Assembly (NCBI GenBank): GCA_017507385.1
Contig: JAFWAX010000065.1
Coordinates: 1-64,000 of the forward strand
DNA from: Bacteroidaceae bacterium
Lineage (GTDB): Bacteria; Bacteroidota; Bacteroidia; Bacteroidales; Bacteroidaceae
Length of the DNA stretch: 64,000 nt
Direction of reading: 5' to 3'
In this document: positions 1 through 64,000 of the stretch, one piece after another
Numbering within the stretch: the stretch's first letter is position 1
Layout: every line of letters begins with the position of its first letter
Program-made: the position numbers and the translations under genes
The notes under the pieces: model-generated
What the model saw: only the letters and a program-made list of their open reading frames with translations
Databases searched by the model: none
What the model was told of the DNA's origin: nothing

Positions 1-144
1 CAAAACAATCTACGGTGTTTATTTTCTCATCCACCAAGCGGATTTTTCAGCGGACAGCCGTTAACACTCGTTCAAAGGGGGCTTGTCAAGCGGTAAATTC
101 CGCAAATATGGGGGTAAAAATAGGTTTAGCGGACAGTAATATAA

Positions 145-504
145 GGAATTACAATCATCGGTTATATGGCATTCAGCGGGTGCTCTAATATCAAAAAGAT
201 TGTGTGCAATGCCACTACATCTCCGTCTTGTACGAGACGGACATTTGGTAGCGTCTCCAAAGATGGGTGCGTCCTGCTGGTGCCAGAGGGAACAGAAACT
301 CTTTATAAAGAAGCAACGGAATGGAAAGATTTCCTCTTGATTGAGAACATCCCTTCTGCTATCGAACAAGTAGCAAGCCCATCAGACAGCACGGGCGACA
401 TCTACGACCTGAACGGAAGGCTGGTGAGGACACAGGCTGAAGGCGTGGATGGCTTGATGCCGGGCATCTACATCAAGAACGGGAATAAGTTTGTTGTGAA
501 GTAA
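145..504 (+). pseudogene. 3' fragment of a BspA-type LRR surface protein
   Basis: Only the C-terminal part of a leucine-rich-repeat protein is left. The frame is closed by TAA at 142-144 and the first ATG is at 166, inside what should be the last LRR unit (AFSGCSNIKKIVCNATT). The remaining 110 or so residues match the tail of the intact LRR protein at 30444-32375, including the motifs VPEGTE, LYKEA, WKDFL, IPSAIEQV and a final YDLNGR...GIYIKNG...VVK tail. That tail resembles a type IX secretion C-terminal signal. There is no signal peptide and no repeat array, so a functional product is unlikely. The upstream 140 bp are unrelated to LRR genes. Truncation by recombination or insertion is inferred. 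Confidence 0.7.
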
Positions 505-534
505 TTGCCTGCGCCCATCGGGGCGCTCATCTAA

Positions 535-581
535 AGAAAGACATGGGAGAACAGTTCATCTGTTTCTCCCATGTCTCTTTG
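535..581. terminator. Bidirectional hairpin terminator
   Basis: Arms of about 20 nt with a 5-nt loop (AAAGACATGGGAGAACAG pairs with CTGTTTCTCCCATGTCTCTTT, one mismatch). It lies between the end of the LRR fragment on the plus strand and the end of the DUF4954 gene on the minus strand, so it can serve both. Confidence 0.75.
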
Positions 582-628
582 TTTGTATCAGCATGAATAA
601 AGCCTTGTTGATGTGTGGCTCTTCCTTG

Positions 629-2404
629 TCATTTGACCTTCTCAAGAAAATCTCGCAGCTGCTGGTCCTCCACGTCTCCCATCTGGAACTCTTTTTCAGC
701 ATCGTCACGAACCATCTTCAGCCATAGCGCATACGCCTCCTCGGCTTCGCGCATCCAATGGTCGTGGTCGATGAAGAGGTTGTTGCCGCAGCTCTGCATG
801 ACAAAGTTGGCGTATGATTGCTCGTTCTGCTTGTAGTTCAGATGAATCTGCCTGAGTATCTCTTTCAGCTCGTCCAAGGTGCTGATGTTCCCGTTCCTCA
901 CGTCCTTCACAACGCTGTCAATCTCGCTTTTGGGTGCCAGCATGCCCATCATGTCTATCCAGCGGCATCCGTTGGCATCGTTTGTCACAGCCGTGTTGGT
1001 CTGAAAGCAATGGTGCAGGAAAAGCTTTAGGGCGAGTTCGTAGTATTGGATGCCTTTGAGGAGTGAGGCGCGTTTGATTTTGCAGCCTTGGTATTCGTAT
1101 ATGTCTGTGTCGGCAGGGTGGCTTTTCTGCAAGTTGTTCAGGATGTCTTCCCCTTCTATGACTGATTGGATGATGTATGGGTTGGGGAAGGCGAAGTTGA
1201 TGATGTCCTCTCTCGATTCCAATGGACGCACATCCCTTTTGGGCCATTTGTTGATGTCACGCCATGTGCCGACAGTCCTGAGGTTGACTCCAGGCACAAG
1301 CCATGTGTCGTGCCCGTCGGCGATGATGTAGCTGAAAGGCAGCTTGTGCACGGTGGGATGATTCTGCACCTTGCCCATCACCATGGAGAAGCTTCCGATG
1401 TGTGCGGGCCACAGGATGTGGCTTCCGCTTGCTGTCTTGCTGCCGCGGTCAAGTGTGCCCCAGTGGATGGGTCCCATCTTGTAGGCGTGGTTGCTCTGGT
1501 TGGTGCCTGAGCCTGCATTGTAGAAAGAAAAAGCGCCTCCGATGAGCAGCGTGCTCTTGTGGTGGCTGGTTGAGAATGGACCGCACAACGCAGCGCAAGA
1601 CTCTCCGTTGTCCATGTAGCTGTTGGCAAAGAAGAGGCTGCTCTCTGCCGAGAACCCTTTGCCTATATGCACGGATTCGCCGACAAAGCAGTTGTATATC
1701 TTTGCGCCGTCAAGAACGCTTGCCCCGGCTGCCACCACGCTGTCTTCAATGACAACGTCTGCTCCTATCAGCGTTCCTGCATCATCTGAGCTCAGTATGG
1801 TGCAGTTGTTCAGCCTGCTGCTGCCTTGCACCTCGCATCCGTCTCCGATGCAGGCATTGCTCATTTCCTTCACGCCGACAATGCGTGCATTGCTGCCAAT
1901 GAATGCTGTCCTGTTTGTGCAAGCGGCTGCCTGTTCCTTCACCAACGTGCGTATGCAGTCGAAGTTTATCATTAGCCACGCCAGCTGTGCCGTCAGCCCT
2001 TCGGCTATCACGACGTTGCCGTCGCCCCCTTCGTTCAGCACGGAGATGGTGTTGCCGTTGCCGAAGGTGCTGCCCTCCTGACTTGTCATCACGCCTACAT
2101 TGGCTATGTAGCAGCGGTCGCCAATCTGATAGTTAGAGATATAGCCTCGCACGTTTTCTATCAGGCAGTCGTCGCCAACAGTCACATTCCTGAGCACTGC
2201 ATTCCGCAGGCAGCACCTGCGGCGAAAGCCTTCTTCCATCTCCACTGAGCCGTTCAGGCTGCCTACTTCCACATGGCCATACAGCAGCACATTCTCCATC
2301 TGTGATGGGGCAAACCCTTCCTCTACCAGAATGTCAGACCAGTCTTCAGCCCGGCATCCACGCTCCTCCAGTTGAGCGATTTCATTTACAGTCAGTTCTC
2401 TCAT
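629..2404 (-). CDS. DUF4954 family beta-helix protein
   Basis: A 591-residue cytoplasmic-looking protein with no signal peptide. Residues of about 60-290 carry many short turns of hexapeptide type (for example VTVGDDCLIENV, ACIGDGCEVQG, VIEDSVVAAGA), typical of left-handed parallel beta-helix proteins. The rest matches my memory of the DUF4954 family of Bacteroidetes, whose function is unknown; the beta-helix part recalls sugar-nucleotide acyl- or nucleotidyltransferases. The C-terminal third is alpha-helical and rich in charged residues. It lies 78 bp downstream of hflX on the same strand and has no promoter motif of its own, so co-transcription with hflX is likely. The family call is fairly safe; any enzymatic role is not shown by the sequence. 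Confidence 0.75.
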   Translation of the reverse strand: MRELTVNEIAQLEERGCRAEDWSDILVEEGFAPSQMENVLLYGHVEVGSLNGSVEMEEGFRRRCCLRNAVLRNVTVGDDCLIENVRGYISNYQIGDRCYIANVGVMTSQEGSTFGNGNTISVLNEGGDGNVVIAEGLTAQLAWLMINFDCIRTLVKEQAAACTNRTAFIGSNARIVGVKEMSNACIGDGCEVQGSSRLNNCTILSSDDAGTLIGADVVIEDSVVAAGASVLDGAKIYNCFVGESVHIGKGFSAESSLFFANSYMDNGESCAALCGPFSTSHHKSTLLIGGAFSFYNAGSGTNQSNHAYKMGPIHWGTLDRGSKTASGSHILWPAHIGSFSMVMGKVQNHPTVHKLPFSYIIADGHDTWLVPGVNLRTVGTWRDINKWPKRDVRPLESREDIINFAFPNPYIIQSVIEGEDILNNLQKSHPADTDIYEYQGCKIKRASLLKGIQYYELALKLFLHHCFQTNTAVTNDANGCRWIDMMGMLAPKSEIDSVVKDVRNGNISTLDELKEILRQIHLNYKQNEQSYANFVMQSCGNNLFIDHDHWMREAEEAYALWLKMVRDDAEKEFQMGDVEDQQLRDFLEKVK

Positions 2405-2482
2405 GCTATCCTTCTGGCTAAGTGATGCGCTGTCCGCGTTGGCTGTCTCCTCAGGTTCTCACAGGCGCATCTATGTTAAACA

Positions 2483-3910
2483 TTACTCAATTTCTCCGTT
2501 TTCGTCGTAGTTTGTATAAAGGAAATCGTTGTAAGGGTATTTCTGTACATGCATCTCTCTTATCTTTCCATACAGCACTTCCTTCATCTCTTCGATGTTT
2601 TCCTTCCTGACAGCCGAGATGAACAGGCAGTTGTCGTTCAGCTTGGCCATCCATGTCCTCATCAGCTCGTCAAGCGGTATGTTCTCTTTCGTGCGTGGGG
2701 TGAGGTCGTCCTGTTCTTTCTCCACCCAGGTGTAGGCGTCAATCTTGTTGAAGATAATCATCTGTGGCTTGTCGGCGCACCCCAGTTCTCCAAGCGTCTT
2801 CTCTACCACTTGTATCTGCTCTTCAAAGTCGGGATGGCTGATGTCTACGATGTGCAGCAGAAGGTCTGCTTCTCTCACCTCGTCCAGAGTGCTCTTGAAC
2901 GATTCTACCAAGTCTGTAGGCAGCTTCCTGATGAATCCAACCGTGTCGGACAGCAGGAATGGCAGGTTCTCGATAATCACTTTCCTGACCGTTGTGTCCA
3001 GCGTGGCAAACAGCTTGTTCTCTGCAAAAATCTCGCTTTTGGCCAGCAGATTCATCAGGGTTGATTTTCCTACATTTGTATAGCCCACCAGTGCCACACG
3101 GATAAGTCGTCCGCGATTCTTCCGCTGCGTTGTTTTCTGCTGGTCTATCTCCACCAGCCTCTGCTTCAGCAGCGAAATGCGGTGCCGAATGATGCGCTGG
3201 TCCATCTCCAGCTGTGTTTCGCCGGGTCCTCTCAGTCCTACGCTACCGCCTCGCTGGCGTTCCAAGTGAGTCCACAGCCTTGTCAGTCGGGGAAGCATAT
3301 ATCTGTACTGTGCCAGCTCCACCTGCGTCTTTGCTGCAGCGGTTTGCGCTCTCATGGCGAAGATGTCGAGAATCAGGCTTGTTCTGTCCAGAATCTTCAC
3401 TTGCAGCACCTGCTCAATGTTTCTTATCTGTTTGGCTGACAGTTCATCGTCGAAAATCACCATTCCTACAGGCTGCGGCACATTCTCCTGTTCTGCCATC
3501 TGGTTTTTCAGCAGCTTCTCCAGTTTTCGCTGCCGCTTGCTCTTGCGCTCGCCTCCTTCGCCTTCCTCTGTATAGTCATCGCCATGACGTGCTTTCGTGC
3601 CCGTCACAATGCTTGCCTCGTAGGGGCGGCCCAGTGCCATCTGTTCCTCCCAATAGGCATCGACTTCGTCCTGCTTCTCCTTGATGAACTGTGCAATCTC
3701 CTCCAGCTTACCCGTTCCCATATATGTCACGCTGCTCGGGCCGTTCACTTTCTGAGTGTATCGGCGAATGACCTTTGCTCCTGCAGTCTCTGCCAGAAAT
3801 TCCAGTTCGTTCAGGTATTCCGTTGTTTTCCGTTCGTTCTGTTGAGGCGTGATGAGACCCACAATGATAGCAGTCTCCACTTTCGCCTCCGAAATAACAA
3901 ATTCTTTCAT
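2483..3910 (-). CDS. hflX: GTPase HflX
   Basis: Ribosome-associated GTPase that rescues or splits stalled ribosomes in characterised bacteria. The N-terminal HflX domain (about 1-200) contains GTGKLEEI and [23 protein letters not shown] follows near residue 227. The G domain has GYTNVGKST (276-284), [10 protein letters not shown] (322-331) and NKID (388-391). Length is 475 residues, longer than many homologues. The excess appears to be a charged insertion at about 83-146 (an acidic [11 protein letters not shown] part, then basic [13 protein letters not shown]) within the N-terminal domain. A strong Bacteroidetes promoter lies 36 bp upstream of the start. The DUF4954 gene follows. Confidence 0.95.
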
Positions 3911-3945
3911 TCTGATAACTGATAAATCAACAATTTTTACAGCTA

Positions 3946-3976
3946 CAAAGATAGTACAAACCGAAGACAGAACAAA
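3946..3976 (-). promoter_or_regulatory. Promoter of hflX
   Basis: On the minus strand TTTG (3973-3976), a 19-bp spacer, then TATCTTTG (3946-3953): a textbook Bacteroidetes -33/-7 pair, ending 36 bp before the hflX start. Confidence 0.8.
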
Positions 3977-4047
3977 ATAAACGCGTTTATTTTTTCTGTT
4001 GAGGTGCCGTCTATCTTATTTAAAGTAGCGCAAAAAAGTATTCTTTC

Positions 4048-4078
4048 TTGTCTTCTTGCCAAATAATCGTTAACTTTG
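4048..4078 (+). promoter_or_regulatory. Promoter upstream of the S9 peptidase leader
   Basis: TTG at 4048-4050, 20-bp spacer, TAACTTTG at 4071-4078. Predicted transcription start is near 4085, giving a leader of about 240 nt before the peptidase gene. It is divergent from the hflX promoter. Confidence 0.65.
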
Positions 4079-4084
4079 CAAAAA

Positions 4085-4270
4085 AACAAATATGTGTACC
4101 AATTACCATCGCTGATGCCTGTGTCCATTTCTTCGCAGCTCCGCCTCTGCTGGTGATGGCGCGTGCCGACCATCCGAATGTGGCCCCGAGCCATGCCCGA
4201 AAATCCAACAGCACAACATCCGTCCTCTAACTCCCCTCTAACTCCTTCTAACTTCCTTTAACTCCTTTCA
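4085..4270 (+). ncRNA. Candidate structured leader RNA
   Basis: The non-coding stretch just after a promoter contains a GC-rich block (about 4105-4225) that contrasts with the AT-rich sequence around it. The first ATG (4092) opens an eight-codon reading frame, MCTNYHR then TGA. The block ends in a pyrimidine tract with TAACT at 4228, 4239, 4249 and 4259 (10-11 bp period). No RNA family is recognised. An untranslated regulatory leader, a leader peptide, or an independent small RNA are all possible. Confidence 0.35.
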
Positions 4271-4326
4271 AAATAACTACTTACCTCCTTGACTACAAAG
4301 ATTTTGAACAGCTTGCAAAACCTTAA

Positions 4327-6630
4327 ATGCTTAATATGAACAAGAGTATTTTATCAATCGTTTTAGCTACATGCCTGACTATGACAAATCAAGCAGAATC
4401 CCAAGAAACTCAAATATTTATAGGCAGGCAAATGCCGACAATTAACGAACGCACCTTCACTCCGGAAGCTTTATGGGCTATGGGAAGAATTGGAGGGTAT
4501 GACGTTGCTCCAGATGCTAAAAGCGTTGCTTACAACGTTAGTTATTATAGTGTGGAACAGAACAAGAGCCACACTGTGATATATACGGTCAACGCAGATG
4601 GAACAGGTGAAAAACTCCTGACAATGTCAGAAGGAAGTGAACTGGCACCTAAGTATATTGCAGGTGGGAAACTCATTGCATATCTCGCAGCTGACGCTAA
4701 TGGAACGATGCAGATATGGACCATGAATACAGATGGAACTGCACGTAAGCAGATTTCAAACTTGTCTAAAGATGTCGATGATTTCCAATTCTCCCCTGAC
4801 GGAACCAAGGTTCTTGTCATTCATTCCGTGAAGTATGGCAAACGTGCATCAGACATGCATCCGGATCTCACTAAAACAACAGGACGTATACTCAATGACG
4901 CAATGTATCGCCATTGGGACGAATGGGTGGAAAGCATCCCGCAGCCTTTCATATATAGATACAACGGAACAGAACTTTCAACAGACCCGGTACGTTTACT
5001 CGGAGATGAACCTTACGAATGTCCTATGAAACCATTCGGAGGCATAGAGCAACTTGCTTGGAGCCCAGATTCCAAGCAAATAGCATATACATGCCGTAAA
5101 AAAACAGGCATAGACTATGCTGTCAGCACAGATTCCGACATTTTCCTCTACGATATCGAGAGCGGCAAAACCACGAATCTCTGCAAGCCCGCAGATTATG
5201 TTGCACCAAAGGTCGATTACACACGTTCGCTCAAAAATCAGGAAGTTAATGCGCCAATTGTAGAGGGAAAAGACTTCAACCTCGGCTATGACACCAATCC
5301 GAGATTCTCGCCAGATGGGAAATATATAGCATGGCAGAGCATGGAACGCGATGGATATGAAAGCGACCGCAACAGGCTTTGTGTTTATGAAATAGCAACA
5401 GGAAACAAGACGTATGTGACAGAATTGTTCCGTAGCGGTGTTGATGCATTCTGCTGGGCAGAAACATCAAAGGACCTATTCTTTGTCGGTACTTGGTTGG
5501 GCTGCACACACGTCTATAAAACCAATCTCAATGGCGAAATCAAGAAAATCACTGATGGGCAGTACGATTATACATCTGTGTCTCTGTGTGGCAAAAACCT
5601 TCTCTGTGGACGCCAGTCCATGTGCGAAGCAAAGGAGCTATATCTTGTAAACCCGAACTTAACCTCAGAAGGCAAGAAAGTCAACATATACAAAGCGAAA
5701 GCGCCAAAGAAAGTTGAGCGCCTTGGGGACAAGAGCACATGGAACTTTGAAGATGTCAGCGTCAAGAACGAATTGGTGACAAAAAATGTAACACAACTCA
5801 CAAAAGAGAACCAATATTTCCGCGACAACATTGATTGGGGAACAGTGGAACCATTCATTACTACTACTGTAGATGGAAAGAAACTCCACAGCTGGGTAGT
5901 ATTTCCTCCAAACTATGACCCAAACAAAAAGTACCCAGCTCTGCTCTTCTGCCAAGGCGGACCTCAGAGTCCGGTGAGCCAGTTCTGGAGCTACCGTTGG
6001 AACTTCATGGCCATGGCCTCGCAAGGTTACATTGTGGTCGCTCCTAATCGCCGAGGTTTGCCTGGTTTCGGCATGGAATGGCTGGAGGAAATCAGCACCA
6101 ATTACGGCGGGCACTGTATGGACGACTACAAGAGTGCCATCGATGCCGCCGTTAAGCACTATCCTTCTATCGACAAGAATCGCCTCGGATGTGTAGGCGC
6201 AAGTTTTGGAGGCTTTAGTGTATATTGGCTTGCCGGCAACCATGACAAGCGTTTCAAATGCTTCATTGCCCATGACGGCATTTTCAACCTTGAGCAGCAA
6301 TATCTTGAGACAGAAGAAATGTGGTTCGCAAATTGGGATTTAGGTGGTGCGCCTTGGCATCAGGACGACCCTGCAATCAAACGCACCTACGACAACTCCC
6401 CACATAAGTTCGTCGACAAGTGGGATGCGCCAATCCTCTGCATCCAAGGTGAAAAGGATTATCGCATTGTGACATCCCAGGCCATGGCGGCATACAACGC
6501 CGCTCTATACAGAGGAATACCAGCCGAATTTCTTGTGTTCTCAGATGAGAACCACTGGGTATTGAAACCACAAAACGGAATGCTTTGGCAACGCACATTC
6601 TTCAACTGGCTTGACAGATGGCTGAAATAA
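4327..6630 (+). CDS. S9 family (prolyl oligopeptidase) dipeptidyl peptidase
   Basis: Secreted or periplasmic serine peptidase of 767 residues. Residues 1-25 form a signal peptide. Residues of about 50-480 form a beta-propeller with recurrent SPDGK/SPDSKQ blades. The C-terminal alpha/beta hydrolase domain holds the nucleophile in GASFGG (Ser626), with Asp711 (GEKDYR) and His743 (ENHW) completing the triad. The nearest characterised type I recall is DPP5-like peptidase, which removes dipeptides from peptide N-termini and feeds amino-acid catabolism in Bacteroidales. ATGs at 4327 and 4336 are both plausible starts; 4336 gives a more standard signal peptide. It appears to be transcribed alone. 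Confidence 0.88.
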   Translation: MLNMNKSILSIVLATCLTMTNQAESQETQIFIGRQMPTINERTFTPEALWAMGRIGGYDVAPDAKSVAYNVSYYSVEQNKSHTVIYTVNADGTGEKLLTMSEGSELAPKYIAGGKLIAYLAADANGTMQIWTMNTDGTARKQISNLSKDVDDFQFSPDGTKVLVIHSVKYGKRASDMHPDLTKTTGRILNDAMYRHWDEWVESIPQPFIYRYNGTELSTDPVRLLGDEPYECPMKPFGGIEQLAWSPDSKQIAYTCRKKTGIDYAVSTDSDIFLYDIESGKTTNLCKPADYVAPKVDYTRSLKNQEVNAPIVEGKDFNLGYDTNPRFSPDGKYIAWQSMERDGYESDRNRLCVYEIATGNKTYVTELFRSGVDAFCWAETSKDLFFVGTWLGCTHVYKTNLNGEIKKITDGQYDYTSVSLCGKNLLCGRQSMCEAKELYLVNPNLTSEGKKVNIYKAKAPKKVERLGDKSTWNFEDVSVKNELVTKNVTQLTKENQYFRDNIDWGTVEPFITTTVDGKKLHSWVVFPPNYDPNKKYPALLFCQGGPQSPVSQFWSYRWNFMAMASQGYIVVAPNRRGLPGFGMEWLEEISTNYGGHCMDDYKSAIDAAVKHYPSIDKNRLGCVGASFGGFSVYWLAGNHDKRFKCFIAHDGIFNLEQQYLETEEMWFANWDLGGAPWHQDDPAIKRTYDNSPHKFVDKWDAPILCIQGEKDYRIVTSQAMAAYNAALYRGIPAEFLVFSDENHWVLKPQNGMLWQRTFFNWLDRWLK

Positions 6631-6689
6631 ACTTATAGAGATTTATAAGTTATAAAGTAAGGGGAAGAGCAGATGCCGCAAGGCATCCC

Positions 6690-6753
6690 AGTACCTCTTT
6701 GGAGGTACTCGAGTACCGCCTAGGAGGTATTGCAGTACCTCTTCGGAGGTACT
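6690..6753. repeat. Three-unit palindrome array, 22-bp period
   Basis: Three 20-bp palindromic units: AGTACCTCTTTGGAGGTACT (6690-6709), a diverged copy AGTACCGCCTAGGAGGTATT (6712-6731) and AGTACCTCTTCGGAGGTACT (6734-6753), separated by 2 bp. The outer units also pair with each other. A small GATGCC...GGCATC hairpin lies just upstream (about 6672-6687). It sits between the converging S9 peptidase and WG-repeat genes. Confidence 0.85.
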
Positions 6754-6907
6754 GGGTATTTCTTTATTCGTTTGTTCGGACACATCGCATAATTGCATGG
6801 CAGAAATTTAGTTTACCGCGCTAAATTTCTACTGAGCCATGATGGCTCTCAATTTTTAATGGGCATGGAAAAGTGTGTTGATGCTGCCGCTAGGGCATAT
6901 CTTTTGA

Positions 6908-8029
6908 TTATTCAACCTTTGACCAAGATGTAGCGGACATATCACATTCTGGTATAATTACCTGTCCAATGGAATCAATAATCATCCACTTACCATTTTG
7001 TTTAACTTTTGCCAAACCTTCGAAAAAGTAGTTAGCATCATCATAAACACAGGGAATAGCAATCTCCCCCTTTGTATTTACATATCCCCATTTGTCATTT
7101 TGTTTAACCATAGTCAAACCTTCAGAAAAGCTAAATGCACCATCATAAACACAAGGAATAACAATCTCTCCTTTTGTATTTATAAACCCCCACTTGCCAT
7201 TTTGTTTAACCGCAGCCCAACCTTCGGAAAAGCTAAATGCACCATCATAAACACATGGAATAACCACTTCCCCTTTTGAATTTATAAATCCCCATTTGCC
7301 ATTTTGTTTAACTTTTGCCCAGCCTTCGGAAAAGCTAAATGCAGCATCATAAACACATGGAACAACCATTTCCCCTCGTGAATTTACAAATCCCTGCTTG
7401 CCATTTTGTCCAACCGAAGCCCAACCTTCGAAAAAGCTATACATACTATCATAAACACATGGAACAACAATCTCCCCCTTTGTGTTTACAAATCCCCACT
7501 TGCCATTTTGTTTAACCATAGCAAAACCTTCAGAAAAGCCGCTCAGAAATCCCATGTAATCATAAACACATGAAATAACCAATTCCCCTTTTGTGTTTAT
7601 AAATCCACACTTGTCATTTTGTACAACCGCAGCCAAACCTTCGGAAAAGCTAATTGCAGCATCATAAACACATGGAATAACCACTTTCCCTTTTGAATTT
7701 ATAAATCCCCACTTGCCATTTTGTTTAATTCTTGCCAAACCTTCGGAAAAGCTATACACATCACCATCATCATAAACACATGGAATAACAATCTCCCCCT
7801 TTGTGTTTACAAATCCCCACTTACCATTTTGTTTAACTTTTGCCAAGCCATTTGAGAAACTCGAAACGCCATCAAATTGTTTGTCAATGATGATATTCCC
7901 TTTGCTATCTGTAAAATACCCTACACGATTACCTGTATTCACAGCAATAATCACTTCGTCCTTTTTTGATGAACAGCCACAAAAATAAAGTATCATCAAA
8001 TACAACACTATTCTTGCCATTGTTTTCAT
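6908..8029 (-). CDS. WG-repeat lipoprotein
   Basis: A 373-residue protein with a short hydrophobic leader ending in FCGCSS, probably a lipoprotein signal with Cys19 as the lipidation site. The rest is a tandem array of about nine WG units of 34 residues (pattern FSEGLAxVKQNGKWGFINTKGEIVIPCVYD), starting with a partial unit GYFTDSKGNIIIDKQFDG and closing with a degenerate unit. WG repeats are thought to form a beta-rich scaffold; the molecular role is unknown. At the DNA level the repeats are very similar (102-bp period), so the copy number can be expected to change by recombination. No TAnnTTTG motif was seen upstream. The IS remnant lies on the opposite side. Confidence 0.85.
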   Translation of the reverse strand: MKTMARIVLYLMILYFCGCSSKKDEVIIAVNTGNRVGYFTDSKGNIIIDKQFDGVSSFSNGLAKVKQNGKWGFVNTKGEIVIPCVYDDGDVYSFSEGLARIKQNGKWGFINSKGKVVIPCVYDAAISFSEGLAAVVQNDKCGFINTKGELVISCVYDYMGFLSGFSEGFAMVKQNGKWGFVNTKGEIVVPCVYDSMYSFFEGWASVGQNGKQGFVNSRGEMVVPCVYDAAFSFSEGWAKVKQNGKWGFINSKGEVVIPCVYDGAFSFSEGWAAVKQNGKWGFINTKGEIVIPCVYDGAFSFSEGLTMVKQNDKWGYVNTKGEIAIPCVYDDANYFFEGLAKVKQNGKWMIIDSIGQVIIPECDMSATSWSKVE

Positions 8030-8148
8030 ATACCTGATTTATATTAACGTGAGTTAGATGAATTTAATTGTCTGTAAATTGTGTGGGTGGTGATATTTGT
8101 TGTAACTTTATATTGATCAAATACAAAGATTTACAATCGATCATCGCT

Positions 8149-8310
8149 ATGCTTGCCGAGGACAAAGTTACTGAATTGTTCTGTATGGCAGATGATTTAG
8201 CTTCGCTGATTTCCAATTCTGCAAGTTTTTTGATAAAATGGCGGAAAAATATACGCTGAAAAGTGAAAAACAAGCGCATTTACCATCGTGTTTCCACCAT
8301 GTCAGAGGCT
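8149..8310 (+). pseudogene. Decayed IS982-type transposase N-terminus
   Basis: Translation from ATG 8149 gives AEDKVTELFCMADD. After an extra segment of about 20 bp the next frame gives FCKFFDKMAEKYTLKSEK, and a further one-base shift gives NKRIYHRVSTMSEA. Joined, these resemble the start of IS982-family transposases of Bacteroidetes, which carry a KVTEIFCxxDDFCKEF-like motif. The remnant stops abruptly where the 3' end of the TPR gene begins. It cannot encode a functional transposase. Family assignment is from memory. Confidence 0.6.
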
Positions 8311-8322
8311 TCTTCGTTGTTT

Positions 8323-9192
8323 CTATTTGCATTGTTTGAGTTCTTCTTTGAGTTGTCCACGCGGTATGCCGAGTTGGATGGCGCGTTCAAAATCCTGCTT
8401 GGCCAGCCGTTTGTTGTCTTGGCTGAGGTGGAGGTATGCTCGTGTGAGGAGCATGTTGGTGTTGTCGGGTTCGAGGGATATGGCTTTGTCAAGATCTATG
8501 ATGGCAAGTTCAGGCATCTGTTCTTCTGCTTCTATTTCTGCTCGCACGGAATATATCTCTGCTTTTTCGGGGTGCTTGTCTATGAGCAGGGTGAGGCGGC
8601 GAATGGCCTCTTGCGGCTTCTGGGTGTGCTGGAGGAGGATGGCCATGCCTAATTGTGCGGCATAGTGATTGGGATCGAGGTGGAGTATGCGCTCATAATC
8701 AGCTTGTGCACTGTGGTAGTCTCGTCGTTGTTGGTAGATGTAGGCCCGCTGAAGGAGTGCGTCGATGTTTTTGGAGTCGAGGTCGATAATTTTTGTGTAA
8801 TCGAGTAGTGCCTTGCCATGATTGCCGAGTGCAAGGTACAGGTTGGCACGCGCCTGCAAGATTGGAATGTTGAGGGGAACAATGCCGAGTGCGAGGTCAT
8901 AGCTTTCAAGTGCTTTCATCCGCTCTCCCTTTGCAAGGAGAATATGAGCAATGTTTGTGTGGATGAGTGCATTGCGAATGTTGTTCGGTGAGTGTTTGAG
9001 TGCCTGTTGAAAGTGGCTGATGGCTTGGTCGTACTGCTTAGCATGTGCAGCAGTAAGGCCTTGTTCAAAGTATTCTTCGTAGCTCTGGGCATAAGTCGTG
9101 AAGAACGAAGAACATAAGATGAGAAAGAAAATAATTCTATAGTTCCTCGTTCTAATATGCCGCACGGTATTTGTCTTCTTTTTCATCTTCAA
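8323..9192 (-). CDS. Tetratricopeptide-repeat exported protein
   Basis: 289 residues. An N-terminal basic stretch is followed by a hydrophobic signal segment (IIFFLILCSSFFTTYAQS, about 19-36) and at least six TPR units, such as YDQAISHFQQALKHSPNN, MKALESYDLALGIVPLN, GKALLDYTKIIDLDSKN and PELAIIDLDKAISLEPDN. TPRs bind protein partners; the partner is unknown. Its start overlaps the 3' end of rsgA by 41 bp (35 bp if the ATG at 9186 is used), and no later Met could serve as a start, so it is translationally linked to rsgA. Confidence 0.8.
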   Translation of the reverse strand: MKMKKKTNTVRHIRTRNYRIIFFLILCSSFFTTYAQSYEEYFEQGLTAAHAKQYDQAISHFQQALKHSPNNIRNALIHTNIAHILLAKGERMKALESYDLALGIVPLNIPILQARANLYLALGNHGKALLDYTKIIDLDSKNIDALLQRAYIYQQRRDYHSAQADYERILHLDPNHYAAQLGMAILLQHTQKPQEAIRRLTLLIDKHPEKAEIYSVRAEIEAEEQMPELAIIDLDKAISLEPDNTNMLLTRAYLHLSQDNKRLAKQDFERAIQLGIPRGQLKEELKQCK

Positions 9193-10108
9193 GCATGGAA
9201 AGGTAGGAATTGTAACGGCTTTCGGCTATGTCGTGTCGTTCAACAGCTTCGCGTACAGCGCAATGAGGCTCGTGGGTGTGGGTGCAATTGTTGAAGCGGC
9301 AATCTGAGGAAAATTCAAAAATCTCTTTGAAATAGTGCCCAACTTCTTCGCGCTTCATGTCAAAAGTGCCGAATCCTTTGATGCCGGGGGTATCGATGAT
9401 GTAGCCGCCTTTATTGTCCACCTCGAACATTTCGGAGAATGTAGTGGTATGCTTGCCTGTTTCGTAAGCATCGCTGATTTCGTTGGTGCGGAGATTGAGG
9501 TGGGGGAACAGGGCATTGATGAGGGTGGATTTCCCTACGCCGCTGTTGCCTGAAAGAAGAGTGATTTTCCCACTCAATTCTGTACGCAAATCCTCGACTC
9601 CTTCTCCTGTTGTAGCAGAGATGCGTCGGCAGGGATAGCCTACAGTTTCATAAAGATTGACAACCCCGTCGAGATACTCCTTCCATTCATCGTTGATGAT
9701 GTCTATCTTGTTGAAGACCAGTATGACAGGTATGCGATAGGCTTCGGCGCTTGCTAAAAAACGGTCGATGAATTGAAGAGGGGTTTCTGGCTGCTTGATG
9801 GTGACGATGAGGAAACAGGCGTCAATGTTGGCGGCAATGATGTGTGACTGCTTGGAGAGGTTCGTCGATTTGCGGATGATGTAGTTCTTGCGGTCGTCAA
9901 GTTCTGTAATCAGCCCTTGCTTTGCCTGTTCAAGTTCTCCATCCACTTCTTGTGGAACAAAAACCACTCTGTCGCCAATAGCTACAGGATTGGTGGTGCG
10001 TATGCCACGAATACGGAAGTTGCCTTTGACCTTGCAATCAAAGACTTCTCCCGTATCGGACTTAACGGTATAGCTATAGCCTGTGTTTCGTATGACAAGT
10101 CCGTGCAT
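9152..10108 (-). CDS. rsgA: Ribosome small-subunit-dependent GTPase A
   Basis: A 318-residue 30S assembly GTPase. The order of parts is diagnostic: an N-terminal OB-fold, then a circularly permuted G domain with NKID before GNSGVGKS and DTPGIKGFG, then a C-terminal zinc knuckle (CRFNNCTHTHEPHC). The start codon overlaps the frr stop by one base (TAATG), so it is probably translated by coupling after frr. The product acts late in 30S subunit maturation. Confidence 0.96.
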   Translation of the reverse strand: MHGLVIRNTGYSYTVKSDTGEVFDCKVKGNFRIRGIRTTNPVAIGDRVVFVPQEVDGELEQAKQGLITELDDRKNYIIRKSTNLSKQSHIIAANIDACFLIVTIKQPETPLQFIDRFLASAEAYRIPVILVFNKIDIINDEWKEYLDGVVNLYETVGYPCRRISATTGEGVEDLRTELSGKITLLSGNSGVGKSTLINALFPHLNLRTNEISDAYETGKHTTTFSEMFEVDNKGGYIIDTPGIKGFGTFDMKREEVGHYFKEIFEFSSDCRFNNCTHTHEPHCAVREAVERHDIAESRYNSYLSMLEDEKEDKYRAAY

Positions 10109-10668
10109 TAGACTGTCATGATTTCTTTGTTCTTAGCGTCAAGCATCTCATCAATCTTCTTGATGTACTTGTCGTGAACCTTCTGCACCTTCTCTTCGTA
10201 GTCTTTCTCTACGTCTTCCGGTGTGCCGTTCTTGACAGATTTCTTGAGTTTGTCGATGGCGTCACGTCGTGCGTTGCGTACGCTCACCTTTGCGGTCTCA
10301 GCCTCTTTGGAGCACTGCTTGGTGAGGTCGCGGCGGCGTTCCTCTGTGAGTGGGGGGATGCCGAGGCGGATGATTTCGCCGTTGTTCTCGGGCATGATGC
10401 CTACAGAAGAGTCGATGATGGCTTTCTCGATGACGCGGAGCATGGACTTTTCCCAAGGCTTGATGGTGATGGAACGTGCATCGGGGGTGTTGAGCGATGC
10501 TACATTGCTGAGCGGAACCATGCTGCCGTAAGAATCTACGCGGATTTCATCAAGGATATGTACGTTGGCACGGCCTGCACGGATGCGGCTGAGTGCTTCT
10601 TCGAGGTGGAGAGCTGCGAATTCCATCTTTTCTTCAGCGTCTTCCAGATACTTTTTTACGTCTTCCAT
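10108..10668 (-). CDS. frr: Ribosome recycling factor
   Basis: A 186-residue protein of standard length for RRF, which with EF-G splits post-termination ribosomes. Recognisable blocks include [19 protein letters not shown] near residue 27, [37 protein letters not shown] and [14 protein letters not shown]. The stop codon is shared with the rsgA start. A hairpin separates it from the upstream fumarase-side operon. Confidence 0.97.
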
Positions 10669-10685
10669 ATGTTTGTGGTTTTTAG

Positions 10686-10738
10686 GGTTTACAGCTGTTT
10701 TGTTTTAACGGCTTTGATTTGCTCGTGGCTGTAAAACC
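10686..10738 (-). terminator. Hairpin between the small ORF and frr
   Basis: GGTTTACAGC (10686-10695) pairs with GCTGTAAAACC (10728-10738) with one bulge. It lies just after the stop of the 98-residue gene and before frr. It has no clear U-run, so it may be a weak terminator or an attenuator. Confidence 0.35.
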
Positions 10739-10743
10739 GAAAG

Positions 10744-11040
10744 TTAAAATTCAATTTTCATTTGCGGCTCATCTGCAACTTTTCCTTGGTTGAAGGTGAA
10801 GTGCCCGCGCTTTACCTTGCCGTTTTTCTTGTCTAACGCATATTGATAGGGCGATAAGGGCTTTTTGCTTTCGCGGCGCAGAAACCAGTAGATTTCTTTC
10901 CAAGTTTCAGCATAGGGATGCCGCTCGCCGAAGAGCTGCGGCTCCATATTGCAGATGTTGCGGACGATGTCGCTGATGCGCAGGCCGTTGGTACCTGCCT
11001 CGGTGAGGAGTTTCTGTAAGTTGGGCTCAAACCAGCGCAT
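10744..11040 (-). CDS. Small protein, possible winged helix
   Basis: 98 residues, no signal peptide. I do not recognise the family with certainty. The pattern GLRISDIVRNICN...ETWKEIYWFLRRESKKP...GHFTFNQ (an SxIxRxIxN helix, then a WxxxxxFLRxxSK helix and a beta-hairpin) resembles a small winged-helix fold. The net charge is positive. It starts 18 bp after the end of the fumarase gene on the same strand, so the two are likely co-transcribed. A link to fumarase function is not evident. Confidence 0.6.
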   Translation of the reverse strand: MRWFEPNLQKLLTEAGTNGLRISDIVRNICNMEPQLFGERHPYAETWKEIYWFLRRESKKPLSPYQYALDKKNGKVKRGHFTFNQGKVADEPQMKIEF

Positions 11041-11058
11041 CGTTTTTTGCTTGTATGT

Positions 11059-12711
11059 TTAGTTTAGTATGGTGCAACCTTCGCAGGGCTTCAGCTGCTT
11101 GAAGAAGTCGTTGCCCTTGTCATCAACGAGAATGAAGGCTGGGAAGTCTTCTACTTCAATCTTCCAGATGGCTTCCATGCCAAGCTCTGGGTATTCTACG
11201 CATTCGATGCTCTTGATGTTGTTCTGCGCGAGGATGGCTGCAGGTCCGCCAATAGAGCCGAGGTAGAAGCCTTTGTGGTCCTTGCATGCATTGGTTACGT
11301 CGATGGAACGGTTGCCCTTGGCAAGCATGATGCGTGAGCCGCCATGATCCTGGAACTCGTAAACGTATGGGTCCATTCGGCCAGCGGTAGTTGGGCCCAT
11401 GGAACCGCATGCCATGCCTGCCGGAGTCTTGGCTGGACCGGCGTAGTAGATAGGGTGATTCTTCAGGTATTCAGGCATAGGCTCTCCTGCATCCAGACGT
11501 GCCTTGATTTTAGCATGCGCAATGTCGCGTCCTACGATGATGGTTCCGTTGAGCGAAAGGCGTGTGCTGACAGGATACTGTGAGAGCTGCTGGCAAACTT
11601 CGTCCATCGGACGGTTGAGGTCAACCTTCACCACGTCGCCTTCGCCTGCGTTGCGCAGTTCTTCGGGGATGAGTTCGTAAGGTTTATCGTCCATCTTCTC
11701 AATCCAGATACCGTCTTTGTTGATTTTTGCCTTGATGTTGCGGTCTGCTGAGCAAGATACTCCGAGTCCGATAGGGCATGATGCGCCGTGGCGTGGCAGG
11801 CGGATGACACGCACGTCGTGTGCCATGTACTTTCCGCCGAACTGTGCACCGAGACCAATCTTGTATGCCTCCTGAAGGAGCTGCTTCTCAAGCTCGATGT
11901 CGCGGAATGCACGGCCTGTCTCGTCGCCTGTTGTTGGCAGTGAGTCGTAGTAGTGTGTGGAAGCGAGCTTCACCGTGAGCAGGTTCTTCTCCGCTGATGT
12001 GCCGCCAATGACAATGGCGATGTGGTAAGGAGGGCATGCGGCAGTTCCAAGGCTCTTCATCTTTTCCACGAGGAACGGGATGAGTGTGCCAGGGTTTTGA
12101 ATGCGTGCCTTCGTCTCTTGATAGAGATATGTCTTGTTGGCAGAGCCGCCTCCCTTCGTTACCATAAGGAATTTGTACTCCATGCCTTCTGTTGCTTCGA
12201 TGTCGATTTGTGCAGGGAGGTTGCACTTGGTGTTCACCTCGTTGTACATGTCGAGTGGGGCATTCTGAGAGTAGCGCAGGTTCTCTTCTGTATAAGTCTT
12301 GTAAACACCCTTTGAAAGTGCTTCTTCATCGCAGAATCCTGTCCAGACGTGCTGTCCTTTCTCGCCATGAATGATGGCTGTACCTGTGTCCTGGCAGAGA
12401 GGAAGCTGTCCTTTTGCGGAAACCTCTGCATTGCGCAGGAAAGTGAGCGCCACGTACTTGTCATTGTCAGAAGCCTCTGGGTCGCGGAGGATTTTAGCCA
12501 CTTGCAGATTGTGGCTGCGGCGGAGCAGGAAGCTCACATCGCGGAAGGCTGCGTTGGCCATCTGGGTGAGTGCTTCAGGTGTCACCTTGAGGATTGGATT
12601 CCCTTCAAATTCGCTGACGCTGACGCCTTCTTTGGTCAGCAAGTAATATTCTGTATCGTCCTTGCCCATCTGGAACATAGGAGCGTACTTGAATTCTGGT
12701 ATTTGAGCCAT
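11059..12711 (-). CDS. fum: Class I fumarate hydratase (4Fe-4S)
   Basis: Interconverts fumarate and malate, used by Bacteroidales in the reductive succinate/propionate branch. Length 550 residues, as in FumA/FumB. The three conserved cluster cysteines are visible at Cys106 (PLCQDTGTA), Cys226 (GTAACPPYH) and Cys312 ([10 protein letters not shown]). The C-terminal half has the beta-domain motifs [20 protein letters not shown] and [11 protein letters not shown]. The oxygen-labile cluster fits an anaerobic host. A TATCTTTG promoter motif lies 38 bp upstream; the small gene at 10744 follows. Confidence 0.95.
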
Positions 12712-12748
12712 AATGAAATGATTGTTTGTTTTTGTTTAGTATTTGGTA

Positions 12749-12756
12749 CAAAGATA
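12749..12756 (-). promoter_or_regulatory. Promoter -7 motif of fum
   Basis: TATCTTTG on the minus strand, 38 bp upstream of the fum ATG. No matching -33 TTTG is seen. Confidence 0.6.
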
Positions 12757-12835
12757 CACTAAATAAACGAAATCTCCGACTTTTTTATGTTGTTTTTTTC
12801 TGAAAAAGAAAAATGAAGGGCGAAAAGCTGCGTGG

Positions 12836-14284
12836 TTATCGCTTTTTCTTTGTGAGATAGCCAATGCACTCTTTGAGAATCTTGGCCCCGAAGAGCCTCA
12901 GGATGCCGAGATAGATGGGGATGGCAATCAGGATGCGGCTGATTAGCAGCAGTGGCGCGCTGTCTATCCAGCTGGTGGCGAAGTAGGTGACAACCATGGT
13001 GGTGGCGGCGATGACGAGGAAGGGGAGCATGTCCTTGAGCGCGGAGAAGAAGGGATAGCGTATCTCTTGATGGAGGAAGATGTGCCAGATGCCGACCCAG
13101 AGGATGACGATGGCGCTGTATGCGATGACCATGTGCGTGGTGGAGCCGCCAAAAGCATAGACGACAAGGATGGTTCCGAGAATGGAGCAGCCTTGGGCAA
13201 TGATGTTCCACATATAGACGTCGGACTTGCCTCGTGAGATGATGAGATTGAAATAGAGGGTGGCTATGGGCAGGAACGCGCCGCCAATGCAGAGAATCTG
13301 CATGAGATGAGCGGAAGGGAGCCACTTCTCTTTGATGAGCGTGACAATAAACTCGGGAGCCACCAGCGATAGTCCGAACATGACGGGGAAGGCGATGAAA
13401 CTGGTGAAGCGGAGCATCTTGGAGAAGGCGCGTCGAAGCCGCTCAGGGTCGTCTCCCACTTCGACGAAGGTGGGTTGCGCCACGCCTTGCACCATGCCGG
13501 TGATGGTAGAGGCTCCCATCGTGTTCCACTTGTTGGCCTGTGTGTAAGTGCCCACTTCCACTTTTGTGTATATTTTGCCAAGTACCAAAGAGAAGATGTT
13601 GTTGTTTACTTGGTTGAAGATGTTGGTGATGAGCATCTTGGATGAGAAGCCGAACATCTCGCGGATGGGCTGCATGCTGAAGTGGAATGTGGGTTTCCAT
13701 TTGGCGAAGTACCAGCTGAGGATGCTGACCATGAGGTTGAAGGTGATGGTCTGTGTGGCAAGTCCCCAGTATGCCATGTCGTTGTACACCATGATGATGC
13801 CGACCGTGCCTGATGTGAGCAGGGAGACGACAGACATGATGGCGAGTTCCCTTTGCTTGATTTGGCGGAAAAGGATGGCGCGAGGCACGATGTTGAATGA
13901 TGCAATGAGAAATCCGATGAAGTAGTAGCGGGACAGATCTGTCAGGATGGGTTCCTCGAAGAAAGCTGCGAGGAGCGGTGCGCAGAAAAAGAACAAACAG
14001 TAAAGGCAGGAGCTGATGCCGATGTTGAACCAAAAGACGGAGTTATAGTCGGTATGTGTGGCATCGCGCTTGTTGGTTAAAGCGGTGACAAATCCGCTGT
14101 CTTGCAATGAGTTGGCGATGAGCGTGAAGATGGTGAGCATGCCGATAAGACCATAGTCTCCTTGGGTGAGCTCGCGTGCCAAGACGATGCCGAATACAGC
14201 ATTAAGCATCTGCATGGCGCCATTGTTCAAGGCTCCCCAGAAGAAGCCTTTGGCTGTTTTCTCTTTGAGATTAGTTGTAGGCAT
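12836..14284 (-). CDS. MOP-superfamily oligosaccharide flippase
   Basis: 482 residues with about 12-14 hydrophobic helices and a basic C-terminus (KKKR). The start TAKGFFWGALNNGAMQMLNAVFGIVLAREL is typical of WzxC-type lipopolysaccharide or exopolysaccharide exporters. It would move lipid-linked glycans across the inner membrane. Last gene of a three-gene operon: its start overlaps the preceding lipoprotein gene by 14 bp. No glycosyltransferase lies nearby, so its substrate cannot be inferred from context. Confidence 0.85.
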   Translation of the reverse strand: MPTTNLKEKTAKGFFWGALNNGAMQMLNAVFGIVLARELTQGDYGLIGMLTIFTLIANSLQDSGFVTALTNKRDATHTDYNSVFWFNIGISSCLYCLFFFCAPLLAAFFEEPILTDLSRYYFIGFLIASFNIVPRAILFRQIKQRELAIMSVVSLLTSGTVGIIMVYNDMAYWGLATQTITFNLMVSILSWYFAKWKPTFHFSMQPIREMFGFSSKMLITNIFNQVNNNIFSLVLGKIYTKVEVGTYTQANKWNTMGASTITGMVQGVAQPTFVEVGDDPERLRRAFSKMLRFTSFIAFPVMFGLSLVAPEFIVTLIKEKWLPSAHLMQILCIGGAFLPIATLYFNLIISRGKSDVYMWNIIAQGCSILGTILVVYAFGGSTTHMVIAYSAIVILWVGIWHIFLHQEIRYPFFSALKDMLPFLVIAATTMVVTYFATSWIDSAPLLLISRILIAIPIYLGILRLFGAKILKECIGYLTKKKR

Positions 14285-14819
14285 TGACGATTTGTCCGTT
14301 GTAGTTGATGCGGTATCGGTAAAGTCCGCGCTTGTTGGTTAATTGAGCGTCTGCTGGTATCTTGTAGATGGCTCCGTAGTTGTTCATATCGTATACGACT
14401 TGGCACTTGGCGCATTTGGCATAGCCGTCGCTGTCAAGCGTGAGCCGTCGGGCCGCACGGTCGCAGATGGGGCAGGCGAGGTCGTAGCAGAGCGACTCGC
14501 CATAGTGGTTTGTGCCTACGATGAGGCCGCCCAGCCCGAGGCCGAAGTCTTTGCTTAGAGCATCGACGGTGTAGTCGTTGGAGCTGGAGCTGTTGGTGAT
14601 GGAGAATTTGGTGACTCCGTTCACTACGCGCTTTCTGATGCTGGCAAACTGTCCGTAGTTGCCCATCACGTTGAACAGCTCTGCGTATTGGTGTACGTCA
14701 AAACGGCAGAAGACGTATTCTCTCTTGGAGAACGTGGGAGTGGCTTCGTCATCGGTGCATGCGGCAAGCACTGAGGTCAGAATGGCAATAGTGCTGATAA
14801 TGGTTAGAATCTTTTTCAT
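14271..14819 (-). CDS. Lipoprotein with paired CxxC motifs
   Basis: 182 residues with a lipoprotein signal (LAAC, Cys21). The central part has Cys116-x-x-Cys119 (CPIC) and Cys136-x-x-Cys139 (CAKC) followed by VVYDMNNYG. The spacing and the YD...G motif recall Rieske-type cluster loops, but the histidines of a Rieske centre are replaced by cysteines, so a zinc site or a rubredoxin-like iron site is more likely. I do not recognise a named family. Its start shares one base with the aldo/keto reductase stop (TGATG), and its end overlaps the flippase start, so all three are tightly coupled. Confidence 0.75.
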   Translation of the reverse strand: MKKILTIISTIAILTSVLAACTDDEATPTFSKREYVFCRFDVHQYAELFNVMGNYGQFASIRKRVVNGVTKFSITNSSSSNDYTVDALSKDFGLGLGGLIVGTNHYGESLCYDLACPICDRAARRLTLDSDGYAKCAKCQVVYDMNNYGAIYKIPADAQLTNKRGLYRYRINYNGQIVNAYN

Positions 14820-15790
14820 CAGAAGTACAAGTTGGGGTTGTTAATGATGCTGTCGATTCTCTCTAATTCTTCCTCGCTGAAAGAGAGGTTGTCGAGTGTT
14901 GCCAGATTGTTCTCTAACTGCGCTACCGAGGAGGTGCCGATGATGCAGCTGGTCACGCGCTTGTCTGCCAAGACCCATGCCAGTGCCATTTGGGCGATGC
15001 TTTGCTTGCGTTCTTCGGCGATGACGGCGAGTTTCTTCACTGCTTCTACTCGCTCTTCTGTCACTTGGCTCAGTTGCAGGAACCCAGTGCTCCTTGCCGC
15101 ACGGCTGTCTTCGGGAATGCCGTTGTTGTACTTGCCGGTCAGAAGTCCTTGCGCCAGTGGGGAGAAACAGATGATGCCGCTGCCGTTGTCGGCGGCTATC
15201 TGGAAGTTGTTGTTCTTCGCTTTCGGGTCGAACATGGAACAGCGGTACTGCGAGAGCAGGCAGGGCACATGCGCCTCCTTCAGTATGTCGTAGCATCGCT
15301 GTTGCAGTTCTGGCGGATACTTCGAGATGCCCACATAGAGCGCCTTTCCTTGTCGCACCAAGTCGATGAGTGCCTGCATGGTCTCTTCGATGGGTGTCAC
15401 ACCGTCGTAGCGATGGCTGTAGAAGATGTCGAAGTATTCCAATCCTGTGCGTCTCAGGCTTTGGTCGCAGCTGGCAATCAGGTTCTTGCGGCTGCTGCCC
15501 GTGCCATACACCCCAGGCCACATGTCGTGTCCTGCCTTTGAGGAGATGAACATCTCATCGCGATGGCTTGCCAGCTGATTCTTCAGGATGCGTCCGAAGT
15601 TCTCTTCAGCAGAGCCTGGCACGGGACCACAGTTGTTTGCCAAATCGAAATGGCAGATGCCCGCCTCGAATGCCTTGACCACCATCTGCGTGGCGACCGA
15701 AAAGTCATCCACACTGCCGAAGTTGTGCCACAAGCCGAGACTCAGCACTGGCAACTGTATGCCTGAATGTCCGCAATATTTGTATATCAT
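14819..15790 (-). CDS. Aldo/keto reductase (YghZ type) with altered active site
   Basis: A 323-residue (beta/alpha)8 NADPH-dependent reductase homologue, closest in motif to YghZ/L-glyceraldehyde-3-phosphate reductase (FDLANN-GP-PGSAEENFG, FISSKAG, FYSHRYDG). The expected catalytic tetrad is Asp-Tyr-Lys-His. Asp49, Lys85 and His126 are present, but the Tyr position (after ANN) is Cys54, codon TGT at 15629-15631, one base from TAT. Without Tyr the usual proton donor is lost. First gene of an operon with the lipoprotein and flippase; TATCTTTG lies 83 bp upstream. Confidence 0.9.
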   Translation of the reverse strand: MIYKYCGHSGIQLPVLSLGLWHNFGSVDDFSVATQMVVKAFEAGICHFDLANNCGPVPGSAEENFGRILKNQLASHRDEMFISSKAGHDMWPGVYGTGSSRKNLIASCDQSLRRTGLEYFDIFYSHRYDGVTPIEETMQALIDLVRQGKALYVGISKYPPELQQRCYDILKEAHVPCLLSQYRCSMFDPKAKNNNFQIAADNGSGIICFSPLAQGLLTGKYNNGIPEDSRAARSTGFLQLSQVTEERVEAVKKLAVIAEERKQSIAQMALAWVLADKRVTSCIIGTSSVAQLENNLATLDNLSFSEEELERIDSIINNPNLYF

Positions 15791-15873
15791 ATTATTCGTT
15801 TTGTTGGTTAATCAGATTCACGACCACCTTCACCATTACGTCTTTCTCCTCGTTTTGGCTCTTGTATTGGTCG

Positions 15874-15881
15874 CAAAGATA
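15874..15881 (-). promoter_or_regulatory. Promoter -7 motif of the reductase operon
   Basis: TATCTTTG on the minus strand, 83 bp before the aldo/keto reductase start. Confidence 0.55.
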
Positions 15882-16088
15882 CGAAGAATAATTGAAAAGT
15901 TCTCTCTCTGTCGTGGAAAAATGATATCCTTCTGTTCTTGCTGCAGTTTTCTCAATAAGAAGGGGGAGACGCGTCTGGTTGAGGCGCTCCCGACGTTATG
16001 CCAAGTTGGGGGGGGCACGTCGCGGAATCTGTTTTTAGCTTCTTTCATGTATCGCAGAAAACCCTCTTCCAAAACGCAGCGCTTTGTG
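15882..16088. other. Intergenic stretch, nothing recognised
   Basis: Between the reductase promoter and the palindrome array. No coding pattern, tRNA or RNA family is seen. Confidence 0.5.
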
Positions 16089-16171
16089 CCTCAAAACAGG
16101 TGAGAGTCTCACCTATACCATAGGTAAGAGTCTGACCTGTACCATAGGTGAGACTCTCACCTGTTTTGAGG
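16089..16171. repeat. Three-unit palindrome array, 24-bp period
   Basis: Three 17-bp near-palindromes, AGGTGAGAGTCTCACCT (16098-16114), AGGTAAGAGTCTGACCT (16122-16138) and AGGTGAGACTCTCACCT (16146-16162), are joined by 7-bp linkers ending in TACCAT. The whole block is closed by a perfect 26-bp inverted repeat (16089-16114 with 16146-16171, outer end CCTCAAAACAGG). It lies between the start of the reductase operon and the end of the thioredoxin-domain gene. Confidence 0.9.
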
Positions 16172-16210
16172 TATAAATTGACGGTATTGGCGAGTTGCAT
16201 TTGGGGGCAA

Positions 16211-16245
16211 AAAAAAAGAGCAGGCGTCAGACGTGCCTGCTCTTT
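16211..16245 (-). terminator. Rho-independent terminator of the thioredoxin-domain gene
   Basis: On the minus strand AAAGAGCAGGC pairs with GCCTGCTCTTT across a 9-nt loop and is followed by a long T run (A run at 16209-16217 on the plus strand). Confidence 0.9.
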
Positions 16246-16270
16246 CTTTCAATGCTTTTCTTTCGTGCTT

Positions 16271-18661
16271 TTACTTCAGTTGTTCCAACAGCCTAACCAA
16301 TTCTTCAAGATGGCGCGCATCCACCTCTATGTCCAGCAGATTGCCTTCGCGGTCGAAGAGCTTGTACGTAGGGAAACTGTGGACGTCAAGGTGCCTCTCG
16401 ATGGCTGCCTGCTGCTCTGCGGGCAGGTTGTAGTGCGCTACGTTATCGCCGCTCACGTTATACTCCTTGATGACGTTCTCCCAAGATTCTTGCGGACTGT
16501 TGTTGGCAAGATAAAGGAACTCGATGTCGTAGTCCTTCAATCGGGCATACTCCTCGGTGGAGTGGGAGAGGGCTTCCTTGCAGGGGCTGCACCATGTACC
16601 CCAGATGTCGAGCAGGACGAACTTGCCCTTGTAGGGTTCTACAAGTTTCTTCAGCAATGCCTCGCCTTCGCTGAGTTCTGCAAGATTGTCAGATGACTTC
16701 AGCACCAGTTTGTCAAACTCGCGGTTCTCAATGGCGAGATAGTGGTTGTTTTGCTGCTCCACTCTTTCAAGGAAGGCTGGACAGCTCACCAATTTCCTCA
16801 GCGTGTCCAAGGCTGCTGGTTGTAATGATGTCCGCTTATGTTCTATCTCGTTGTAAGCCATTCGGGAAAGCCAGAGGTCTTTGATGAAAGAGTCTGCACC
16901 GATGGAATCGAGCGCATGCAGGGCCTTTTTTGCTTGAAGAATGAGGAGTTGACCGCCAAGATATTTTTGAGCCTTGGATCCGTTGAGCATTGCGTTCACC
17001 TTCTCAATCATGTCTGCGTTGTCGGTATTGAGTTTTTCAGCAATGCGCTGTTTCTCCTCTGGGGTGGATGCTGCTTCCACTTCCGCCTGCGCCTCTGCAA
17101 TCCAGTTCTTCCAGCGGTTTGCTATGGCCAGTTCCTCATCGTTGGAGGCAAATTCTGTGATAAGGTCTTGTGAATTCCATTTGAATGTAACGGAAGGCAT
17201 GCCAATGGCATCGTCCAGATAGTCACGCAGGAACGTGCTGAGGTCACTGTGCAGGGTGTAAGGCTTCTCCAGTTTCGTCCAGAACGTGTCGTGGGCATAT
17301 TGTCGGGCATTGTCGGGAAGGTTGAAGCCTTTGTCTCTGAAGCGTGCCTGCCCAAAGTCGCGTGCCTGTTGCACGAGGGTGTTGCCTTTTCTGTATAGAT
17401 AGTAACGGGTGGAGAGTGTCGGGTGTGCCTTGCAGAGTGAGTCGGTGTTGGCATCCTGTGCTTTGATGAGGCTGTCAACCGATGCGATGTAGGGCGTGAA
17501 CAATGCTTCGTCGCCTTCGCCTGCTCCTTCCCTGCCTTCATACAGGCGGATAGATTCCCAATCAAGCGGATACTTGAAGATTTCGTTCTGCAAACGTGCA
17601 TCCTCTCCCATGAAGTAGCGGCGACCCTCCTTGAAGTCGTAGAGCATGAAGTAGGTCTTGCCCGCCTCCAACATGGTGCGGATGAAGCAACGTCGCCAGT
17701 CGCAGCGGAACTCGGTGCTGTTCAGCACAGGAATCTTCACGGTGAAGCGTCCCAGTGAGTCCAAGTCGGCATAGGCTGATGTCTGTTCGTCTGTGAGAAA
17801 GTCGGTGTACCCCAGTTCGAAAGTATTCAACTGCTTGTACTGTTCGGGCATATCCTTGAGCCAGCCCACCACCGTCACGGTGTCTGTCTTGTTGCCTGTA
17901 TCGACAAAGTCGGTGCGTGTGTCTTTCGTGGGATAATCAGGCATGAAGCGGCTGGTAATCATCGAATAAACGACCTTCTTCTGACCTATCTGCATGGTTC
18001 GCTTGCCCTTCTTGTTTTTCCCAACCTTAACTTTCAGCTCGTCGTTGCCGTTACGCATGACAATCTCAGCCTCGCTTGTCTTGGGGTTCACATCACACTG
18101 CTCGTAGTCCCAGAACTTGCATTGGTAGATGGCGAAATCCTCGAAGAGCGCCAGTTCCCAATCACCAGTCTGATCGTCGCGCCAGTAGGAAGGGAACAGC
18201 TGCTTCCAGCGTTCTTCCACAGGTTTGATGCCCTTAATCTGGAAAGCGCGTTCGATTTCGCCTTCGATGAAGTCGAACGACTTGGTGTCTTGCGGCAGCG
18301 GCTGAAAGTGAAACACTACATCGAGCTTGCCGTTCTTGTTCGTTTGTGTGAACTGGTTGAGCTCTATGCCATCAACAGAGATAAGGTTATAGCGGTTGTC
18401 GCCTGCTTTCAGGTGGGTGTCGCTCACAAACTGAAAACGAAAGTCAGGGTAGTCTGAACGCAAACTGATGGTCATATATACCAATGTCTCCGTCTCCTTC
18501 AACTCTACCTTCGTTATGTCAAGAGCCGTGTTGAAGAATCCATCTCCATAGCTGGTTCCATACTCAGTAGTGGGCTGTTCCCACACCATTGTTTTCTCTT
18601 TTGCCCATCCTGTCAGCGTAATGAAAGCGAACAGGAGGATTGCGATTGTTTTCTTGTTCAT
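16271..18661 (-). CDS. Exported protein with C-terminal TlpA-like thioredoxin domain
   Basis: 796 residues with an N-terminal signal peptide (MNKKTIAILLFAFITLTGWA). Residues of about 660-796 form a TlpA/ResA-type thioredoxin fold with WGTWCSPCKE; the redox pair is Cys691 and Cys694. A FPTYKLFDREG block with the cis-Pro follows. The 650-residue N-terminal part is not a family I recognise; it mixes beta-rich and helical segments. Such proteins act in the periplasm in thiol-disulfide exchange. Transcribed alone, ending at the terminator at 16211-16245. Confidence 0.8.
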   Translation of the reverse strand: MNKKTIAILLFAFITLTGWAKEKTMVWEQPTTEYGTSYGDGFFNTALDITKVELKETETLVYMTISLRSDYPDFRFQFVSDTHLKAGDNRYNLISVDGIELNQFTQTNKNGKLDVVFHFQPLPQDTKSFDFIEGEIERAFQIKGIKPVEERWKQLFPSYWRDDQTGDWELALFEDFAIYQCKFWDYEQCDVNPKTSEAEIVMRNGNDELKVKVGKNKKGKRTMQIGQKKVVYSMITSRFMPDYPTKDTRTDFVDTGNKTDTVTVVGWLKDMPEQYKQLNTFELGYTDFLTDEQTSAYADLDSLGRFTVKIPVLNSTEFRCDWRRCFIRTMLEAGKTYFMLYDFKEGRRYFMGEDARLQNEIFKYPLDWESIRLYEGREGAGEGDEALFTPYIASVDSLIKAQDANTDSLCKAHPTLSTRYYLYRKGNTLVQQARDFGQARFRDKGFNLPDNARQYAHDTFWTKLEKPYTLHSDLSTFLRDYLDDAIGMPSVTFKWNSQDLITEFASNDEELAIANRWKNWIAEAQAEVEAASTPEEKQRIAEKLNTDNADMIEKVNAMLNGSKAQKYLGGQLLILQAKKALHALDSIGADSFIKDLWLSRMAYNEIEHKRTSLQPAALDTLRKLVSCPAFLERVEQQNNHYLAIENREFDKLVLKSSDNLAELSEGEALLKKLVEPYKGKFVLLDIWGTWCSPCKEALSHSTEEYARLKDYDIEFLYLANNSPQESWENVIKEYNVSGDNVAHYNLPAEQQAAIERHLDVHSFPTYKLFDREGNLLDIEVDARHLEELVRLLEQLK

Positions 18662-18958
18662 AATTGAGTGTTTTGTTATGTCTCTCTATTTAAATATACA
18701 CAGCTTTATTCGGAAACATTGCAGTTGCAAGCGTTAAAAGTTCTTAAATGGGTATAAAAAGCGCGATGCTGATATTGCATCCGTATTCTCGGCATCGCCA
18801 AACGCCTTCCAGCCAGATACAAGTCTCAGCCCGCGCCTAAAACGCGAGCATCAACTTCTATCATCTTGGCTGTGTATTTTTGGCGAAATTCAGAATACAA
18901 GAATCAAAAAGTCAACGCTTCTTTATGTTGTTATGTCTATGGGTCTATCTGTCCATCT
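18662..18958. other. Intergenic stretch, nothing recognised
   Basis: About 300 bp between the thioredoxin-domain gene and the end of argH. No promoter of the TAnnTTTG type and no convincing hairpin were found. Confidence 0.4.
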
Positions 18959-20299
18959 TTATGGGTTGTTTAACAGTTTCTTCACTGCCTCCTCCATCTT
19001 CTGGAACTGGAAGCCGCTGACCACGTCATCCATGAGGGCTTGTATCTTATCGTTGCAGAGGTTGCCGATGGAGCCTTCATGGGTGTGGTGAATGTCCTTG
19101 TTGGGGGTAAAGCTGCCTGCTTCGATGTCGAGACCCACTTTCTTGTAGGCGTCGCGGAAGGGCATGCCCTCGCGAGCAAGGCGGTTGACCTCTTCAACGG
19201 AGAACATGGGGTCGTAGATGGCGTTGTCGAGGATGTGCTCGTTCACCTCCATCTTATTAATAATGTATGCCGCCATCTGCAGGCAGTCCTTCAGCTCGTC
19301 GAAGGCTGGGAGGAAGACTTCCTTGATGATTTGCAGGTCGCGGAAGTAGCCCACGGGCAGGTTGTTCATAATCATCGTGACGGTGACAGGCAGCGACTGC
19401 AGTTTGTTGCACTTGGCACGGGTCAGCTCAAACACGTCAGGGTTCTTCTTGTGTGGCATGATGCTGGAGCCTGTGGTGCAGTCGGCTGGCAGCTTGACGA
19501 AGCCGAAGTTCTGCGAGTTGAACATGCAGGCATCGAACGCCAACTTGGCGAGGGTGCCGGCGATGCTTGCCATCGAGAACGCCACGTTGCGTTCGGTCTT
19601 GCCTCGTCCCATCTGCGCATAGACCACGTTATAGTCCATCGAGTCGAAGCCGAGGAGGTCGGTGGTCATCTGTCGGTTCAGCGGGAAAGAGCTGCCATAT
19701 CCTGCTGCCGAGCCGAGGGGATTGCGGTTGGAGATTTTCCATGCTGCTTGCAGATACTGCATGTCATCGACCAGCCCTTCAGCGTAGGCTCCAAACCACA
19801 AGCCGAAACTGCTTGGCATGGCCACTTGCAGATGGGTGTAGCCTGGCATGAGCACGTTCTTGTAGCGTTCGGACTGCGTGATGAGTTCGTCGAAGAGGTT
19901 CTTCACCAGTTCTGCTATCTCCTTGATTTGGTCGCGGATGAACAGCTTGAGGTCCACCAGCACCTGGTCGTTGCGGCTTCTGCCTGAATGAATCTTCTTG
20001 CCGATGTCGCCGAGCTTGCTGGTCAGCAGCATTTCCACTTGCGAGTGTACGTCCTCTACACCTTCTTCAATCACAAACTCGCCTTTCTCTGCCTGCTGAT
20101 AGATGGCTTTCAGCTCCTTCAGGAGCACCTGCAGCTCATCTGCTGTCAGCAGGTCGATTGACTGCAACATCGTGATGTGCGCCATCGAGCCGAGCACATC
20201 GTATTTAGCCAGATAGAGGTCCATCTCACGGTCTCTGCCTACGGTGAACTTTTCTATCTCTTGCGTCATTGAGACGTTCTTTGTCCAAAGTTTATCCAT
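18959..20299 (-). CDS. argH: Argininosuccinate lyase
   Basis: Final step of arginine synthesis: argininosuccinate to arginine and fumarate. 446 residues. Conserved blocks include VEDVHSQVE, IHSGRSRNDQV, GYTHLQVAMP and the fumarase/lyase superfamily signature GSSIMPHKKNP with the catalytic serine. Third gene of a same-strand run pyrE, SRPBCC protein, argH with gaps of 71 and 121 bp. A pyrimidine-rich TAACTCC repeat lies just upstream (20376-20411). Confidence 0.97.
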   Translation of the reverse strand: MDKLWTKNVSMTQEIEKFTVGRDREMDLYLAKYDVLGSMAHITMLQSIDLLTADELQVLLKELKAIYQQAEKGEFVIEEGVEDVHSQVEMLLTSKLGDIGKKIHSGRSRNDQVLVDLKLFIRDQIKEIAELVKNLFDELITQSERYKNVLMPGYTHLQVAMPSSFGLWFGAYAEGLVDDMQYLQAAWKISNRNPLGSAAGYGSSFPLNRQMTTDLLGFDSMDYNVVYAQMGRGKTERNVAFSMASIAGTLAKLAFDACMFNSQNFGFVKLPADCTTGSSIMPHKKNPDVFELTRAKCNKLQSLPVTVTMIMNNLPVGYFRDLQIIKEVFLPAFDELKDCLQMAAYIINKMEVNEHILDNAIYDPMFSVEEVNRLAREGMPFRDAYKKVGLDIEAGSFTPNKDIHHTHEGSIGNLCNDKIQALMDDVVSGFQFQKMEEAVKKLLNNP

Positions 20300-20375
20300 C
20301 GTGTTCAGTTAGTAATTAAACGGGGTTGGATGGAGTTGAAGAAGTTGAAGCCGAATGTTGGTTGGTGCCGGAGCG

Positions 20376-20411
20376 CTAACTCCCTTAACTCCTTTTTTAC
20401 TCCCCTTTAAC
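20376..20411. repeat. Degenerate TAACTCC pyrimidine repeat
   Basis: TAACT occurs at 20376, 20385 and 20407 with a related TTTACTCC between. It resembles the tract at 4228-4263 upstream of the S9 peptidase. Confidence 0.5.
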
Positions 20412-20420
20412 TCCTACATC

Positions 20421-20882
20421 TTATTCATACGGTATCATTGCCAGCATGTCGGCAAACTTGTCAACTCCCTGCTTGAGTGGCTTGTCCAGCACTTGCTTCA
20501 TGAAGAAGTTGATGTCTGCATCAATCGTCACCTTGATTTTGCTGGATATTTCGCTTGTCGGAAGCACTTGAATCCACAGCTTGAAGCTGACGGGCGAGTT
20601 GGTTGACTCAAACTTCACGCACTTCTCAGGCTCGCGCTCTGCAATCTTCACAGCGATGGTGCCGATAGGGCCAACAGGACCGCTCACAGTGTCTGTCGTG
20701 AACTCCATCTGTTCAATGGCCCTGCGCACCTCGTCTATCTTGTCGGCAGGAATCTGTGCCTGCACATTGGGGTCGTTAATGCGTTCCCTGATGACGGCGA
20801 GGTTTGTCAAGTCCGAAATCTTGGCATATACCGCGCTCTGTGTGTAGGGAACTTGCTTGATCTGACTTTCGTATTTTGCCAT
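20421..20882 (-). CDS. SRPBCC (START-like) family protein
   Basis: 153 residues, no signal peptide. It begins MAKYESQIKQVPYTQSAVYAKISDLTNL, typical of the START/Bet v1-like fold, in which a long C-terminal helix closes a hydrophobic pocket (here FFMKQVLDKPLKQGVDKFADMLAMIPY). The ligand is unknown. It lies between pyrE and argH on the same strand. The fold call is good; the role is open. Confidence 0.8.
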   Translation of the reverse strand: MAKYESQIKQVPYTQSAVYAKISDLTNLAVIRERINDPNVQAQIPADKIDEVRRAIEQMEFTTDTVSGPVGPIGTIAVKIAEREPEKCVKFESTNSPVSFKLWIQVLPTSEISSKIKVTIDADINFFMKQVLDKPLKQGVDKFADMLAMIPYE

Positions 20883-20953
20883 AAAAACTAAACGTTAAAA
20901 AGACGCTCTCTGTCCTGCGGACATCTCCCTTGTGATGGGAGAGGGACTTTGTC

Positions 20954-21586
20954 TTATCTGTTCCACTCGCTTGGGTTGGCTCTCCACTCGTTCAGCATAG
21001 GAATCTGGCTCTCTGTGATGTAGCCTGTTTCCAGCGCAACCTCCAGCACCGCCTCGTAGTTGGTCAGGGTGATGAGCTTCACGTTTGCTTCTTCAAATGC
21101 CTTCTGTGCCACGTCGAAGCCATAAGTGTAGCTGGCTACCATGCCGACTACTTCGCTGCCGCTCTTGCGGATGGCTTCGACGGCTTTCAGCGATGAGCCG
21201 CCTGTGGAGATGAGGTCTTCAATCACTACTACTTTCATGCCTGGCTTCAGTTCGCCCTCGATAAGGTTCTCCAGACCATGGTCCTTCGGTTTGCTGCGTA
21301 CATAGACAAAAGGCTTGCACAGCGCATCTGCCACCAGCGCGCCTTGTGGGATGGCGCCTGTAGCCACACCTGCGATGGCGTCAACTTCAGGGAAGTTCTC
21401 CAGAACGACACGCGCAATCTCCAGCTTCACGAAGTTGCGCAGGTCGGGGTAGCTCAGCGTCTTGCGGTTGTCGCAGTAGAATGGTGACTTCCAGCCGCTT
21501 GCCCATGTGAAGGGGTTCTCTGGCTGCAATTTGATAGCCTTGATGTTCAGCAGCTTTGCTGCAAAGATTTTCTCCAAAGTATTCAT
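20954..21586 (-). CDS. pyrE: Orotate phosphoribosyltransferase
   Basis: Pyrimidine synthesis: orotate plus PRPP gives OMP. 210 residues with the PRPP-binding motif VVVIEDLISTGGSS near residue 120, and FTWASGWKSPFYCDNRK in the N-terminal part. A full TTTG-N19-TAACTTTG promoter lies 32 bp upstream. The pyrH gene is divergent about 400 bp away and carB follows pyrH. Confidence 0.97.
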   Translation of the reverse strand: MNTLEKIFAAKLLNIKAIKLQPENPFTWASGWKSPFYCDNRKTLSYPDLRNFVKLEIARVVLENFPEVDAIAGVATGAIPQGALVADALCKPFVYVRSKPKDHGLENLIEGELKPGMKVVVIEDLISTGGSSLKAVEAIRKSGSEVVGMVASYTYGFDVAQKAFEEANVKLITLTNYEAVLEVALETGYITESQIPMLNEWRANPSEWNR

Positions 21587-21618
21587 GATTGTCTTTTTGT
21601 TTTTAATATTCGTGTTTG

Positions 21619-21649
21619 CAAAGTTAGCGATTATCTTTCGTCTTTCAAA
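21619..21649 (-). promoter_or_regulatory. Promoter of pyrE
   Basis: Minus strand TTTG (21646-21649), 19-bp spacer, TAACTTTG (21619-21626). Confidence 0.8.
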
Positions 21650-21783
21650 AGATTGAGCGTGAAAAAGTCTTGTATCAGGGCTATACGTGTTGTGTTTTTG
21701 TGAAAAACGAGATGCTTTTGCTGCTTATTGAGTGGCGAGATTAAAAGGTTCTTGGTTGCTTGGGATGAAATCGCAACAAAATC

Positions 21784-21846
21784 GTACCCCTCGGCTACGG
21801 CATGGCGGACCCGAGGGGTACGGTAGGGTGGACCCCTCGGGTCCGC
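21784..21846. repeat. Alternating palindromic repeat, ACCCCTCGG family
   Basis: GTACCCCTCGG (21784-21794), ACCCGAGGGGTAC (21809-21821) and GGACCCCTCGGGTCC (21830-21844) alternate in orientation, so neighbouring units pair. The 24 bp at 21796-21819 occur again, inverted, at 55308-55331. It lies between the divergent pyrE and pyrH promoters; the remaining sequence of this 400-bp gap shows nothing else. Confidence 0.85.
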
Positions 21847-21931
21847 TTCTGAGTGGGTGACTGTTGAAACGTGTTTTTGTCTCGTCAAAAGCGTTTGCCT
21901 TGGCAAGAGAAATGAAAAAAGGTGTTTTCGT

Positions 21932-21962
21932 TTTGTATTGTGCTCACTTAATTGTATCTTTG
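21932..21962 (+). promoter_or_regulatory. Promoter of pyrH
   Basis: TTTG (21932-21935), 19-bp spacer, TATCTTTG (21955-21962); the start codon is 29 bp downstream. Confidence 0.85.
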
Positions 21963-21991
21963 CAGTAATAAATGTAAATTAAAAGTGTTTT

Positions 21992-22702
21992 ATGGCAAAA
22001 TTCAAGCGTATTCTGCTGAAGCTCTCAGGCGAGAGCTTGGCTGGAGAACAGAAGCAGGGCATCAATGTGGAGAGACTGAACGAGTATGCCCAGCAGATTA
22101 AGGAAATAGCAGAGATGGGCGTGCAGATTGGCATCGTCATAGGCGGCGGCAACATCTTCCGCGGACTGAGCGGGGCAGGTAAGGGCTTCGACCGCGTGAA
22201 GGGCGACCAGATGGGCATGTGCGCCACGGTCATCAATTCGCTGGCTCTGTCGAGCGCGCTGGGTGCGATAGGTCAGAAGAACCGCGTGCTGACAGCTATC
22301 AGGATGGAGCCTATCGGCGAGTTCTACAGCAAGTGGAAGGCAATCGAGGCCATGGAGGCAGGCGAAGTGGTCATCATGAGCGCTGGCACAGGCTCGCCTT
22401 ATTTCACTACGGATACAGGTTCATCGCTTCGCGGCATTGAGATTGAGGCAGATGTGATGCTGAAGGGCACGCGTGTGGATGGCGTCTATACGGCTGACCC
22501 GGAGAAGGACCCTGCTGCAACGAAATATCACGACATCACTTATGCCGATGTGATTGCTCAGGGACTGAAAGTGATGGACATCACGGCTACAGCGATGTGC
22601 ATGCAGAATGACCTGCCTATCTATGTGTTCAACATGGATGTGCTGGGCAATCTGAAGAAGGTGATGGAAGGCGAAGAGATAGGTACGCTGGTTCACAACT
22701 AA
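21992..22702 (+). CDS. pyrH: UMP kinase
   Basis: Phosphorylates UMP to UDP; bacterial hexameric amino-acid-kinase-fold enzyme. 236 residues starting MAKFKRILLKLSGESLAG, with VIGGGNIFRG near residue 50, RMEPIGEFYS, GTGSPYFTTDTGSSLR and GTRVDGVYTADPEKDP. It has its own promoter and ends at a shared terminator with the converging Sel1 gene. Confidence 0.98.
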   Translation: MAKFKRILLKLSGESLAGEQKQGINVERLNEYAQQIKEIAEMGVQIGIVIGGGNIFRGLSGAGKGFDRVKGDQMGMCATVINSLALSSALGAIGQKNRVLTAIRMEPIGEFYSKWKAIEAMEAGEVVIMSAGTGSPYFTTDTGSSLRGIEIEADVMLKGTRVDGVYTADPEKDPAATKYHDITYADVIAQGLKVMDITATAMCMQNDLPIYVFNMDVLGNLKKVMEGEEIGTLVHN

Positions 22703-22726
22703 GGTGTGCTTGTGTGATATATCTGT

Positions 22727-22776
22727 AATAAAATGATGAGAGAGGAACGGAATCGCTTCTCTCTCATCATTTTATT
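22727..22776. terminator. Bidirectional terminator
   Basis: Perfect 18-bp arms (AATAAAATGATGAGAGAG and its complement) between converging pyrH and the Sel1-repeat gene, with A and T runs at the ends. Confidence 0.9.
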
Positions 22777-22804
22777 TATTGCTATTTGTGAATTCTTCAG
22801 GTTG

Positions 22805-23377
22805 TTATTGCCCTATCATTTTGAGAATTGCTTTAGCATCGTCATCTCCAAATGTGGCTTCCTCTTTCAGCTCTTTCAGGATTTCAGGCCCGTCTTTCTC
22901 GTCCTTGATAGCCTTGATAAACATCGATTTGGCCTTTTCCATGTCAAGCTCAACACCTCTGCCTTTCATGTAGCATTTGCCGAGTCCGAAACGACCATCT
23001 GCGCTGCCCTGGTTTGCGGCCTTGGTGTAATACTGCACAGCCTTTTTGTAATCGACGGCAGTGCCTTTCCCTTTGTAGTAGCACCTCCCCAGCTGGTAGA
23101 GTGACTTTGCGTGGTTTTGTGCAGCCCCTTTAGAGTACCAGTAGAACGCCATTTGGTGGTCTTCTTCCACGCCGTATCCTTTGTCGTAGCATCGCCCCAT
23201 TCTGTATTGTGCTTTCTTGTGGCCTTTCTCTGCTGCGGAACGAAGTTTCGCTATGGCTTCCTCGTACTTTTCAGCATCGTAGAGCGCCTTTCCTTCTGTG
23301 TACAGCTTTTCTGCATTTTGTGCCCATGCTAATGTGGAGCAGAGCATCATAAATAATGTGAATAGGATTTGTTTCAT
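22805..23377 (-). CDS. Sel1-repeat exported protein
   Basis: 190 residues with a signal peptide ending in LAWAQN. Three or four Sel1-like repeats of about 36 residues are visible, such as KAQYRMGRCYDKGYGVEEDHQMAFYW, KSLYQLGRCYYKGKGTAVDYKKAVQYY and DGRFGLGKCYMKGRGVELDMEKAKSMF. These helical repeats mediate protein contacts. The ligand is unknown. TATATTTG (23422-23429, minus strand) could be its -7 box. Confidence 0.85.
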   Translation of the reverse strand: MKQILFTLFMMLCSTLAWAQNAEKLYTEGKALYDAEKYEEAIAKLRSAAEKGHKKAQYRMGRCYDKGYGVEEDHQMAFYWYSKGAAQNHAKSLYQLGRCYYKGKGTAVDYKKAVQYYTKAANQGSADGRFGLGKCYMKGRGVELDMEKAKSMFIKAIKDEKDGPEILKELKEEATFGDDDAKAILKMIGQ

Positions 23378-23504
23378 GGCTTTTGAAATTTAAAATGTTG
23401 TTTTGTGCTTTATTTCGATTGCAAATATATTGCATTTTTTCTTTTCTTCATCATCAGCCTGCATTATTTATGGATTGTTAACTATATTTTTTAATTCTTT
23501 TTCG

Positions 23505-23512
23505 TACCTTTG
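23505..23512 (+). promoter_or_regulatory. Promoter -7 motif of carB
   Basis: TACCTTTG, 45 bp before the carB start. Confidence 0.6.
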
Positions 23513-23557
23513 TACGCCGAAAAGGATAAATCAATTTAAATCGGTTCATACACATCA

Positions 23558-26500
23558 ATGAAGAAACAGCTTAAGAAGGTGCTTGTCTTGGGTTCAGGTG
23601 CTCTGAAGATAGGACAGGCTGGTGAGTTCGACTATTCTGGAAGTCAGGCTCTTAAAGCGCTTCGCGAGGAAGGCATCAAGTCGGTGCTTGTTAATCCCAA
23701 CGTCGCTACAATTCAAACGAGTGAAGGTATTGCTGACAAGGTTTACTTCTTGCCTGTCAATACTTTTTTTGTGACTGAAATTATCAAGAAGGAACGTCCA
23801 GATGGCATTCTGCTGGCATTCGGAGGTCAGACAGCTTTGAACTGCGGTACAGAACTGTTCCTCAATGGAACACTGAAAGAATATGGCGTAGAGGTGCTTG
23901 GCACAAGCGTTGAGTCCATCATGAACACTGAGGACCGCGACCTTTTCGTGAAAGAACTGAACAAGATTGACATGAAGGTGCCTGTATCTCAGGCTTGCGA
24001 GACGATGGAAGAGGCTGTGGCTACGGCTCGCCGCATCGGATACCCTATCATGATTCGTTCTGCTTATGCGCTTGGCGGTCTTGGTTCTGGCGTTTGTCCA
24101 GATGAGGAAACTTTCAAGAGCATTGCTGAGTCGGCCTTTACATTTGCGCCTCAGGTACTTGTGGAAGAAAGTCTGAAAGGTTGGAAGGAGATAGAGTTCG
24201 AGGTTATCCGTGACGCGAATGACCGCTGCTTCACTGTTGCTTCGATGGAGAACTTCGACCCGCTGGGCATCCATACGGGAGAATCTATCGTGGTGGCTCC
24301 AACTTGTTCGCTTACAGAAGAACAGGTGAAGATGCTTCAGGAAATAGCTGTGAAGTGCGTTCGTCACTTGCAGATTGTGGGCGAATGTAATATCCAGTAC
24401 GCATTCAATGCAGAGACAAACGACTACCGTATCATCGAAATCAACGCGCGTCTGAGCCGTTCTTCTGCTTTGGCATCTAAAGCAACTGGCTATCCGCTCG
24501 CATTCGTCGCTGCTAAGATTGCTCTTGGCTATACGCTTGACCAGATTGGCGAGATGGGCACAACCAATTCTGCATACGTGGCTCCATCACTCGATTACCT
24601 CATCTGCAAGATTCCACGTTGGGACTTGACCAAGTTTGCGGGCGTGAGCCGTAAGATTGGCTCAAGTATGAAGTCTGTTGGCGAAATCATGTCAATTGGC
24701 CGCACTTTTGAAGAACTCATTCAGAAGGGACTTCGCATGATTGGTCAGGGTATGCATGGCTTTGTGGGCAATGACCATACGAAATTCGATAATCTTGATG
24801 AAGAACTTGCAAATCCGACAGACCTTCGTATCTTCGCCATTGCTCAGGCATTGGAAGAGGGCTATAGCATTGAGCGTATCTGCGAGTTGACAAAGATTGA
24901 CCCTTGGTTCCTCGAAAGGCTGAAGAACATCGTTGACTATAAGCATAAGCTGGAAAGCTACAATGCAATAGAGGAGATTCCTGCAGACGTGCTTCGCCAA
25001 GCTAAGATATATGGATTCTCTGATTTCCAGATTGCCCGTTTCGTGCTGAAGGATGCGGCAAAGAACATGGAAAAGGAGAATTTGGCGGTACGTGCATATC
25101 GCAAGAAACTCGGAGTCCTTCCTGCCGTTAAGCGTATTCCTACGGTAGCCAGCGAGCATCCAGACTTGACCAACTACCTCTATATGACATACGCTGTCGA
25201 GGGCTATGATGTCAACTATTACAATAATGAGAAATCGGTGATTGTTCTTGGTTCGGGCGCTTATCGCATCGGCTCTTCTGTAGAGTTCGACTGGTGTTCG
25301 GTAAACGCAATCAACACGGCTCGCAAGCTGGGCTACAAGAGCATCATGATTAACTATAACCCAGAGACTGTATCAACCGACTACGACATCTGCGACCGTC
25401 TCTACTTTGACGAGCTGTCGTTTGAACGTGTGCTTGACGTCATCGATTTGGAAAATCCTCGTGGCGTAATTGTTTCTGTGGGTGGTCAGATTCCTAACAA
25501 CCTTGCAATGAAACTCTATCGTCAGAGCGTTCCAATTCTTGGCACATCACCAATCAGCATTGACCGTGCAGAGAATCGTAACAAGTTCTCGGCAATGCTT
25601 GACCAGCTGGGTATTGACCAGCCTCAGTGGAGTGCGTTGACCAGCATGGACGATGTGAAGGCATTTGTTGACCGTGTCGGTTTCCCTGTTCTCGTTCGTC
25701 CTTCATACGTGCTTTCAGGCGCAGCTATGAATGTTTGCTACGACAATGAAGAGCTTGAGCGTTTCCTCCAAATGGCAAGCGAAGTCAGCAAGGAATATCC
25801 TGTGGTGATTTCTCAATTCATGACAGAGACCAATGAGATAGAGTTTGACGCTGTGGCACAGAACGGCGAAGTGGTAGAATATGCTATTTCTGAGCATGTG
25901 GAATTTGCCGGTGTACACTCAGGAGACGCAACCATGGTGTTCCCTGCACAGCAGATTAGTTTTGCTACTGCCCGTCAGATTAAGAGAATCAGCCGTGCAA
26001 TCGCTAAGGAACTGAACATCTCTGGTCCATTCAACATCCAGTTCCTCGCCAAAGGACGCGATGTGAAGGTAATCGAGTGCAACCTCCGTGCTTCTCGCTC
26101 TTTCCCATTCGTCAGCAAGGTGCTCAAGCGAAACTTCATCGAGACAGCTACACGCATCATGCTTGACGCTCCATACTCAAAGCCAAACAAGGGCGAGTTC
26201 GACATCGACCATATGGGTGTGAAGGCCAGCCAGTTCTCGTTTGCTCGTTTGCAGAATGCAGACCCTGTGCTTGGCGTTGACATGAGTTCTACAGGAGAGG
26301 TCGGCTGTATGGGCGATACCTACGAAGAGGCATTGCTCAATTCTCTGATAGCAACAGGCTATAATATCCCATCTAAGGAGAAGGCTATCATGATTTCTTC
26401 TGGCAGCACAAAGGAAAAGGTCGCTATGCTTGATGCAGCACGTGCCTTGGTGAAGAACGGCTACACTATCTACGGAACAGAAGGCACAGCTAAGTTCCTC

Positions 26501-26788
26501 AACGAGAATGGTGTGCAGACCACGGCTGTTACATGGCCTGATGAGGAAAATGGTGAAAAGGAGAATGTGATGAAGATGATTGCCGACCACAAGTTCGATC
26601 TCATCGTCAATATTCCAAAGAACCACACCAAGCGTGAACTGACAAATGGCTACATCATCCGTCGTGGAGCGATTGACCATAACATTCCGCTCATCACCAA
26701 TGCTCGTCTTGCTTCTGCTTTCATCGAGGCATTCTGCGAGAAGGGATTGAATGACATCCAGATAAAGAGCTGGCAGGAGTATGAATAA
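23558..26788 (+). CDS. carB: Carbamoyl phosphate synthase large subunit
   Basis: Makes carbamoyl phosphate for pyrimidines and arginine. 1076 residues, full length. Two homologous ATP-grasp halves each begin with a VLGSGxxxIG motif (VLVLGSGALKIGQAGEFDYSG near residue 8 and VIVLGSGAYRIGSSVEFDW near residue 564), and the C-terminal MGS-like regulatory domain is present (STKEKVAMLDAARALVKNG...IYGTEGTAKFL). The small glutaminase subunit carA is not in the window. It sits downstream of pyrH with the minus-strand Sel1 gene between them. Confidence 0.98.
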   Translation: MKKQLKKVLVLGSGALKIGQAGEFDYSGSQALKALREEGIKSVLVNPNVATIQTSEGIADKVYFLPVNTFFVTEIIKKERPDGILLAFGGQTALNCGTELFLNGTLKEYGVEVLGTSVESIMNTEDRDLFVKELNKIDMKVPVSQACETMEEAVATARRIGYPIMIRSAYALGGLGSGVCPDEETFKSIAESAFTFAPQVLVEESLKGWKEIEFEVIRDANDRCFTVASMENFDPLGIHTGESIVVAPTCSLTEEQVKMLQEIAVKCVRHLQIVGECNIQYAFNAETNDYRIIEINARLSRSSALASKATGYPLAFVAAKIALGYTLDQIGEMGTTNSAYVAPSLDYLICKIPRWDLTKFAGVSRKIGSSMKSVGEIMSIGRTFEELIQKGLRMIGQGMHGFVGNDHTKFDNLDEELANPTDLRIFAIAQALEEGYSIERICELTKIDPWFLERLKNIVDYKHKLESYNAIEEIPADVLRQAKIYGFSDFQIARFVLKDAAKNMEKENLAVRAYRKKLGVLPAVKRIPTVASEHPDLTNYLYMTYAVEGYDVNYYNNEKSVIVLGSGAYRIGSSVEFDWCSVNAINTARKLGYKSIMINYNPETVSTDYDICDRLYFDELSFERVLDVIDLENPRGVIVSVGGQIPNNLAMKLYRQSVPILGTSPISIDRAENRNKFSAMLDQLGIDQPQWSALTSMDDVKAFVDRVGFPVLVRPSYVLSGAAMNVCYDNEELERFLQMASEVSKEYPVVISQFMTETNEIEFDAVAQNGEVVEYAISEHVEFAGVHSGDATMVFPAQQISFATARQIKRISRAIAKELNISGPFNIQFLAKGRDVKVIECNLRASRSFPFVSKVLKRNFIETATRIMLDAPYSKPNKGEFDIDHMGVKASQFSFARLQNADPVLGVDMSSTGEVGCMGDTYEEALLNSLIATGYNIPSKEKAIMISSGSTKEKVAMLDAARALVKNGYTIYGTEGTAKFLNENGVQTTAVTWPDEENGEKENVMKMIADHKFDLIVNIPKNHTKRELTNGYIIRRGAIDHNIPLITNARLASAFIEAFCEKGLNDIQIKSWQEYE

Positions 26789-26799
26789 TCTCTGCTGAT

Positions 26800-26865
26800 G
26801 TGAGTTCGACGAAATAAAAGTTGCGTGAATTAACTATCTTCGTACGAATTTGTCGAACTTACGTT
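26800..26865. repeat. Imperfect inverted repeat with GTGAGTTCGAC ends
   Basis: GTGAGTTCGAC (26800-26810) faces GTCGAACTTAC (26852-26862, followed by GTT), just downstream of carB. The same end motif recurs at 45995-46028. Confidence 0.55.
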
Positions 26866-26884
26866 CTATTATATAATAATGTAT

Positions 26885-26916
26885 AAGAGAGGGCGACATC
26901 GATGCCGCCCTCTCTT
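26885..26916 (+). terminator. Hairpin terminator of carB
   Basis: AAGAGAGGGCG (26885-26895) pairs with CGCCCTCTCTT (26906-26916) over a 10-nt loop. The remaining 220 bp up to the sufS promoter show no gene. Confidence 0.7.
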
Positions 26917-27139
26917 CTTGTATGCTTCCTGTTGGGCTTTTTGATGCGAGTTGTTGTGATTCCGTATCACTTCGTGGGTGTAGGGTGCGCCGAATGCTCG
27001 ATGTGTGGACAAGGATGTGACGGTTGTGTAAGTGGATTGAATTGAATATTGGGGCTGTGTAATTCGTGGCTGCAAAGTGAAAAACGTGAGGCGTGTGCGT
27101 GTTTCGGCAACCTAAAAAGTGGGTTTTTGCAAAGCACTC

Positions 27140-27170
27140 TTTGTAGAATCATGAAAAAATGGTTACTTTG
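27140..27170 (+). promoter_or_regulatory. Promoter of sufS
   Basis: TTTG (27140-27143), 19-bp spacer, TTACTTTG (27163-27170). Predicted transcription starts near 27177, which rules out the in-frame ATG at 27173 as the start of the gene. Confidence 0.65.
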
Positions 27171-27232
27171 CATTGATTAATGTTCGTTGGGGACGTGGGC
27201 AATGCCCGTGTGTCCCTGATGTTGTTACCGCT

Positions 27233-28456
27233 ATGCAGATGATGTATGATGTGAACAGAGTGAGGAAAGACTTCCCGATTCTCGCTCGGCAAGTATATGG
27301 GAAACCGCTGGTTTATCTGGACAATGGAGCCACTACGCAGAAGCCTCGTTGTGTGGTTGAGGCGATGGTGGACGAGTATTACAACGTGAATGCTAATGTC
27401 CATCGCGGCGTACATTTCTTGTCGCAGCAGGCTACTGATTTGCACGAGGCGAGCCGTGAGTCTGTACGCAAGTTCATCAATGCCAGAAGCGTGAACGAGA
27501 TCATCTTTACGAGAGGTACGACCGAAAGTATCAACCTGTTGGCATTCTCGTTTGGCGAATCGATGGTGAAGGAAGGAGATGAGATTGTGGTGAGCGCGAT
27601 GGAACATCACAGCAACATCGTGCCTTGGCAGATGATGTGTGCGAGAAAAGGTGCAGTGCTGAAAGTGATTCCGATGACAGACGATGGCGAACTGCAGATA
27701 GATGAGTATGTGAAGCTGCTGAACGAGAAGACAAGGTTGGTTTGCTGCACGCACGTCAGCAATGTACTGGGTACGGTCAACCCAGTGAAAGAGGTGGTGA
27801 GGATTGCACATGAGCAAGGCGTTCCAGTGCTGGTAGATGGCGCACAGTCAACACCGCACTTTGCTGTGGACATGCAGGATTTGGACTGCGATTTCTTTGC
27901 TTTCTCGGGGCACAAGATGTATGGCCCTACTGGCATCGGCGTGCTGTACGGGAAGGAAGAATGGCTGGACAAGCTGCCTCCGTATCAAGGTGGTGGAGAA
28001 ATGATTAAGAATGTAAGTTTTGAACAGACAACATACAATGAACTGCCCTATAAGTTTGAGGCCGGAACTCCCGATTACATTGCCTCTCACGCTTTGGCAA
28101 CGGCTATCGATTATGTGACGGCTTTGGGCATGGACAATATTTTCAGGCATGAGCAAGAACTGACTCGCTATGCGATGGATTGCATGAAGGAAATCGAGGG
28201 CATGCGCATTTTCGGACCAGTTGAAGGACATGATGCCGTTATCAGTTTCCAGGTGGGCGACATCCACCACCTCGACATGGGAACGCTGCTAGACCGTTTA
28301 GGCATTGCGGTGCGAACCGGACATCATTGCGCAGAGCCGCTGATGCGTCGTCTTGGCATCGAAGGGACGGTCAGGGCATCATTCGGGCTCTATAACACTC
28401 GCGAAGAAGTAGATGTGCTGGTCGAAGGCATAAAGCGAGTGGCACAGATGTTTTAA
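27233..28456 (+). CDS. sufS: SufS-type cysteine desulfurase
   Basis: PLP enzyme that takes sulfur from cysteine for Fe-S cluster assembly. About 407 residues from ATG 27233 (27239 and 27242 are close alternatives); the upstream ATG at 27173 lies before the predicted transcription start. Motifs: YLDNGATTQKP, FTRGTTESINLLA, FSGHKMYGPTG with the PLP lysine, and RTGHHCAEPLM with the persulfide cysteine. Group II features match SufS. No sufBCD or sufE is within the window. hisS follows 31 bp later and may share the transcript. Confidence 0.93.
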   Translation: MQMMYDVNRVRKDFPILARQVYGKPLVYLDNGATTQKPRCVVEAMVDEYYNVNANVHRGVHFLSQQATDLHEASRESVRKFINARSVNEIIFTRGTTESINLLAFSFGESMVKEGDEIVVSAMEHHSNIVPWQMMCARKGAVLKVIPMTDDGELQIDEYVKLLNEKTRLVCCTHVSNVLGTVNPVKEVVRIAHEQGVPVLVDGAQSTPHFAVDMQDLDCDFFAFSGHKMYGPTGIGVLYGKEEWLDKLPPYQGGGEMIKNVSFEQTTYNELPYKFEAGTPDYIASHALATAIDYVTALGMDNIFRHEQELTRYAMDCMKEIEGMRIFGPVEGHDAVISFQVGDIHHLDMGTLLDRLGIAVRTGHHCAEPLMRRLGIEGTVRASFGLYNTREEVDVLVEGIKRVAQMF

Positions 28457-28487
28457 ATTTGTTTACCAGTAAAAATAGATAAATTTC

Positions 28488-29864
28488 ATGGCACAGAAAC
28501 CAGGTATTCCAAAGGGTACACGCGACTTCTCGCCTGTTGAGATGGCGAAGCGCAACTACATATTCAACACCATCAAGGAGGTGTATGCCTTGTATGGCTT
28601 CCAGCAGATAGAAACGCCTGCAATGGAGAATCTCTCCACGCTGATGGGCAAGTATGGCGAAGAGGGCGACAAGCTTCTTTTCAAGATTCTTAATTCAGGA
28701 GATTTCATGCATGGCATGACGGCTGATGAAGTGGCAAGCACAAGCACGCTGAAGCTGGCAGCAAAATTCTGCGAGAAGGGACTTCGATATGACCTCACAG
28801 TGCCTTTCGCACGTTATGTTGTGCAGCACCGCGAGGAATTGGCTTTGCCGTTCAAGCGTTATCAGATTCAGCCCGTATGGCGTGCCGACCGTCCGCAGAA
28901 AGGGCGTTACCGTGAGTTCTATCAGTGCGATGCCGATGTGGTAGGCAGCGAATCGCTGCTGAATGAGGTTGAGCTGATGCAGATTGTGGATACAGTGTTT
29001 ACAAGATTCGGTGTGCGTGTATGTATCAAGATCAATAACCGAAAAATCCTTACAGGCATCGCCGAGATGATAGGTCAGGCCGATAAGATTGTTGACATCA
29101 CTGTCGCAATCGATAAGCTGGACAAGATTGGTCTTGATGCTGTGAATGCAGAGCTGGCAGAAGATGGGATTCCTGCTGAGGCTATCGAAAAGCTCCAGCC
29201 CATCATCAAGTTGAGCGGCTCTAATGCAGAGAAGCTGCAGACGATGAAGGAGGTGCTGCAAGATTCAGCAATCGGCATGAAGGGCATTGAGGAAACTGAA
29301 TATATTCTCTCCAAGTTGGGTGCGCTTGCAGCCGATGCTTCAACGCTGAACAATGCCATTGAGCTCGACCTGACGCTGGCACGCGGCTTGAACTATTACA
29401 CAGGTGCCATCTTTGAAGTGAAGGCTTTGGATGTTCAGATAGGCTCCATCACAGGAGGTGGACGTTACGACAACTTGACAGGCATTTTCGGTCTCCCCGG
29501 CTTGAGTGGTGTGGGCATTTCGTTCGGTGCCGACCGCATCTTCGATGTGCTCAATCAGTTAGACCTCTATCCCAAAGGAGCAGTCAGCGCCACACAACTG
29601 CTCTTCGTCAACTTTGGTGAGGCAGAAGCCGGCTATTGTCTGCCTCTGCTGGCAAAAGTGCGCGCAGCAGGCATTGCAGCCGAGATTTATCCGGATGCGG
29701 TGAAGATGAAGAAGCAGATGAACTACGCCAATGCCAAGCAGATACCTTTTGTTGCCATTGTAGGCGAAAGCGAGATGGCAGAAGGCAAGGTGAACATGAA
29801 GAATATGACTACCGGCGAACAGATGCTGGTCGATGCAGAAAAGATATTGGACGGCATCCGTTAG
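28488..29864 (+). CDS. hisS: Histidyl-tRNA synthetase
   Basis: Class II aminoacyl-tRNA synthetase, 458 residues. Motif 1 region [17 protein letters not shown], motif 2 [13 protein letters not shown], the histidine-specific [14 protein letters not shown], and motif 3 [13 protein letters not shown]...[11 protein letters not shown] are visible, followed by the anticodon-binding domain. It ends at a strong terminator. Confidence 0.98.
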
Positions 29865-29886
29865 TAGTGCGGATGGCATGAATGCG

Positions 29887-29940
29887 AATCTCCTCAAAAG
29901 CTTGAAAGAAAAGCTTTTGGGGAGATTTATGTTTTTTAGC
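29887..29940 (+). terminator. Rho-independent terminator of hisS
   Basis: AATCTCCTCAAAAGCTT (29887-29903) pairs with AAGCTTTTGGGGAGATT (29911-29927), followed by a T-rich run. Confidence 0.9.
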
Positions 29941-30014
29941 GGCTCTCATTCTCCAATTTTCACCTTCGTGCTTATTTTTCTGACAATCATGCTATAGTTT
30001 CGAAAAACTTTCAT

Positions 30015-30022
30015 TATCTTTG
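30015..30022 (+). promoter_or_regulatory. Promoter -7 motif of the LRR leader
   Basis: TATCTTTG. A start near 30029 gives a leader of about 415 nt before the LRR start codon. Confidence 0.6.
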
Positions 30023-30028
30023 CCCTGA

Positions 30029-30375
30029 CTTTGCCAGCCTTCGGGAGGGCGGGTCATGACATCGATGGATAATGTTCCTTAGTCAGTGCAGGTCGAGAAC
30101 CTCTGAGACACAGGACATTAAAAGGACGTTTTCAAACGTTATCTTCAAGTCATCAAACTTCGCAAACTTGATTCTATCTGAAGATACCGCAATGAAGCGT
30201 CCATGCTGGGTGTATTATACCCGTATGTGTGAAAGCCGCAATTGTAGGTTTTCGACATACATTATATATAATACGCATTGGCGTGGGCTGGCTGAGTTGC
30301 TTATCTCGATAGAAAGGCAATGCGAAGGCCTGATGACTGGGATAAGCGAGGAAGTATTCTCCCACGTCTTTTTGT
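30029..30375 (+). ncRNA. Candidate multi-hairpin leader RNA with terminator-like end
   Basis: Visible helices, in order: TATCTTCA with TGAAGATA (about 30139-30185); GGGTGT with ATACCC (30207-30221); GTATGT (30222-30227) with ACATAC (30255-30260), enclosing GAAA with TTTC; and an outer CGTGGG (30282-30287) with CCCACG (30361-30366), enclosing GCTTATC (30299-30305) with GATAAGC (30341-30347). The last helix is followed by TCTTTTTG, like an intrinsic terminator. It lies between a promoter and the LRR gene. Reading frames crossing it lack coding character. No known RNA (tmRNA, RNase P, 6S, SRP) is recognised. Either a cis-regulatory attenuator or a small RNA. Confidence 0.5.
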
Positions 30376-30443
30376 ATCCGCATATTTAATTGTTAATCGC
30401 TGAAGTTGGGGAGAAGCGGAGGCAAAAAAAGAATCAAAAAACA

Positions 30444-32375
30444 ATGAAAAAACTAAGAACATTGACTGCACTCATAGCTGTGCTATGCAGTTGCGCTATT
30501 TCCGCCTATGACTTTGAGGTGAATGGAATTTATTACAACAAGCTTTCCTCAACGACTGTAGAGGTTACTTCTGGTACGGATAAATACAGCGGTGATGTGG
30601 CTATTCCTGAATCTGTGACTTGCATGGGAAGCACTTATAGCGTGGTAAGTATCGCAAATTATGCTTTCTATGATTGCAGGGAGTTGGAGAAAATTACCAT
30701 TTCAAACGGTGTCATGTGCATTGGAGACAATGCATTTCAAAATTGTTCCAAATTGATGGAAATTGTTATTCCAAAGAGCGTGGTGAGTGTCGGGTATAAT
30801 GCATTCTATTGCAGTGGTTTGGCTTCAATTGTTGTTTCAGAGAGTACGGCGAGCATAGGATACGAGGCGTTCCATGGAACCCCTTGGTGGGAACGTCAAG
30901 AAGAAGGAGTGATATACATCAATAACATATTGTATGCATATAAAGGCTGGATGGAAGAGGGGACAGCTGTGGTTGTCAAAGAAGGAACGAGAAGCATCGC
31001 AGATTATGCTTTCGAACGCTGCAGGAACTTGGAGAAAATCACCATTCCCAATAGCGTGACGAGCATCGGAGACGAGGCTTTCTCTTACTGCTCCGGCTTG
31101 AAAGAAATCATTATCCCGAACAGTATTATGAGCATTGGAACTAATGCGTTTGAAGGTACCTCTTGGTGGGAAAGCCAAAAAGGAGTGATTTACATTGGTC
31201 AAGTGTTGTATGGATGCAAGGGAGATTCGTATTCTTTGACATCAGTGGATATCAAAGACGGGACGAAAAGTATCGCAGATTATGCTTTCGAAGGTTGTTT
31301 CGGCTTGAAGGAAATCTCCATCCCGAACAGTGTTACAAGCATTGGAAGCGGTGCTTTCTGGTACTGTTCCGGCTTGAAGGAAATTACCATCCCGAATAGT
31401 GTTACAAGCATTGGAGATTACACTTTCTATGGTTGTTCTAGCTTGAAAGAAATCACCATCCCTAATAGTATTACGAGTATAGATAGTGTGTTTGTTGGGT
31501 GCGATGGCTTGGTTGAGATTACTATTCCCAATAGTGTTACGAGCATTGGAGACAAAGCATTCTATGGCTGCTCTGAATTGAAGGAGATTACCATTCCGAA
31601 CAGTGTTACGAGCATTGGAGACAAAGCATTCCAAGATTGCTCTGATTTACAAGATATCACTATTCCAAGCAGTGTGACTGTGATAGGGGACGAAGTGTTT
31701 CGGAATTGCTCTGCTTTGGAGGAAATCACCATTCCGAACGGTGTGATGAACATCGGAGAACTTGCTTTCGAAAGTTGTGATAATTTACAAAAAATCACCA
31801 TTCCGAACAGTGTTACGAGCATTGGTACAGAAGCTTTCAGAGATTGCTATAGCTTAAAGGATATCGTTATTCCTAACAGTGTGTCGAGCATTGGATCCCT
31901 TGCTTTTTGTAGGTGTATAGACTTGGTAAAAATTGTTATACCTGAAAGCGTGACAAACATTGAATACCAAACTTTCTATGGGTGTGATAGCTTAGCTGAA
32001 ATAACCATTCCTTCAAGTGTGACAGAAATCGGGGATGAAGCCTTTATGAACTGCTCTTATGTCAAGAAGATTGTGTGCAATGCCACCACGCCTCCGACTG
32101 CTTATTATGACACATTCACCGGCATCAACAAGGAAGAGTGCGTCCTGATGGTGCCGGAGGGAACAGAGGCTTTGTACAAGGAAGCGAAGAGATGGAAGGA
32201 CTTTCTTGTGATTGAGAGCATCCCATCAGCCATTGAGCAGGTAGCAGGCTCAACAGCGGTGGCGGGTGACATCTACGACCTGAGCGGAAGACTGGTGGGG
32301 GCTCAGGCTGAAGGCATGGATGGCTTGGCTCCGGGCGTCTATGTGAAGAACGGGAAAAAGTATATCGTGAAATAA
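30444..32375 (+). CDS. BspA-type leucine-rich-repeat surface protein
   Basis: 643 residues from ATG 30444, which opens a good signal peptide (MKKLRTLTALIAVLCSCAISA); the longer frame from 30390 is unlikely. About fifteen LRR_5-type units of 23 residues follow (pattern ITIPNSVTSIGDxAFxxCSxLKE), with two degenerate interruptions containing TPWWERQ and TSWWESQ. Then comes a spacer domain (KKIVCNATTPPT...VPEGTEALYKEA) and a tail IYDLSGR...PGVYVKNGKKYIVK resembling a type IX secretion signal. BspA-like proteins bind host or bacterial surfaces; the ligand here is unknown. A long structured leader precedes it. A truncated relative lies at 145-504. Confidence 0.88.
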   Translation: MKKLRTLTALIAVLCSCAISAYDFEVNGIYYNKLSSTTVEVTSGTDKYSGDVAIPESVTCMGSTYSVVSIANYAFYDCRELEKITISNGVMCIGDNAFQNCSKLMEIVIPKSVVSVGYNAFYCSGLASIVVSESTASIGYEAFHGTPWWERQEEGVIYINNILYAYKGWMEEGTAVVVKEGTRSIADYAFERCRNLEKITIPNSVTSIGDEAFSYCSGLKEIIIPNSIMSIGTNAFEGTSWWESQKGVIYIGQVLYGCKGDSYSLTSVDIKDGTKSIADYAFEGCFGLKEISIPNSVTSIGSGAFWYCSGLKEITIPNSVTSIGDYTFYGCSSLKEITIPNSITSIDSVFVGCDGLVEITIPNSVTSIGDKAFYGCSELKEITIPNSVTSIGDKAFQDCSDLQDITIPSSVTVIGDEVFRNCSALEEITIPNGVMNIGELAFESCDNLQKITIPNSVTSIGTEAFRDCYSLKDIVIPNSVSSIGSLAFCRCIDLVKIVIPESVTNIEYQTFYGCDSLAEITIPSSVTEIGDEAFMNCSYVKKIVCNATTPPTAYYDTFTGINKEECVLMVPEGTEALYKEAKRWKDFLVIESIPSAIEQVAGSTAVAGDIYDLSGRLVGAQAEGMDGLAPGVYVKNGKKYIVK

Positions 32376-32391
32376 GCGTTGTTTTTGTGCT

Positions 32392-32467
32392 CACCGCCTT
32401 CATCATATTTAAAACACCGTGCGCGAAATATTTCGTAGGCGGTGTTTTAAATATTATGCGCACGGTG
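32392..32467. repeat. Palindromic element, copy 1 (rearranged)
   Basis: Blocks run A (CACCGCCT, 32392-32399), B (32405-32414), C (CACCGTGCGC, 32415-32424), a GAAATATTTC centre, A' (AGGCGGTG, 32437-32444), B' and C' (GCGCACGGTG, 32458-32467). The central arms ATATTTAAAACACCG and CGGTGTTTTAAATAT pair perfectly (32405-32419 with 32440-32454). It follows the LRR stop by 16 bp and is related to the element at 62853-62924. Confidence 0.85.
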
Positions 32468-32554
32468 GACACGTGGGAAACAGCGAGTTTTATGTGAATT
32501 TGCCGAACTCGCGTTGAAATAAAATTCCTAATTGTGATGAGAGGGGACGGATAC

Positions 32555-32588
32555 AGAAAAGGCGTGGATTTTGTTCCACGCCTTTTCT
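32555..32588. terminator. Terminator after the receiver gene
   Basis: AGAAAAGGCGTGGA (32555-32568) pairs with TCCACGCCTTTTCT (32575-32588), next to the stop codon of the receiver gene on the minus strand. Confidence 0.9.
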
Positions 32589-32589
32589 C

Positions 32590-33018
32590 TTATCCTTTCA
32601 GTTTTCTTTGGGCTTCTTGCAGATTGATCTGCGTTGTTACGCTGTTGAGCAGCTTCTCCATGATGATGGGCTTGTTGATGAAGTCGTTGGCTCCCAGCTG
32701 GAATCCCTTTGCGATGTCCTGTTCGGAATTGAGCGCAGAGAGGATGATGATGGGAAGGTCCTTGGTGTCTTCGGATGAACGAAGGCGGCGGATGACTTCA
32801 AAGCCGTCGATGCCTGGCATCATCAAGTCGAGCAGCAGGAGGTCTGGCTTCTTCTGGGCAATGGCGTCGAGGGCGGCTTGTCCTCCATTGGCTGTACGTA
32901 TCTCGAATGTGTACTGAGACAGCATCTTCTTGATGAGGAGGATGTTCAATGGAACGTCGTCAACCACAAGGACGGAAAGACTATCCACGTCAATGCCAGG
33001 TGTGATGAGATTATTCAT
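32590..33018 (-). CDS. Single-domain response regulator
   Basis: 142 residues, just a CheY-like receiver: acidic pair in VLVVDDVPLN, phospho-acceptor Asp in LLLLDLMMPG, Ser of the switch in IILSA and Lys in NKPI are all present. No output domain, so it must act through protein contacts. It follows the zinc-ribbon protein gene by 33 bp on the same strand and ends at a terminator. No histidine kinase lies nearby. Confidence 0.9.
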   Translation of the reverse strand: MNNLITPGIDVDSLSVLVVDDVPLNILLIKKMLSQYTFEIRTANGGQAALDAIAQKKPDLLLLDLMMPGIDGFEVIRRLRSSEDTKDLPIIILSALNSEQDIAKGFQLGANDFINKPIIMEKLLNSVTTQINLQEAQRKLKG

Positions 33019-33051
33019 AACTTTTTTATTTTGAGAGTTTTATTTTCAATA

Positions 33052-34533
33052 TTATTCTGGACTTTCTTGATTCTCTTTCTCCTTCTGTGCCTTAAGGACA
33101 GTCTCGGGGTCATAGTCGATGCTATCGTCAGGATTGATGGAAATGAAGTTCATGTCTTTGATGAAATCCTCGATGGTAGACTGATTGCCTTGCAGCTTGA
33201 TGTAGGTGTGGCATATCTTCTCGCCTGGTTTCAGAATGGCTGCCGCTGCTCGGATGGTTTCCGATAGCATGATTTGGAAGTTGATGATGCCTTCTTCGGT
33301 GTCCCCCGTGTAGTTGTGTATGATGGAGCCTACATAGATGATGTTGTTGGCGGCTGAAATCTTGTTGTTGGGGAAGTACAGGCAGGCCAGTTCGATGCCT
33401 TCGGGGCGTATTGGCATGGTTTCTCCTTTTTCATTCAGAATCCAGATTTTGCCGACCAGTACGTCGCCGCGGATGTTGCCGCTGAATTTCTGCTCGGCCA
33501 GCAGGCGGATGCGGTTGACGAAGCGATTGTATTCGATGTAGTTGTCGTAGAATTCGGTGTAAACTGTGAATCCGATGCTTGGCGAGATGATGGACTGCTT
33601 TCCTTCGGCTGTGATTTCGTAGATGTTGAAGTTTTGCGGAATCAGCTCTTCTGCATCGTGTGTCTTTTGGCAGCTTGTACACAGTGTCTTTTTCTTCGGC
33701 TCGATGAATGTGTTTCCGCAAGTGTTGCAGGTGTGTATGATGGCTGGCCGGTCGTAGTCCATGCCGATGTGCTGCAGAATCTTATGGCACTTGGGGCAGC
33801 GAAGCTGTCCGCCAAAGTTGTAGGTGTGTTCTGGACTTACATTGGCGCATCTGAAATGATGAATCACCTCTTCGGTTTGGATGGATGACTGTCCGCACTT
33901 CGGACACGTCTGTATGTAGAGGAGGTGTGAGTGCAAGCATGATGGGCACAGATAGACCTTGTTGACAAATTTTGTAGAGCGGAACATGCCTTTCTCTGCC
34001 ATTGACTGCATGAAGACAAAGTATTCGCTCAGTTCATAATGCCCCAGTCTGTAGAACAGGTCAAATACAGGAATGGTATATCCTGTTGATGCTGAAACGT
34101 CCAGTTTGGGTTCGAGGACCGTCTTTTTTCTGGATATAAGGTAACGTGTCAGTCTGATAAAGAACTGGTTGGATGAAAGAATGGGGTCTTCTTGTGCATT
34201 CAGCCCGAGCTGGCTGTTGTATGCTATGATGTTTTCAATCTGTGTCAAGACCTCCATGCTGTTCCAGTCGTCAGCATACCCGTCGATGATTTCGTTGTAG
34301 TTGCCCATCTTTCCCTTCAGGGCGCTTGTTACAAATAGTGGTTTGTAGCAGCATTTTGAAGAGGTGATGGGGTTGATGCTGTTCAAGATGGTTTTAGTCT
34401 CTTCAACTGATTCGTTGACGATGAACACAACGTCGAAGAGGTACTCTGGAAAGTCGGGGCTTTCGTCCAGGGCGAAAGGGCTATCCAGCAGTAGCACTCG
34501 TCTGTCACCATCGTTGCTTTGGATCGTTATCAT
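33052..34533 (-). CDS. Multi-zinc-ribbon signalling protein, TackOD1-like
   Basis: 493 residues, no signal peptide. Three regions: an N-terminal alpha/beta part (1-115) that looks like a degenerate receiver; a helical part then a cysteine-rich core with CxxC pairs at 196/199, 210/213, 246/249, 269/272 and 285/288; and a C-terminal alpha/beta part (about 315-465). The core resembles the TackOD1 output domain as I remember it, a zinc-binding domain found in signalling proteins. First gene of a two-gene operon with a stand-alone receiver, which suggests the two work together. TAAATTTG lies 78 bp upstream. Confidence 0.6.
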   Translation of the reverse strand: MITIQSNDGDRRVLLLDSPFALDESPDFPEYLFDVVFIVNESVEETKTILNSINPITSSKCCYKPLFVTSALKGKMGNYNEIIDGYADDWNSMEVLTQIENIIAYNSQLGLNAQEDPILSSNQFFIRLTRYLISRKKTVLEPKLDVSASTGYTIPVFDLFYRLGHYELSEYFVFMQSMAEKGMFRSTKFVNKVYLCPSCLHSHLLYIQTCPKCGQSSIQTEEVIHHFRCANVSPEHTYNFGGQLRCPKCHKILQHIGMDYDRPAIIHTCNTCGNTFIEPKKKTLCTSCQKTHDAEELIPQNFNIYEITAEGKQSIISPSIGFTVYTEFYDNYIEYNRFVNRIRLLAEQKFSGNIRGDVLVGKIWILNEKGETMPIRPEGIELACLYFPNNKISAANNIIYVGSIIHNYTGDTEEGIINFQIMLSETIRAAAAILKPGEKICHTYIKLQGNQSTIEDFIKDMNFISINPDDSIDYDPETVLKAQKEKENQESPE

Positions 34534-34610
34534 TGTTTTATAGTATTATTGCAGGAGCATGGCTGATGAACTTCATGTGCCTGTGACTGTCGTGAATATT
34601 GGTTAATTTG

Positions 34611-34618
34611 CAAATTTA
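34611..34618 (-). promoter_or_regulatory. Promoter -7 motif of the zinc-ribbon/receiver operon
   Basis: TAAATTTG on the minus strand, 78 bp before the start codon. Confidence 0.45.
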
Positions 34619-34758
34619 TAATATTTTTTTTTAATTAATGTTTTTTAAAGTGTTTTTTTTCAATAAAACAAGTTTTTCGATTAGGCATTTGCTTGTTTTT
34701 GAAGGAATACATGCGGAACTCGCCTTGATATGCAGTTTTCCTGTGCAACGCTTAAAAG

Positions 34759-34811
34759 CACTGCTTGCATCGTGTTTTTCGCTTCAGACGCGAAACACGA
34801 TGCAAGCAGTG
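34759..34811 (-). terminator. Long hairpin after the DUF3109 gene
   Basis: CACTGCTTGCATCGTGTTT and its complement (34759-34782 with 34789-34811) form a stem of over 20 bp with a 6-nt loop, 34 bp beyond the DUF3109 stop. The U-run is poor. Confidence 0.6.
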
Positions 34812-34844
34812 GGTGCAGGTGGTTCGATGTGTATGTCTTGGATT

Positions 34845-35426
34845 TTAGTCCAGATAGCCTGCTTTTTTCAGCTCTTTGGCAGCCAGGTCGCATTCGTTCC
34901 ACCATTCTTGCCCGAATCGGCGGATGAGTGGCTCTTTCAAGAACTGATACACGGGTAGTTGCAGTTTCTTTCCCAGTTCTCGTGCAGGCTGGCAGATGTC
35001 CCAGCGATGCACGTTGACGGCTGTCATGCCGCCTACGGTGGAAAGGCGTACAGGGTACAAAGCGCATGAGATGGGTTTTTGCCAGTTGAATTTACCGCAT
35101 CGGTAGGCTGAGTCGATGGCACAGAAAGCGCAGCCGCCTTCGTGCTTGACAAACACGCAGTCTTTTCCGTTGATAATCTGGGTGACCAGTTCTCCTTCTC
35201 TGTCGGGATAAACCACTCCTTCTGCGTCAATCTGTTGCTGCGCTTCAGCTTGCAAGTCGTCCCAAACCACTTCAAGCGCATCTTCAAGAAGTCCCACTTC
35301 TTCGATGTTGACGGGTGCTCCGGCATCTCCCTCGACACAGCATGCGCCATGGCACTTTTCGAGGTCGCAGCAGAAAAAGACCTTGAACAGGTCGAGTGAA
35401 ACAAGAGTGTCTAAAATTTCTATCAT
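34845..35426 (-). CDS. DUF3109 family protein
   Basis: 193 residues. The cysteine motifs CCDLEKCHGACCVEGDAGAP (about 19-38), CAFCAIDSAYRCGK and ISCALYPVR identify DUF3109, a Bacteroidetes family related to CxxCxxCC-type proteins and probably metal- or cluster-binding. Function unknown. Its start overlaps the ribF stop by four bases (ATGA), so translation is coupled to a flavin-synthesis gene. Confidence 0.82.
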   Translation of the reverse strand: MIEILDTLVSLDLFKVFFCCDLEKCHGACCVEGDAGAPVNIEEVGLLEDALEVVWDDLQAEAQQQIDAEGVVYPDREGELVTQIINGKDCVFVKHEGGCAFCAIDSAYRCGKFNWQKPISCALYPVRLSTVGGMTAVNVHRWDICQPARELGKKLQLPVYQFLKEPLIRRFGQEWWNECDLAAKELKKAGYLD

Positions 35427-36352
35427 TTTTGTTGGATGTGTAGGTCAGTCTTTGATATTCTGAGCCGGCATTCTTGTTCGTCTTCGGCAAGTTGGTGTCG
35501 CAGCATGTCAATGGAATTGAACTCTTGCTCATCGCGCAAATGTTCTAAGAATTCAATCTTCAGGCTCTTTCCGTAGAGATTATTCTCAAAATCAAATATA
35601 TGCACTTCGATGCTTCGCTGTTTCCCGTTGTGCAGCGTAGGGCGAGTGCCAATGTTCAGCATGCCAAATCCAGCATCGGTCTTAACCAGATATACACCAT
35701 TCTTTGGGATGAGTTTTGATGCTTCAACTTGCAGATTCGCTGTTGGATAGCCAATCTTTCTCCCGTTCTGATAGCCTTCCACTACGACGCCCTTGAAGCC
35801 GTAGCTGTATCCCAGTATGCTGTTGGCCTGCTTGATGTCACCAGCAAGCAAAGCATTTCGTGCTGCTGTTGAAGAATGTGCTTCCCCCCATTTTCCGCAT
35901 TCCACCACTTCAATTCCGCATTCTTTTCCGTATTCAACATAGTCGTCAAAACGCTTGCCGTCGTGTCCGAAGCGGTTGTCGTAGCCAATGAGCAGAATTT
36001 CTGTTTGCAGCTGTTTCTTCAGGATGTTGTGCATGAATTCGCGTGCAGTCATCTGTGCCAGTTCGGCGGTAAAGTCTATCATCGCTACCTTGTCTGCTTC
36101 AGTCTTCATCAGCAGTTCCTTTTTTTCCTCTGTTGTTGTCAGCAGTTGCGGAGAAAAGTCGGGATGCAGCACTTGCTTCGGATGATTCGGAAAGGTGACA
36201 ATCATTGCATCGAGCCCTCGTTTGCGAGCCAGCTCAACCACCTGTGCAATCACATGCTGATGTCCCAGATGCACCCCGTCAAAAGAGCCTATTGTTGCAA
36301 CACAAGGCCTGATGGCTGTGTCCTTGCCGAATACTCTTACATTCATACGCAT
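35423..36352 (-). CDS. ribF: Bifunctional riboflavin kinase/FMN adenylyltransferase
   Basis: Converts riboflavin to FMN and then FAD. 309 residues from 36352, or 307 from the Met at 36346. The N-terminal adenylyltransferase domain has GSFDGVHLGHQ (about 22-32), and SSTAAR in place of the usual SSTRIR-type motif. The C-terminal kinase domain has GRKIGYPTANL and GTRPT. TACCTTTG at 36354-36361 (minus strand) sits so close that a transcript from it would be nearly leaderless and would favour 36346. Confidence 0.95.
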   Translation of the reverse strand: MRMNVRVFGKDTAIRPCVATIGSFDGVHLGHQHVIAQVVELARKRGLDAMIVTFPNHPKQVLHPDFSPQLLTTTEEKKELLMKTEADKVAMIDFTAELAQMTAREFMHNILKKQLQTEILLIGYDNRFGHDGKRFDDYVEYGKECGIEVVECGKWGEAHSSTAARNALLAGDIKQANSILGYSYGFKGVVVEGYQNGRKIGYPTANLQVEASKLIPKNGVYLVKTDAGFGMLNIGTRPTLHNGKQRSIEVHIFDFENNLYGKSLKIEFLEHLRDEQEFNSIDMLRHQLAEDEQECRLRISKTDLHIQQK

Positions 36353-36465
36353 GCAAAGGTACGGATTTTAATCCATTCTACATAAGATTGCAATGTATAA
36401 TTAGCAAAATCATTGCTTTTGATGCGTTGCGGAGGAGGAAAGGGAAGAAAAAGTTCTACTTCGTT

Positions 36466-36494
36466 TTTGGGTAAATCGGGAATATATAACTTTG
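36466..36494 (+). promoter_or_regulatory. Promoter of the cobalamin uptake operon
   Basis: TTTG (36466-36469), 17-bp spacer, TAACTTTG (36487-36494), directly before the riboswitch. Confidence 0.75.
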
Positions 36495-36499
36495 TCTCT

Positions 36500-36690
36500 G
36501 TTATGGTTCGTCACCCCGACGATGAAAAGGGAACGAGGTGCAAATCCCCGACAGTCCCGCTGCGGTAAGTCCATGACATCGAAGCTGCATTGTTGCCACT
36601 GAGCATCAGCCGATTTCTCCATGAGAATTCAATAGCGTGCTTGGGAAGGTTTTGTAGCGGAGAGGACAAGTCCGAAGACCTGCCATGACA
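36500..36690 (+). promoter_or_regulatory. Cobalamin (B12) riboswitch
   Basis: Contains, in order, GAAAAGGGAACGAGGTGCAA, CCCCGACAGTCCCGCTGCGG, GCCACTGAGCA, TTGGGAAGG and a B12-box-like AGTCCGAAGACCTGCC (36670-36685). These match the conserved core of adenosylcobalamin riboswitches, with the box slightly diverged from the usual GCCAGGAGACCTGCC. Its position between a promoter and btuB implies repression of B12 uptake by the vitamin. Confidence 0.92.
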
Positions 36691-36730
36691 TCATCAACTA
36701 ATGCTCTCGAGGAAAGAGTCTCTTGATAAA

Positions 36731-38779
36731 ATGTCATTTAAATTATTGAAAATAAGAAATGTGCAATGCGTTCTGCGTTTAATGCCCTTTTTGGCGGTGC
36801 CATCGTGGGCGCAGCAGCCGCTTCCCGTTCATACTGCTGATACATTGGACAATGTCGATGTGGTTAGCTCCCATCGTGTTCGTGAGCTGGAAAGCGCATC
36901 GCCTCAATATTCTCTTTCTCGCGAGAACTTCAACCGTTTGGGTGTGACAGACATCAGTGATGCAATTCATCGCCTTCCTGGCATCACTCTGCGCGATTAT
37001 GGAGGTGTGGGTGGAATGAAGACCGTATCGGTGCGCGGGCTTGGTGCACAGAATACAGGCGTGAGTTACGATGGCATAGCCTTGAGCGATTGCCAGACGG
37101 GACAGATTGATTTGCAGCGATATACGCTTGGAAATATCAGCGACTTGCGATTGGCTATAGCTGGCAACGACGACATCTTTCTGCCTGCTCGAAATGTATC
37201 TTCTGCAACACTGCTTGCCATCACGACGCAGACCGAGAACGATCTTGCTTCTAAGCTGCATGGCCAAGCCTCTTTGACACTCGGTTCATGGGGATATACT
37301 CATCCTTTGCTTCAGATGGGCACATCGTGGCGTGAACGATTCGCTTTGTCGGGAACAGCCAGTTTTGTCTATGCCGAAAATGACTATCCTTTCACGCTGA
37401 CGAATGTGCAGCAGCAAGTGAAGGAACGGAGAACTAACAGCCGCATGAACCAGTGGCATGGCGAAACCAATCTGCTTTTCAAGGTTAATCAGCGAAACCG
37501 CCTGACTGCAAAGCTTTACTATTACGATAACAACCGTCAATTGCCAGGCATGGTGCATTATTACACCAATGAGTCCCATGAAAAGCTGCATGAGCGCAAT
37601 GCCTTCGTGCAAGCCCGATGGCTCAGCTTCTGTTCCGACCGTTTCACTCTCATGGCGAATGGGAAATTTAACTGGGCAAGTTCCGACTACGATAATGGTA
37701 CGGCAGGTGGAAGCATGGGCAGTGCAACGTATTGGCAGCGTGAAGCTTATGCTTCAGCCTCCATGCTCTATACTCCTGTGGATTGGCTGTCGTTGAGTTA
37801 TGCTGCAGACTATCAGATGAACAACCTGAATGGTTCGCTCACTCAGGCTTCACGACCTTATAGACATTCTGTTTTACAGGCACTTGGCGCTAAGGTTGCT
37901 GTTGGGCGTTTCGTCTTTTTGGCAAGAGGACTCTATGCTATCTATCTGAACGGCAACAAGGCAAAGTCCTCCGATGGCGTATCTTCCATGAATCCCAACC
38001 AGACGGTCAGCGGTACTGAGCCAGACGAAGCAAACTTTGCTCCGAGTGTCAGTGCCTCCTTCCAGCCTTTTGCCAATGAACAGCTTTATGTCCGTGCATC
38101 GTGGAAGCACGTATTCCGTATGCCTACCTTCAACGAATTGTATTACTATCATTTAGGCAATCCGATGCTGTCTCCTGAACAGGCTTCTCAGTACAATGTC
38201 GGATTGACATGGCAGAGCGGGAACAAATCCCCGCTTCGTGTATATCTGACTGCCGATGCCTACATCAACAACGTGACCGACAAGATTGTTGCCATTCCTT
38301 TCAACATGTTTGTCTGGCATACGGTTAACATCGGTAAAGTCCGTGTTTATGGCCTCGATGCCACAGCGGATTTCAGTCTTCCTTTAGGACGGGATCACAT
38401 ATTGGGCTTGAATGGAAATTATAGCTATCAGCGTGCCAAGAACCTCAGTTTCAAAGGGAAATTCTACGGGAATCAGATAGCTTACACTCCTCAGCATTCG
38501 GGCAGTGCTACCCTCTACTGGAGTAATCCGTGGCTTAACCTTTCAGCCACAGCCAGCGGCATGAGCAGCCGTTGGGCAACTAATGAACATACGGCTGGAA
38601 CGAAGATTGATGGCTTTGTCGAACTGAGCTTTTCTGCTTATCGCGATATCCGTATCGGCACACAGCCATTCACGTTGCGAGCTTCCATGCTCAATGCAAC
38701 CAATTTGCAGTACGACATTGTCAGGAACTATCCCATGCCTGGGCGTTCGTGGAAGCTGGCCGTCAGCACAAAATTCTAA
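36731..38779 (+). CDS. btuB: TonB-dependent cobalamin receptor
   Basis: Outer-membrane receptor of 682 residues from ATG 36731, chosen because it opens a signal peptide (about 1-27, ending PSWAQQ) and follows the purine-rich AGGAAAG at 36710; an in-frame ATG at 36701 is the alternative. The plug domain includes DISDAIHRLPGITLRDYGGVGGMKTVSVRG, then a 22-strand barrel typical of the family ending in WKLAVSTKF with terminal Phe. It lacks an N-terminal carboxypeptidase-like extension. The riboswitch upstream and btuG, btuF and btuC downstream make cobalamin the likely cargo. Confidence 0.92.
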   Translation: MSFKLLKIRNVQCVLRLMPFLAVPSWAQQPLPVHTADTLDNVDVVSSHRVRELESASPQYSLSRENFNRLGVTDISDAIHRLPGITLRDYGGVGGMKTVSVRGLGAQNTGVSYDGIALSDCQTGQIDLQRYTLGNISDLRLAIAGNDDIFLPARNVSSATLLAITTQTENDLASKLHGQASLTLGSWGYTHPLLQMGTSWRERFALSGTASFVYAENDYPFTLTNVQQQVKERRTNSRMNQWHGETNLLFKVNQRNRLTAKLYYYDNNRQLPGMVHYYTNESHEKLHERNAFVQARWLSFCSDRFTLMANGKFNWASSDYDNGTAGGSMGSATYWQREAYASASMLYTPVDWLSLSYAADYQMNNLNGSLTQASRPYRHSVLQALGAKVAVGRFVFLARGLYAIYLNGNKAKSSDGVSSMNPNQTVSGTEPDEANFAPSVSASFQPFANEQLYVRASWKHVFRMPTFNELYYYHLGNPMLSPEQASQYNVGLTWQSGNKSPLRVYLTADAYINNVTDKIVAIPFNMFVWHTVNIGKVRVYGLDATADFSLPLGRDHILGLNGNYSYQRAKNLSFKGKFYGNQIAYTPQHSGSATLYWSNPWLNLSATASGMSSRWATNEHTAGTKIDGFVELSFSAYRDIRIGTQPFTLRASMLNATNLQYDIVRNYPMPGRSWKLAVSTKF

Positions 38780-38840
38780 AATCATTGAGGGAAGGATTCT
38801 CCCATAAATGAATATATAGTTAAATGTAAAATTAAGAAAA

Positions 38841-39926
38841 ATGAAAAAGAACATTTATTTCAGTGCCCTCCTCATGTTGGGTATGACCTTGTTTACAGCT
38901 TGTAGCGAGGATGATGACAATCCTCCTCCAACAGACCCCGTCACTGTCACGGAAGGTGTGTTCATTCTTAACGAAGGCGCCTACTTCTATGGTGTCAGTG
39001 GTTCATTGTCATATCTCGATTATGAAAGCCAGACGCTTAGCAATGGAATTTTTGCCGCTAAAAATGGCCGTGTGCTGGGAGCAACTCCCAACGATGCCAT
39101 CATCTATGGTTCAAAAATGTACATTGCCACTACCGACGAGAATCGTCTGGAAGTCATCGATGCCACTACGCTGGAATCACTTGGATATGTAACGATGACC
39201 AGCCCTCGTAAGCTTGCTGCAGCCGAGGGCAAAGTCTTTGCTACTTCCTACATGGGCACAGTTTACAGCATTGATACCACCCGATTGGAGATTGTTTCAG
39301 AGTCAGAAAAGATTGGTGCCAATCTCGAGGGCATCGTTGTGCGTGACCAGTACCTTTATGTATGCAACGCATGGAACAGCGACTACACCTACAATAATAA
39401 TGTGGTGAAACTTCAGCTCTCCAACCTTGCCAAGGTAAAGGACATCACCGTGACTTGCAACCCTGTACGCATCACTACTGATGGCACAGATATCTATGTA
39501 CAGAGCACGGGCAACTATGCCGATGTGTTGCCTTCCATTCAGCGACTTGATGCGACCGACCAGGTCACTCCGCTTTGCCAAGCTACCTATATGTCCTATG
39601 CCAACCACAAGATTTACTACATCTCCATGACTTACGATGCAGACTGGAACACTATCACTCGCTATGGCGTTTATGACTTGCAGAAGGGTGAAGATGCAGA
39701 GTTTATCGCTGGCGATGAGATACTTAGCCCATGTGCTATCGCTGCCGATCCTAACAGCGGCATTGTCTATGTGTCCTCTTATAACCAAGGCGCAATGGGC
39801 ATCGACTATTCTGGTCCAGGCTACATTGTGGCATACAGCAGCGATGGCACTATGCTGAAGATGTACGAAGCAGGCGTCGCTCCATCGACCTTTGTTTTTC
39901 AGACTTCATCCTATGATGTGCAGTAA
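38841..39926 (+). CDS. btuG: BtuG-like surface cobalamin-binding lipoprotein (DUF5074)
   Basis: 361 residues with a lipoprotein signal (FTAC, Cys21) followed by acidic SEDDDN, which fits a surface-export signal in Bacteroidetes. The rest is a YncE/DUF5074-type beta-propeller (repeated blades such as YGSKMYIATTDENRLEVIDATTL and NSGIVYVSSYNQG). In Bacteroides thetaiotaomicron, BtuG of this family caps BtuB and binds cobalamin very tightly. The location 61 bp after btuB, under the same riboswitch, supports the same role. Confidence 0.85.
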   Translation: MKKNIYFSALLMLGMTLFTACSEDDDNPPPTDPVTVTEGVFILNEGAYFYGVSGSLSYLDYESQTLSNGIFAAKNGRVLGATPNDAIIYGSKMYIATTDENRLEVIDATTLESLGYVTMTSPRKLAAAEGKVFATSYMGTVYSIDTTRLEIVSESEKIGANLEGIVVRDQYLYVCNAWNSDYTYNNNVVKLQLSNLAKVKDITVTCNPVRITTDGTDIYVQSTGNYADVLPSIQRLDATDQVTPLCQATYMSYANHKIYYISMTYDADWNTITRYGVYDLQKGEDAEFIAGDEILSPCAIAADPNSGIVYVSSYNQGAMGIDYSGPGYIVAYSSDGTMLKMYEAGVAPSTFVFQTSSYDVQ

Positions 39927-39929
39927 GCA

Positions 39930-41051
39930 ATGAAAATCAGACCCATTAGTTTTTCTTTCATGATGGCAACTGCTGTCTTCCTGGCATCTTGCTCAGGAGG
40001 CAGCGTTGCTTTTTCACTTCCCGAAGGCGATACCATCCCCTTGACTCATGCGCGCAATCTCACCATGGTGCGTTATGACGGTTTTACGAAAGTAGAGCTG
40101 GTCAATCCGTGGGATACCACAGGTCTGCTTGCCACCTATCTGCTTGTCGAAGACTCTGCCACCCTCGACAAAACCTTGTTGAATGATTCCCGTGTGCAGA
40201 TTGTCCGTGTTCCCCTTCGGAATGCCCTCGTTTTCACGGCTGTGCATTGTGGTCTCATCTGCGAACTTGGCAAAGAACCTTGTATCGGCGGCGTGTGCGA
40301 AAGCCAGTACATCCAGTGTCTCACTCAGCCAGTAGTTGACTGTGGCAGTGGCTCTTCCCCCAACCACGAGCGCATCATGCAGCTGCGTCCCGATGCCATG
40401 ATTGTCTCTCCTTTTGAGAACCAGACAGGAAATGACAAATTGGCTCGGTTGGGCATCCCCATCATCCAAGGAGCTGAATACATGGAACCCACGGCATTGG
40501 GGCGTGCCGAATGGATGAAGTTCTACGGACTTCTTGTTGGTGCTGAGGCAGAAGCGCACAATTTGTTCCGCATGGTTGAGCTGCGCTACGATAGCCTGAA
40601 GGCAACGGCGGCACTGCTGAAAGAGAAGCCTGTCATCTTCACCGACAAGCCGTATGGCAATGTTTGGTATCAGCCAGGGGCAGAAAGCTCGGCAGCCCGT
40701 CTCTATGCTGATGCTGGAGCAGCCATCGCTTTTCCCGAATATAGGAAGAGTGGTTCCGTTCCTCTCTCGGTCGAGCAGGTCTATTCGCGTGTTCACGATG
40801 CCGACCGCTGGCTCTTCATCTGCCATACGCCCACGCAGCCCACGCTTGCCATGCTGGCAGACGAGTCCGATATCTATACACGTTTCAAAGCTTTCCAGAC
40901 AGGCCAGGTCTGGGTCTGCAACACGGCTACGTCAGATTTCTTCGAGTCCTCGCCCTTCCATCCCGACAGACTCCTTTCCGACATTTTGCAGATTTGCCAT
41001 GCACAGCAGTCCGACACCCTTTCTCTGTATTATTATCAGCAACTGAAATGA
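39930..41051 (+). CDS. btuF: Cobalamin ABC transporter substrate-binding lipoprotein
   Basis: 373 residues, lipoprotein signal LASC (Cys21). It is a type III (FecB/BtuF) periplasmic-binding fold: ALVFTAVHCGLICELG, DCGSGSSPNHERIMQLRPDAMIVSPF, then the long connecting helix and VIFTDKPYGNVWYQPG. It starts 3 bp after btuG and overlaps btuC by 4 bp. It would deliver cobalamin from the periplasm to BtuC. Confidence 0.9.
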   Translation: MKIRPISFSFMMATAVFLASCSGGSVAFSLPEGDTIPLTHARNLTMVRYDGFTKVELVNPWDTTGLLATYLLVEDSATLDKTLLNDSRVQIVRVPLRNALVFTAVHCGLICELGKEPCIGGVCESQYIQCLTQPVVDCGSGSSPNHERIMQLRPDAMIVSPFENQTGNDKLARLGIPIIQGAEYMEPTALGRAEWMKFYGLLVGAEAEAHNLFRMVELRYDSLKATAALLKEKPVIFTDKPYGNVWYQPGAESSAARLYADAGAAIAFPEYRKSGSVPLSVEQVYSRVHDADRWLFICHTPTQPTLAMLADESDIYTRFKAFQTGQVWVCNTATSDFFESSPFHPDRLLSDILQICHAQQSDTLSLYYYQQLK

Positions 41052-42043
41052 ACATCCGAATCCTCATTCTTGCAGGGATGACTCTTGTGTTCTTCCTGCT
41101 CAACATCTTCTTTGGTTCCGTCCATATCCCATTTGTCGAAGTGCTCGATGCCATTCTGCACCCCGTCGACAGCAGCACCTCATATATCGTTACAGCCTCA
41201 CGCTTTCCTGCGGCCGTAACCGCTTTGCTGTCAGGAGCAGCGCTTGCTGCCTCCGGTCTTCTGTTGCAGACCGCATTTCGCAATCCGCTTGCGGGCCCCT
41301 CCATTCTCGGTATTTCTTCTGGAGCTAACCTCGGAGTTGCCATCGTCATGCTTGCTCTTGGCGGAACAGTCACTGCAGGCATTCACACTTGGAGCGGACA
41401 CCTTGCTGTGGTTGTGGCAGCCCTTGCCGGAAGCCTCCTCGTCATGTTTCTCCTGCTTCTCTTTTCTTCTTTGCTGAAAAATGGCCTGATGCTTCTCATC
41501 ACGGGCATCATGGTGGGCTATATCACTTCATCTGCCATCTCCCTGCTTAACTTCTTGGCTTCGGCCGAGAACATACAAAGCTTTGTCCTTTGGGGCATGG
41601 GCAGCTTCAACAGCGTGTCCTTGCAGCATCTGCCCCTCTTCTCGGTTCTCTGTGTCTCCGGACTCATTCTTGCGCTTTTGCTCACTAAACCCCTCAACGC
41701 CATGCTGCTTGGAGAAAGCTATGCTGCCAATCTGGGGGTCAATATGCAGTTGGTGCGCAATTTGCTCCTTCTCGCAACAGGTCTTCTCACCGCTGTCGTT
41801 ACAGCTTACTGTGGCCCAGTAACCTTCCTGGGACTCGCCACACCCCATGTGGCTTTTCTGCTGCTCGGCACCAGCAATCACCGCTCCCTCCTGCCGGCAA
41901 CAATGCTGATGGGCGCACTCCTTGCGCTCCTTTGCAACCTTCTCTGCAATCTCCCTTCCGTCACTGTCCTGCCTCTCAACGCCATCACTCCCTTGCTGGG
42001 CGCACCAGTCATCCTCTATATCATCATGCGGAGAAAAGCATAG
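41048..42043 (+). CDS. btuC: Cobalamin ABC transporter permease
   Basis: 331 residues from ATG 41048, whose ATGA overlaps the btuF stop. FecCD/BtuC family with about ten membrane helices and the conserved FRNPLAGPSILGISSGANLG, GMGSFNSVS and GLATPHVAFLL segments. An upstream in-frame ATG at 40994 lies within btuF and is rejected. No ATPase gene (btuD) follows; the next gene is a porin on a separate promoter. Confidence 0.93.
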   Translation: MNIRILILAGMTLVFFLLNIFFGSVHIPFVEVLDAILHPVDSSTSYIVTASRFPAAVTALLSGAALAASGLLLQTAFRNPLAGPSILGISSGANLGVAIVMLALGGTVTAGIHTWSGHLAVVVAALAGSLLVMFLLLLFSSLLKNGLMLLITGIMVGYITSSAISLLNFLASAENIQSFVLWGMGSFNSVSLQHLPLFSVLCVSGLILALLLTKPLNAMLLGESYAANLGVNMQLVRNLLLLATGLLTAVVTAYCGPVTFLGLATPHVAFLLLGTSNHRSLLPATMLMGALLALLCNLLCNLPSVTVLPLNAITPLLGAPVILYIIMRRKA

Positions 42044-42179
42044 TTCCCCATTCCTGCGCCTTTTGGGTGAGTGCTGAAACGATTTTAAGGGAATCTCGGT
42101 GCCAGATTCCCCGTATTTCCCCTTCCTTCAAAAGGCCAGTTCTACTCATTCGCCAAGTTCTTTTACTGAAAAATGAGTA

Positions 42180-42210
42180 TTGTGGGAGCGTGGGAAAACT
42201 CCGAACTTTG
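42180..42210 (+). promoter_or_regulatory. Possible promoter of the OprB-like porin gene
   Basis: TTG near 42180, 20-bp spacer, GAACTTTG (42203-42210), one base off the TAnnTTTG consensus. Confidence 0.4.
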
Positions 42211-42256
42211 CAGCGTTAAATTAAAAAGTTTGTTAAATTAAAAAGTTTATTAAAAA

Positions 42257-43297
42257 ATGAAGAAGAAACTTTTGTTATTAGCTGCTGCAGTTTGTGCTCT
42301 TTCGCTTCAGGCACAGGAGGATAGGGTGGCATGGGCTGCCGGTGTCATTACGGAAGGGCAGTGGAACATGACTGACGGAAAGACAGGATGGGCTAATCGC
42401 ATCAATGCCGATTTGGGTGTACGTCTTTGGAAAGGTGCGCTTTTTGATGTGTCAACCTTGACTACCTATAGTACGGGAACTCCCGTTGCGGATGACAGGC
42501 AGGGCTTTTCTAACATTGATGCGGAGAATCGTGCTTTCCGCCTTTTCCATGCTGGGTTGTCGCAGACATTCCTCAACGAAAGCCTTACGCTCTTTGTGGG
42601 TCTCAAAGCGGCCGATGAGGACTATTTCAACACCGACCTTGCAGGACTCTTTACGGGTTCTTCATACGGAGGCATACCTGTATGCACGGAAAATCACGGT
42701 ATCTCGGTCTATCCCGAAGCTGCCCTTGCCTTGCATGCCGAATACGTGACTGGCGGCTGGACATTGCGAGAGAGCTTTTACAATGGCGCTCCGTCTGACA
42801 GGTTGGACGAGCAGTTCCGTTTCCGTCCAGGTCGCGATGGATTGTTCAATATCGGAAGTGCCATGTATGCCGTGGAGACAGAAGGCTATGCTTTTACATC
42901 CTACACGCTTGGCTATGCCTTTAGCACGAAGGAGGTGACGGGTCAGACGGAGTTTGGCCTGTGGGGCGGTGTGGAGCAGCCTGTGTGCACATGGGGAAAG
43001 ATGCGGCTGAACCTCTTGGCTGAGGGTGCGGCTGAACTGACCAAGAACGCAGCATGCAAGGGCTACTGGGCTGCTGGCGCAGTAGCAGAGAATATCACGC
43101 GCAACGGAGGTCAGCTGGGATTGGCTGTCAACAGGGTTTATTGCCAGGATGGACACGAAACAGACGTGGAACTGACGTTCCTCTGTCCGCTTGGCGCAGG
43201 CTTCAGCCTTCAGCCCGCACTTCATGCCATCCGAACAGACGGAGTCACGACGATGGCAGGACAATTCAGGCTTTGCTATGAGATAGGCAGCAAATAG
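42257..43297 (+). CDS. OprB-like carbohydrate porin
   Basis: 346 residues with a signal peptide ending SLQAQ. The order WNMTDGKTGWANRINADLGVRL..., DDRQGFSNIDAENRAFRLFHAGLSQTF, LFVGLKAADEDYF and LFTGSSYGGIP follows that of OprB-family outer-membrane porins, which form 16-strand sugar-selective channels. It lies 213 bp downstream of btuC with its own possible promoter, so a role in B12 uptake is uncertain. A strong terminator follows at 43363. Confidence 0.7.
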   Translation: MKKKLLLLAAAVCALSLQAQEDRVAWAAGVITEGQWNMTDGKTGWANRINADLGVRLWKGALFDVSTLTTYSTGTPVADDRQGFSNIDAENRAFRLFHAGLSQTFLNESLTLFVGLKAADEDYFNTDLAGLFTGSSYGGIPVCTENHGISVYPEAALALHAEYVTGGWTLRESFYNGAPSDRLDEQFRFRPGRDGLFNIGSAMYAVETEGYAFTSYTLGYAFSTKEVTGQTEFGLWGGVEQPVCTWGKMRLNLLAEGAAELTKNAACKGYWAAGAVAENITRNGGQLGLAVNRVYCQDGHETDVELTFLCPLGAGFSLQPALHAIRTDGVTTMAGQFRLCYEIGSK

Positions 43298-43362
43298 CAG
43301 CAGAGAAACTTTTTTAATGTGAATTCGCACCATTCGCTACAGGCTCTTCTTTGAATGAATAC

Positions 43363-43403
43363 TTCAAGGGCTGGTTCCACACATCACGGAACCAGCCCTT
43401 GAA
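43363..43403 (+). terminator. Rho-independent terminator of the porin gene
   Basis: Perfect 16-bp stem TTCAAGGGCTGGTTCC with its complement (43363-43378, 43388-43403), followed by CCGTTTT. Confidence 0.9.
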
Positions 43404-43571
43404 CCGTTTTCAGACATTGCCAAACGTTCTTCTGTGAAAAGGATACGCTATTTTAAAAGATGAGGAAATGAAACACCTTCTTGTTTTTGCATCTTTGCCG
43501 GTCTTGATATTCCGTTGTTAAATTCTTGTAAATGATAAGAATGGTTAAAAAGTTAAAAAATCCCCCCCCTA

Positions 43572-43602
43572 TTTGTTTTTTTTAAATATTGTGTTAACTT
43601 TG
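43572..43602 (+). promoter_or_regulatory. Promoter of the paired secreted-protein genes
   Basis: TTTG (43572-43575), 19-bp spacer, TAACTTTG (43595-43602). The start codon is 33 bp downstream. The sequence between the previous terminator and this promoter shows nothing else. Confidence 0.8.
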
Positions 43603-43635
43603 CAAAAATGAATAAGCTCTTAATAAAGAATCATT

Positions 43636-44697
43636 ATGAAAATAAGTTGTATATTGAAAACGATTCTGTCTGCTTTGCTGTCAGCCGTCACCTGCATGAT
43701 GCAGGCTCAGCACAGTTGGGCAATGGCAACAATTGAAAATGGTAAAAACATGCCGTCCTTTTCCAAGTTTCAATGTCTGTCCGAAAAAGGTTCAAATGGG
43801 GTTGATTATTATCGAATGTATGATTGGGGCTTTCAGATACGGCAAGAGTATTATAATCCTGTAAAACTACAGTACGGTTATCGAATGGAAGATAAACGTA
43901 TCTTTGTCTATGACTTTGAGAAAGAAGAGGAATGCCTTGCTTTCGACTTCACGCTTACTGTTGGCGACCGCTTTGCCACATACAACGGAATGGAGTGGAC
44001 GATAGAAGCGGCTGCTGATACGCTTGTTAATACATCTTACATGGGTATGGGTGAAAACTGCACGAAGCGACTTCTGAAAGTGCGTTCGGTTGATGGCAAA
44101 TATTCCGACCAATGGCTTGAAGACTTTGGCTCGTTTTCCAACCATTTCATGATTCTTCCGATGAATGAAACTCAGCAGACTCAGACGCTCTGGATGGAAT
44201 ATGAGGAAGGCCAATATTTAGCTCGCGAAATATCCTTAGACCCTCTCTTTGCGCATGATTCTGGCGCACCAAGGGAAGAATCAGGAGCTTTCAATGGCTT
44301 ATTCGTGAATTGCACCTATAAGGATGGGACTCTTGTTGTAGAAGATGAGCGATACCGCTCGCCAAACCGCGAATACACCTGCTTCTATCGTGTTGGCGAT
44401 GACCTCTATCGTGCATACGTATGGGAACTGAATCCTGGCACAGAAGCTGCCTACGTTGTATGGTATCGAGACATTGCTTATTATTATGGGCTTCCTGTTC
44501 CGCAAAGCGGAAAATACACGATGCATTTCAACATGGACGAAAGGCCGGCGGATGAAAGTACGAAAATTGTAAACGTAACTGATGCAACTCTCAAAGAAAA
44601 GCCCAATTCGTCTTTCTACGACCTTACAGGCCGCCCAGTCTCCGCTCCAACAAAGGGTATCTACATCCAGAACGGAAAGAAGGTGCTGGTGAAGTGA
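43636..44697 (+). CDS. Secreted protein of unknown function with sorting tail
   Basis: 353 residues with a signal peptide ending MMQAQ. I do not recognise the body; it is beta-rich with repeated aromatic residues. The last 27 residues (YDLTGRPVSAPTKGIYIQNG..VLVK) resemble a type IX secretion C-terminal signal and are encoded by DNA identical to the end of the next gene. The pair is 42 bp apart and probably one transcript. Confidence 0.75.
   Translation: MKISCILKTILSALLSAVTCMMQAQHSWAMATIENGKNMPSFSKFQCLSEKGSNGVDYYRMYDWGFQIRQEYYNPVKLQYGYRMEDKRIFVYDFEKEEECLAFDFTLTVGDRFATYNGMEWTIEAAADTLVNTSYMGMGENCTKRLLKVRSVDGKYSDQWLEDFGSFSNHFMILPMNETQQTQTLWMEYEEGQYLAREISLDPLFAHDSGAPREESGAFNGLFVNCTYKDGTLVVEDERYRSPNREYTCFYRVGDDLYRAYVWELNPGTEAAYVVWYRDIAYYYGLPVPQSGKYTMHFNMDERPADESTKIVNVTDATLKEKPNSSFYDLTGRPVSAPTKGIYIQNGKKVLVK
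44617..44697 (+). repeat. 81-bp direct repeat, copy 1 (sorting-tail coding)
   Basis: Codes for the last 26 residues plus stop of the first secreted protein; identical in every base to 45838-45918. Confidence 0.95.
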
Positions 44698-44739
44698 CGG
44701 GGAAAGAGAACACACATATTGACAATTTACTAATTTAAT

Positions 44740-45918
44740 ATGAAGCTTATGAAACATTTATTGCTTTTTTTCATCTTGAGTTTCGGCTTTGGTGGCATGG
44801 CAAAAGCTGAGAAGCTTCCATTCATCGAAAATGGCAAGACTTGGTATCTGCGGTTTTATTCGCCTAAAGCGTTTGTGATGCAGACATATCATGAGGGGCC
44901 AACGGATGAATATGCTTTACATTTTGGGAAAAATGAAGTGTGGAAAATGGATGGCAAAGTGGACGAGGACACTCTGATAGCTGGACAAGCTTACAAGAAA
45001 CTTTATCGAGGATATGGTGTGGAAATGTCTGTCGCTGCATTGTTGCGTGAGGAAGGGGAGAGGGTGTATCAGTGGAATGTGAAAGCGGAGAAGGAAGAAT
45101 TGCTATATGACTTTGCTCTGAATCAGGGCGATGTGTTTCTCTTGCCTTGTGAAGGAAAATCCTTTACATGCACTGTAACAAAGGTGGACGAGTATGAAGT
45201 TGCGGGGCGTCGTCTGAAAAGAATCCATTTTGATGCACAAGTTTCTAACGAAGATGAAGAGGGGAATAATGGAGATGTGTCGAAAAATGTATGGGTAGAA
45301 GGACTTGGCGCTCTTAATGAAAATCCATTGAATAATGTGATTGACCCTACTTTGGTCGGAGGTGGGTCTTCCTATTGCCCTTACATATTTACATCAACGG
45401 ATTTTTATCCGTTCTCTTTTGCCCAGCAAGGATTTAGAGGACAAGAGCTTGTTTTGTATGAAGAGGTGACAGAAACAGGTTCTAATGGGGCCAATCAAAA
45501 GAATCTGTTGCAATATGAATTGCTCAAAAGGAATGAAGACAAAACAGACACGTTGCATGTCTTTGGTTATTTGTGGTCAAATGCTGATTGCTACCATTAT
45601 ATCTATTGCTATGATGCTTTGTACGGGAAGGTCTTTCTAGAACAGGTGGAAATCGGAATGGCAGCAGGACTCCAGAAAGCTTATCGTATTGATGTGAAAT
45701 TCCCGATGTTCTTTGGAGACTATTTCCACTATGTGGTTGAGGATGATGAGGGAAGCCATCCTGTTGGAGGTCTTGTCAATTCTGATAATGCGATCTCTGA
45801 AGAAATTGGTGTGGGCAAGAATACACAAAAGGGAATATACGACCTTACAGGCCGCCCAGTCTCCGCTCCAACAAAGGGTATCTACATCCAGAACGGAAAG
45901 AAGGTGCTGGTGAAGTGA
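44740..45918 (+). CDS. Secreted protein of unknown function with sorting tail
   Basis: 392 residues; the start may be 44740 or the Met at 44749, both leading into a signal peptide ending GMAKA. The body has ENGKTWYLRFYS, YDFALNQGDVF, and KRIHFDAQ...VWVEGLGAL, a layout weakly like the preceding protein (LAFDFTLTVGDRF, DQWLEDFGSF). This suggests an old duplication. Function unknown. The final 81 bp (45838-45918) are identical to 44617-44697. It ends at a strong bidirectional terminator. Confidence 0.75.
   Translation: MKLMKHLLLFFILSFGFGGMAKAEKLPFIENGKTWYLRFYSPKAFVMQTYHEGPTDEYALHFGKNEVWKMDGKVDEDTLIAGQAYKKLYRGYGVEMSVAALLREEGERVYQWNVKAEKEELLYDFALNQGDVFLLPCEGKSFTCTVTKVDEYEVAGRRLKRIHFDAQVSNEDEEGNNGDVSKNVWVEGLGALNENPLNNVIDPTLVGGGSSYCPYIFTSTDFYPFSFAQQGFRGQELVLYEEVTETGSNGANQKNLLQYELLKRNEDKTDTLHVFGYLWSNADCYHYIYCYDALYGKVFLEQVEIGMAAGLQKAYRIDVKFPMFFGDYFHYVVEDDEGSHPVGGLVNSDNAISEEIGVGKNTQKGIYDLTGRPVSAPTKGIYIQNGKKVLVK
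45838..45918 (+). repeat. 81-bp direct repeat, copy 2 (sorting-tail coding)
   Basis: Second copy, same reading frame, at the end of the adjacent gene. Gene bodies upstream are widely diverged. Confidence 0.95.
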
Positions 45919-45940
45919 TGAAATAGTTTCTTTTTTCGGA

Positions 45941-45983
45941 ATCAGCAAGCCCCACACCAACGATTGGCGTGGGGCTTGCTGAT
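45941..45983. terminator. Bidirectional terminator
   Basis: ATCAGCAAGCCCCAC (45941-45955) pairs with GTGGGGCTTGCTGAT (45969-45983), with an inner CCAA/TTGG extension. It lies between the end of the secreted-protein gene and the end of the GH31 gene. Confidence 0.9.
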
Positions 45984-45994
45984 TTTAATGTAGC

Positions 45995-46028
45995 GTGAGT
46001 TCGACGTGGATTGTGATGATTGTCGAAC
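45995..46028. repeat. GTGAGTTCGAC ... GTCGAAC inverted motif
   Basis: GTGAGTTCGAC (45995-46005) faces GTCGAAC (46022-46028). Same end motif as at 26800-26865; a partial related half (GCCGAACTCGCGTT) is at 32502-32515. Confidence 0.5.
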
Positions 46029-46033
46029 GGATG

Positions 46034-48415
46034 TTACTTCACATTGATGGCTTTTCCGCTATAGGTAACTTTTGTTTCCTTTCCGCCGATGACCTTCACG
46101 TTGAAAGTACGGGTGGCGAGCATGCCCTTGAATGAGCCTGTGCGTTTTCCGATGGTGAGCGTCTTAGAGCGGTCGTTCCACTTGAGCTGGATGGTGCTGT
46201 ACTGTCCCTTCTCGTAGTTGTAGTTGTCACCTTCGTCTTCGTAGAGGGTAAAGGTGGCATCTGCACCTGGGTAAACAACGATGTCGAGGTTGTCGAAGTT
46301 GTTCTCGTTGGCATATTGTACATCAGGTCCGAGAGGCAGGATTGAGCCAGCCTTGATGTAGAGTGGTGCCTTGCTGAGTGGAATCTGCGCTGTGATGTTC
46401 TGTCCGCCATCGAGGAGCGTGTTGGTCCAGTAGTCGTACCACTTGGCTCCTGCAGGGAGATATACTTCGAAGTTCTTTGGCTCGTTCCAGTTGATGCGTG
46501 AATAGTTTTCGTGCTGGAGGTCTTGGCGGTCCCAGCCTGTCATTTCGTTGGTTCTGACAATCTTCTCTGTAGTATAGAGAGGGTCAACTACTGGGCATAC
46601 GAGGACGTTGTGGCCGAAGAGGAACTGACGGTTGTTGTTCCATGTGTTGCGGTCTTCCTTGAAGTCCATGAAGAGGGCGCGCATGAAGGAGTCGTTGTTG
46701 CTGGTCACCTGCCATGACTGGCTATAGATGTATGGAAGGAAGCGGTAGCGGAGCTTGACAGCATCGACAAGGGCATCATAAACGGGTTCGCCCTGCTTGC
46801 CGAAGTAGTAGATTTCGCGGTAGATGTCGGCTCCATGGCTGCGCATCATAGGTGTGAAGGCTCCGAACTGCATCCAGCGCACGTAGAGTTCCTGATATTG
46901 TGGATTGCGTGGAGCGGAGTTGTGACCCTGTGTGTTGTAAGAGCCTGCGAAGAATCCGCCGATGTCTGCGTTGACGTTAGGATTGGCTGTGAGAGTGTAG
47001 TTGAGGCAGATTGGAATCTGCTTGCGGAAGCTGTCCCATGAAGAACCGATGTCGCCGCTCCATGTGTTGGCTCCGTAGCGCTGCTGTCCTGCGAAGTAGG
47101 AACGTGTGAGGATGAAGACGCGCTTGGTGCTGTCAACTTCTCGCTGGCTGTCATACACGCCGCCGACAGTCATGAGCGGGAAGGCATTGCGCACGCTGCG
47201 GTAAGAACCCATGGAGGTCATCTGGTCGCGCTGTTCTTCGGTCAGGTCCATCTGGTCGGGGTCGGTTGAGTCCATCCACCATGCATCGATGCCCATCTTG
47301 TGGAGGCGTGTGAGGTTCTTCCAGTAGATGTCGCGTGCTTCTTTGCTGTAAACGTCGTAGCATCGCACGCCGCTGGGGTAGTCTTTGCGTGGAGGCCATT
47401 GTGGAAGTCCGCTCTGTGGCCATGTGTCGAAGTCGAGCATGAGCCCCTTTTCCTTCAGTTCCTTGAAGGCTTTGGTTTCAGGACCGAATGATGCCCAGAT
47501 GGAGATGCTCATGTGGGCGTTCTGACGATGCACTTCATCAATCATGTCTTGTGCGCGGTCGAAGTCGGGATTGATGAACTCCATGGCATTCCAGTTGTAG
47601 TTGCTGCCCCAATACTGCCAGTCTTGGATAATGCCGTCGAAAGGAATCTTGAGGTCGCGGTACTTGTGCACTACTTCGAGCAGTTCGTTCTGTGTCTTGT
47701 AGCGTTCACGTGACTGGTGGAAACCGTAGGTCCAAAGTGGGAACATGGGCACTTGTCCGGAAAGGCTGCGCATCTCGGCGATGACTCCATCTGCATTGCC
47801 GCCATAGATGAAGTAGTAGTCAATGAGTTTGCCTACTTCTGACTCGAGGACGATGTGTCCAGCTTCTCCTTCTGCAGGAGTGAAGAGGTGGGTTGGGGAA
47901 TAGTTGTCCCAGAAGATACCGTAGCCCTTGATGGTCTGATAGAAGTGTGCGAAGTCTTCAAGGTTGCTCTGTTCCATGCGGCGGCGTTCGCCTCGCTGGC
48001 TCATCTTGCCGTTCTGGAGCAGTCCGACACCGTAGATGCCTTCGTCTGCCTCGACAGAGAAGGTCTGCTTTACACGGAATGCATCGGTGTCGGGACCTTT
48101 GGTGATGGGTGTGAAGGCATAGTCACCTTCGCGAGTGAGGATGTTGCCTTTGTTGTCGGCGAATGTCACTTTCCCATTGTCCACAGTAACAGTAAGCGCT
48201 GATGATTTATAGACGGTGGCTGTTCCTTTCTTGGATTGGCTCACCTTCACTTTTTCAGGCTGTGCAATGACTACGAGAGATTTTTTCTCAACGTTTGTTC
48301 CGTTGTCCTTCACGATGCGTACCGTGTTGGGTGTGTAGAACTCTACTGTTTGTGCTTGGGCAGAAGTGAAGCCCAAGAGGGAGAGGAGAGAAAGAATGAA
48401 TGTTTTCTTTTTCAT
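46034..48415 (-). CDS. GH31 alpha-xylosidase/alpha-glucosidase
   Basis: 793 residues with a signal peptide ending SAQAQ. The GH31 catalytic barrel shows GIIQDWQYWG, the nucleophile in WWMDSTDPD (Asp382), the likely acid/base in WSGDIGSSW, and GGFFAG. The N-terminal beta-sandwich and two C-terminal beta domains of the family are present (FTLYEDEGDNYNYEKG). In this neighbourhood, release of alpha-linked xylose from hemicellulose oligosaccharides is the best guess. It is last in a minus-strand run after the GH30-like and GH43 genes. Confidence 0.88.
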   Translation of the reverse strand: MKKKTFILSLLSLLGFTSAQAQTVEFYTPNTVRIVKDNGTNVEKKSLVVIAQPEKVKVSQSKKGTATVYKSSALTVTVDNGKVTFADNKGNILTREGDYAFTPITKGPDTDAFRVKQTFSVEADEGIYGVGLLQNGKMSQRGERRRMEQSNLEDFAHFYQTIKGYGIFWDNYSPTHLFTPAEGEAGHIVLESEVGKLIDYYFIYGGNADGVIAEMRSLSGQVPMFPLWTYGFHQSRERYKTQNELLEVVHKYRDLKIPFDGIIQDWQYWGSNYNWNAMEFINPDFDRAQDMIDEVHRQNAHMSISIWASFGPETKAFKELKEKGLMLDFDTWPQSGLPQWPPRKDYPSGVRCYDVYSKEARDIYWKNLTRLHKMGIDAWWMDSTDPDQMDLTEEQRDQMTSMGSYRSVRNAFPLMTVGGVYDSQREVDSTKRVFILTRSYFAGQQRYGANTWSGDIGSSWDSFRKQIPICLNYTLTANPNVNADIGGFFAGSYNTQGHNSAPRNPQYQELYVRWMQFGAFTPMMRSHGADIYREIYYFGKQGEPVYDALVDAVKLRYRFLPYIYSQSWQVTSNNDSFMRALFMDFKEDRNTWNNNRQFLFGHNVLVCPVVDPLYTTEKIVRTNEMTGWDRQDLQHENYSRINWNEPKNFEVYLPAGAKWYDYWTNTLLDGGQNITAQIPLSKAPLYIKAGSILPLGPDVQYANENNFDNLDIVVYPGADATFTLYEDEGDNYNYEKGQYSTIQLKWNDRSKTLTIGKRTGSFKGMLATRTFNVKVIGGKETKVTYSGKAINVK

Positions 48416-48476
48416 AGATAATTAGGATAGATAAATATTGGTTATTTGTGTTTGAATATGTATATTTTTCTGATGG

Positions 48477-49568
48477 TTAATATCCGAAGTGTTTCTCCAG
48501 TCGTTTACGCTCTTTTTCAGTAATTTGTATGACTGAGCCGTGGCGTGGAGTGAAGTTCCCTTGGGTTGGAGTATCCTGCACATACTGGAAAGTGGTGAGG
48601 TCGCCCTTGCAGAATTGGTAGTGTCCATTGGCGTAACAGTCGTACATGAGTATGTATTCGGTGGGTTGCTTCTTGGACTTCTTGATGAGGGGAAATACAG
48701 ATGAACCTTCCACTGGATATTGTCCCTCCTTCTGTAAATGCTTCCATTCTACGGCATAGGGTCCTGTGAGGCTTTTGCTAGTAGCGCGCATCACGCCCTG
48801 TCGAGTGCGCCACCCTCCGTTGGGACCTGCAGGATTGATGACGCTGCGACCTTCGTCTTTGAAGAAGAGCACATATTCCTGATTCTTTTCATCATAGATG
48901 ATGTCACCATCGATGGCTGCCTTGCCGAAGTCGAAGAGGAGCTGTGGCTCGCTGATGTCGGTGAAATCTTCGTTGGCGTAGGAGTAGAACAGCTTGAAAT
49001 AGGGCTGATAGAATTTCCTGCGTTCTCCTGTGCGGCGATTGACTTCCCAGTCATTGGTCTCGTATTCCCAGTCGTGGCGTCCGATAGAGTAGTAAATCAT
49101 GTATTTTTTTGCTATAGGGTCCCAAATGGTCTGTGGAGCCCATACAGCATGGAGGTTGGCCTGGCCGAAACCTGCAAGATGAGGGAATCGGGTGGGGAAG
49201 TCGATGGCTGTGTGTTGCCAATGGATGAGGTCGGTGGACTTCATCAGGACAAGGCCGTCGTTTGACTGCCAACCTTGGCTGGAGCGCATATCGGTGAGTA
49301 CCATGTAGAATGTCTTTCCGTCTTGTGCTCTGATGATGTGCGGGTCTCGGATGCTCTTCTTCAGCGAGATGGTGTCGGAGGCGACAACAGGTTTGCCGTC
49401 GTTGAGGGAACGGTAGTTGAATCCGTCGTCAGAGATGGCAAATCGTATCTGTTCGCCTTCTGGGCTATTGTTGGAGAAGAAGGCGAAAAGATAAGACGTA
49501 TATTTCTGCGCATAGGCTGTAGGCAGCGTGAGCAGAAGGGTGAGCAAGGTTATGGAAAGTTGTTTCAT
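48477..49568 (-). CDS. GH43-like arabinosidase/xylosidase
   Basis: 363 residues with a signal peptide ending AYAQ. Five-bladed propeller of GH43 type. Candidate catalytic acids are the Asp in SIRDPHI, the Asp in AIDGDIIYD and the Glu in PVEGSSVF. It likely removes arabinose or xylose from oligosaccharides outside the cytoplasm. Its start lies 11 bp after the GH30-like gene stop, and GH31 follows after 61 bp, so the three probably form one operon. Confidence 0.83.
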   Translation of the reverse strand: MKQLSITLLTLLLTLPTAYAQKYTSYLFAFFSNNSPEGEQIRFAISDDGFNYRSLNDGKPVVASDTISLKKSIRDPHIIRAQDGKTFYMVLTDMRSSQGWQSNDGLVLMKSTDLIHWQHTAIDFPTRFPHLAGFGQANLHAVWAPQTIWDPIAKKYMIYYSIGRHDWEYETNDWEVNRRTGERRKFYQPYFKLFYSYANEDFTDISEPQLLFDFGKAAIDGDIIYDEKNQEYVLFFKDEGRSVINPAGPNGGWRTRQGVMRATSKSLTGPYAVEWKHLQKEGQYPVEGSSVFPLIKKSKKQPTEYILMYDCYANGHYQFCKGDLTTFQYVQDTPTQGNFTPRHGSVIQITEKERKRLEKHFGY

Positions 49569-49579
49569 CTTAATCGTTT

Positions 49580-52399
49580 TTATGGATAGAGTACTTTTTT
49601 CTTTCCTTGAATGACGATGCCATTTGCAGGAGTGCTGATGCGTCTGCCGCCAAGGTCGTATAGAGCATCATCGTCTGTTGCCTGTTGCCCGTTGTCTGGA
49701 CATATTGCTTGGATGTCCGTGCTGAGAGTCTCTTCATAGTTGTTGCTGATGTCATTGGAAACCTCTCCTGTATCTGTCATTATTGCGGCAATAGCATCGG
49801 CAGAAAGGGCATGGTTGTAGATGCGGAAATCGTCAATTCTGCCGTCGAATAGCGGGTCTGCTTTGAACATGGAACGTCCAATGTAGCAGAGGGATGGAGC
49901 GATGTCGGATGGCTTAATGGTGAAATCGTTGCTTTGTGCAATGTTCTCGCCGTCAAGGTAGAGTATTGCTTGAACGTTGTCACCCATTGGCTTGATGGTG
50001 ATGGCAATGTGATGCCATGATGCAGCACCCAGTTTCTTGCCAGTGGAGAGTACTTGTTCTTCTCCTCCATTTTTCATGACAAATCTCATCTCGCTGCCAT
50101 TGCTGGGGGTGAGGAACATGTATTGGTTGGTTCCGTTGCCAAAATCGAAGATGCGTTGCCAGTTCTCGCCGCCATTGTTGTAGCGTACCCATGTGGCAAT
50201 TGTCATCTCATCGTGATGAGCGGTTGCATAGGGCAGCATAGCATAGATGTCTCCTTTCATGTTGAGACTTTTTGTGCCAGATTTTATCATGGTGGAAACA
50301 CTTGAGTAAGAAGCCGTTCCATGAACTGAAGCGTTGAGGCGGTTAGGGGTGCAGTCGTCTGTGTTTCCATCAAATTGCAGCTGGCAGACAAGGCTTTGCT
50401 CTGCCAGTGGCGCCGCATGAAGCGTATCTGAGGCTTCAGAACGGTTGCAGTGGTAGTCAACGGCTTGTACTTTGTAGATGTATTTCTTCCCTGCCACGAC
50501 AGTGTTGTCGGTGAAGGTTGTCAATGTGTCATTTCGTCCGATAGTGTTGTATTCTATCTGTTCGCCTTCTGTTGCAGGTTCTTCAGCTCTCAGGATTGTG
50601 TACGACGTAACATCGTCATCGGCAGGAGCTGTCCAATTCAGTTCGATGCTGCCGTTTCGCTGCTTGGCATAGAGTGCTGTTGGGGCTTCTGGTGCCTTGA
50701 GTACAGTGAGCGATGGCGTTTTCACATCTGTTGGTAAGAAGCGCCAAAGGTATTTTTTGAGTTCGCTGTCAGATGTATTGCTGTCTGGTTCGCTTTTAGA
50801 AGAGACTCTGGTTCCATCGGTTGAACTGCTGCAGTACAAATATTTGTTGGTCAGTCGGTTGATGATGTAGAAAGAACCATCTTTTGTATACTTGATGTAC
50901 CATTGCTCTTCCATGGGGTGGTTGGTTCCTGCGTTGTAGACAATGACATTGGCAGAAGATGTGAACATGTTCTTCAGGTTTCCCCAGTTTAGTTCTGTGT
51001 TAAGGTGCATGTTGGTATTGCCTGCATTGTCAAAAAACCAATAGGACATGTCACCGTCGGTGTACCCTGGATAAACGTTCCAATGCTGTGTTTTCCCGCT
51101 GCTTTTTCTGGTATTGCTGGTTGCATTTCCGCCATTCATGGTGAGCAGTTTCTTGCTTGACACGTTCATGATTTGGTAGGTTCCGTTCACTTCGAAAGGT
51201 GCAACATCTTCTCCCCAGGTAATGTCAAATAAGCGTTCTGCGTTGATTTGCCCCATCTGATACCCTGTTCCTCCTGGCACATCGTAAACATACATTCGTG
51301 TCGGTCCGTATCCATTGAAATAGACATCTTTGGTAGTACTGATGAAGGCGAAGGAGGAAGTGGAGGCCTGTCGCTCGCTCGAGCCGATATAGCCATGTAC
51401 TTCACCAGTCTTGTCGTTGCGGTAAACTGCAGCGTCTGTCCATGCATCGCGGTTTTCTCCGTAGCCGATGCGCACGCCTTCGTTGGAGTCGATGCAGAAC
51501 TGGCCTCGTGCTTTTGAATCAAAGCCCCACCAAATGCCATTTTCCATACCGTAGTTGGCACCTACGATGGCTTCTCCTACATTGTGGAGTTCGTCGGCCG
51601 TTCCGATAAGTCCGTCGGCTTTCACTTGGGCGAAGAATCCTGCATAAGTGTCAAATGAGCCGGCCAACTGATGTGTGTTTCCCTCGTCAATATATTCTTT
51701 CAGGTAGTTGTACCAAGGCAATGCGCGGTCGCTGTTCAGTGTGTTTCCTCCGCTCACTCGTATGTCTTTGAAGAAAGGGTCTTCCTTGATGAGTTTGGCA
51801 ATGGCAAGGAAATCCTTCATGGCTTGTGTCTCGCTGGATGCTTGTTCCCATACATAGTCGGGTTCGTTGAATGGTGAAACACTGATGACTGTAAGTCCTT
51901 GCTTCTGTACATATTGAGTGGTGGCTTTGATGAGTTTGTGCCACTCTTCAGGCTTCCCTTGGTAATTCTTGCGTCCAGTATAGTCGTCCTCTCCGTCCTC
52001 ATTCTTGAAAAGGGCTTCGTGGTCGCAGTTGAGATTGACTTTGCTGGTTCCTGTTTCTTTGATGAGATCGCATCTCCATTTCAACCTCTTTTGCTGCCTT
52101 GCTGAAAGCGTATAGGTTCCGTCGCCGTTATCGGTTACGAGGTCGTTGGGCTGAAATGACACACGGCCTGTTTCGAAATTGCCTTTCCCAATGTGCGCAA
52201 TGCCTCGATAGACGTTGTAATCCCAGTCCCATGCCGTATCCATTCCCCAGTTGATGTGGTATGCCTTTCCTTCATCGTTGATGTTGAAAATGATGTCGGT
52301 ATCTGCTGCTTTCATTGCCTTCATGTAGTCTGTGCCAGTTTGCGCCATGGCAGAAGCCATAGCGAGCAATGAGAATGTAAATAGTGTGATTTTCTTCAT
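49580..52399 (-). CDS. Multidomain secreted GH30-like glycanase
   Basis: 939 residues from ATG 52399, which opens a signal peptide (ending AMAQ); a longer frame from 52537 overlaps serB and is rejected. Domains: a GH30/clan A-like catalytic barrel (about 25-430) with SPFNEPD (acid/base Glu179) and TADELHNVGE (candidate nucleophile Glu270); a ricin-type beta-trefoil (about 430-590, MNVSSKKLLTMNGG, TNKYLYCSS); a fibronectin III domain (about 600-700); a LamG-like jelly roll (about 710-890); and a tail YDLGGRRISTPANGIVIQG resembling a sorting signal. Probably an endo-acting enzyme on beta-glycans with carbohydrate-binding modules. Confidence 0.75.
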   Translation of the reverse strand: MKKITLFTFSLLAMASAMAQTGTDYMKAMKAADTDIIFNINDEGKAYHINWGMDTAWDWDYNVYRGIAHIGKGNFETGRVSFQPNDLVTDNGDGTYTLSARQQKRLKWRCDLIKETGTSKVNLNCDHEALFKNEDGEDDYTGRKNYQGKPEEWHKLIKATTQYVQKQGLTVISVSPFNEPDYVWEQASSETQAMKDFLAIAKLIKEDPFFKDIRVSGGNTLNSDRALPWYNYLKEYIDEGNTHQLAGSFDTYAGFFAQVKADGLIGTADELHNVGEAIVGANYGMENGIWWGFDSKARGQFCIDSNEGVRIGYGENRDAWTDAAVYRNDKTGEVHGYIGSSERQASTSSFAFISTTKDVYFNGYGPTRMYVYDVPGGTGYQMGQINAERLFDITWGEDVAPFEVNGTYQIMNVSSKKLLTMNGGNATSNTRKSSGKTQHWNVYPGYTDGDMSYWFFDNAGNTNMHLNTELNWGNLKNMFTSSANVIVYNAGTNHPMEEQWYIKYTKDGSFYIINRLTNKYLYCSSSTDGTRVSSKSEPDSNTSDSELKKYLWRFLPTDVKTPSLTVLKAPEAPTALYAKQRNGSIELNWTAPADDDVTSYTILRAEEPATEGEQIEYNTIGRNDTLTTFTDNTVVAGKKYIYKVQAVDYHCNRSEASDTLHAAPLAEQSLVCQLQFDGNTDDCTPNRLNASVHGTASYSSVSTMIKSGTKSLNMKGDIYAMLPYATAHHDEMTIATWVRYNNGGENWQRIFDFGNGTNQYMFLTPSNGSEMRFVMKNGGEEQVLSTGKKLGAASWHHIAITIKPMGDNVQAILYLDGENIAQSNDFTIKPSDIAPSLCYIGRSMFKADPLFDGRIDDFRIYNHALSADAIAAIMTDTGEVSNDISNNYEETLSTDIQAICPDNGQQATDDDALYDLGGRRISTPANGIVIQGKKKVLYP

Positions 52400-52442
52400 A
52401 ATCAAGTTTTTAAGGTTGGATGTTTGAATGGTTCTGTCGTTT

Positions 52443-53669
52443 TTATTCTCTTCCTCTTTCGTCGAGATAGCTATCTTTGAAACCGAGGAAATAAAGAACT
52501 CCGTCCAGTCCAATGGTGTTGATGCTTTGTTGTGCATTGGCTACTACACGGGGCTTGGCGTGGAAAGCTATGCCGAGACCCGCTTGTGCCAGCATCGGCA
52601 GGTCGTTTGCCCCATCTCCTACAGCAATGGTTTGTTGCAAATCAACTTTCTCTACCTGTGCGATGAGCTTGAGAAGTTCTGCTTTGCGTCGTCCATCGAT
52701 GACTTCTCCAACGTAATTGCCTGTGAGGTGGCCTGTTTCATCTACTTCAAGCTCGTTGGCATACACGTAGTCAATGCCATACTTCTTTTGGATATATTCG
52801 CCAAAATAAGTGAATCCGCCACTTAGGATGGCAATTTTGTATCCGTATTTTTTAAGCACATACATGAGCCGGTCAACTCCTTCTGTGAATGGCAAGTTCT
52901 CAGCGATGTCTTTCATGACGCTGATGTCTAACCCCTTGAGCAGCTTGCATCTCTGTGCAAAGCTCTCTTTGAAGTCAATCTCCCCTCGCATGGCGCTCTC
53001 GGTGATGGCAGCCACTTGGTCATAGACACCATGCTTGCGTGCCAATTCGTCAATTACTTCTGTTTGAATCAACGTGGAATCCATGTCGAAGCAAATGAGA
53101 CGCCGCATTCGACGATACATGTTGTCAGTTTGGAAAGAGCAGTCAATGGCTTGTTCTCGCGACATTTTCAGCAGTTCTGCATGCAGTCCTTCCTTGTCTC
53201 GGGGCGTGCCTCGTACAGAGAATTGTATACATGCGCGAGTCTTTTCCATTGGGCGCTGTATGCTTGCGCGGCCAGACAATCGCTGAATGGCATCGATGTT
53301 AAGCCCTTGGTCAGCAATGAGTTGGCTAACTGCTTCTATCTGCCGTGCCTTTAATCGACGTCCCAATACGGTGAGAATGTATCGGTTCTTGCCTTGTCGC
53401 CCGACCCAATTTTCATACTCGTTCATGGTGACAGGATAGAACTTGATGTTGACACCCAGTTCGCTTGCCTTGAACAGCAACTCTTTCATGACGTGGCCTG
53501 CGCGCTGTTCTGACACGCGGGTCAGGATGCCCAGAGAGAGTGTGGAATGGATAACAGCCTGTCCGATGTCCTGTATATCTACATCGTGGCTGGCAAGAAT
53601 GTTCATGATGCAAGCCGTAAGACCTGGACGGTCTTCCCCGGTGATGCGTATGAGTATCAGTTCTTCCAT
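52443..53669 (-). CDS. serB: Phosphoserine phosphatase with ACT domains
   Basis: Last step of serine synthesis. 408 residues: two N-terminal ACT-like regions (LILIRITGEDRPGLTACIM near residue 5, and about 95-170), then the HAD domain with the catalytic pair in CFDMDSTLI (Asp195, Asp197), ILSGGF, and GDGANDLPML. The ACT part suggests amino-acid feedback control. It lies 43 bp upstream of the GH30-like gene on the same strand and downstream of tyrS, with a hairpin between tyrS and serB. Confidence 0.95.
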   Translation of the reverse strand: MEELILIRITGEDRPGLTACIMNILASHDVDIQDIGQAVIHSTLSLGILTRVSEQRAGHVMKELLFKASELGVNIKFYPVTMNEYENWVGRQGKNRYILTVLGRRLKARQIEAVSQLIADQGLNIDAIQRLSGRASIQRPMEKTRACIQFSVRGTPRDKEGLHAELLKMSREQAIDCSFQTDNMYRRMRRLICFDMDSTLIQTEVIDELARKHGVYDQVAAITESAMRGEIDFKESFAQRCKLLKGLDISVMKDIAENLPFTEGVDRLMYVLKKYGYKIAILSGGFTYFGEYIQKKYGIDYVYANELEVDETGHLTGNYVGEVIDGRRKAELLKLIAQVEKVDLQQTIAVGDGANDLPMLAQAGLGIAFHAKPRVVANAQQSINTIGLDGVLYFLGFKDSYLDERGRE

Positions 53670-53705
53670 AGTATGATGTTTGTGCGTTTTTTATGGTGAT
53701 ATAGT

Positions 53706-53764
53706 GGCCTTATGGTTGTATGGGTTTGGGCAGATTCCTCCTGTACCCATGCAGCCATAAGGCC
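53706..53764 (-). terminator. Hairpin after tyrS
   Basis: GGCCTTATGGTTGTATGGGT (53706-53725) pairs with its near-complement at 53745-53764 (one mismatch), 8 bp beyond the tyrS stop. Confidence 0.7.
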
Positions 53765-53772
53765 TTCTCTCA

Positions 53773-55068
53773 TTACTTTGCGATGATGAGCGAGTATTTC
53801 TTCTTGCCTTGCTGTATGAGCATGTATTTGCCGTCAAGCAGGTCTGCTGTTGTCAGCAATTGGTCGGGTGCTGTAGCCTTGTCCTTGTTGATGCTCACGC
53901 CTCCACCCTTTACAAGAGTCTTTACTTCGCCCTTGCTGGGGAATACTTGAGTGTGGTCAACTGTTAGGTCGGCCAGTTTTACACCTGCTTCAAACAGGCT
54001 TTTTTCTACTTCAAAGTGAGGAACTCCTGCGAAAACGTCGAGCAATGTCTGCTCGTCGAGTTTCATGAGGCTTTCTTTGGTTGATTTGCCAAAGAGAATG
54101 TTGCTGGCCTCTACAGCGAGTTCGTAGTCTTCGCGAGAGTGAACCATAATCGTAACTTCTTCGGCCAGACGTTTTTGGAGAACTCTGCGACCGGGGTCTG
54201 CATCCTGCTCAGCAATGATTGCCTCAATCTCTTCCTTTTCCAGAGAAGTGAAAATCTTGATGTATCGCTTGGCATCCTCATCGGGCACGTTGAGCCAGAA
54301 CTGGTAGAACTGGTATGGAGAAGTGTAGTTTCTGTCGAGCCAGATGTTGCCGCTTTCTGTTTTTCCGAATTTGCGTCCATCGCTTTTGGTCACGAGTGGG
54401 CAAGTTAGCGCAAAACACTCTTTTCCGTTCATGCGGCGAATGAGTTCTGAGCCAGTGGTGATGTTTCCCCATTGGTCGGCACCGCCCAGCTGCAACTTGC
54501 AGTTCTTGTGTTCATTCAGGTAATAGAAGTCGTAGCCTTGAAGCAGCTGATAGGTGAACTCTGTGAAAGAAAGTCCGTCGCGAGCCTCGCCATTCAGACG
54601 CTTCTGCACAGATTCTTTTGCCATCATGTAGTTGACAGTGATGTGCTTGCCGATGTCACGCACGAAATCGAGGAACTTGAAGTCCTTCATCCAGTCGTAG
54701 TTGTTCACCAGCTCCGCTTTGTTTGGTTCGTTGCTGTCGAAGTCGAGGAAGCGTGCTAACTGCTCCTTGATGCAAGCCACGTTGTGGCGCAGTGTTTCCT
54801 CGTCCAGCAGATTGCGCTCCTGGCTTTTCCCTGATGGGTCTCCAATCATGCCGGTTGCGCCTCCTACGAGAGCCAATGGCTTATGTCCGCAGCGCTGGAA
54901 GTGGCGGAGCATCATGACACCGCAGAGGTGTCCGATGTGGAGTGAATCGGCAGTTGGGTCTATGCCCAGATATGCTGTAACTTGCTCCTTCTTGAGCAGT
55001 TCGTCTGTGCCTGGCATCATTTGGTGAATCATGCCACGCCAAGTGAGTTCTTGTACGAAATCTTTCAT
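53773..55068 (-). CDS. tyrS: Tyrosyl-tRNA synthetase
   Basis: Class I synthetase, 431 residues. HIGH motif at 44-47 ([10 protein letters not shown]), KMSKS-type loop KFGKTESGN, tyrosine-binding [12 protein letters not shown], and a C-terminal S4 RNA-binding domain ([17 protein letters not shown]). TATCTTTG lies 63 bp upstream. Confidence 0.97.
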
Positions 55069-55131
55069 TTATGTGTGATTTTAATATTTCTTTATGTGTT
55101 TGCCGGTATGGCTCTGGCGTTTATAATGGGG

Positions 55132-55139
55132 CAAAGATA
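55132..55139 (-). promoter_or_regulatory. Promoter -7 motif of tyrS
   Basis: TATCTTTG on the minus strand, 63 bp before the start codon. Confidence 0.6.
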
Positions 55140-55295
55140 CGGCTTTTTTTTGAATTTTGACGACGCTTCTTTGTTTTTTTAATAAAGTGTATGTCAAAAT
55201 GTCGTAAAAAGCGTTTGTAATTAACGTGGGTTCAATGGATTAGTATGTATTCTGATTTTATTGAATTCATGTGGAAAGAAGGAGAAAGCGCTTTT

Positions 55296-55376
55296 CTATA
55301 AAACCGCACCCCTCGGGTCCGCCATGCCGTACCCGAGGGGTGCGATGCGTCGTACCCGAGGGGTACGGTTTTATAG
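55296..55376. repeat. Alternating palindromic repeat, ACCCCTCGG family
   Basis: Outer arms CTATAAAACCG-C/T-ACCCCTCGGGT (55296-55318 with 55354-55376, one mismatch) enclose a third ACCCGAGGGGT unit (55331-55341). 55308-55331 is an inverted copy of 21796-21819. The rest of the tyrS-GH51 gap (55140-55295 and 55377-55649) shows nothing recognisable. Confidence 0.85.
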
Positions 55377-55649
55377 TTTGTCTGTTGTTGAGCCGTCATG
55401 GCGATGAAATGATGGTGTGAATTCTTCTGTTTGCGCTATTTTTTGAGGGGGAATTTTTGCGGGTTTGAAAGAGGTGGGTGACGTGCGTTTGTTCTGAAAC
55501 CTTTCTTCGGAACCCCTTTTTGAAGTGCTTCTGCAGCCTTTGGGAGGGTGGGTGCGAGAATACATGTGGAGTCGTGGGAATGTGCAGATGAAAATGTGCG
55601 GAAAATGGATGGATGTAACATTTGTGATAAGTTTGGTTACGTAAAAATG

Positions 55650-55679
55650 GTTGAGAATAGATATTTTTCTGTATCTTTG
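55650..55679 (+). promoter_or_regulatory. Promoter of the GH51 gene
   Basis: GTTG (55650-55653), 18-bp spacer, TATCTTTG (55672-55679). The ATG at 55679 overlaps this box and so cannot be the start codon. Confidence 0.7.
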
Positions 55680-55708
55680 TGGCCGATAACAACTCAAACC
55701 AAAACTAT

Positions 55709-57688
55709 ATGAAACTAAGAAATGTAATGAAAGTGGCAGCCGCTGCTGCTTTGATGGGTGGCGCGTTGAGCGTGTTTGCTCAGAAAGTTAAAGCTCCATC
55801 TGGAGGAAAGAAAATCAGTAAAGAATTGATTGGCATATTCTTTGAAGACATTAGCCATTCAGCTGATGGGGGATTGTATGCTGAATTGATTCAGAATGGC
55901 TCTTTTGAGTACAGTCCTGCTGAGCGTGATGGCTGGGGGCCAGGCTCTTTCTGGAGAATGATGAGACATGGCCATTCTACGGGGTACATAGAGCCACGCA
56001 TGGACAATGCGCTGAATGGTAACAATCCTCACTATATGCGTATCGTTGCGGAACGAGTGGGACATTTTTCTGACTATAATGGCTGGACAGGTGTCGGTAT
56101 TCAGAACACGGGATTTGACGGTATCGCAGTAAAGGCTTGCGCAAAATATGATTTCTCAGTGTTTATGCGTACTCCTAACGGCTCTGCCATGCCTGTACGC
56201 ATCGTGCTGGTGGGCGAGCGGAATAAGGTGCTTGCTGAAGCGGAATTGAAGACCCACGGATTGGGATGGAAGAAGTACTGGACAGTGCTTACGGTTAGCG
56301 AAGATTGTCCAAATGCTCAGTTGGCGGTACTGGCTCTTGCTAATGGCGAACTGGATGTGGATATGGTGTCGTTGATGCCGCAGGACACTTATAAGGGTCA
56401 TGGCTTGCGTAAGGATTTGGCTGAGACAATCGCTGCGCTGGAGCCAAAGTTTGTGCGTTTCCCGGGAGGCTGTGTTGTACATGGCGGAGGTGATGGGTTC
56501 TGGAACACTTATCGTTGGAAGAACACAATTGGTCCAAAGGAAGAGCGTGTCGCTCAGAAGAATACATGGGGCTATCACCAGTCTATGGGATTGGGATATT
56601 TTGAATATTTCCAGTTCTGTGAAGATATGGGTGCAGAGCCAATTCCAATTCTTCCTGTAGGTGTGAGCTGCCAAGGTGCAGGCGGAAGCTGGGGCTTGAA
56701 AGAACAGGCTCAGTGGGCTGTGCCGATGAGCGAGATGGACGAATGGGTAGATGAGGCGCTTGACTTGATTGAATGGGCGAACGGCGACGCTACCACAGAA
56801 TGGGGCAAGAAGCGTGCTGAGGCTGGTCATCCAGAACCATTCAACATGAAGTATCTGGGCTTGGGCAACGAGGAGAAAATTACGCCTGAGTTTGAAGAAC
56901 GATTCAAGTATATTTATAACAAAATCCGCGAAAAGCATCCTGAAATCATCATCGTGGGCACCGCGGGACCTGGCTCTCACAAAGGCAATCCTGACTATGA
57001 CACGGGCTGGAGAATAGCTGAAGACATTGATTTGGCGATATTGGACGAACACTACTATGAACAAAGAGAGTATTTCTTTGACAATCAGCATAATTACGAC
57101 AACTATTCTCGCAAGAGAAACACGAAAGTGTATGTGGGCGAATATGCTGCGAAAGACAAGAAGATGATTGACGCATTGGCTGAAGCACTCTATCTGCTTG
57201 GTATCGAGAGAAATGGAGATGTTGTGGTGATGACGAGCTACGCGCCGCTTTTGGCTAAGAAAGGTCAGACTAACTGGAATCCAGACCTTATCTATTTTGA
57301 TAACACAAGAGTCTATCCAACATGCAGCTACTATGTGCAGCAGATGTTCGGAACAACAGCAGGCGATTACTACTATGGCGATGTGGCAAAGTTTGAAGGT
57401 GCTGACAAGTTCCAGGGGGCATCTTGTGTCCTCAACACGGAAAAGGGCGAGCTTTACATTAAGGTGGTGAATGCTGCTGCTGAAGCAAAACAGGCGAATA
57501 TTAACCTGAGCCGCTTCAAGAATATTCCTGCTAAAGCAACCATGACGACAATCAGTGGAGCTCCTGACACGGAGAACAATTATGAGGTGCAGCCAGTAGC
57601 TCCAATAGACAAGGAAATTAGCATTGCAAAAAAGATGAAGGTGACAGCAGAACCTTACTCTTGTTCTGTAATTCGTATTAAACTTTAA
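55709..57688 (+). CDS. GH51 alpha-L-arabinofuranosidase
   Basis: Removes arabinofuranose side chains from arabinoxylan or arabinan. 659 residues from ATG 55709, which opens a signal peptide ending VFAQ. N-terminal carbohydrate-binding-like region with ISKELIGIFFEDISHSADGG. The GH51 barrel has KFVRFPGGCVVHG, acid/base Glu388 in GLGNEEK and nucleophile Glu478 in YVGEYAA, then the C-terminal beta domain. GH8 follows after 110 bp and probably shares the transcript. Confidence 0.93.
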   Translation: MKLRNVMKVAAAAALMGGALSVFAQKVKAPSGGKKISKELIGIFFEDISHSADGGLYAELIQNGSFEYSPAERDGWGPGSFWRMMRHGHSTGYIEPRMDNALNGNNPHYMRIVAERVGHFSDYNGWTGVGIQNTGFDGIAVKACAKYDFSVFMRTPNGSAMPVRIVLVGERNKVLAEAELKTHGLGWKKYWTVLTVSEDCPNAQLAVLALANGELDVDMVSLMPQDTYKGHGLRKDLAETIAALEPKFVRFPGGCVVHGGGDGFWNTYRWKNTIGPKEERVAQKNTWGYHQSMGLGYFEYFQFCEDMGAEPIPILPVGVSCQGAGGSWGLKEQAQWAVPMSEMDEWVDEALDLIEWANGDATTEWGKKRAEAGHPEPFNMKYLGLGNEEKITPEFEERFKYIYNKIREKHPEIIIVGTAGPGSHKGNPDYDTGWRIAEDIDLAILDEHYYEQREYFFDNQHNYDNYSRKRNTKVYVGEYAAKDKKMIDALAEALYLLGIERNGDVVVMTSYAPLLAKKGQTNWNPDLIYFDNTRVYPTCSYYVQQMFGTTAGDYYYGDVAKFEGADKFQGASCVLNTEKGELYIKVVNAAAEAKQANINLSRFKNIPAKATMTTISGAPDTENNYEVQPVAPIDKEISIAKKMKVTAEPYSCSVIRIKL

Positions 57689-57798
57689 TGTTTTTTGAGA
57701 ATCTAAGGTTGTAAAGGCTGTTTTTGCAATCTTGGATTCTCATTTTTCAACCAATTAACAAAAATTATTTATTTACACAATTTCAGAACGTTTAAGAG

Positions 57799-59121
57799 AT
57801 GAAAAAATTTTTTACTGGTATAATGGCTATCTGTATGGCTGTTAGCCTCAGCGCACAAACCTACACTCCATGGGAGAAGGGTGCATTCGAGACAAAAAAG
57901 TATCGTAATCTGTTTGTCGAGATGGGTTACTCGGAAAAGGAAGTAGATGCTAAGTTGAAGGAAGTCTTCAATGATGTTTTCCGAGGCCCTAACAAGGTGT
58001 ACTTTGAAGTGGGAGACACTATGGCTTATGTGTCTGATATTAAGAATAATGACGCACGTACCGAAGGCATGTCCTATGGCCTGATGGTTGCAGTTCAATT
58101 TGGCGAAAAAGATATTTTCGACCGTCTGTGGCGATGGAGCCGCAAATATATGCAGCATCAGTCAGGTTCGCGTGAAGGATACTTTGCATGGAGCTGCAAG
58201 ACTGACGGAACGATGAATTCGGCAGGTGCAGCCAGCGATGGTGAACTTTATTTCATCACAGCTTTGCTTTTTGCATCCAATCGTTGGGGAGATGATACTG
58301 GCATTAACTACAAGGCGGAAGCGCAGCGTATCCTCAATTGCACGATGCCACGCGAGGTGGAAGGGCGTCCAATGCCTGCTTTCGGGCAGCAGCAGAATGC
58401 TCAGGCTCCTCAAAAGCAGATGATGTTCTTAATCAATCCCGAAAACAAACTCATCACTTTCACTCCTGACGGTTATGGACAGCGTTTCACGGATCCTTCT
58501 TACCATGTACCTGCTTTCTACGAGGTGTGGGCACGATGGGCTGACGATGGACGTGCCGACTATTGGAATGAGTGTGCGCAGAAGTCACGCGAGTTCCTCC
58601 ATAAGGCTATTCATGAAGAAACGGGTCTTAATGGCGACTACAGCCAGTATGACGGTAGCCCGATGCAGGGTTTCGGAGGTCGTCGCAATGGCAGCAACAA
58701 TTTCCGTTACGACTCTTGGCGCGTACCTATGAATATTGCTCTCGACTACGAATGGAGCTGTGCTGACCGTGAGTGGCAGCAGCAGTATGGAGAGAAGATT
58801 CAGAACTTCTTCTATTCTAAAGGCATCAACGATTTCGTTGACCAGTATCGTGTTGATGGAAGCCTTCCTGAAGAGGATGAAATTTTGCAGGCTGGTGGAT
58901 TCAAGAAACTTCGCCATTCTATTGGTCTTGTGGCAACAACAGCGGCAGCGTCTATGATGTGCAGCCATGCCAAGAGCAAGGAGTTTGTCGATGCACTTTG
59001 GAATGCTAAGCACGTTCCATTTGAAGATGGCTACTTCGATGCTTATTACGACGGACTTCTCCGCCTCTTTGCTTTCATGCATCTGAGTGGAAATTATAGA
59101 ATTATCTTCCCTGAGAAATAA
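57799..59121 (+). CDS. GH8 oligoxylanase (Rex-like)
   Basis: 440 residues with a signal peptide ending SLSAQ. (alpha/alpha)6-barrel GH8 enzyme: general acid Glu89 in RTEGMSYGLM, and Asp147 in AASDGELYF. Overall motif order (FNDVFRGPNKVYFEVGDTMAYVSDIKNNDARTEG is seen in parts) fits reducing-end xylose-releasing exo-oligoxylanases. With the GH51 upstream it supports arabinoxylan-oligosaccharide breakdown. Confidence 0.9.
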   Translation: MKKFFTGIMAICMAVSLSAQTYTPWEKGAFETKKYRNLFVEMGYSEKEVDAKLKEVFNDVFRGPNKVYFEVGDTMAYVSDIKNNDARTEGMSYGLMVAVQFGEKDIFDRLWRWSRKYMQHQSGSREGYFAWSCKTDGTMNSAGAASDGELYFITALLFASNRWGDDTGINYKAEAQRILNCTMPREVEGRPMPAFGQQQNAQAPQKQMMFLINPENKLITFTPDGYGQRFTDPSYHVPAFYEVWARWADDGRADYWNECAQKSREFLHKAIHEETGLNGDYSQYDGSPMQGFGGRRNGSNNFRYDSWRVPMNIALDYEWSCADREWQQQYGEKIQNFFYSKGINDFVDQYRVDGSLPEEDEILQAGGFKKLRHSIGLVATTAAASMMCSHAKSKEFVDALWNAKHVPFEDGYFDAYYDGLLRLFAFMHLSGNYRIIFPEK

Positions 59122-59164
59122 AATAGGGAGGTGTAAAGGCGAGGTTCGTTTGCCTTGAATGTTA

Positions 59165-59219
59165 AAAACGAAAGACATGGAAGTCAGGCGTTTGCTTGAG
59201 AAAGCATGTCTTTCGTTTT
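59165..59219. terminator. Terminator after the GH8 gene
   Basis: AAAACGAAAGACATG (59165-59179) pairs with CATGTCTTTCGTTTT (59205-59219), followed by a T run. It can also serve the DUF4435 gene on the other strand. Confidence 0.85.
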
Positions 59220-59246
59220 TTTATCGGGGGTATATGACTGTTTGTG

Positions 59247-60275
59247 TTATGGTATTTGTTTTGTGCTGTTTTGTTTGCCGCCAGTTCGGCTGAGCAGCCT
59301 TTCAATATGTGCGCGTAACAGGTGGTAAGCCTTGCAATCTTTGAATTGGGTATTGCGGCGTAGCATTTGGCTGGGTAGCATTTGGCTGTGTGAATAGCAA
59401 GAGAGTTCGTTGTCCATCTGCTGCATATTTCCTTGAGCCAAAAACTTGATGTCTTTCTCGCGTTCGCGGCGAAGGATTGTACAGATGGGAGTTAGGGCGG
59501 CATCGACTACATTCTCCTGTAAATGATGCCCTTGTATGAAGAGATAGGTGTCTTCGGGGGTGACTCCTAATTGTGTGAGTTCCTCCTTGAGCCGCCCGAG
59601 TTTTCCTTTGGCTTCGGGCACATGCTGCTGAAGCCAAGCGATTTTGCGGTTGACGTTTTTGCGAACTCGTTCGAGGGCGTCTATGGGCTTGTGGACGTTG
59701 AGCTGTTCAATCGAGGTGATGTTGTTGAACGATGTGAGAGACATCTCGGTGAAACGTCCTCGGCGATGCAGCCATACAAGCCAGATGAAGAGTTCGTAAA
59801 TGATGCTGGAATAGAATTTGAGATATTCCTCGAAATTGAAGATGTTTCTGTCATTGAGTGTGGCCATGACGCATACATCGTGCAGGCTTGGCGCATAGCA
59901 CTGGTAGTTTTCGATGGAGTAGGTGTAGGTGTGGATGATGTAAGGATTGTCGAGCATTCGTGCAGAGTTGGGCGTGTGGCGCTGAAGTAAGTAGTCGAGG
60001 TCAGCGTCAACGCAGGCAATCATGCATACTCCAAGTGATTCGCCAAGCTTGTTCATCATGGCGGTTTTCTTCCCTCTGTTGAGGTTTTTTCGGCTGGGCA
60101 GCATTACTTCAAACATCGTCTCTTCATCCTCGAAGTCGCTGAGCACACTTCGCCAAAAGAAGATGTCATCGTATGACTCCACATACGCTACGATCTTCCG
60201 CTTCTTGCTCTTGGGGCGAAGCCGGTTAGAGGCCTCGATGTAGGCTGATGTGATGTTGGAGGCGAGCCGTTTCAT
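59247..60275 (-). CDS. DUF4435 (Toprim-like) protein
   Basis: 342 residues, no signal. The N-terminal part has a Toprim-like pattern: Glu33 in YVESYDD, then Asp90, Asp92 and Asp94 in ACVDADLDYLL. This fits DUF4435, a predicted metal-dependent nuclease family. The C-terminal half is helical and charged. It starts 8 bp after the AAA ATPase gene. DUF4435 proteins paired with an AAA ATPase form the PARIS anti-phage system (AriB with AriA). Whether this pair is defensive or a housekeeping relative cannot be decided from the sequence. Confidence 0.75.
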   Translation of the reverse strand: MKRLASNITSAYIEASNRLRPKSKKRKIVAYVESYDDIFFWRSVLSDFEDEETMFEVMLPSRKNLNRGKKTAMMNKLGESLGVCMIACVDADLDYLLQRHTPNSARMLDNPYIIHTYTYSIENYQCYAPSLHDVCVMATLNDRNIFNFEEYLKFYSSIIYELFIWLVWLHRRGRFTEMSLTSFNNITSIEQLNVHKPIDALERVRKNVNRKIAWLQQHVPEAKGKLGRLKEELTQLGVTPEDTYLFIQGHHLQENVVDAALTPICTILRREREKDIKFLAQGNMQQMDNELSCYSHSQMLPSQMLRRNTQFKDCKAYHLLRAHIERLLSRTGGKQNSTKQIP

Positions 60276-60283
60276 GTGTCTTG

Positions 60284-61123
60284 TTAATTGCTGATTTCTT
60301 CCACTTCGGTCACGTTGCTAATCCATCCGTCCATGATGAGAGCTGGTGAATGGGTTGAGAGGATAATTTGTGCATTGGGATTGAGTTGGCGGATGAGGTC
60401 GATGAGCTGTTGCTGCCAGTCGATGTGGAGCGAAATTTCGGGTTCGTCCATGAGGAGGGCGTATGGCTCTCTGTTTTCGACCAGCACGGTGAGGAGGATG
60501 GCGAGCATCTGCTTTTCTCCGCTTGAAAGCTGGTAGGGGGTGATGACTTGTGTTGTGCTCCCCATGTCTTGGATGAACTGTATTTCGTTGCTCTTTCGGT
60601 CGATTTTCTTGTTCGTGTCTGCAAACAGTTTGTCAATCATGTCCTGAAACTGCTTTTTGGGCGCACTGACCTCTGCCGCTTGTCGTTGGTCTTCGGGGTC
60701 TCCGCTGGTGAGCAATTCGATGATGCGGTTTCCGATGTTGACCTGGTAGTCGAGGAAACGTTTCTGCAATCGGTAAATTTGCCAGTCGAGTTCTGTCTTT
60801 ACTCGTGAGTCAGAAAGTTTTTCGAGCAAGTCGCTGTGCAGGAGTGGTCGGTCGAACGAGCGGATGACGTCAAATTTGATGTAGGTGGCATCTTCAGGCA
60901 TGAGCTTGATGATGACGCCTTGTGGTACTTCTTCGGGTATGATTTCTCCTTGATCTATCATGCTCAGGCGATGGGCTGAATGGTTGATGATGGTGCTTTT
61001 CCCCACGCCGTTGATGCCGCTGAGGATGTTTACGTCGGGTTGCAATTGCCAAACGATGTGCTTGCCCCCCTTCCACAGGGCTTCGATTTCGATGCTTTGA
61101 ATGTAGTCAGCTCTTTTCTCCAT
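60284..61123 (-). CDS. AAA family ATPase (ABC-like), DUF4435 partner
   Basis: 279 residues. Walker A GINGVGKST (36-44), ABC-type signature QLSSGEKQ (198-205), Walker B YALLMDEPEISL (221-232) and the switch His in STHSPAL (256-262). It belongs to the AAA_15/AAA_21-like group related to OLD and RecF-type ATPases. The region between Walker A and the signature is short (about 150 residues), so it is compact for an AriA. TATCTTTG lies 68 bp upstream; the DUF4435 gene follows in the same operon. Confidence 0.85.
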   Translation of the reverse strand: MEKRADYIQSIEIEALWKGGKHIVWQLQPDVNILSGINGVGKSTIINHSAHRLSMIDQGEIIPEEVPQGVIIKLMPEDATYIKFDVIRSFDRPLLHSDLLEKLSDSRVKTELDWQIYRLQKRFLDYQVNIGNRIIELLTSGDPEDQRQAAEVSAPKKQFQDMIDKLFADTNKKIDRKSNEIQFIQDMGSTTQVITPYQLSSGEKQMLAILLTVLVENREPYALLMDEPEISLHIDWQQQLIDLIRQLNPNAQIILSTHSPALIMDGWISNVTEVEEISN

Positions 61124-61191
61124 GTTCCGTTTGCTGTTTTTGGGATATGCGTTTTTTCGGGTGCGTGACCGTTCCCGATGGTTGTATGTGG

Positions 61192-61199
61192 CAAAGATA
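61192..61199 (-). promoter_or_regulatory. Promoter -7 motif of the AAA/DUF4435 operon
   Basis: TATCTTTG on the minus strand, 68 bp before the start codon. Confidence 0.55.
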
Positions 61200-61315
61200 G
61201 CGAAAAGTTGGGAGTCGGGAGTTAGGAGCTGTGCTTTTTTTGTGTTCCTGTCTGCTTTTTTTGTCGAAAAAGTGATAAAACCTAATGCCTAATTCTTTAT
61301 TTTTAACTTTTTTTG

Positions 61316-61323
61316 TACCTTTG
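61316..61323 (+). promoter_or_regulatory. Promoter -7 motif of the PurF-like gene
   Basis: TACCTTTG, 31 bp before the start codon; fixes ATG 61355 as the start. Confidence 0.65.
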
Positions 61324-61354
61324 TGCCGAAATTTAATCACATCATCATTTTTTT

Positions 61355-62848
61355 ATGGGAGGTTTTTTCGGAACCGTATCAACAGAGAAATGTGCGGCGG
61401 AATTATTTTATGGCACTGACTATCAGTCTCATTTGGGCACTCGTCGTGGCGGAATGGCTACTTATTGTGAGGAAAAAGGTTTTTACCGTGCCATTCACAA
61501 CCTTGAGAACACGTATTTCCGTACACGTTTTGAGGCGGAATTGCCAAAGTTTGAGGGGAAATCTGGTATTGGTGTTATTAGCGATACCGATGCTCAGCCG
61601 ATGCTTTTCAACAGCCATTTAGGGCGTTTTGCGCTGGTGACTGTGGCAAAAGTGAACAATATGGAGGAGGTGGCTGACCATTTGCTGCAGGAGAACATGC
61701 ACCTTTCCGAGTTTTCGTCAGGAAAGATTAATCCAACGGAGCTGATAGGTTTGCTCATTGTCAAGGGCAAGGATTTTGTTGATGGCATAGAGAATGTGTA
61801 CAAGACCGTGAAGGGCTCTTGTTCTATGCTTCTCCTTACTGAAGACGGCATTATTGCTGCACGCGATGCTTGGGGTCGTACTCCTATTGTGGTGGGCAAG
61901 AAGGATGGAGCGATGGCGGCTACAAGCGAGAATACGGCGTTCCCTAACTTGGGTTATGAAACAACCTATTTTGTTGGCCCGGGAGAAATTGTTCATTTGC
62001 GTGCTAATGGCATGGAGCAGTTGCGTAAGCCCAATAAGAAGATGCAGATCTGTTCGTTCCTGTGGGTGTACTATGGATTCCCTACGTCTTCCTACGAAGG
62101 GAAAAACGTGGAGGAGATGCGTTTTACTACAGGGCGTGTGATGGGTGAAGAAGATGAGACTGAGGTGGATTCGGTGGGAGGAATCCCTGATTCTGGCATT
62201 GGCATGGCTATCGGATACAGTGCGGGTCACAAGACTCCCTATCAGAGGGGAATTAGCAAATACACTCCCACATGGCCGCGTTCTTTCACTCCGGCCAATC
62301 ATGAGATGCGTTCTCTGGTAGCAAAAATGAAACTCATACCTAACAAAGATATGTTGCGCGGCAAACGTTGCCTTTTCTGCGATGATTCCATCGTGCGAGG
62401 AACGCAGTTGCGCGAAAATGGGAAAGTGTTGAAAGAACTGGGCGCAAAAGAGGTGCACATGCGTGTGGCATGTCCTCCGCTTATCTATGCATGTCCTTTT
62501 GTCAATTTTGCTGCCAGCAAATCGGAACTGGAACTGATTACTCGTCGCGTTATCAAGGATTTAGAGTCGCATTCCAACACCGTCACATTGTTGACAGACG
62601 CCTTGGCGGCAGACCAGACAGTGACAGTCTCTCCAGAGCGATTGAAGGCTTATGCTACAACGGATTCGCCCGAATACAATGCGATGGTGAAAGAAGTGGC
62701 GCGGCGTTTGGATCTTGATAGCCTTAAGTTTTCCAAGCTGGAAACCATTGTTGAAGCCATTGGCTTGGAAAAATGCAAGATATGTACTCACTGCTTCGAT
62801 GGCAGCTCGTTCTATTCTCTTGAGGAAGAAAACGGCAACGAGGATTAG
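61355..62848 (+). CDS. PurF-like protein lacking the N-terminal cysteine
   Basis: 497 residues, homologous to amidophosphoribosyltransferase along its length: a class II glutaminase domain (about 1-240, with YQSHLGTRRGGMATY and SCSMLLLTEDGIIAARDAWGRTPI) and a phosphoribosyltransferase domain with the PRPP loop CLFCDDSIVRGTQ and RVACPPLIYACPF. In PurF the catalytic Cys directly follows the initiator Met. Here the start is MGGFFGTVS, and the nearest Cys is residue 13. The promoter spacing leaves little doubt about the start. The glutaminase reaction is therefore expected to be lost. It may use ammonia, or have another role beside a separate PurF. Confidence 0.8.
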   Translation: MGGFFGTVSTEKCAAELFYGTDYQSHLGTRRGGMATYCEEKGFYRAIHNLENTYFRTRFEAELPKFEGKSGIGVISDTDAQPMLFNSHLGRFALVTVAKVNNMEEVADHLLQENMHLSEFSSGKINPTELIGLLIVKGKDFVDGIENVYKTVKGSCSMLLLTEDGIIAARDAWGRTPIVVGKKDGAMAATSENTAFPNLGYETTYFVGPGEIVHLRANGMEQLRKPNKKMQICSFLWVYYGFPTSSYEGKNVEEMRFTTGRVMGEEDETEVDSVGGIPDSGIGMAIGYSAGHKTPYQRGISKYTPTWPRSFTPANHEMRSLVAKMKLIPNKDMLRGKRCLFCDDSIVRGTQLRENGKVLKELGAKEVHMRVACPPLIYACPFVNFAASKSELELITRRVIKDLESHSNTVTLLTDALAADQTVTVSPERLKAYATTDSPEYNAMVKEVARRLDLDSLKFSKLETIVEAIGLEKCKICTHCFDGSSFYSLEEENGNED

Positions 62849-62852
62849 TTTG

Positions 62853-62924
62853 CCGCCTACATAATATTTAAAACACCGTGCGCGAAATATTTTGTGCACG
62901 GTGTTTTAAATATTATGTAGGCGG
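62853..62924. repeat. Palindromic element, copy 2 (perfect inverted repeat)
   Basis: Perfect 29-bp arms (62853-62881 and 62896-62924, outer end CCGCCTACATAAT, inner end CACCGTGC) around a 14-nt loop GCGAAATATTTTGT, 4 bp after the PurF-like stop. Same building blocks as 32392-32467 but fully nested. Confidence 0.95.
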
Positions 62925-63032
62925 TGTTCATGTATGGATTCTTGAAGCCATGTTGAAAGTTCGCCTGTTTGCTGCTGCATTTTATGGCAATGTTGAGATG
63001 AGGCTTTATGGCTGATGCTGAGTCGCTTGCCA

Positions 63033-63740
63033 TTAAATTTCGGCGAGATATTCTATGACTTTTTCGTTGGCGGCTCTCAGCGCTTCGCAGGCTTTGCTTA
63101 AGTTGCGTGAGAACTCTTCGAATGTTTCGGTGTCACTGTCACACAGGTCGGTCACAGATTTCACATAAACAATGGGAATGCCAAACAGCGAGCAGACGAA
63201 ACCGACGGCGGCGCCTTCCATGTCTTTCAGCTGGCCTCCGTTCGCCTGTATGATGTCGAGGTCACAGGGCTGCATGTCCAGAGAAGAACCCGTAGTGACT
63301 TTTCCTGTCTTCATGTGCAATTCCTCTGCCATGCGCAGGCTTCCTTCCCATACGGCGTAATTGCCTATGCTCTGAGTGCCCCATGCGTCGTCGCCAGGCA
63401 CGCGGCGGTCATGAAACATGGCTCCGTTGCCGATGTACACCTCGGCAATATCTGCTCCGTGGGCTTGGAAAGCGCCGCATGTTCCAGAGTTGATGATGAT
63501 GTCGGGAGACAGTTTCTGAATGGCTGACAGTGTTGCTACTGTTGCTGCTTCGCACCCCACAAGGTCGCTCCCGTGCTGCTGCCCGTTCAGTACAACGTTC
63601 AAGGTGCATCCTTTTACAGAGCCTTCATACAGTTTGCATGGCAAAGGAGAGAAAAAACCTTCTTTTTCTTTGATGCCATACTTTTCGATGAACGGCTGAG
63701 CCTCGGCTTGCATGGCGACAATATAGCAAATTTTCTTCAT
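63033..63740 (-). CDS. mtnN: 5'-methylthioadenosine/S-adenosylhomocysteine nucleosidase
   Basis: Cleaves MTA and SAH to recycle methionine and adenine. 235 residues from ATG 63740 (MKKICYIVAMQAEAQPFI, with Glu13 as a candidate catalytic acid). A longer frame from 63884 begins upstream of the promoter and is rejected. Motifs: NSGTCGAF, DMEGAAVGFVCSLFGIPI and SVTDLCDSD match the nucleoside phosphorylase superfamily. Futalosine hydrolase is a close alternative. Confidence 0.88.
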   Translation of the reverse strand: MKKICYIVAMQAEAQPFIEKYGIKEKEGFFSPLPCKLYEGSVKGCTLNVVLNGQQHGSDLVGCEAATVATLSAIQKLSPDIIINSGTCGAFQAHGADIAEVYIGNGAMFHDRRVPGDDAWGTQSIGNYAVWEGSLRMAEELHMKTGKVTTGSSLDMQPCDLDIIQANGGQLKDMEGAAVGFVCSLFGIPIVYVKSVTDLCDSDTETFEEFSRNLSKACEALRAANEKVIEYLAEI

Positions 63741-63817
63741 GCTGCTGATTTGTTGCTTGTGTGTCTTTGCATTACTTTTTATTGGCTTGTTGGAACTGTC
63801 TGTTTGACAATTCGCGG

Positions 63818-63825
63818 CAAATGTA
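63818..63825 (-). promoter_or_regulatory. Promoter -7 motif of mtnN
   Basis: TACATTTG on the minus strand, 77 bp before the mtnN start. Confidence 0.5.
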
Positions 63826-63899
63826 CATGTTTTTTTTATCTTTTCACCTTTTTTTTTGAAAAGTTTATCTTTGTGTGCGCACATGTGAATAATTTGTTG

Positions 63900-63907
63900 T
63901 ACCTTTG
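63900..63907 (+). promoter_or_regulatory. Promoter -7 motif of the right-edge gene
   Basis: TACCTTTG, 30 bp before ATG 63938. A second TATCTTTG lies at 63866-63873. Confidence 0.5.
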
Positions 63908-63937
63908 TAACTTAACAGTGTTAATCTTGTGAAAATT

Positions 63938-64000
63938 ATGATACTGAATAGGAAAATGATGACGTGGGCTGTGTTGGCGGCCTTTTTGTTTGGCACAATC
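63938..64000 (+). CDS. Start of an exported protein, cut by the window edge
   Basis: ATG at 63938 gives MILNRKMMTWAVLAAFLFGTI, a signal-peptide-like start that stays open to the end of the window. A promoter box lies 30 bp upstream. Nothing else can be said. Confidence 0.55.
   Translation, partial: MILNRKMMTWAVLAAFLFGTI

What the first reader, a model, noticed from the sequence alone, without database searches (positions are those of the whole stretch)
30015..30443. Long multi-hairpin leader ending in a terminator upstream of an LRR surface protein
At least five helices with complementary arms fill about 350 nt after a promoter. The last, CGTGGG/CCCACG enclosing GCTTATC/GATAAGC, is followed by TCTTTTTG and no second promoter precedes the gene. 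This is the layout of an attenuator or riboswitch controlling a surface adhesin, or of an abundant small RNA. I have an unverified impression that similar leaders recur in Prevotella.
Basis: partly seen in the sequence, partly recalled or inferred. Interest (0 to 1): 0.72.

Follow-up and report, generated by a model that had tools for sequence, protein, structure and literature searches.

The report
Bacteroidales leader RNA with docked loops
The stretch is one copy of a large, intricately folded RNA that gut bacteria of the order Bacteroidales carry, often several times per genome, at the start of messages for surface and other accessory proteins; it looks like an on/off leader switch, but what it senses is unknown.

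Summary
Window 30015-30443 is one of 10 copies in its genome of a structured RNA family. A model of its 3' domain matches 167 of 251 genomes of its family and 39 of 295 of its order (own genome included in both), but only the own genome in a phylum sample, 1 of 296. No Rfam 15 family matches it. A Bacteroidetes-type promoter motif precedes 113 of 123 copies. A reading frame starts within 130 nt behind 116 of 143, mostly at 45-95 nt. Compensatory changes in 130 copies establish three helices between the loops of a 5' and a 3' hairpin domain (X, K, Y; 0 of 200 tree-based nulls as good). A segment after the U-run pairs with the terminator strand. Genes behind it are diverse: BspA-type LRR, lipoproteins, Cxxx-repeat peptides, LytTR, TM2, AbiH. 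Best reading: a cis-acting leader that attenuates transcription, perhaps by strand exchange. Complementarity for that switch is conserved (96% paired), but its covariation does not exceed the null. Transcription, termination and signal are untested.

The parts
30015..30022 (+). -7 promoter element TATCTTTG (Bacteroidetes TAnnTTTG)
   Evidence: Sequence. TAnnTTTG within 200 nt upstream of 113 of 123 copies, against 11% of base-shuffled upstream regions (in 2 of the 113 the motif lies under 10 nt from the core and may be chance). Consensus TAnnTTTG for sigma-ABfr in PMC7366714 (passages).
30027..30055 (+). P0, 5'-terminal hairpin GACTTTGCC...GGGCGGGTC at the presumed RNA start
   Evidence: Complementarity across 106 copies, z 4.2 over permuted partners but not above nearest-relative swaps (55 better, 50 worse, p 0.18): suggestive only.
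30124..30202 (+). 5' domain: stem P1 GGACGTTT 30124-30131 / AAGCGTCC 30195-30202, enclosing stem A TATC 30140-30143 / GATA 30183-30186 and hairpin hp1 30153-30157 / 30167-30171
   Evidence: Null alignments as good (pairing of changed cells; paired double changes, of 200): P1 9 and 0, hp1 2 and 0, A 59 and 5. Coordinates.
30148..30338 (+). Inter-domain helix X: AGTCATCA 30148-30155 with TGATGACT 30331-30338
   Evidence: 91% paired over 5 pairs; 0 and 0 of 200 nulls; 3 of 6 tested pairs significant at E<=0.05.
30158..30327 (+). Inter-domain loop-loop (kissing) helix K: CTTCGCA 30158-30164 with TGCGAAG 30321-30327
   Evidence: 99.8% paired in 130 copies; 0 and 0 of 200 nulls; 2 of 7 pairs E<=0.05.
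30172..30314 (+). Inter-domain helix Y: TTCTATC 30172-30178 with GATAGAA 30308-30314
   Evidence: 86% paired; 0 and 0 of 200 nulls; 1 of 6 pairs E<=0.05.
30208..30275 (+). P3, central hairpin with conserved base GTGTATTATA / TATAATAC and a variable tip
   Evidence: 79-86% paired at the base; covariation not above null (51 and 44 of 200); tip varies in length.
30280..30368 (+). T, terminator-like stem GGCGTGGG 30280-30287 / CCCACGTC 30361-30368, enclosing stem B TTGCTTATCTC 30297-30307 / GGGATAAGCGA 30339-30349 and hp2 30315-30318 / 30328-30331
   Evidence: T and B each 99% paired. Nulls as good (changed cells; double changes, of 200): T 0 and 25, B 0 and 8.
30369..30373 (+). U-run directly after stem T
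   Evidence: 101 of 125 copies have at least 5 T in the first 6 bases after the stem; 24 do not.
30357..30415 (+). Post-terminator helix D: TTCTCCC 30357-30363 with GGGAGAA 30409-30415
   Evidence: Own leader complements own strand better than permuted leaders (z 14, n=125) and better than the 5 nearest relatives' leaders (76 better, 42 worse, 7 equal, p 4e-4); not above null in fixed columns (33 and 33 of 200).
30199..30288 (+). Alternative (antiterminator-like) pairing AT: GTCCATG 30199-30205 with CGTGGGC 30282-30288, exclusive with P1 and T
   Evidence: 79-100% paired per position in 130 copies, 31-48% when slid, but covariation not above null (33 and 28 of 200): inconclusive.
30120..30373 (+). 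Alternative end-to-end pairing R: AAAAGGACGT 30120-30129 with ACGTCTTTTT 30364-30373, exclusive with P1 and T
   Evidence: 93% paired, weak covariation (20 and 5 of 200); one slid version is also 81% paired.
30444..32375 (+). Downstream gene, BspA-type leucine-rich repeat protein, 643 aa, signal-peptide-like N-terminus by eye
   Evidence: ORF (start ATG 30444) and Pfam LRR_5.

Best explanation
A cis-acting 5' leader RNA, probably a transcription attenuator, of a family that no Rfam 15 model matches. Transcription starts just after 30022 (inferred from the promoter motif). The RNA folds into a 5' hairpin domain (P1/A) and a 3' hairpin domain (T/B). Their large loops dock through helices X, K and Y (shown by covariation). 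The 3' domain is closed by stem T, directly followed by a U-run, so its completion should stop RNA polymerase before the gene (inferred). The strands of P1 and T can exchange partners (AT plus R) into a single long rod in which T cannot form. This would be the read-through state (complementarity shown, switching inferred). Once read through, the gene-side segment GGGAGAA pairs with the terminator strand (helix D, shown by own-versus-swapped complementarity) and would hold the mRNA leader in that state (inferred). X and Y differ between copies, so that a leader docks with itself rather than with most other copies in the cell. The signal that tips the balance is unknown. Because diverse accessory genes share the leader, I think a general cell-state signal or a protein more likely than a pathway metabolite.
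For: An ATG reading frame starts within 130 nt of the end of the profile match on the element's strand in 116 of 143 copies (median 68), and at 45-95 nt in 105 of 143. The same rule gives 40 of 321 at 45-95 nt at random places on that strand and 9 of 120 on the other side of the element. A promoter motif precedes 113 of 123. X, K and Y have 0 of 200 null alignments as good on both measures, and 6 of their pairs pass a phylogenetic null at E<=0.05. T is 99% paired, with a U-run in 101 of 125. D exceeds permuted leaders (z 14) and near-relative swaps (p 4e-4). AT is on average 96% paired versus 31-48% when slid. Nested folding of whole cores is on average 13 kcal/mol more stable than the separate domains, and only 3 with a foreign 5' domain. 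Among the 10 copies of the own genome, own loops pair at mean -34.3 kcal/mol versus -16.5 across copies (the near-identical pair C61a/C72 left out of the latter), own being the best partner in 9 of 10.
Against: No transcript data. The T stem encloses 73 nt, unlike a compact terminator, and the terminator scan finds none. 24 of 125 copies have fewer than 5 T in the first 6 bases. Covariation for AT, A5'B3' and A3'B5' is not clearly above null (33 and 28, 57 and 137, 49 and 7 of 200), so the switch is not shown. D lies behind the U-run and cannot itself prevent termination. Nested-fold energies ignore the pseudoknots of the local state. X, K and Y could be intermolecular. Cross-copy loop pairing reaches -28.1 kcal/mol at best, so docking is not perfectly exclusive.
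Confidence: 0.52

Rival explanations
1. A leader that acts on translation or mRNA stability rather than on termination: the folded 5' RNA plus helix D shields or exposes the start region, and the U-run is only the gap strand of the structure.
For: D, made after the U-run, is under pairing constraint. 24 of 125 copies have a degraded U-run yet belong to the family. T has a very large loop (73 nt). The A-tract/U-run complementarity R is 93% paired.
Against: A U-run of at least 5 in 6 directly after a stem paired in 99% is kept in 101 of 125 copies, which a pure translation leader would not need.
Confidence: 0.2
2. A stand-alone structured RNA of about 350 nt that works in trans or as a homodimer (X, K and Y between two molecules, as in ornate large RNAs), ended by T; the downstream gene is only partly read through.
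For: Own promoter motif and terminator-like end. The loop-loop pattern is consistent with self-recognition: own loops are the best partner in 9 of 10 copies. GOLLD, ROOL and OLE form homo-oligomers stabilised by kissing loops among other contacts (PMC12286853, abstract).
Against: Up to 15 model matches per genome, a gene start at a narrow distance, and sequence beyond the terminator that complements each copy's own strand point to action in cis.
Confidence: 0.15
3. A metabolite-binding riboswitch for one ligand.
For: Size, conserved loop sequences and terminator stem are riboswitch-like.
Against: Among 105 scanned downstream proteins 15 have LRR_5 and 10 match the Cxxx-repeat peptides; apart from LRR-related and surface-repeat models the other families listed have 1-3 members (25 of 44 Pfam and 25 of 36 NCBIfam families were shown). 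No Rfam riboswitch matches the element.
Confidence: 0.08
4. A mobile DNA repeat (MITE-like) or promoter cassette whose palindromes serve transposition, not RNA function.
For: Several copies per genome in front of unrelated accessory genes.
Against: Compensatory changes are specific to each copy. Strand relative to the gene and distance to the start codon are constrained. One element searched by blastn had no match in plasmids or phages, and one pattern none in viral contigs.
Confidence: 0.05

Closest known systems
Transcription attenuators / terminator-type leader RNAs (class)
   Same: Promoter-proximal structured leader, stem followed by U-run, then a gene; an alternative pairing of the terminator strand is possible.
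   Different: The terminator stem encloses a 73-nt domain that docks with an upstream domain by three helices; a helix beyond the U-run is conserved; no leader-peptide frame in the core (14 of 106 cores have any open frame); no single gene class behind it.
Ornate large RNAs GOLLD, ROOL, OLE (PMC12286853, abstract and outline seen)
   Same: Structured RNA with kissing loops and long-range covariation.
   Different: No Rfam match; about 350 nt; up to 15 matches per genome in front of genes; in these samples found only within its order.
HMP2_1881 of Fremin and Bhatt 2021 (PMC8040213, passages seen)
   Same: A 108-bp candidate, mostly Bacteroidetes, near radical SAM genes, expressed at all 13 places where it was found; 10 of 105 of our downstream proteins match a radical SAM target family.
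   Different: Identity could not be tested (no sequence or structure held here); at 108 bp it would be at most a fragment.
Flavo-1 and Bacteroidales-1 motifs (names and their presence in Rfam recalled; Flavo-1 is mentioned in PMC9723704 section 19)
   Same: Bacteroidetes RNA motifs.
   Different: No Rfam model matched the element in the window or in the 20 loci scanned.

Membership tests
Any Rfam 15 family | Match at or above the gathering score | tested here: not met
   Window and 20 of the loci with relatives: the only hits are a cobalamin and a TPP riboswitch elsewhere. Three hits at E<=10 in 29900-30500 are far below their thresholds.
Transcription attenuator | Terminator stem plus U-run before the gene | tested here: met
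   T 99% paired; U-run in 101 of 125; but the loop is atypically large and a compact-terminator scan finds none in the window region.
Transcription attenuator | Mutually exclusive antiterminator pairing | tested here: inconclusive
   AT mean 96% paired, slid versions 31-48%; covariation not above null (33 and 28 of 200).
Transcription attenuator | Regulated read-through | not testable with these tools
   No RNA data held.
Leader-peptide attenuator | Conserved short reading frame in the leader | tested here: not met
   About 3 stops per frame per core; 14 of 106 cores have any open frame. The parts before and after the core were only looked over, not tested.
Metabolite riboswitch | Downstream genes of one pathway | tested here: not met
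   105 of 115 downstream proteins scanned; no dominating pathway in the families shown.
Metabolite riboswitch | Ligand binding | not testable with these tools
   Needs in-line probing.
GOLLD / ROOL / OLE | Sequence-structure homology | tested here: not met
   No Rfam hit at the element; that these families are in the library is recalled.
Mobile repeat (MITE) | Terminal inverted repeats with target-site duplication, empty sites | not tested
   Only the absence of hits in plasmids, phages and viral contigs was tested, with one element or pattern each.

The most novel reading that the evidence does not exclude
A new class of regulatory RNA: a bistable, self-addressed leader in which two hairpin domains dock loop to loop and exchange strands in the manner of a four-way junction. 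Exchange makes or breaks a terminator, and the read-through state is locked by a segment beyond the terminator. Bacteroidales would use it, up to 15 times per genome, as a common gate for accessory surface, peptide and defence genes under one cell-wide signal.
Probability: 0.3. Interest if true: 0.92.

Novelty: new variant of a known kind. Interest (0 to 1): 0.78.

Why it matters
A structured RNA this large, this frequent (two thirds of the sampled genomes of its family) and this well supported by compensatory change, yet without a match in Rfam 15, would mean that a whole set of co-controlled genes of gut and rumen Bacteroidales is unannotated. It would link adhesin-like LRR proteins, modified Cys-rich peptides and other accessory genes to one control element. 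It is directly testable in named isolates that carry it (Bacteroides, Phocaeicola, Paraprevotella, Xylanibacter and Prevotella). If the strand exchange is real, it would add a regulatory RNA architecture based on loop docking between two hairpin domains.

Tried and rejected
Rfam with permissive E-values on 29900-30500 gave only chance-level hits. A consensus promoter/terminator scan found nothing. My first alignment mixed strands and was discarded (replaced). An antiterminator helix tested one position out of register looked unsupported and was re-tested in register. Helix D in the fixed alignment is not above null (33 and 33 of 200), because the spacer length varies; the flexible test supports it. 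A further helix between the 5' linker and the bases after the U-run is not above near-relative swaps (z 2.7 against permutations only, n=121) and is not claimed. The A5'B3' arm of the rod has no covariation support. In the first two own-genome loop tests some copies were cut wrongly (C81 and C67, C81); the counts given are those. Helix coordinates printed are one too low; one search corrects them. Mobile-element association: no match to one 259-nt element by blastn in plasmids and phages, and no exact-pattern match in viral contigs; divergent copies could be missed. Literature: seven searches listed no paper whose title or listed abstract start describes this element. Passages of PMC7160235 and PMC9723704 did not either. 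Subscription papers and supplements were not searchable, so 'not in print' is not claimed.

Rows dropped: 5 duplicate places among the loci (L001, L031, L032, L033, L035; onwards). 5 identical cores. 13 of 143 copies (truncated or very similar) before the 130-copy alignment. 7 of 130 with too little upstream sequence. 5 of 130 without a recognised T strand (three of these five do carry a U-run). 24 of 130. 10 of 115 downstream proteins not scanned. Of 103 non-redundant 3' domains L047, L132 and L150 were left out, so model R1 rests on 100, one of them (L088) badly aligned. The genome searches used stricter filters and model only the 3' domain; their counts are likely lower bounds and the full element was not checked there.

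Full report
Observation. The 429-nt stretch folds at -144.2 kcal/mol (z -4.9, 0 of 100 shuffles as good) and the core 30118-30375 at -98.9 (z -7.5, 0 of 200). No Rfam 15 family matches the region or 20 loci with relatives (a TPP riboswitch elsewhere in L037 is the only hit).

A family, not a single leader. A DNA search of the window's genome finds four more copies, and a search of the 45 genomes of the genus finds matches in 25. A pattern scan of named genomes stopped at its limit with 118 loci. By their titles 112 bear the name of a taxon that I know to lie in Bacteroidales (among isolates: Bacteroides bouchesdurhonensis, Bacteroides sp. GM023, Phocaeicola massiliensis, Paraprevotella clara, Xylanibacter rarus, Prevotella sp. 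tc2-28). One is labelled Bacteroidetes, one 'bacterium', and four are metagenome bins labelled Clostridia, Clostridium or Lachnospiraceae, perhaps misbinned. A profile of the first 30 copies matches all 148 loci (30 plus 118); some are cut by locus ends. A covariance model of the 3' domain (100 sequences) finds 10 copies in the own genome. It matches 167 of 251 genomes of the family (up to 15 matches in one) and 39 of 295 genomes of the order, over 20 families by my count of the rows (own genome included in both). In a sample of the phylum only the own genome matches, 1 of 296. These searches used stricter filters and the full element was not checked in each. One element searched by blastn had no match in plasmids or phages, and the pattern none in viral contigs.

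Anatomy common to the copies. 113 of 123 copies have TAnnTTTG within 200 nt upstream, against 11% of base-shuffled regions; this is the sigma-ABfr -7 consensus quoted in PMC7366714 (passages). Then come a 5' hairpin (suggestive only), in some lineages an extra hairpin (by eye), and the core. 101 of 125 copies have at least five T in the first six bases after the closing stem; 24 do not. In 116 of 143 copies an ATG reading frame starts within 130 nt of the end of the profile match, median 68. With the same rule 105 of 143 start at 45-95 nt, against 40 of 321 at random places on the same strand and 9 of 120 on the other side of the element. The core is not coding: about three stops per frame, 14 of 106 with any open frame.

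Secondary and tertiary structure. A covariation analysis made without a structure model, on 130 non-redundant copies (effective number 102), puts long-range pairs on top. With a tree-based null, pairs in X, K, Y and hp1 reach E<=0.05; the only two other significant pairs are cross-pairs inside K. At helix level (200 null alignments; nulls as good on pairing of changed cells, then on paired double changes) the results are: X, K and Y 0 and 0; hp1 2 and 0; P1 9 and 0; T 0 and 25; B 0 and 8; A 59 and 5; P3 51 and 44. So two hairpin domains, P1/A and T/B, present loops that pair with each other over three helices; stem A is the least certain of them. In the window X is AGTCATCA/TGATGACT, K is CTTCGCA/TGCGAAG and Y is TTCTATC/GATAGAA. 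Among the 10 copies of the own genome each copy's loops pair best with its own partner in 9 of 10 (mean -34.3 versus -16.5 kcal/mol; best cross pairing -28.1). This fits docking in cis or between identical transcripts.

A segment beyond the terminator belongs to the RNA. Mostly 25-46 nt after the end of the profile match lies GGGAG-type sequence complementary to the strand just before and inside stem T (first 60 copies listed). Own leaders fit better than permuted ones (15.8 versus 13.1, z 14, n=125) and better than those of the five nearest relatives (76 better, 42 worse, 7 equal, p 4e-4). Fixed-column counting does not show it (33 and 33 of 200), because spacing varies. D overlaps the CCC of T, so T and D compete in part.

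A possible switch. The P1 and T strands can re-pair as AT (GTCCACG:CGTGGGC, mean 96% paired; slid versions 31-48%) and R (93% paired, with one slid version at 81%), and the A and B stems can exchange in a similar way. Nested folding prefers the whole-core fold by 13 kcal/mol on average, against 3 with a foreign 5' domain. But covariation for AT is not above the null (33 and 28 of 200), R is weak (20 and 5), and one arm has none (A5'B3' 57 and 137). The strand exchange is therefore a hypothesis supported by conserved complementarity only, and the energies leave out the docked pseudoknot.

Genes behind the element. Of 105 of 115 downstream proteins scanned, 15 have LRR_5 and 10 match the Cxxx-repeat radical SAM target family; other families listed, apart from LRR-related and surface-repeat models, have 1-3 members (Big_2, FHA, DUF2971, AbiH, GtrA, LytTR, SusC-like and others; 25 of 44 Pfam and 25 of 36 NCBIfam families shown). 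73 of 112 look secreted by a simple hydropathy rule. Like for like, of those with at least 200 aa 78% of 63 do, against 38% of 435 mechanical background frames of that length. In a search of 121 genomes for the Cxxx-repeat family, 14 had a match (3 above the family's cut-off). In 8 of these 14 the element lies on the same strand within 1 kb upstream, in 5 of them within about 100 nt of a match (sequence held reaches 1.5 kb at most). In the own genome, 9 of the 10 copies precede a recognisable gene: three LRR genes, a lipoprotein-like protein with Ig-like repeats by eye, two other secreted or lipoprotein-like proteins, an 88-aa HTH-like protein (no Pfam match), a TM2-domain protein and a LytTR-like protein by eye. 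The tenth has no clear gene.

Reading. The evidence shows a conserved, pseudoknotted, cis-located RNA. I commit to transcription attenuation as the most likely action (0.52), because most copies keep a strong stem with U-run between promoter motif and gene. Translation or stability control, a trans-acting or dimeric RNA, a riboswitch and a mobile repeat are the rivals, in that order. What is inferred and not shown: transcription, termination, switching and the signal.

Known work. GOLLD, ROOL and OLE are the closest in style (PMC12286853, abstract and outline) but are not relatives by Rfam. HMP2_1881 of PMC8040213 (passages), a 108-bp Bacteroidetes candidate near radical SAM genes expressed at all 13 places found, may be a fragment of this element; this could not be tested. 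Structured 5' regions without Rfam hits are reported in Flavobacterium psychrophilum (PMC9723704 section 19), but our model found nothing outside the own genome in the phylum sample. The Bacteroides thetaiotaomicron map reports 13.5% of mRNAs with 5' regions over 100 nt, about 2% of these with a predicted riboswitch (PMC7366714, passages).

Noticed in passing
36487-36701 (+): Cobalamin riboswitch (RF00174, 97.9 bits) directly before a 692-aa reading frame that looks like a TonB-dependent receptor by eye.
   Followed up: no
29890-29937: Compact palindrome with T-run after the upstream gene (28488-29864, histidyl-tRNA-synthetase-like by eye), a plausible ordinary terminator that separates it from the leader; the consensus scan of 29900-30500 did not list it.
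   Followed up: no
32405-32470 and L002:1220-1297: Palindromic repeat with GCACGGTG/CACCGTGC behind the LRR gene; a similar repeat stands upstream of another copy of the element in the same genome.
   Followed up: no
L183, L184, L185, L186, L187: A second, more divergent subtype of the element in the own genome, with A stem CTTTGTT/AACAAAG-like and B stem CTCGTT/GGGACGAG-like in part of them, weaker model scores.
   Followed up: partly
L016, L131, L080, L153, L064, L185: A recurrent small (70-90 aa) HTH-like protein, IGQxIKxELxRQxRTVSWLARKL..., follows the element in several genomes; no Pfam match for the one tested.
   Followed up: partly
L014, L058, L104, L082, L122 and others: Precursors with SRREFFKKAAKGALPILG-type leaders and Cys-rich tails by eye; the Cxxx-repeat radical SAM target model matches 10 of 105 scanned proteins, without the listing saying which.
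   Followed up: partly
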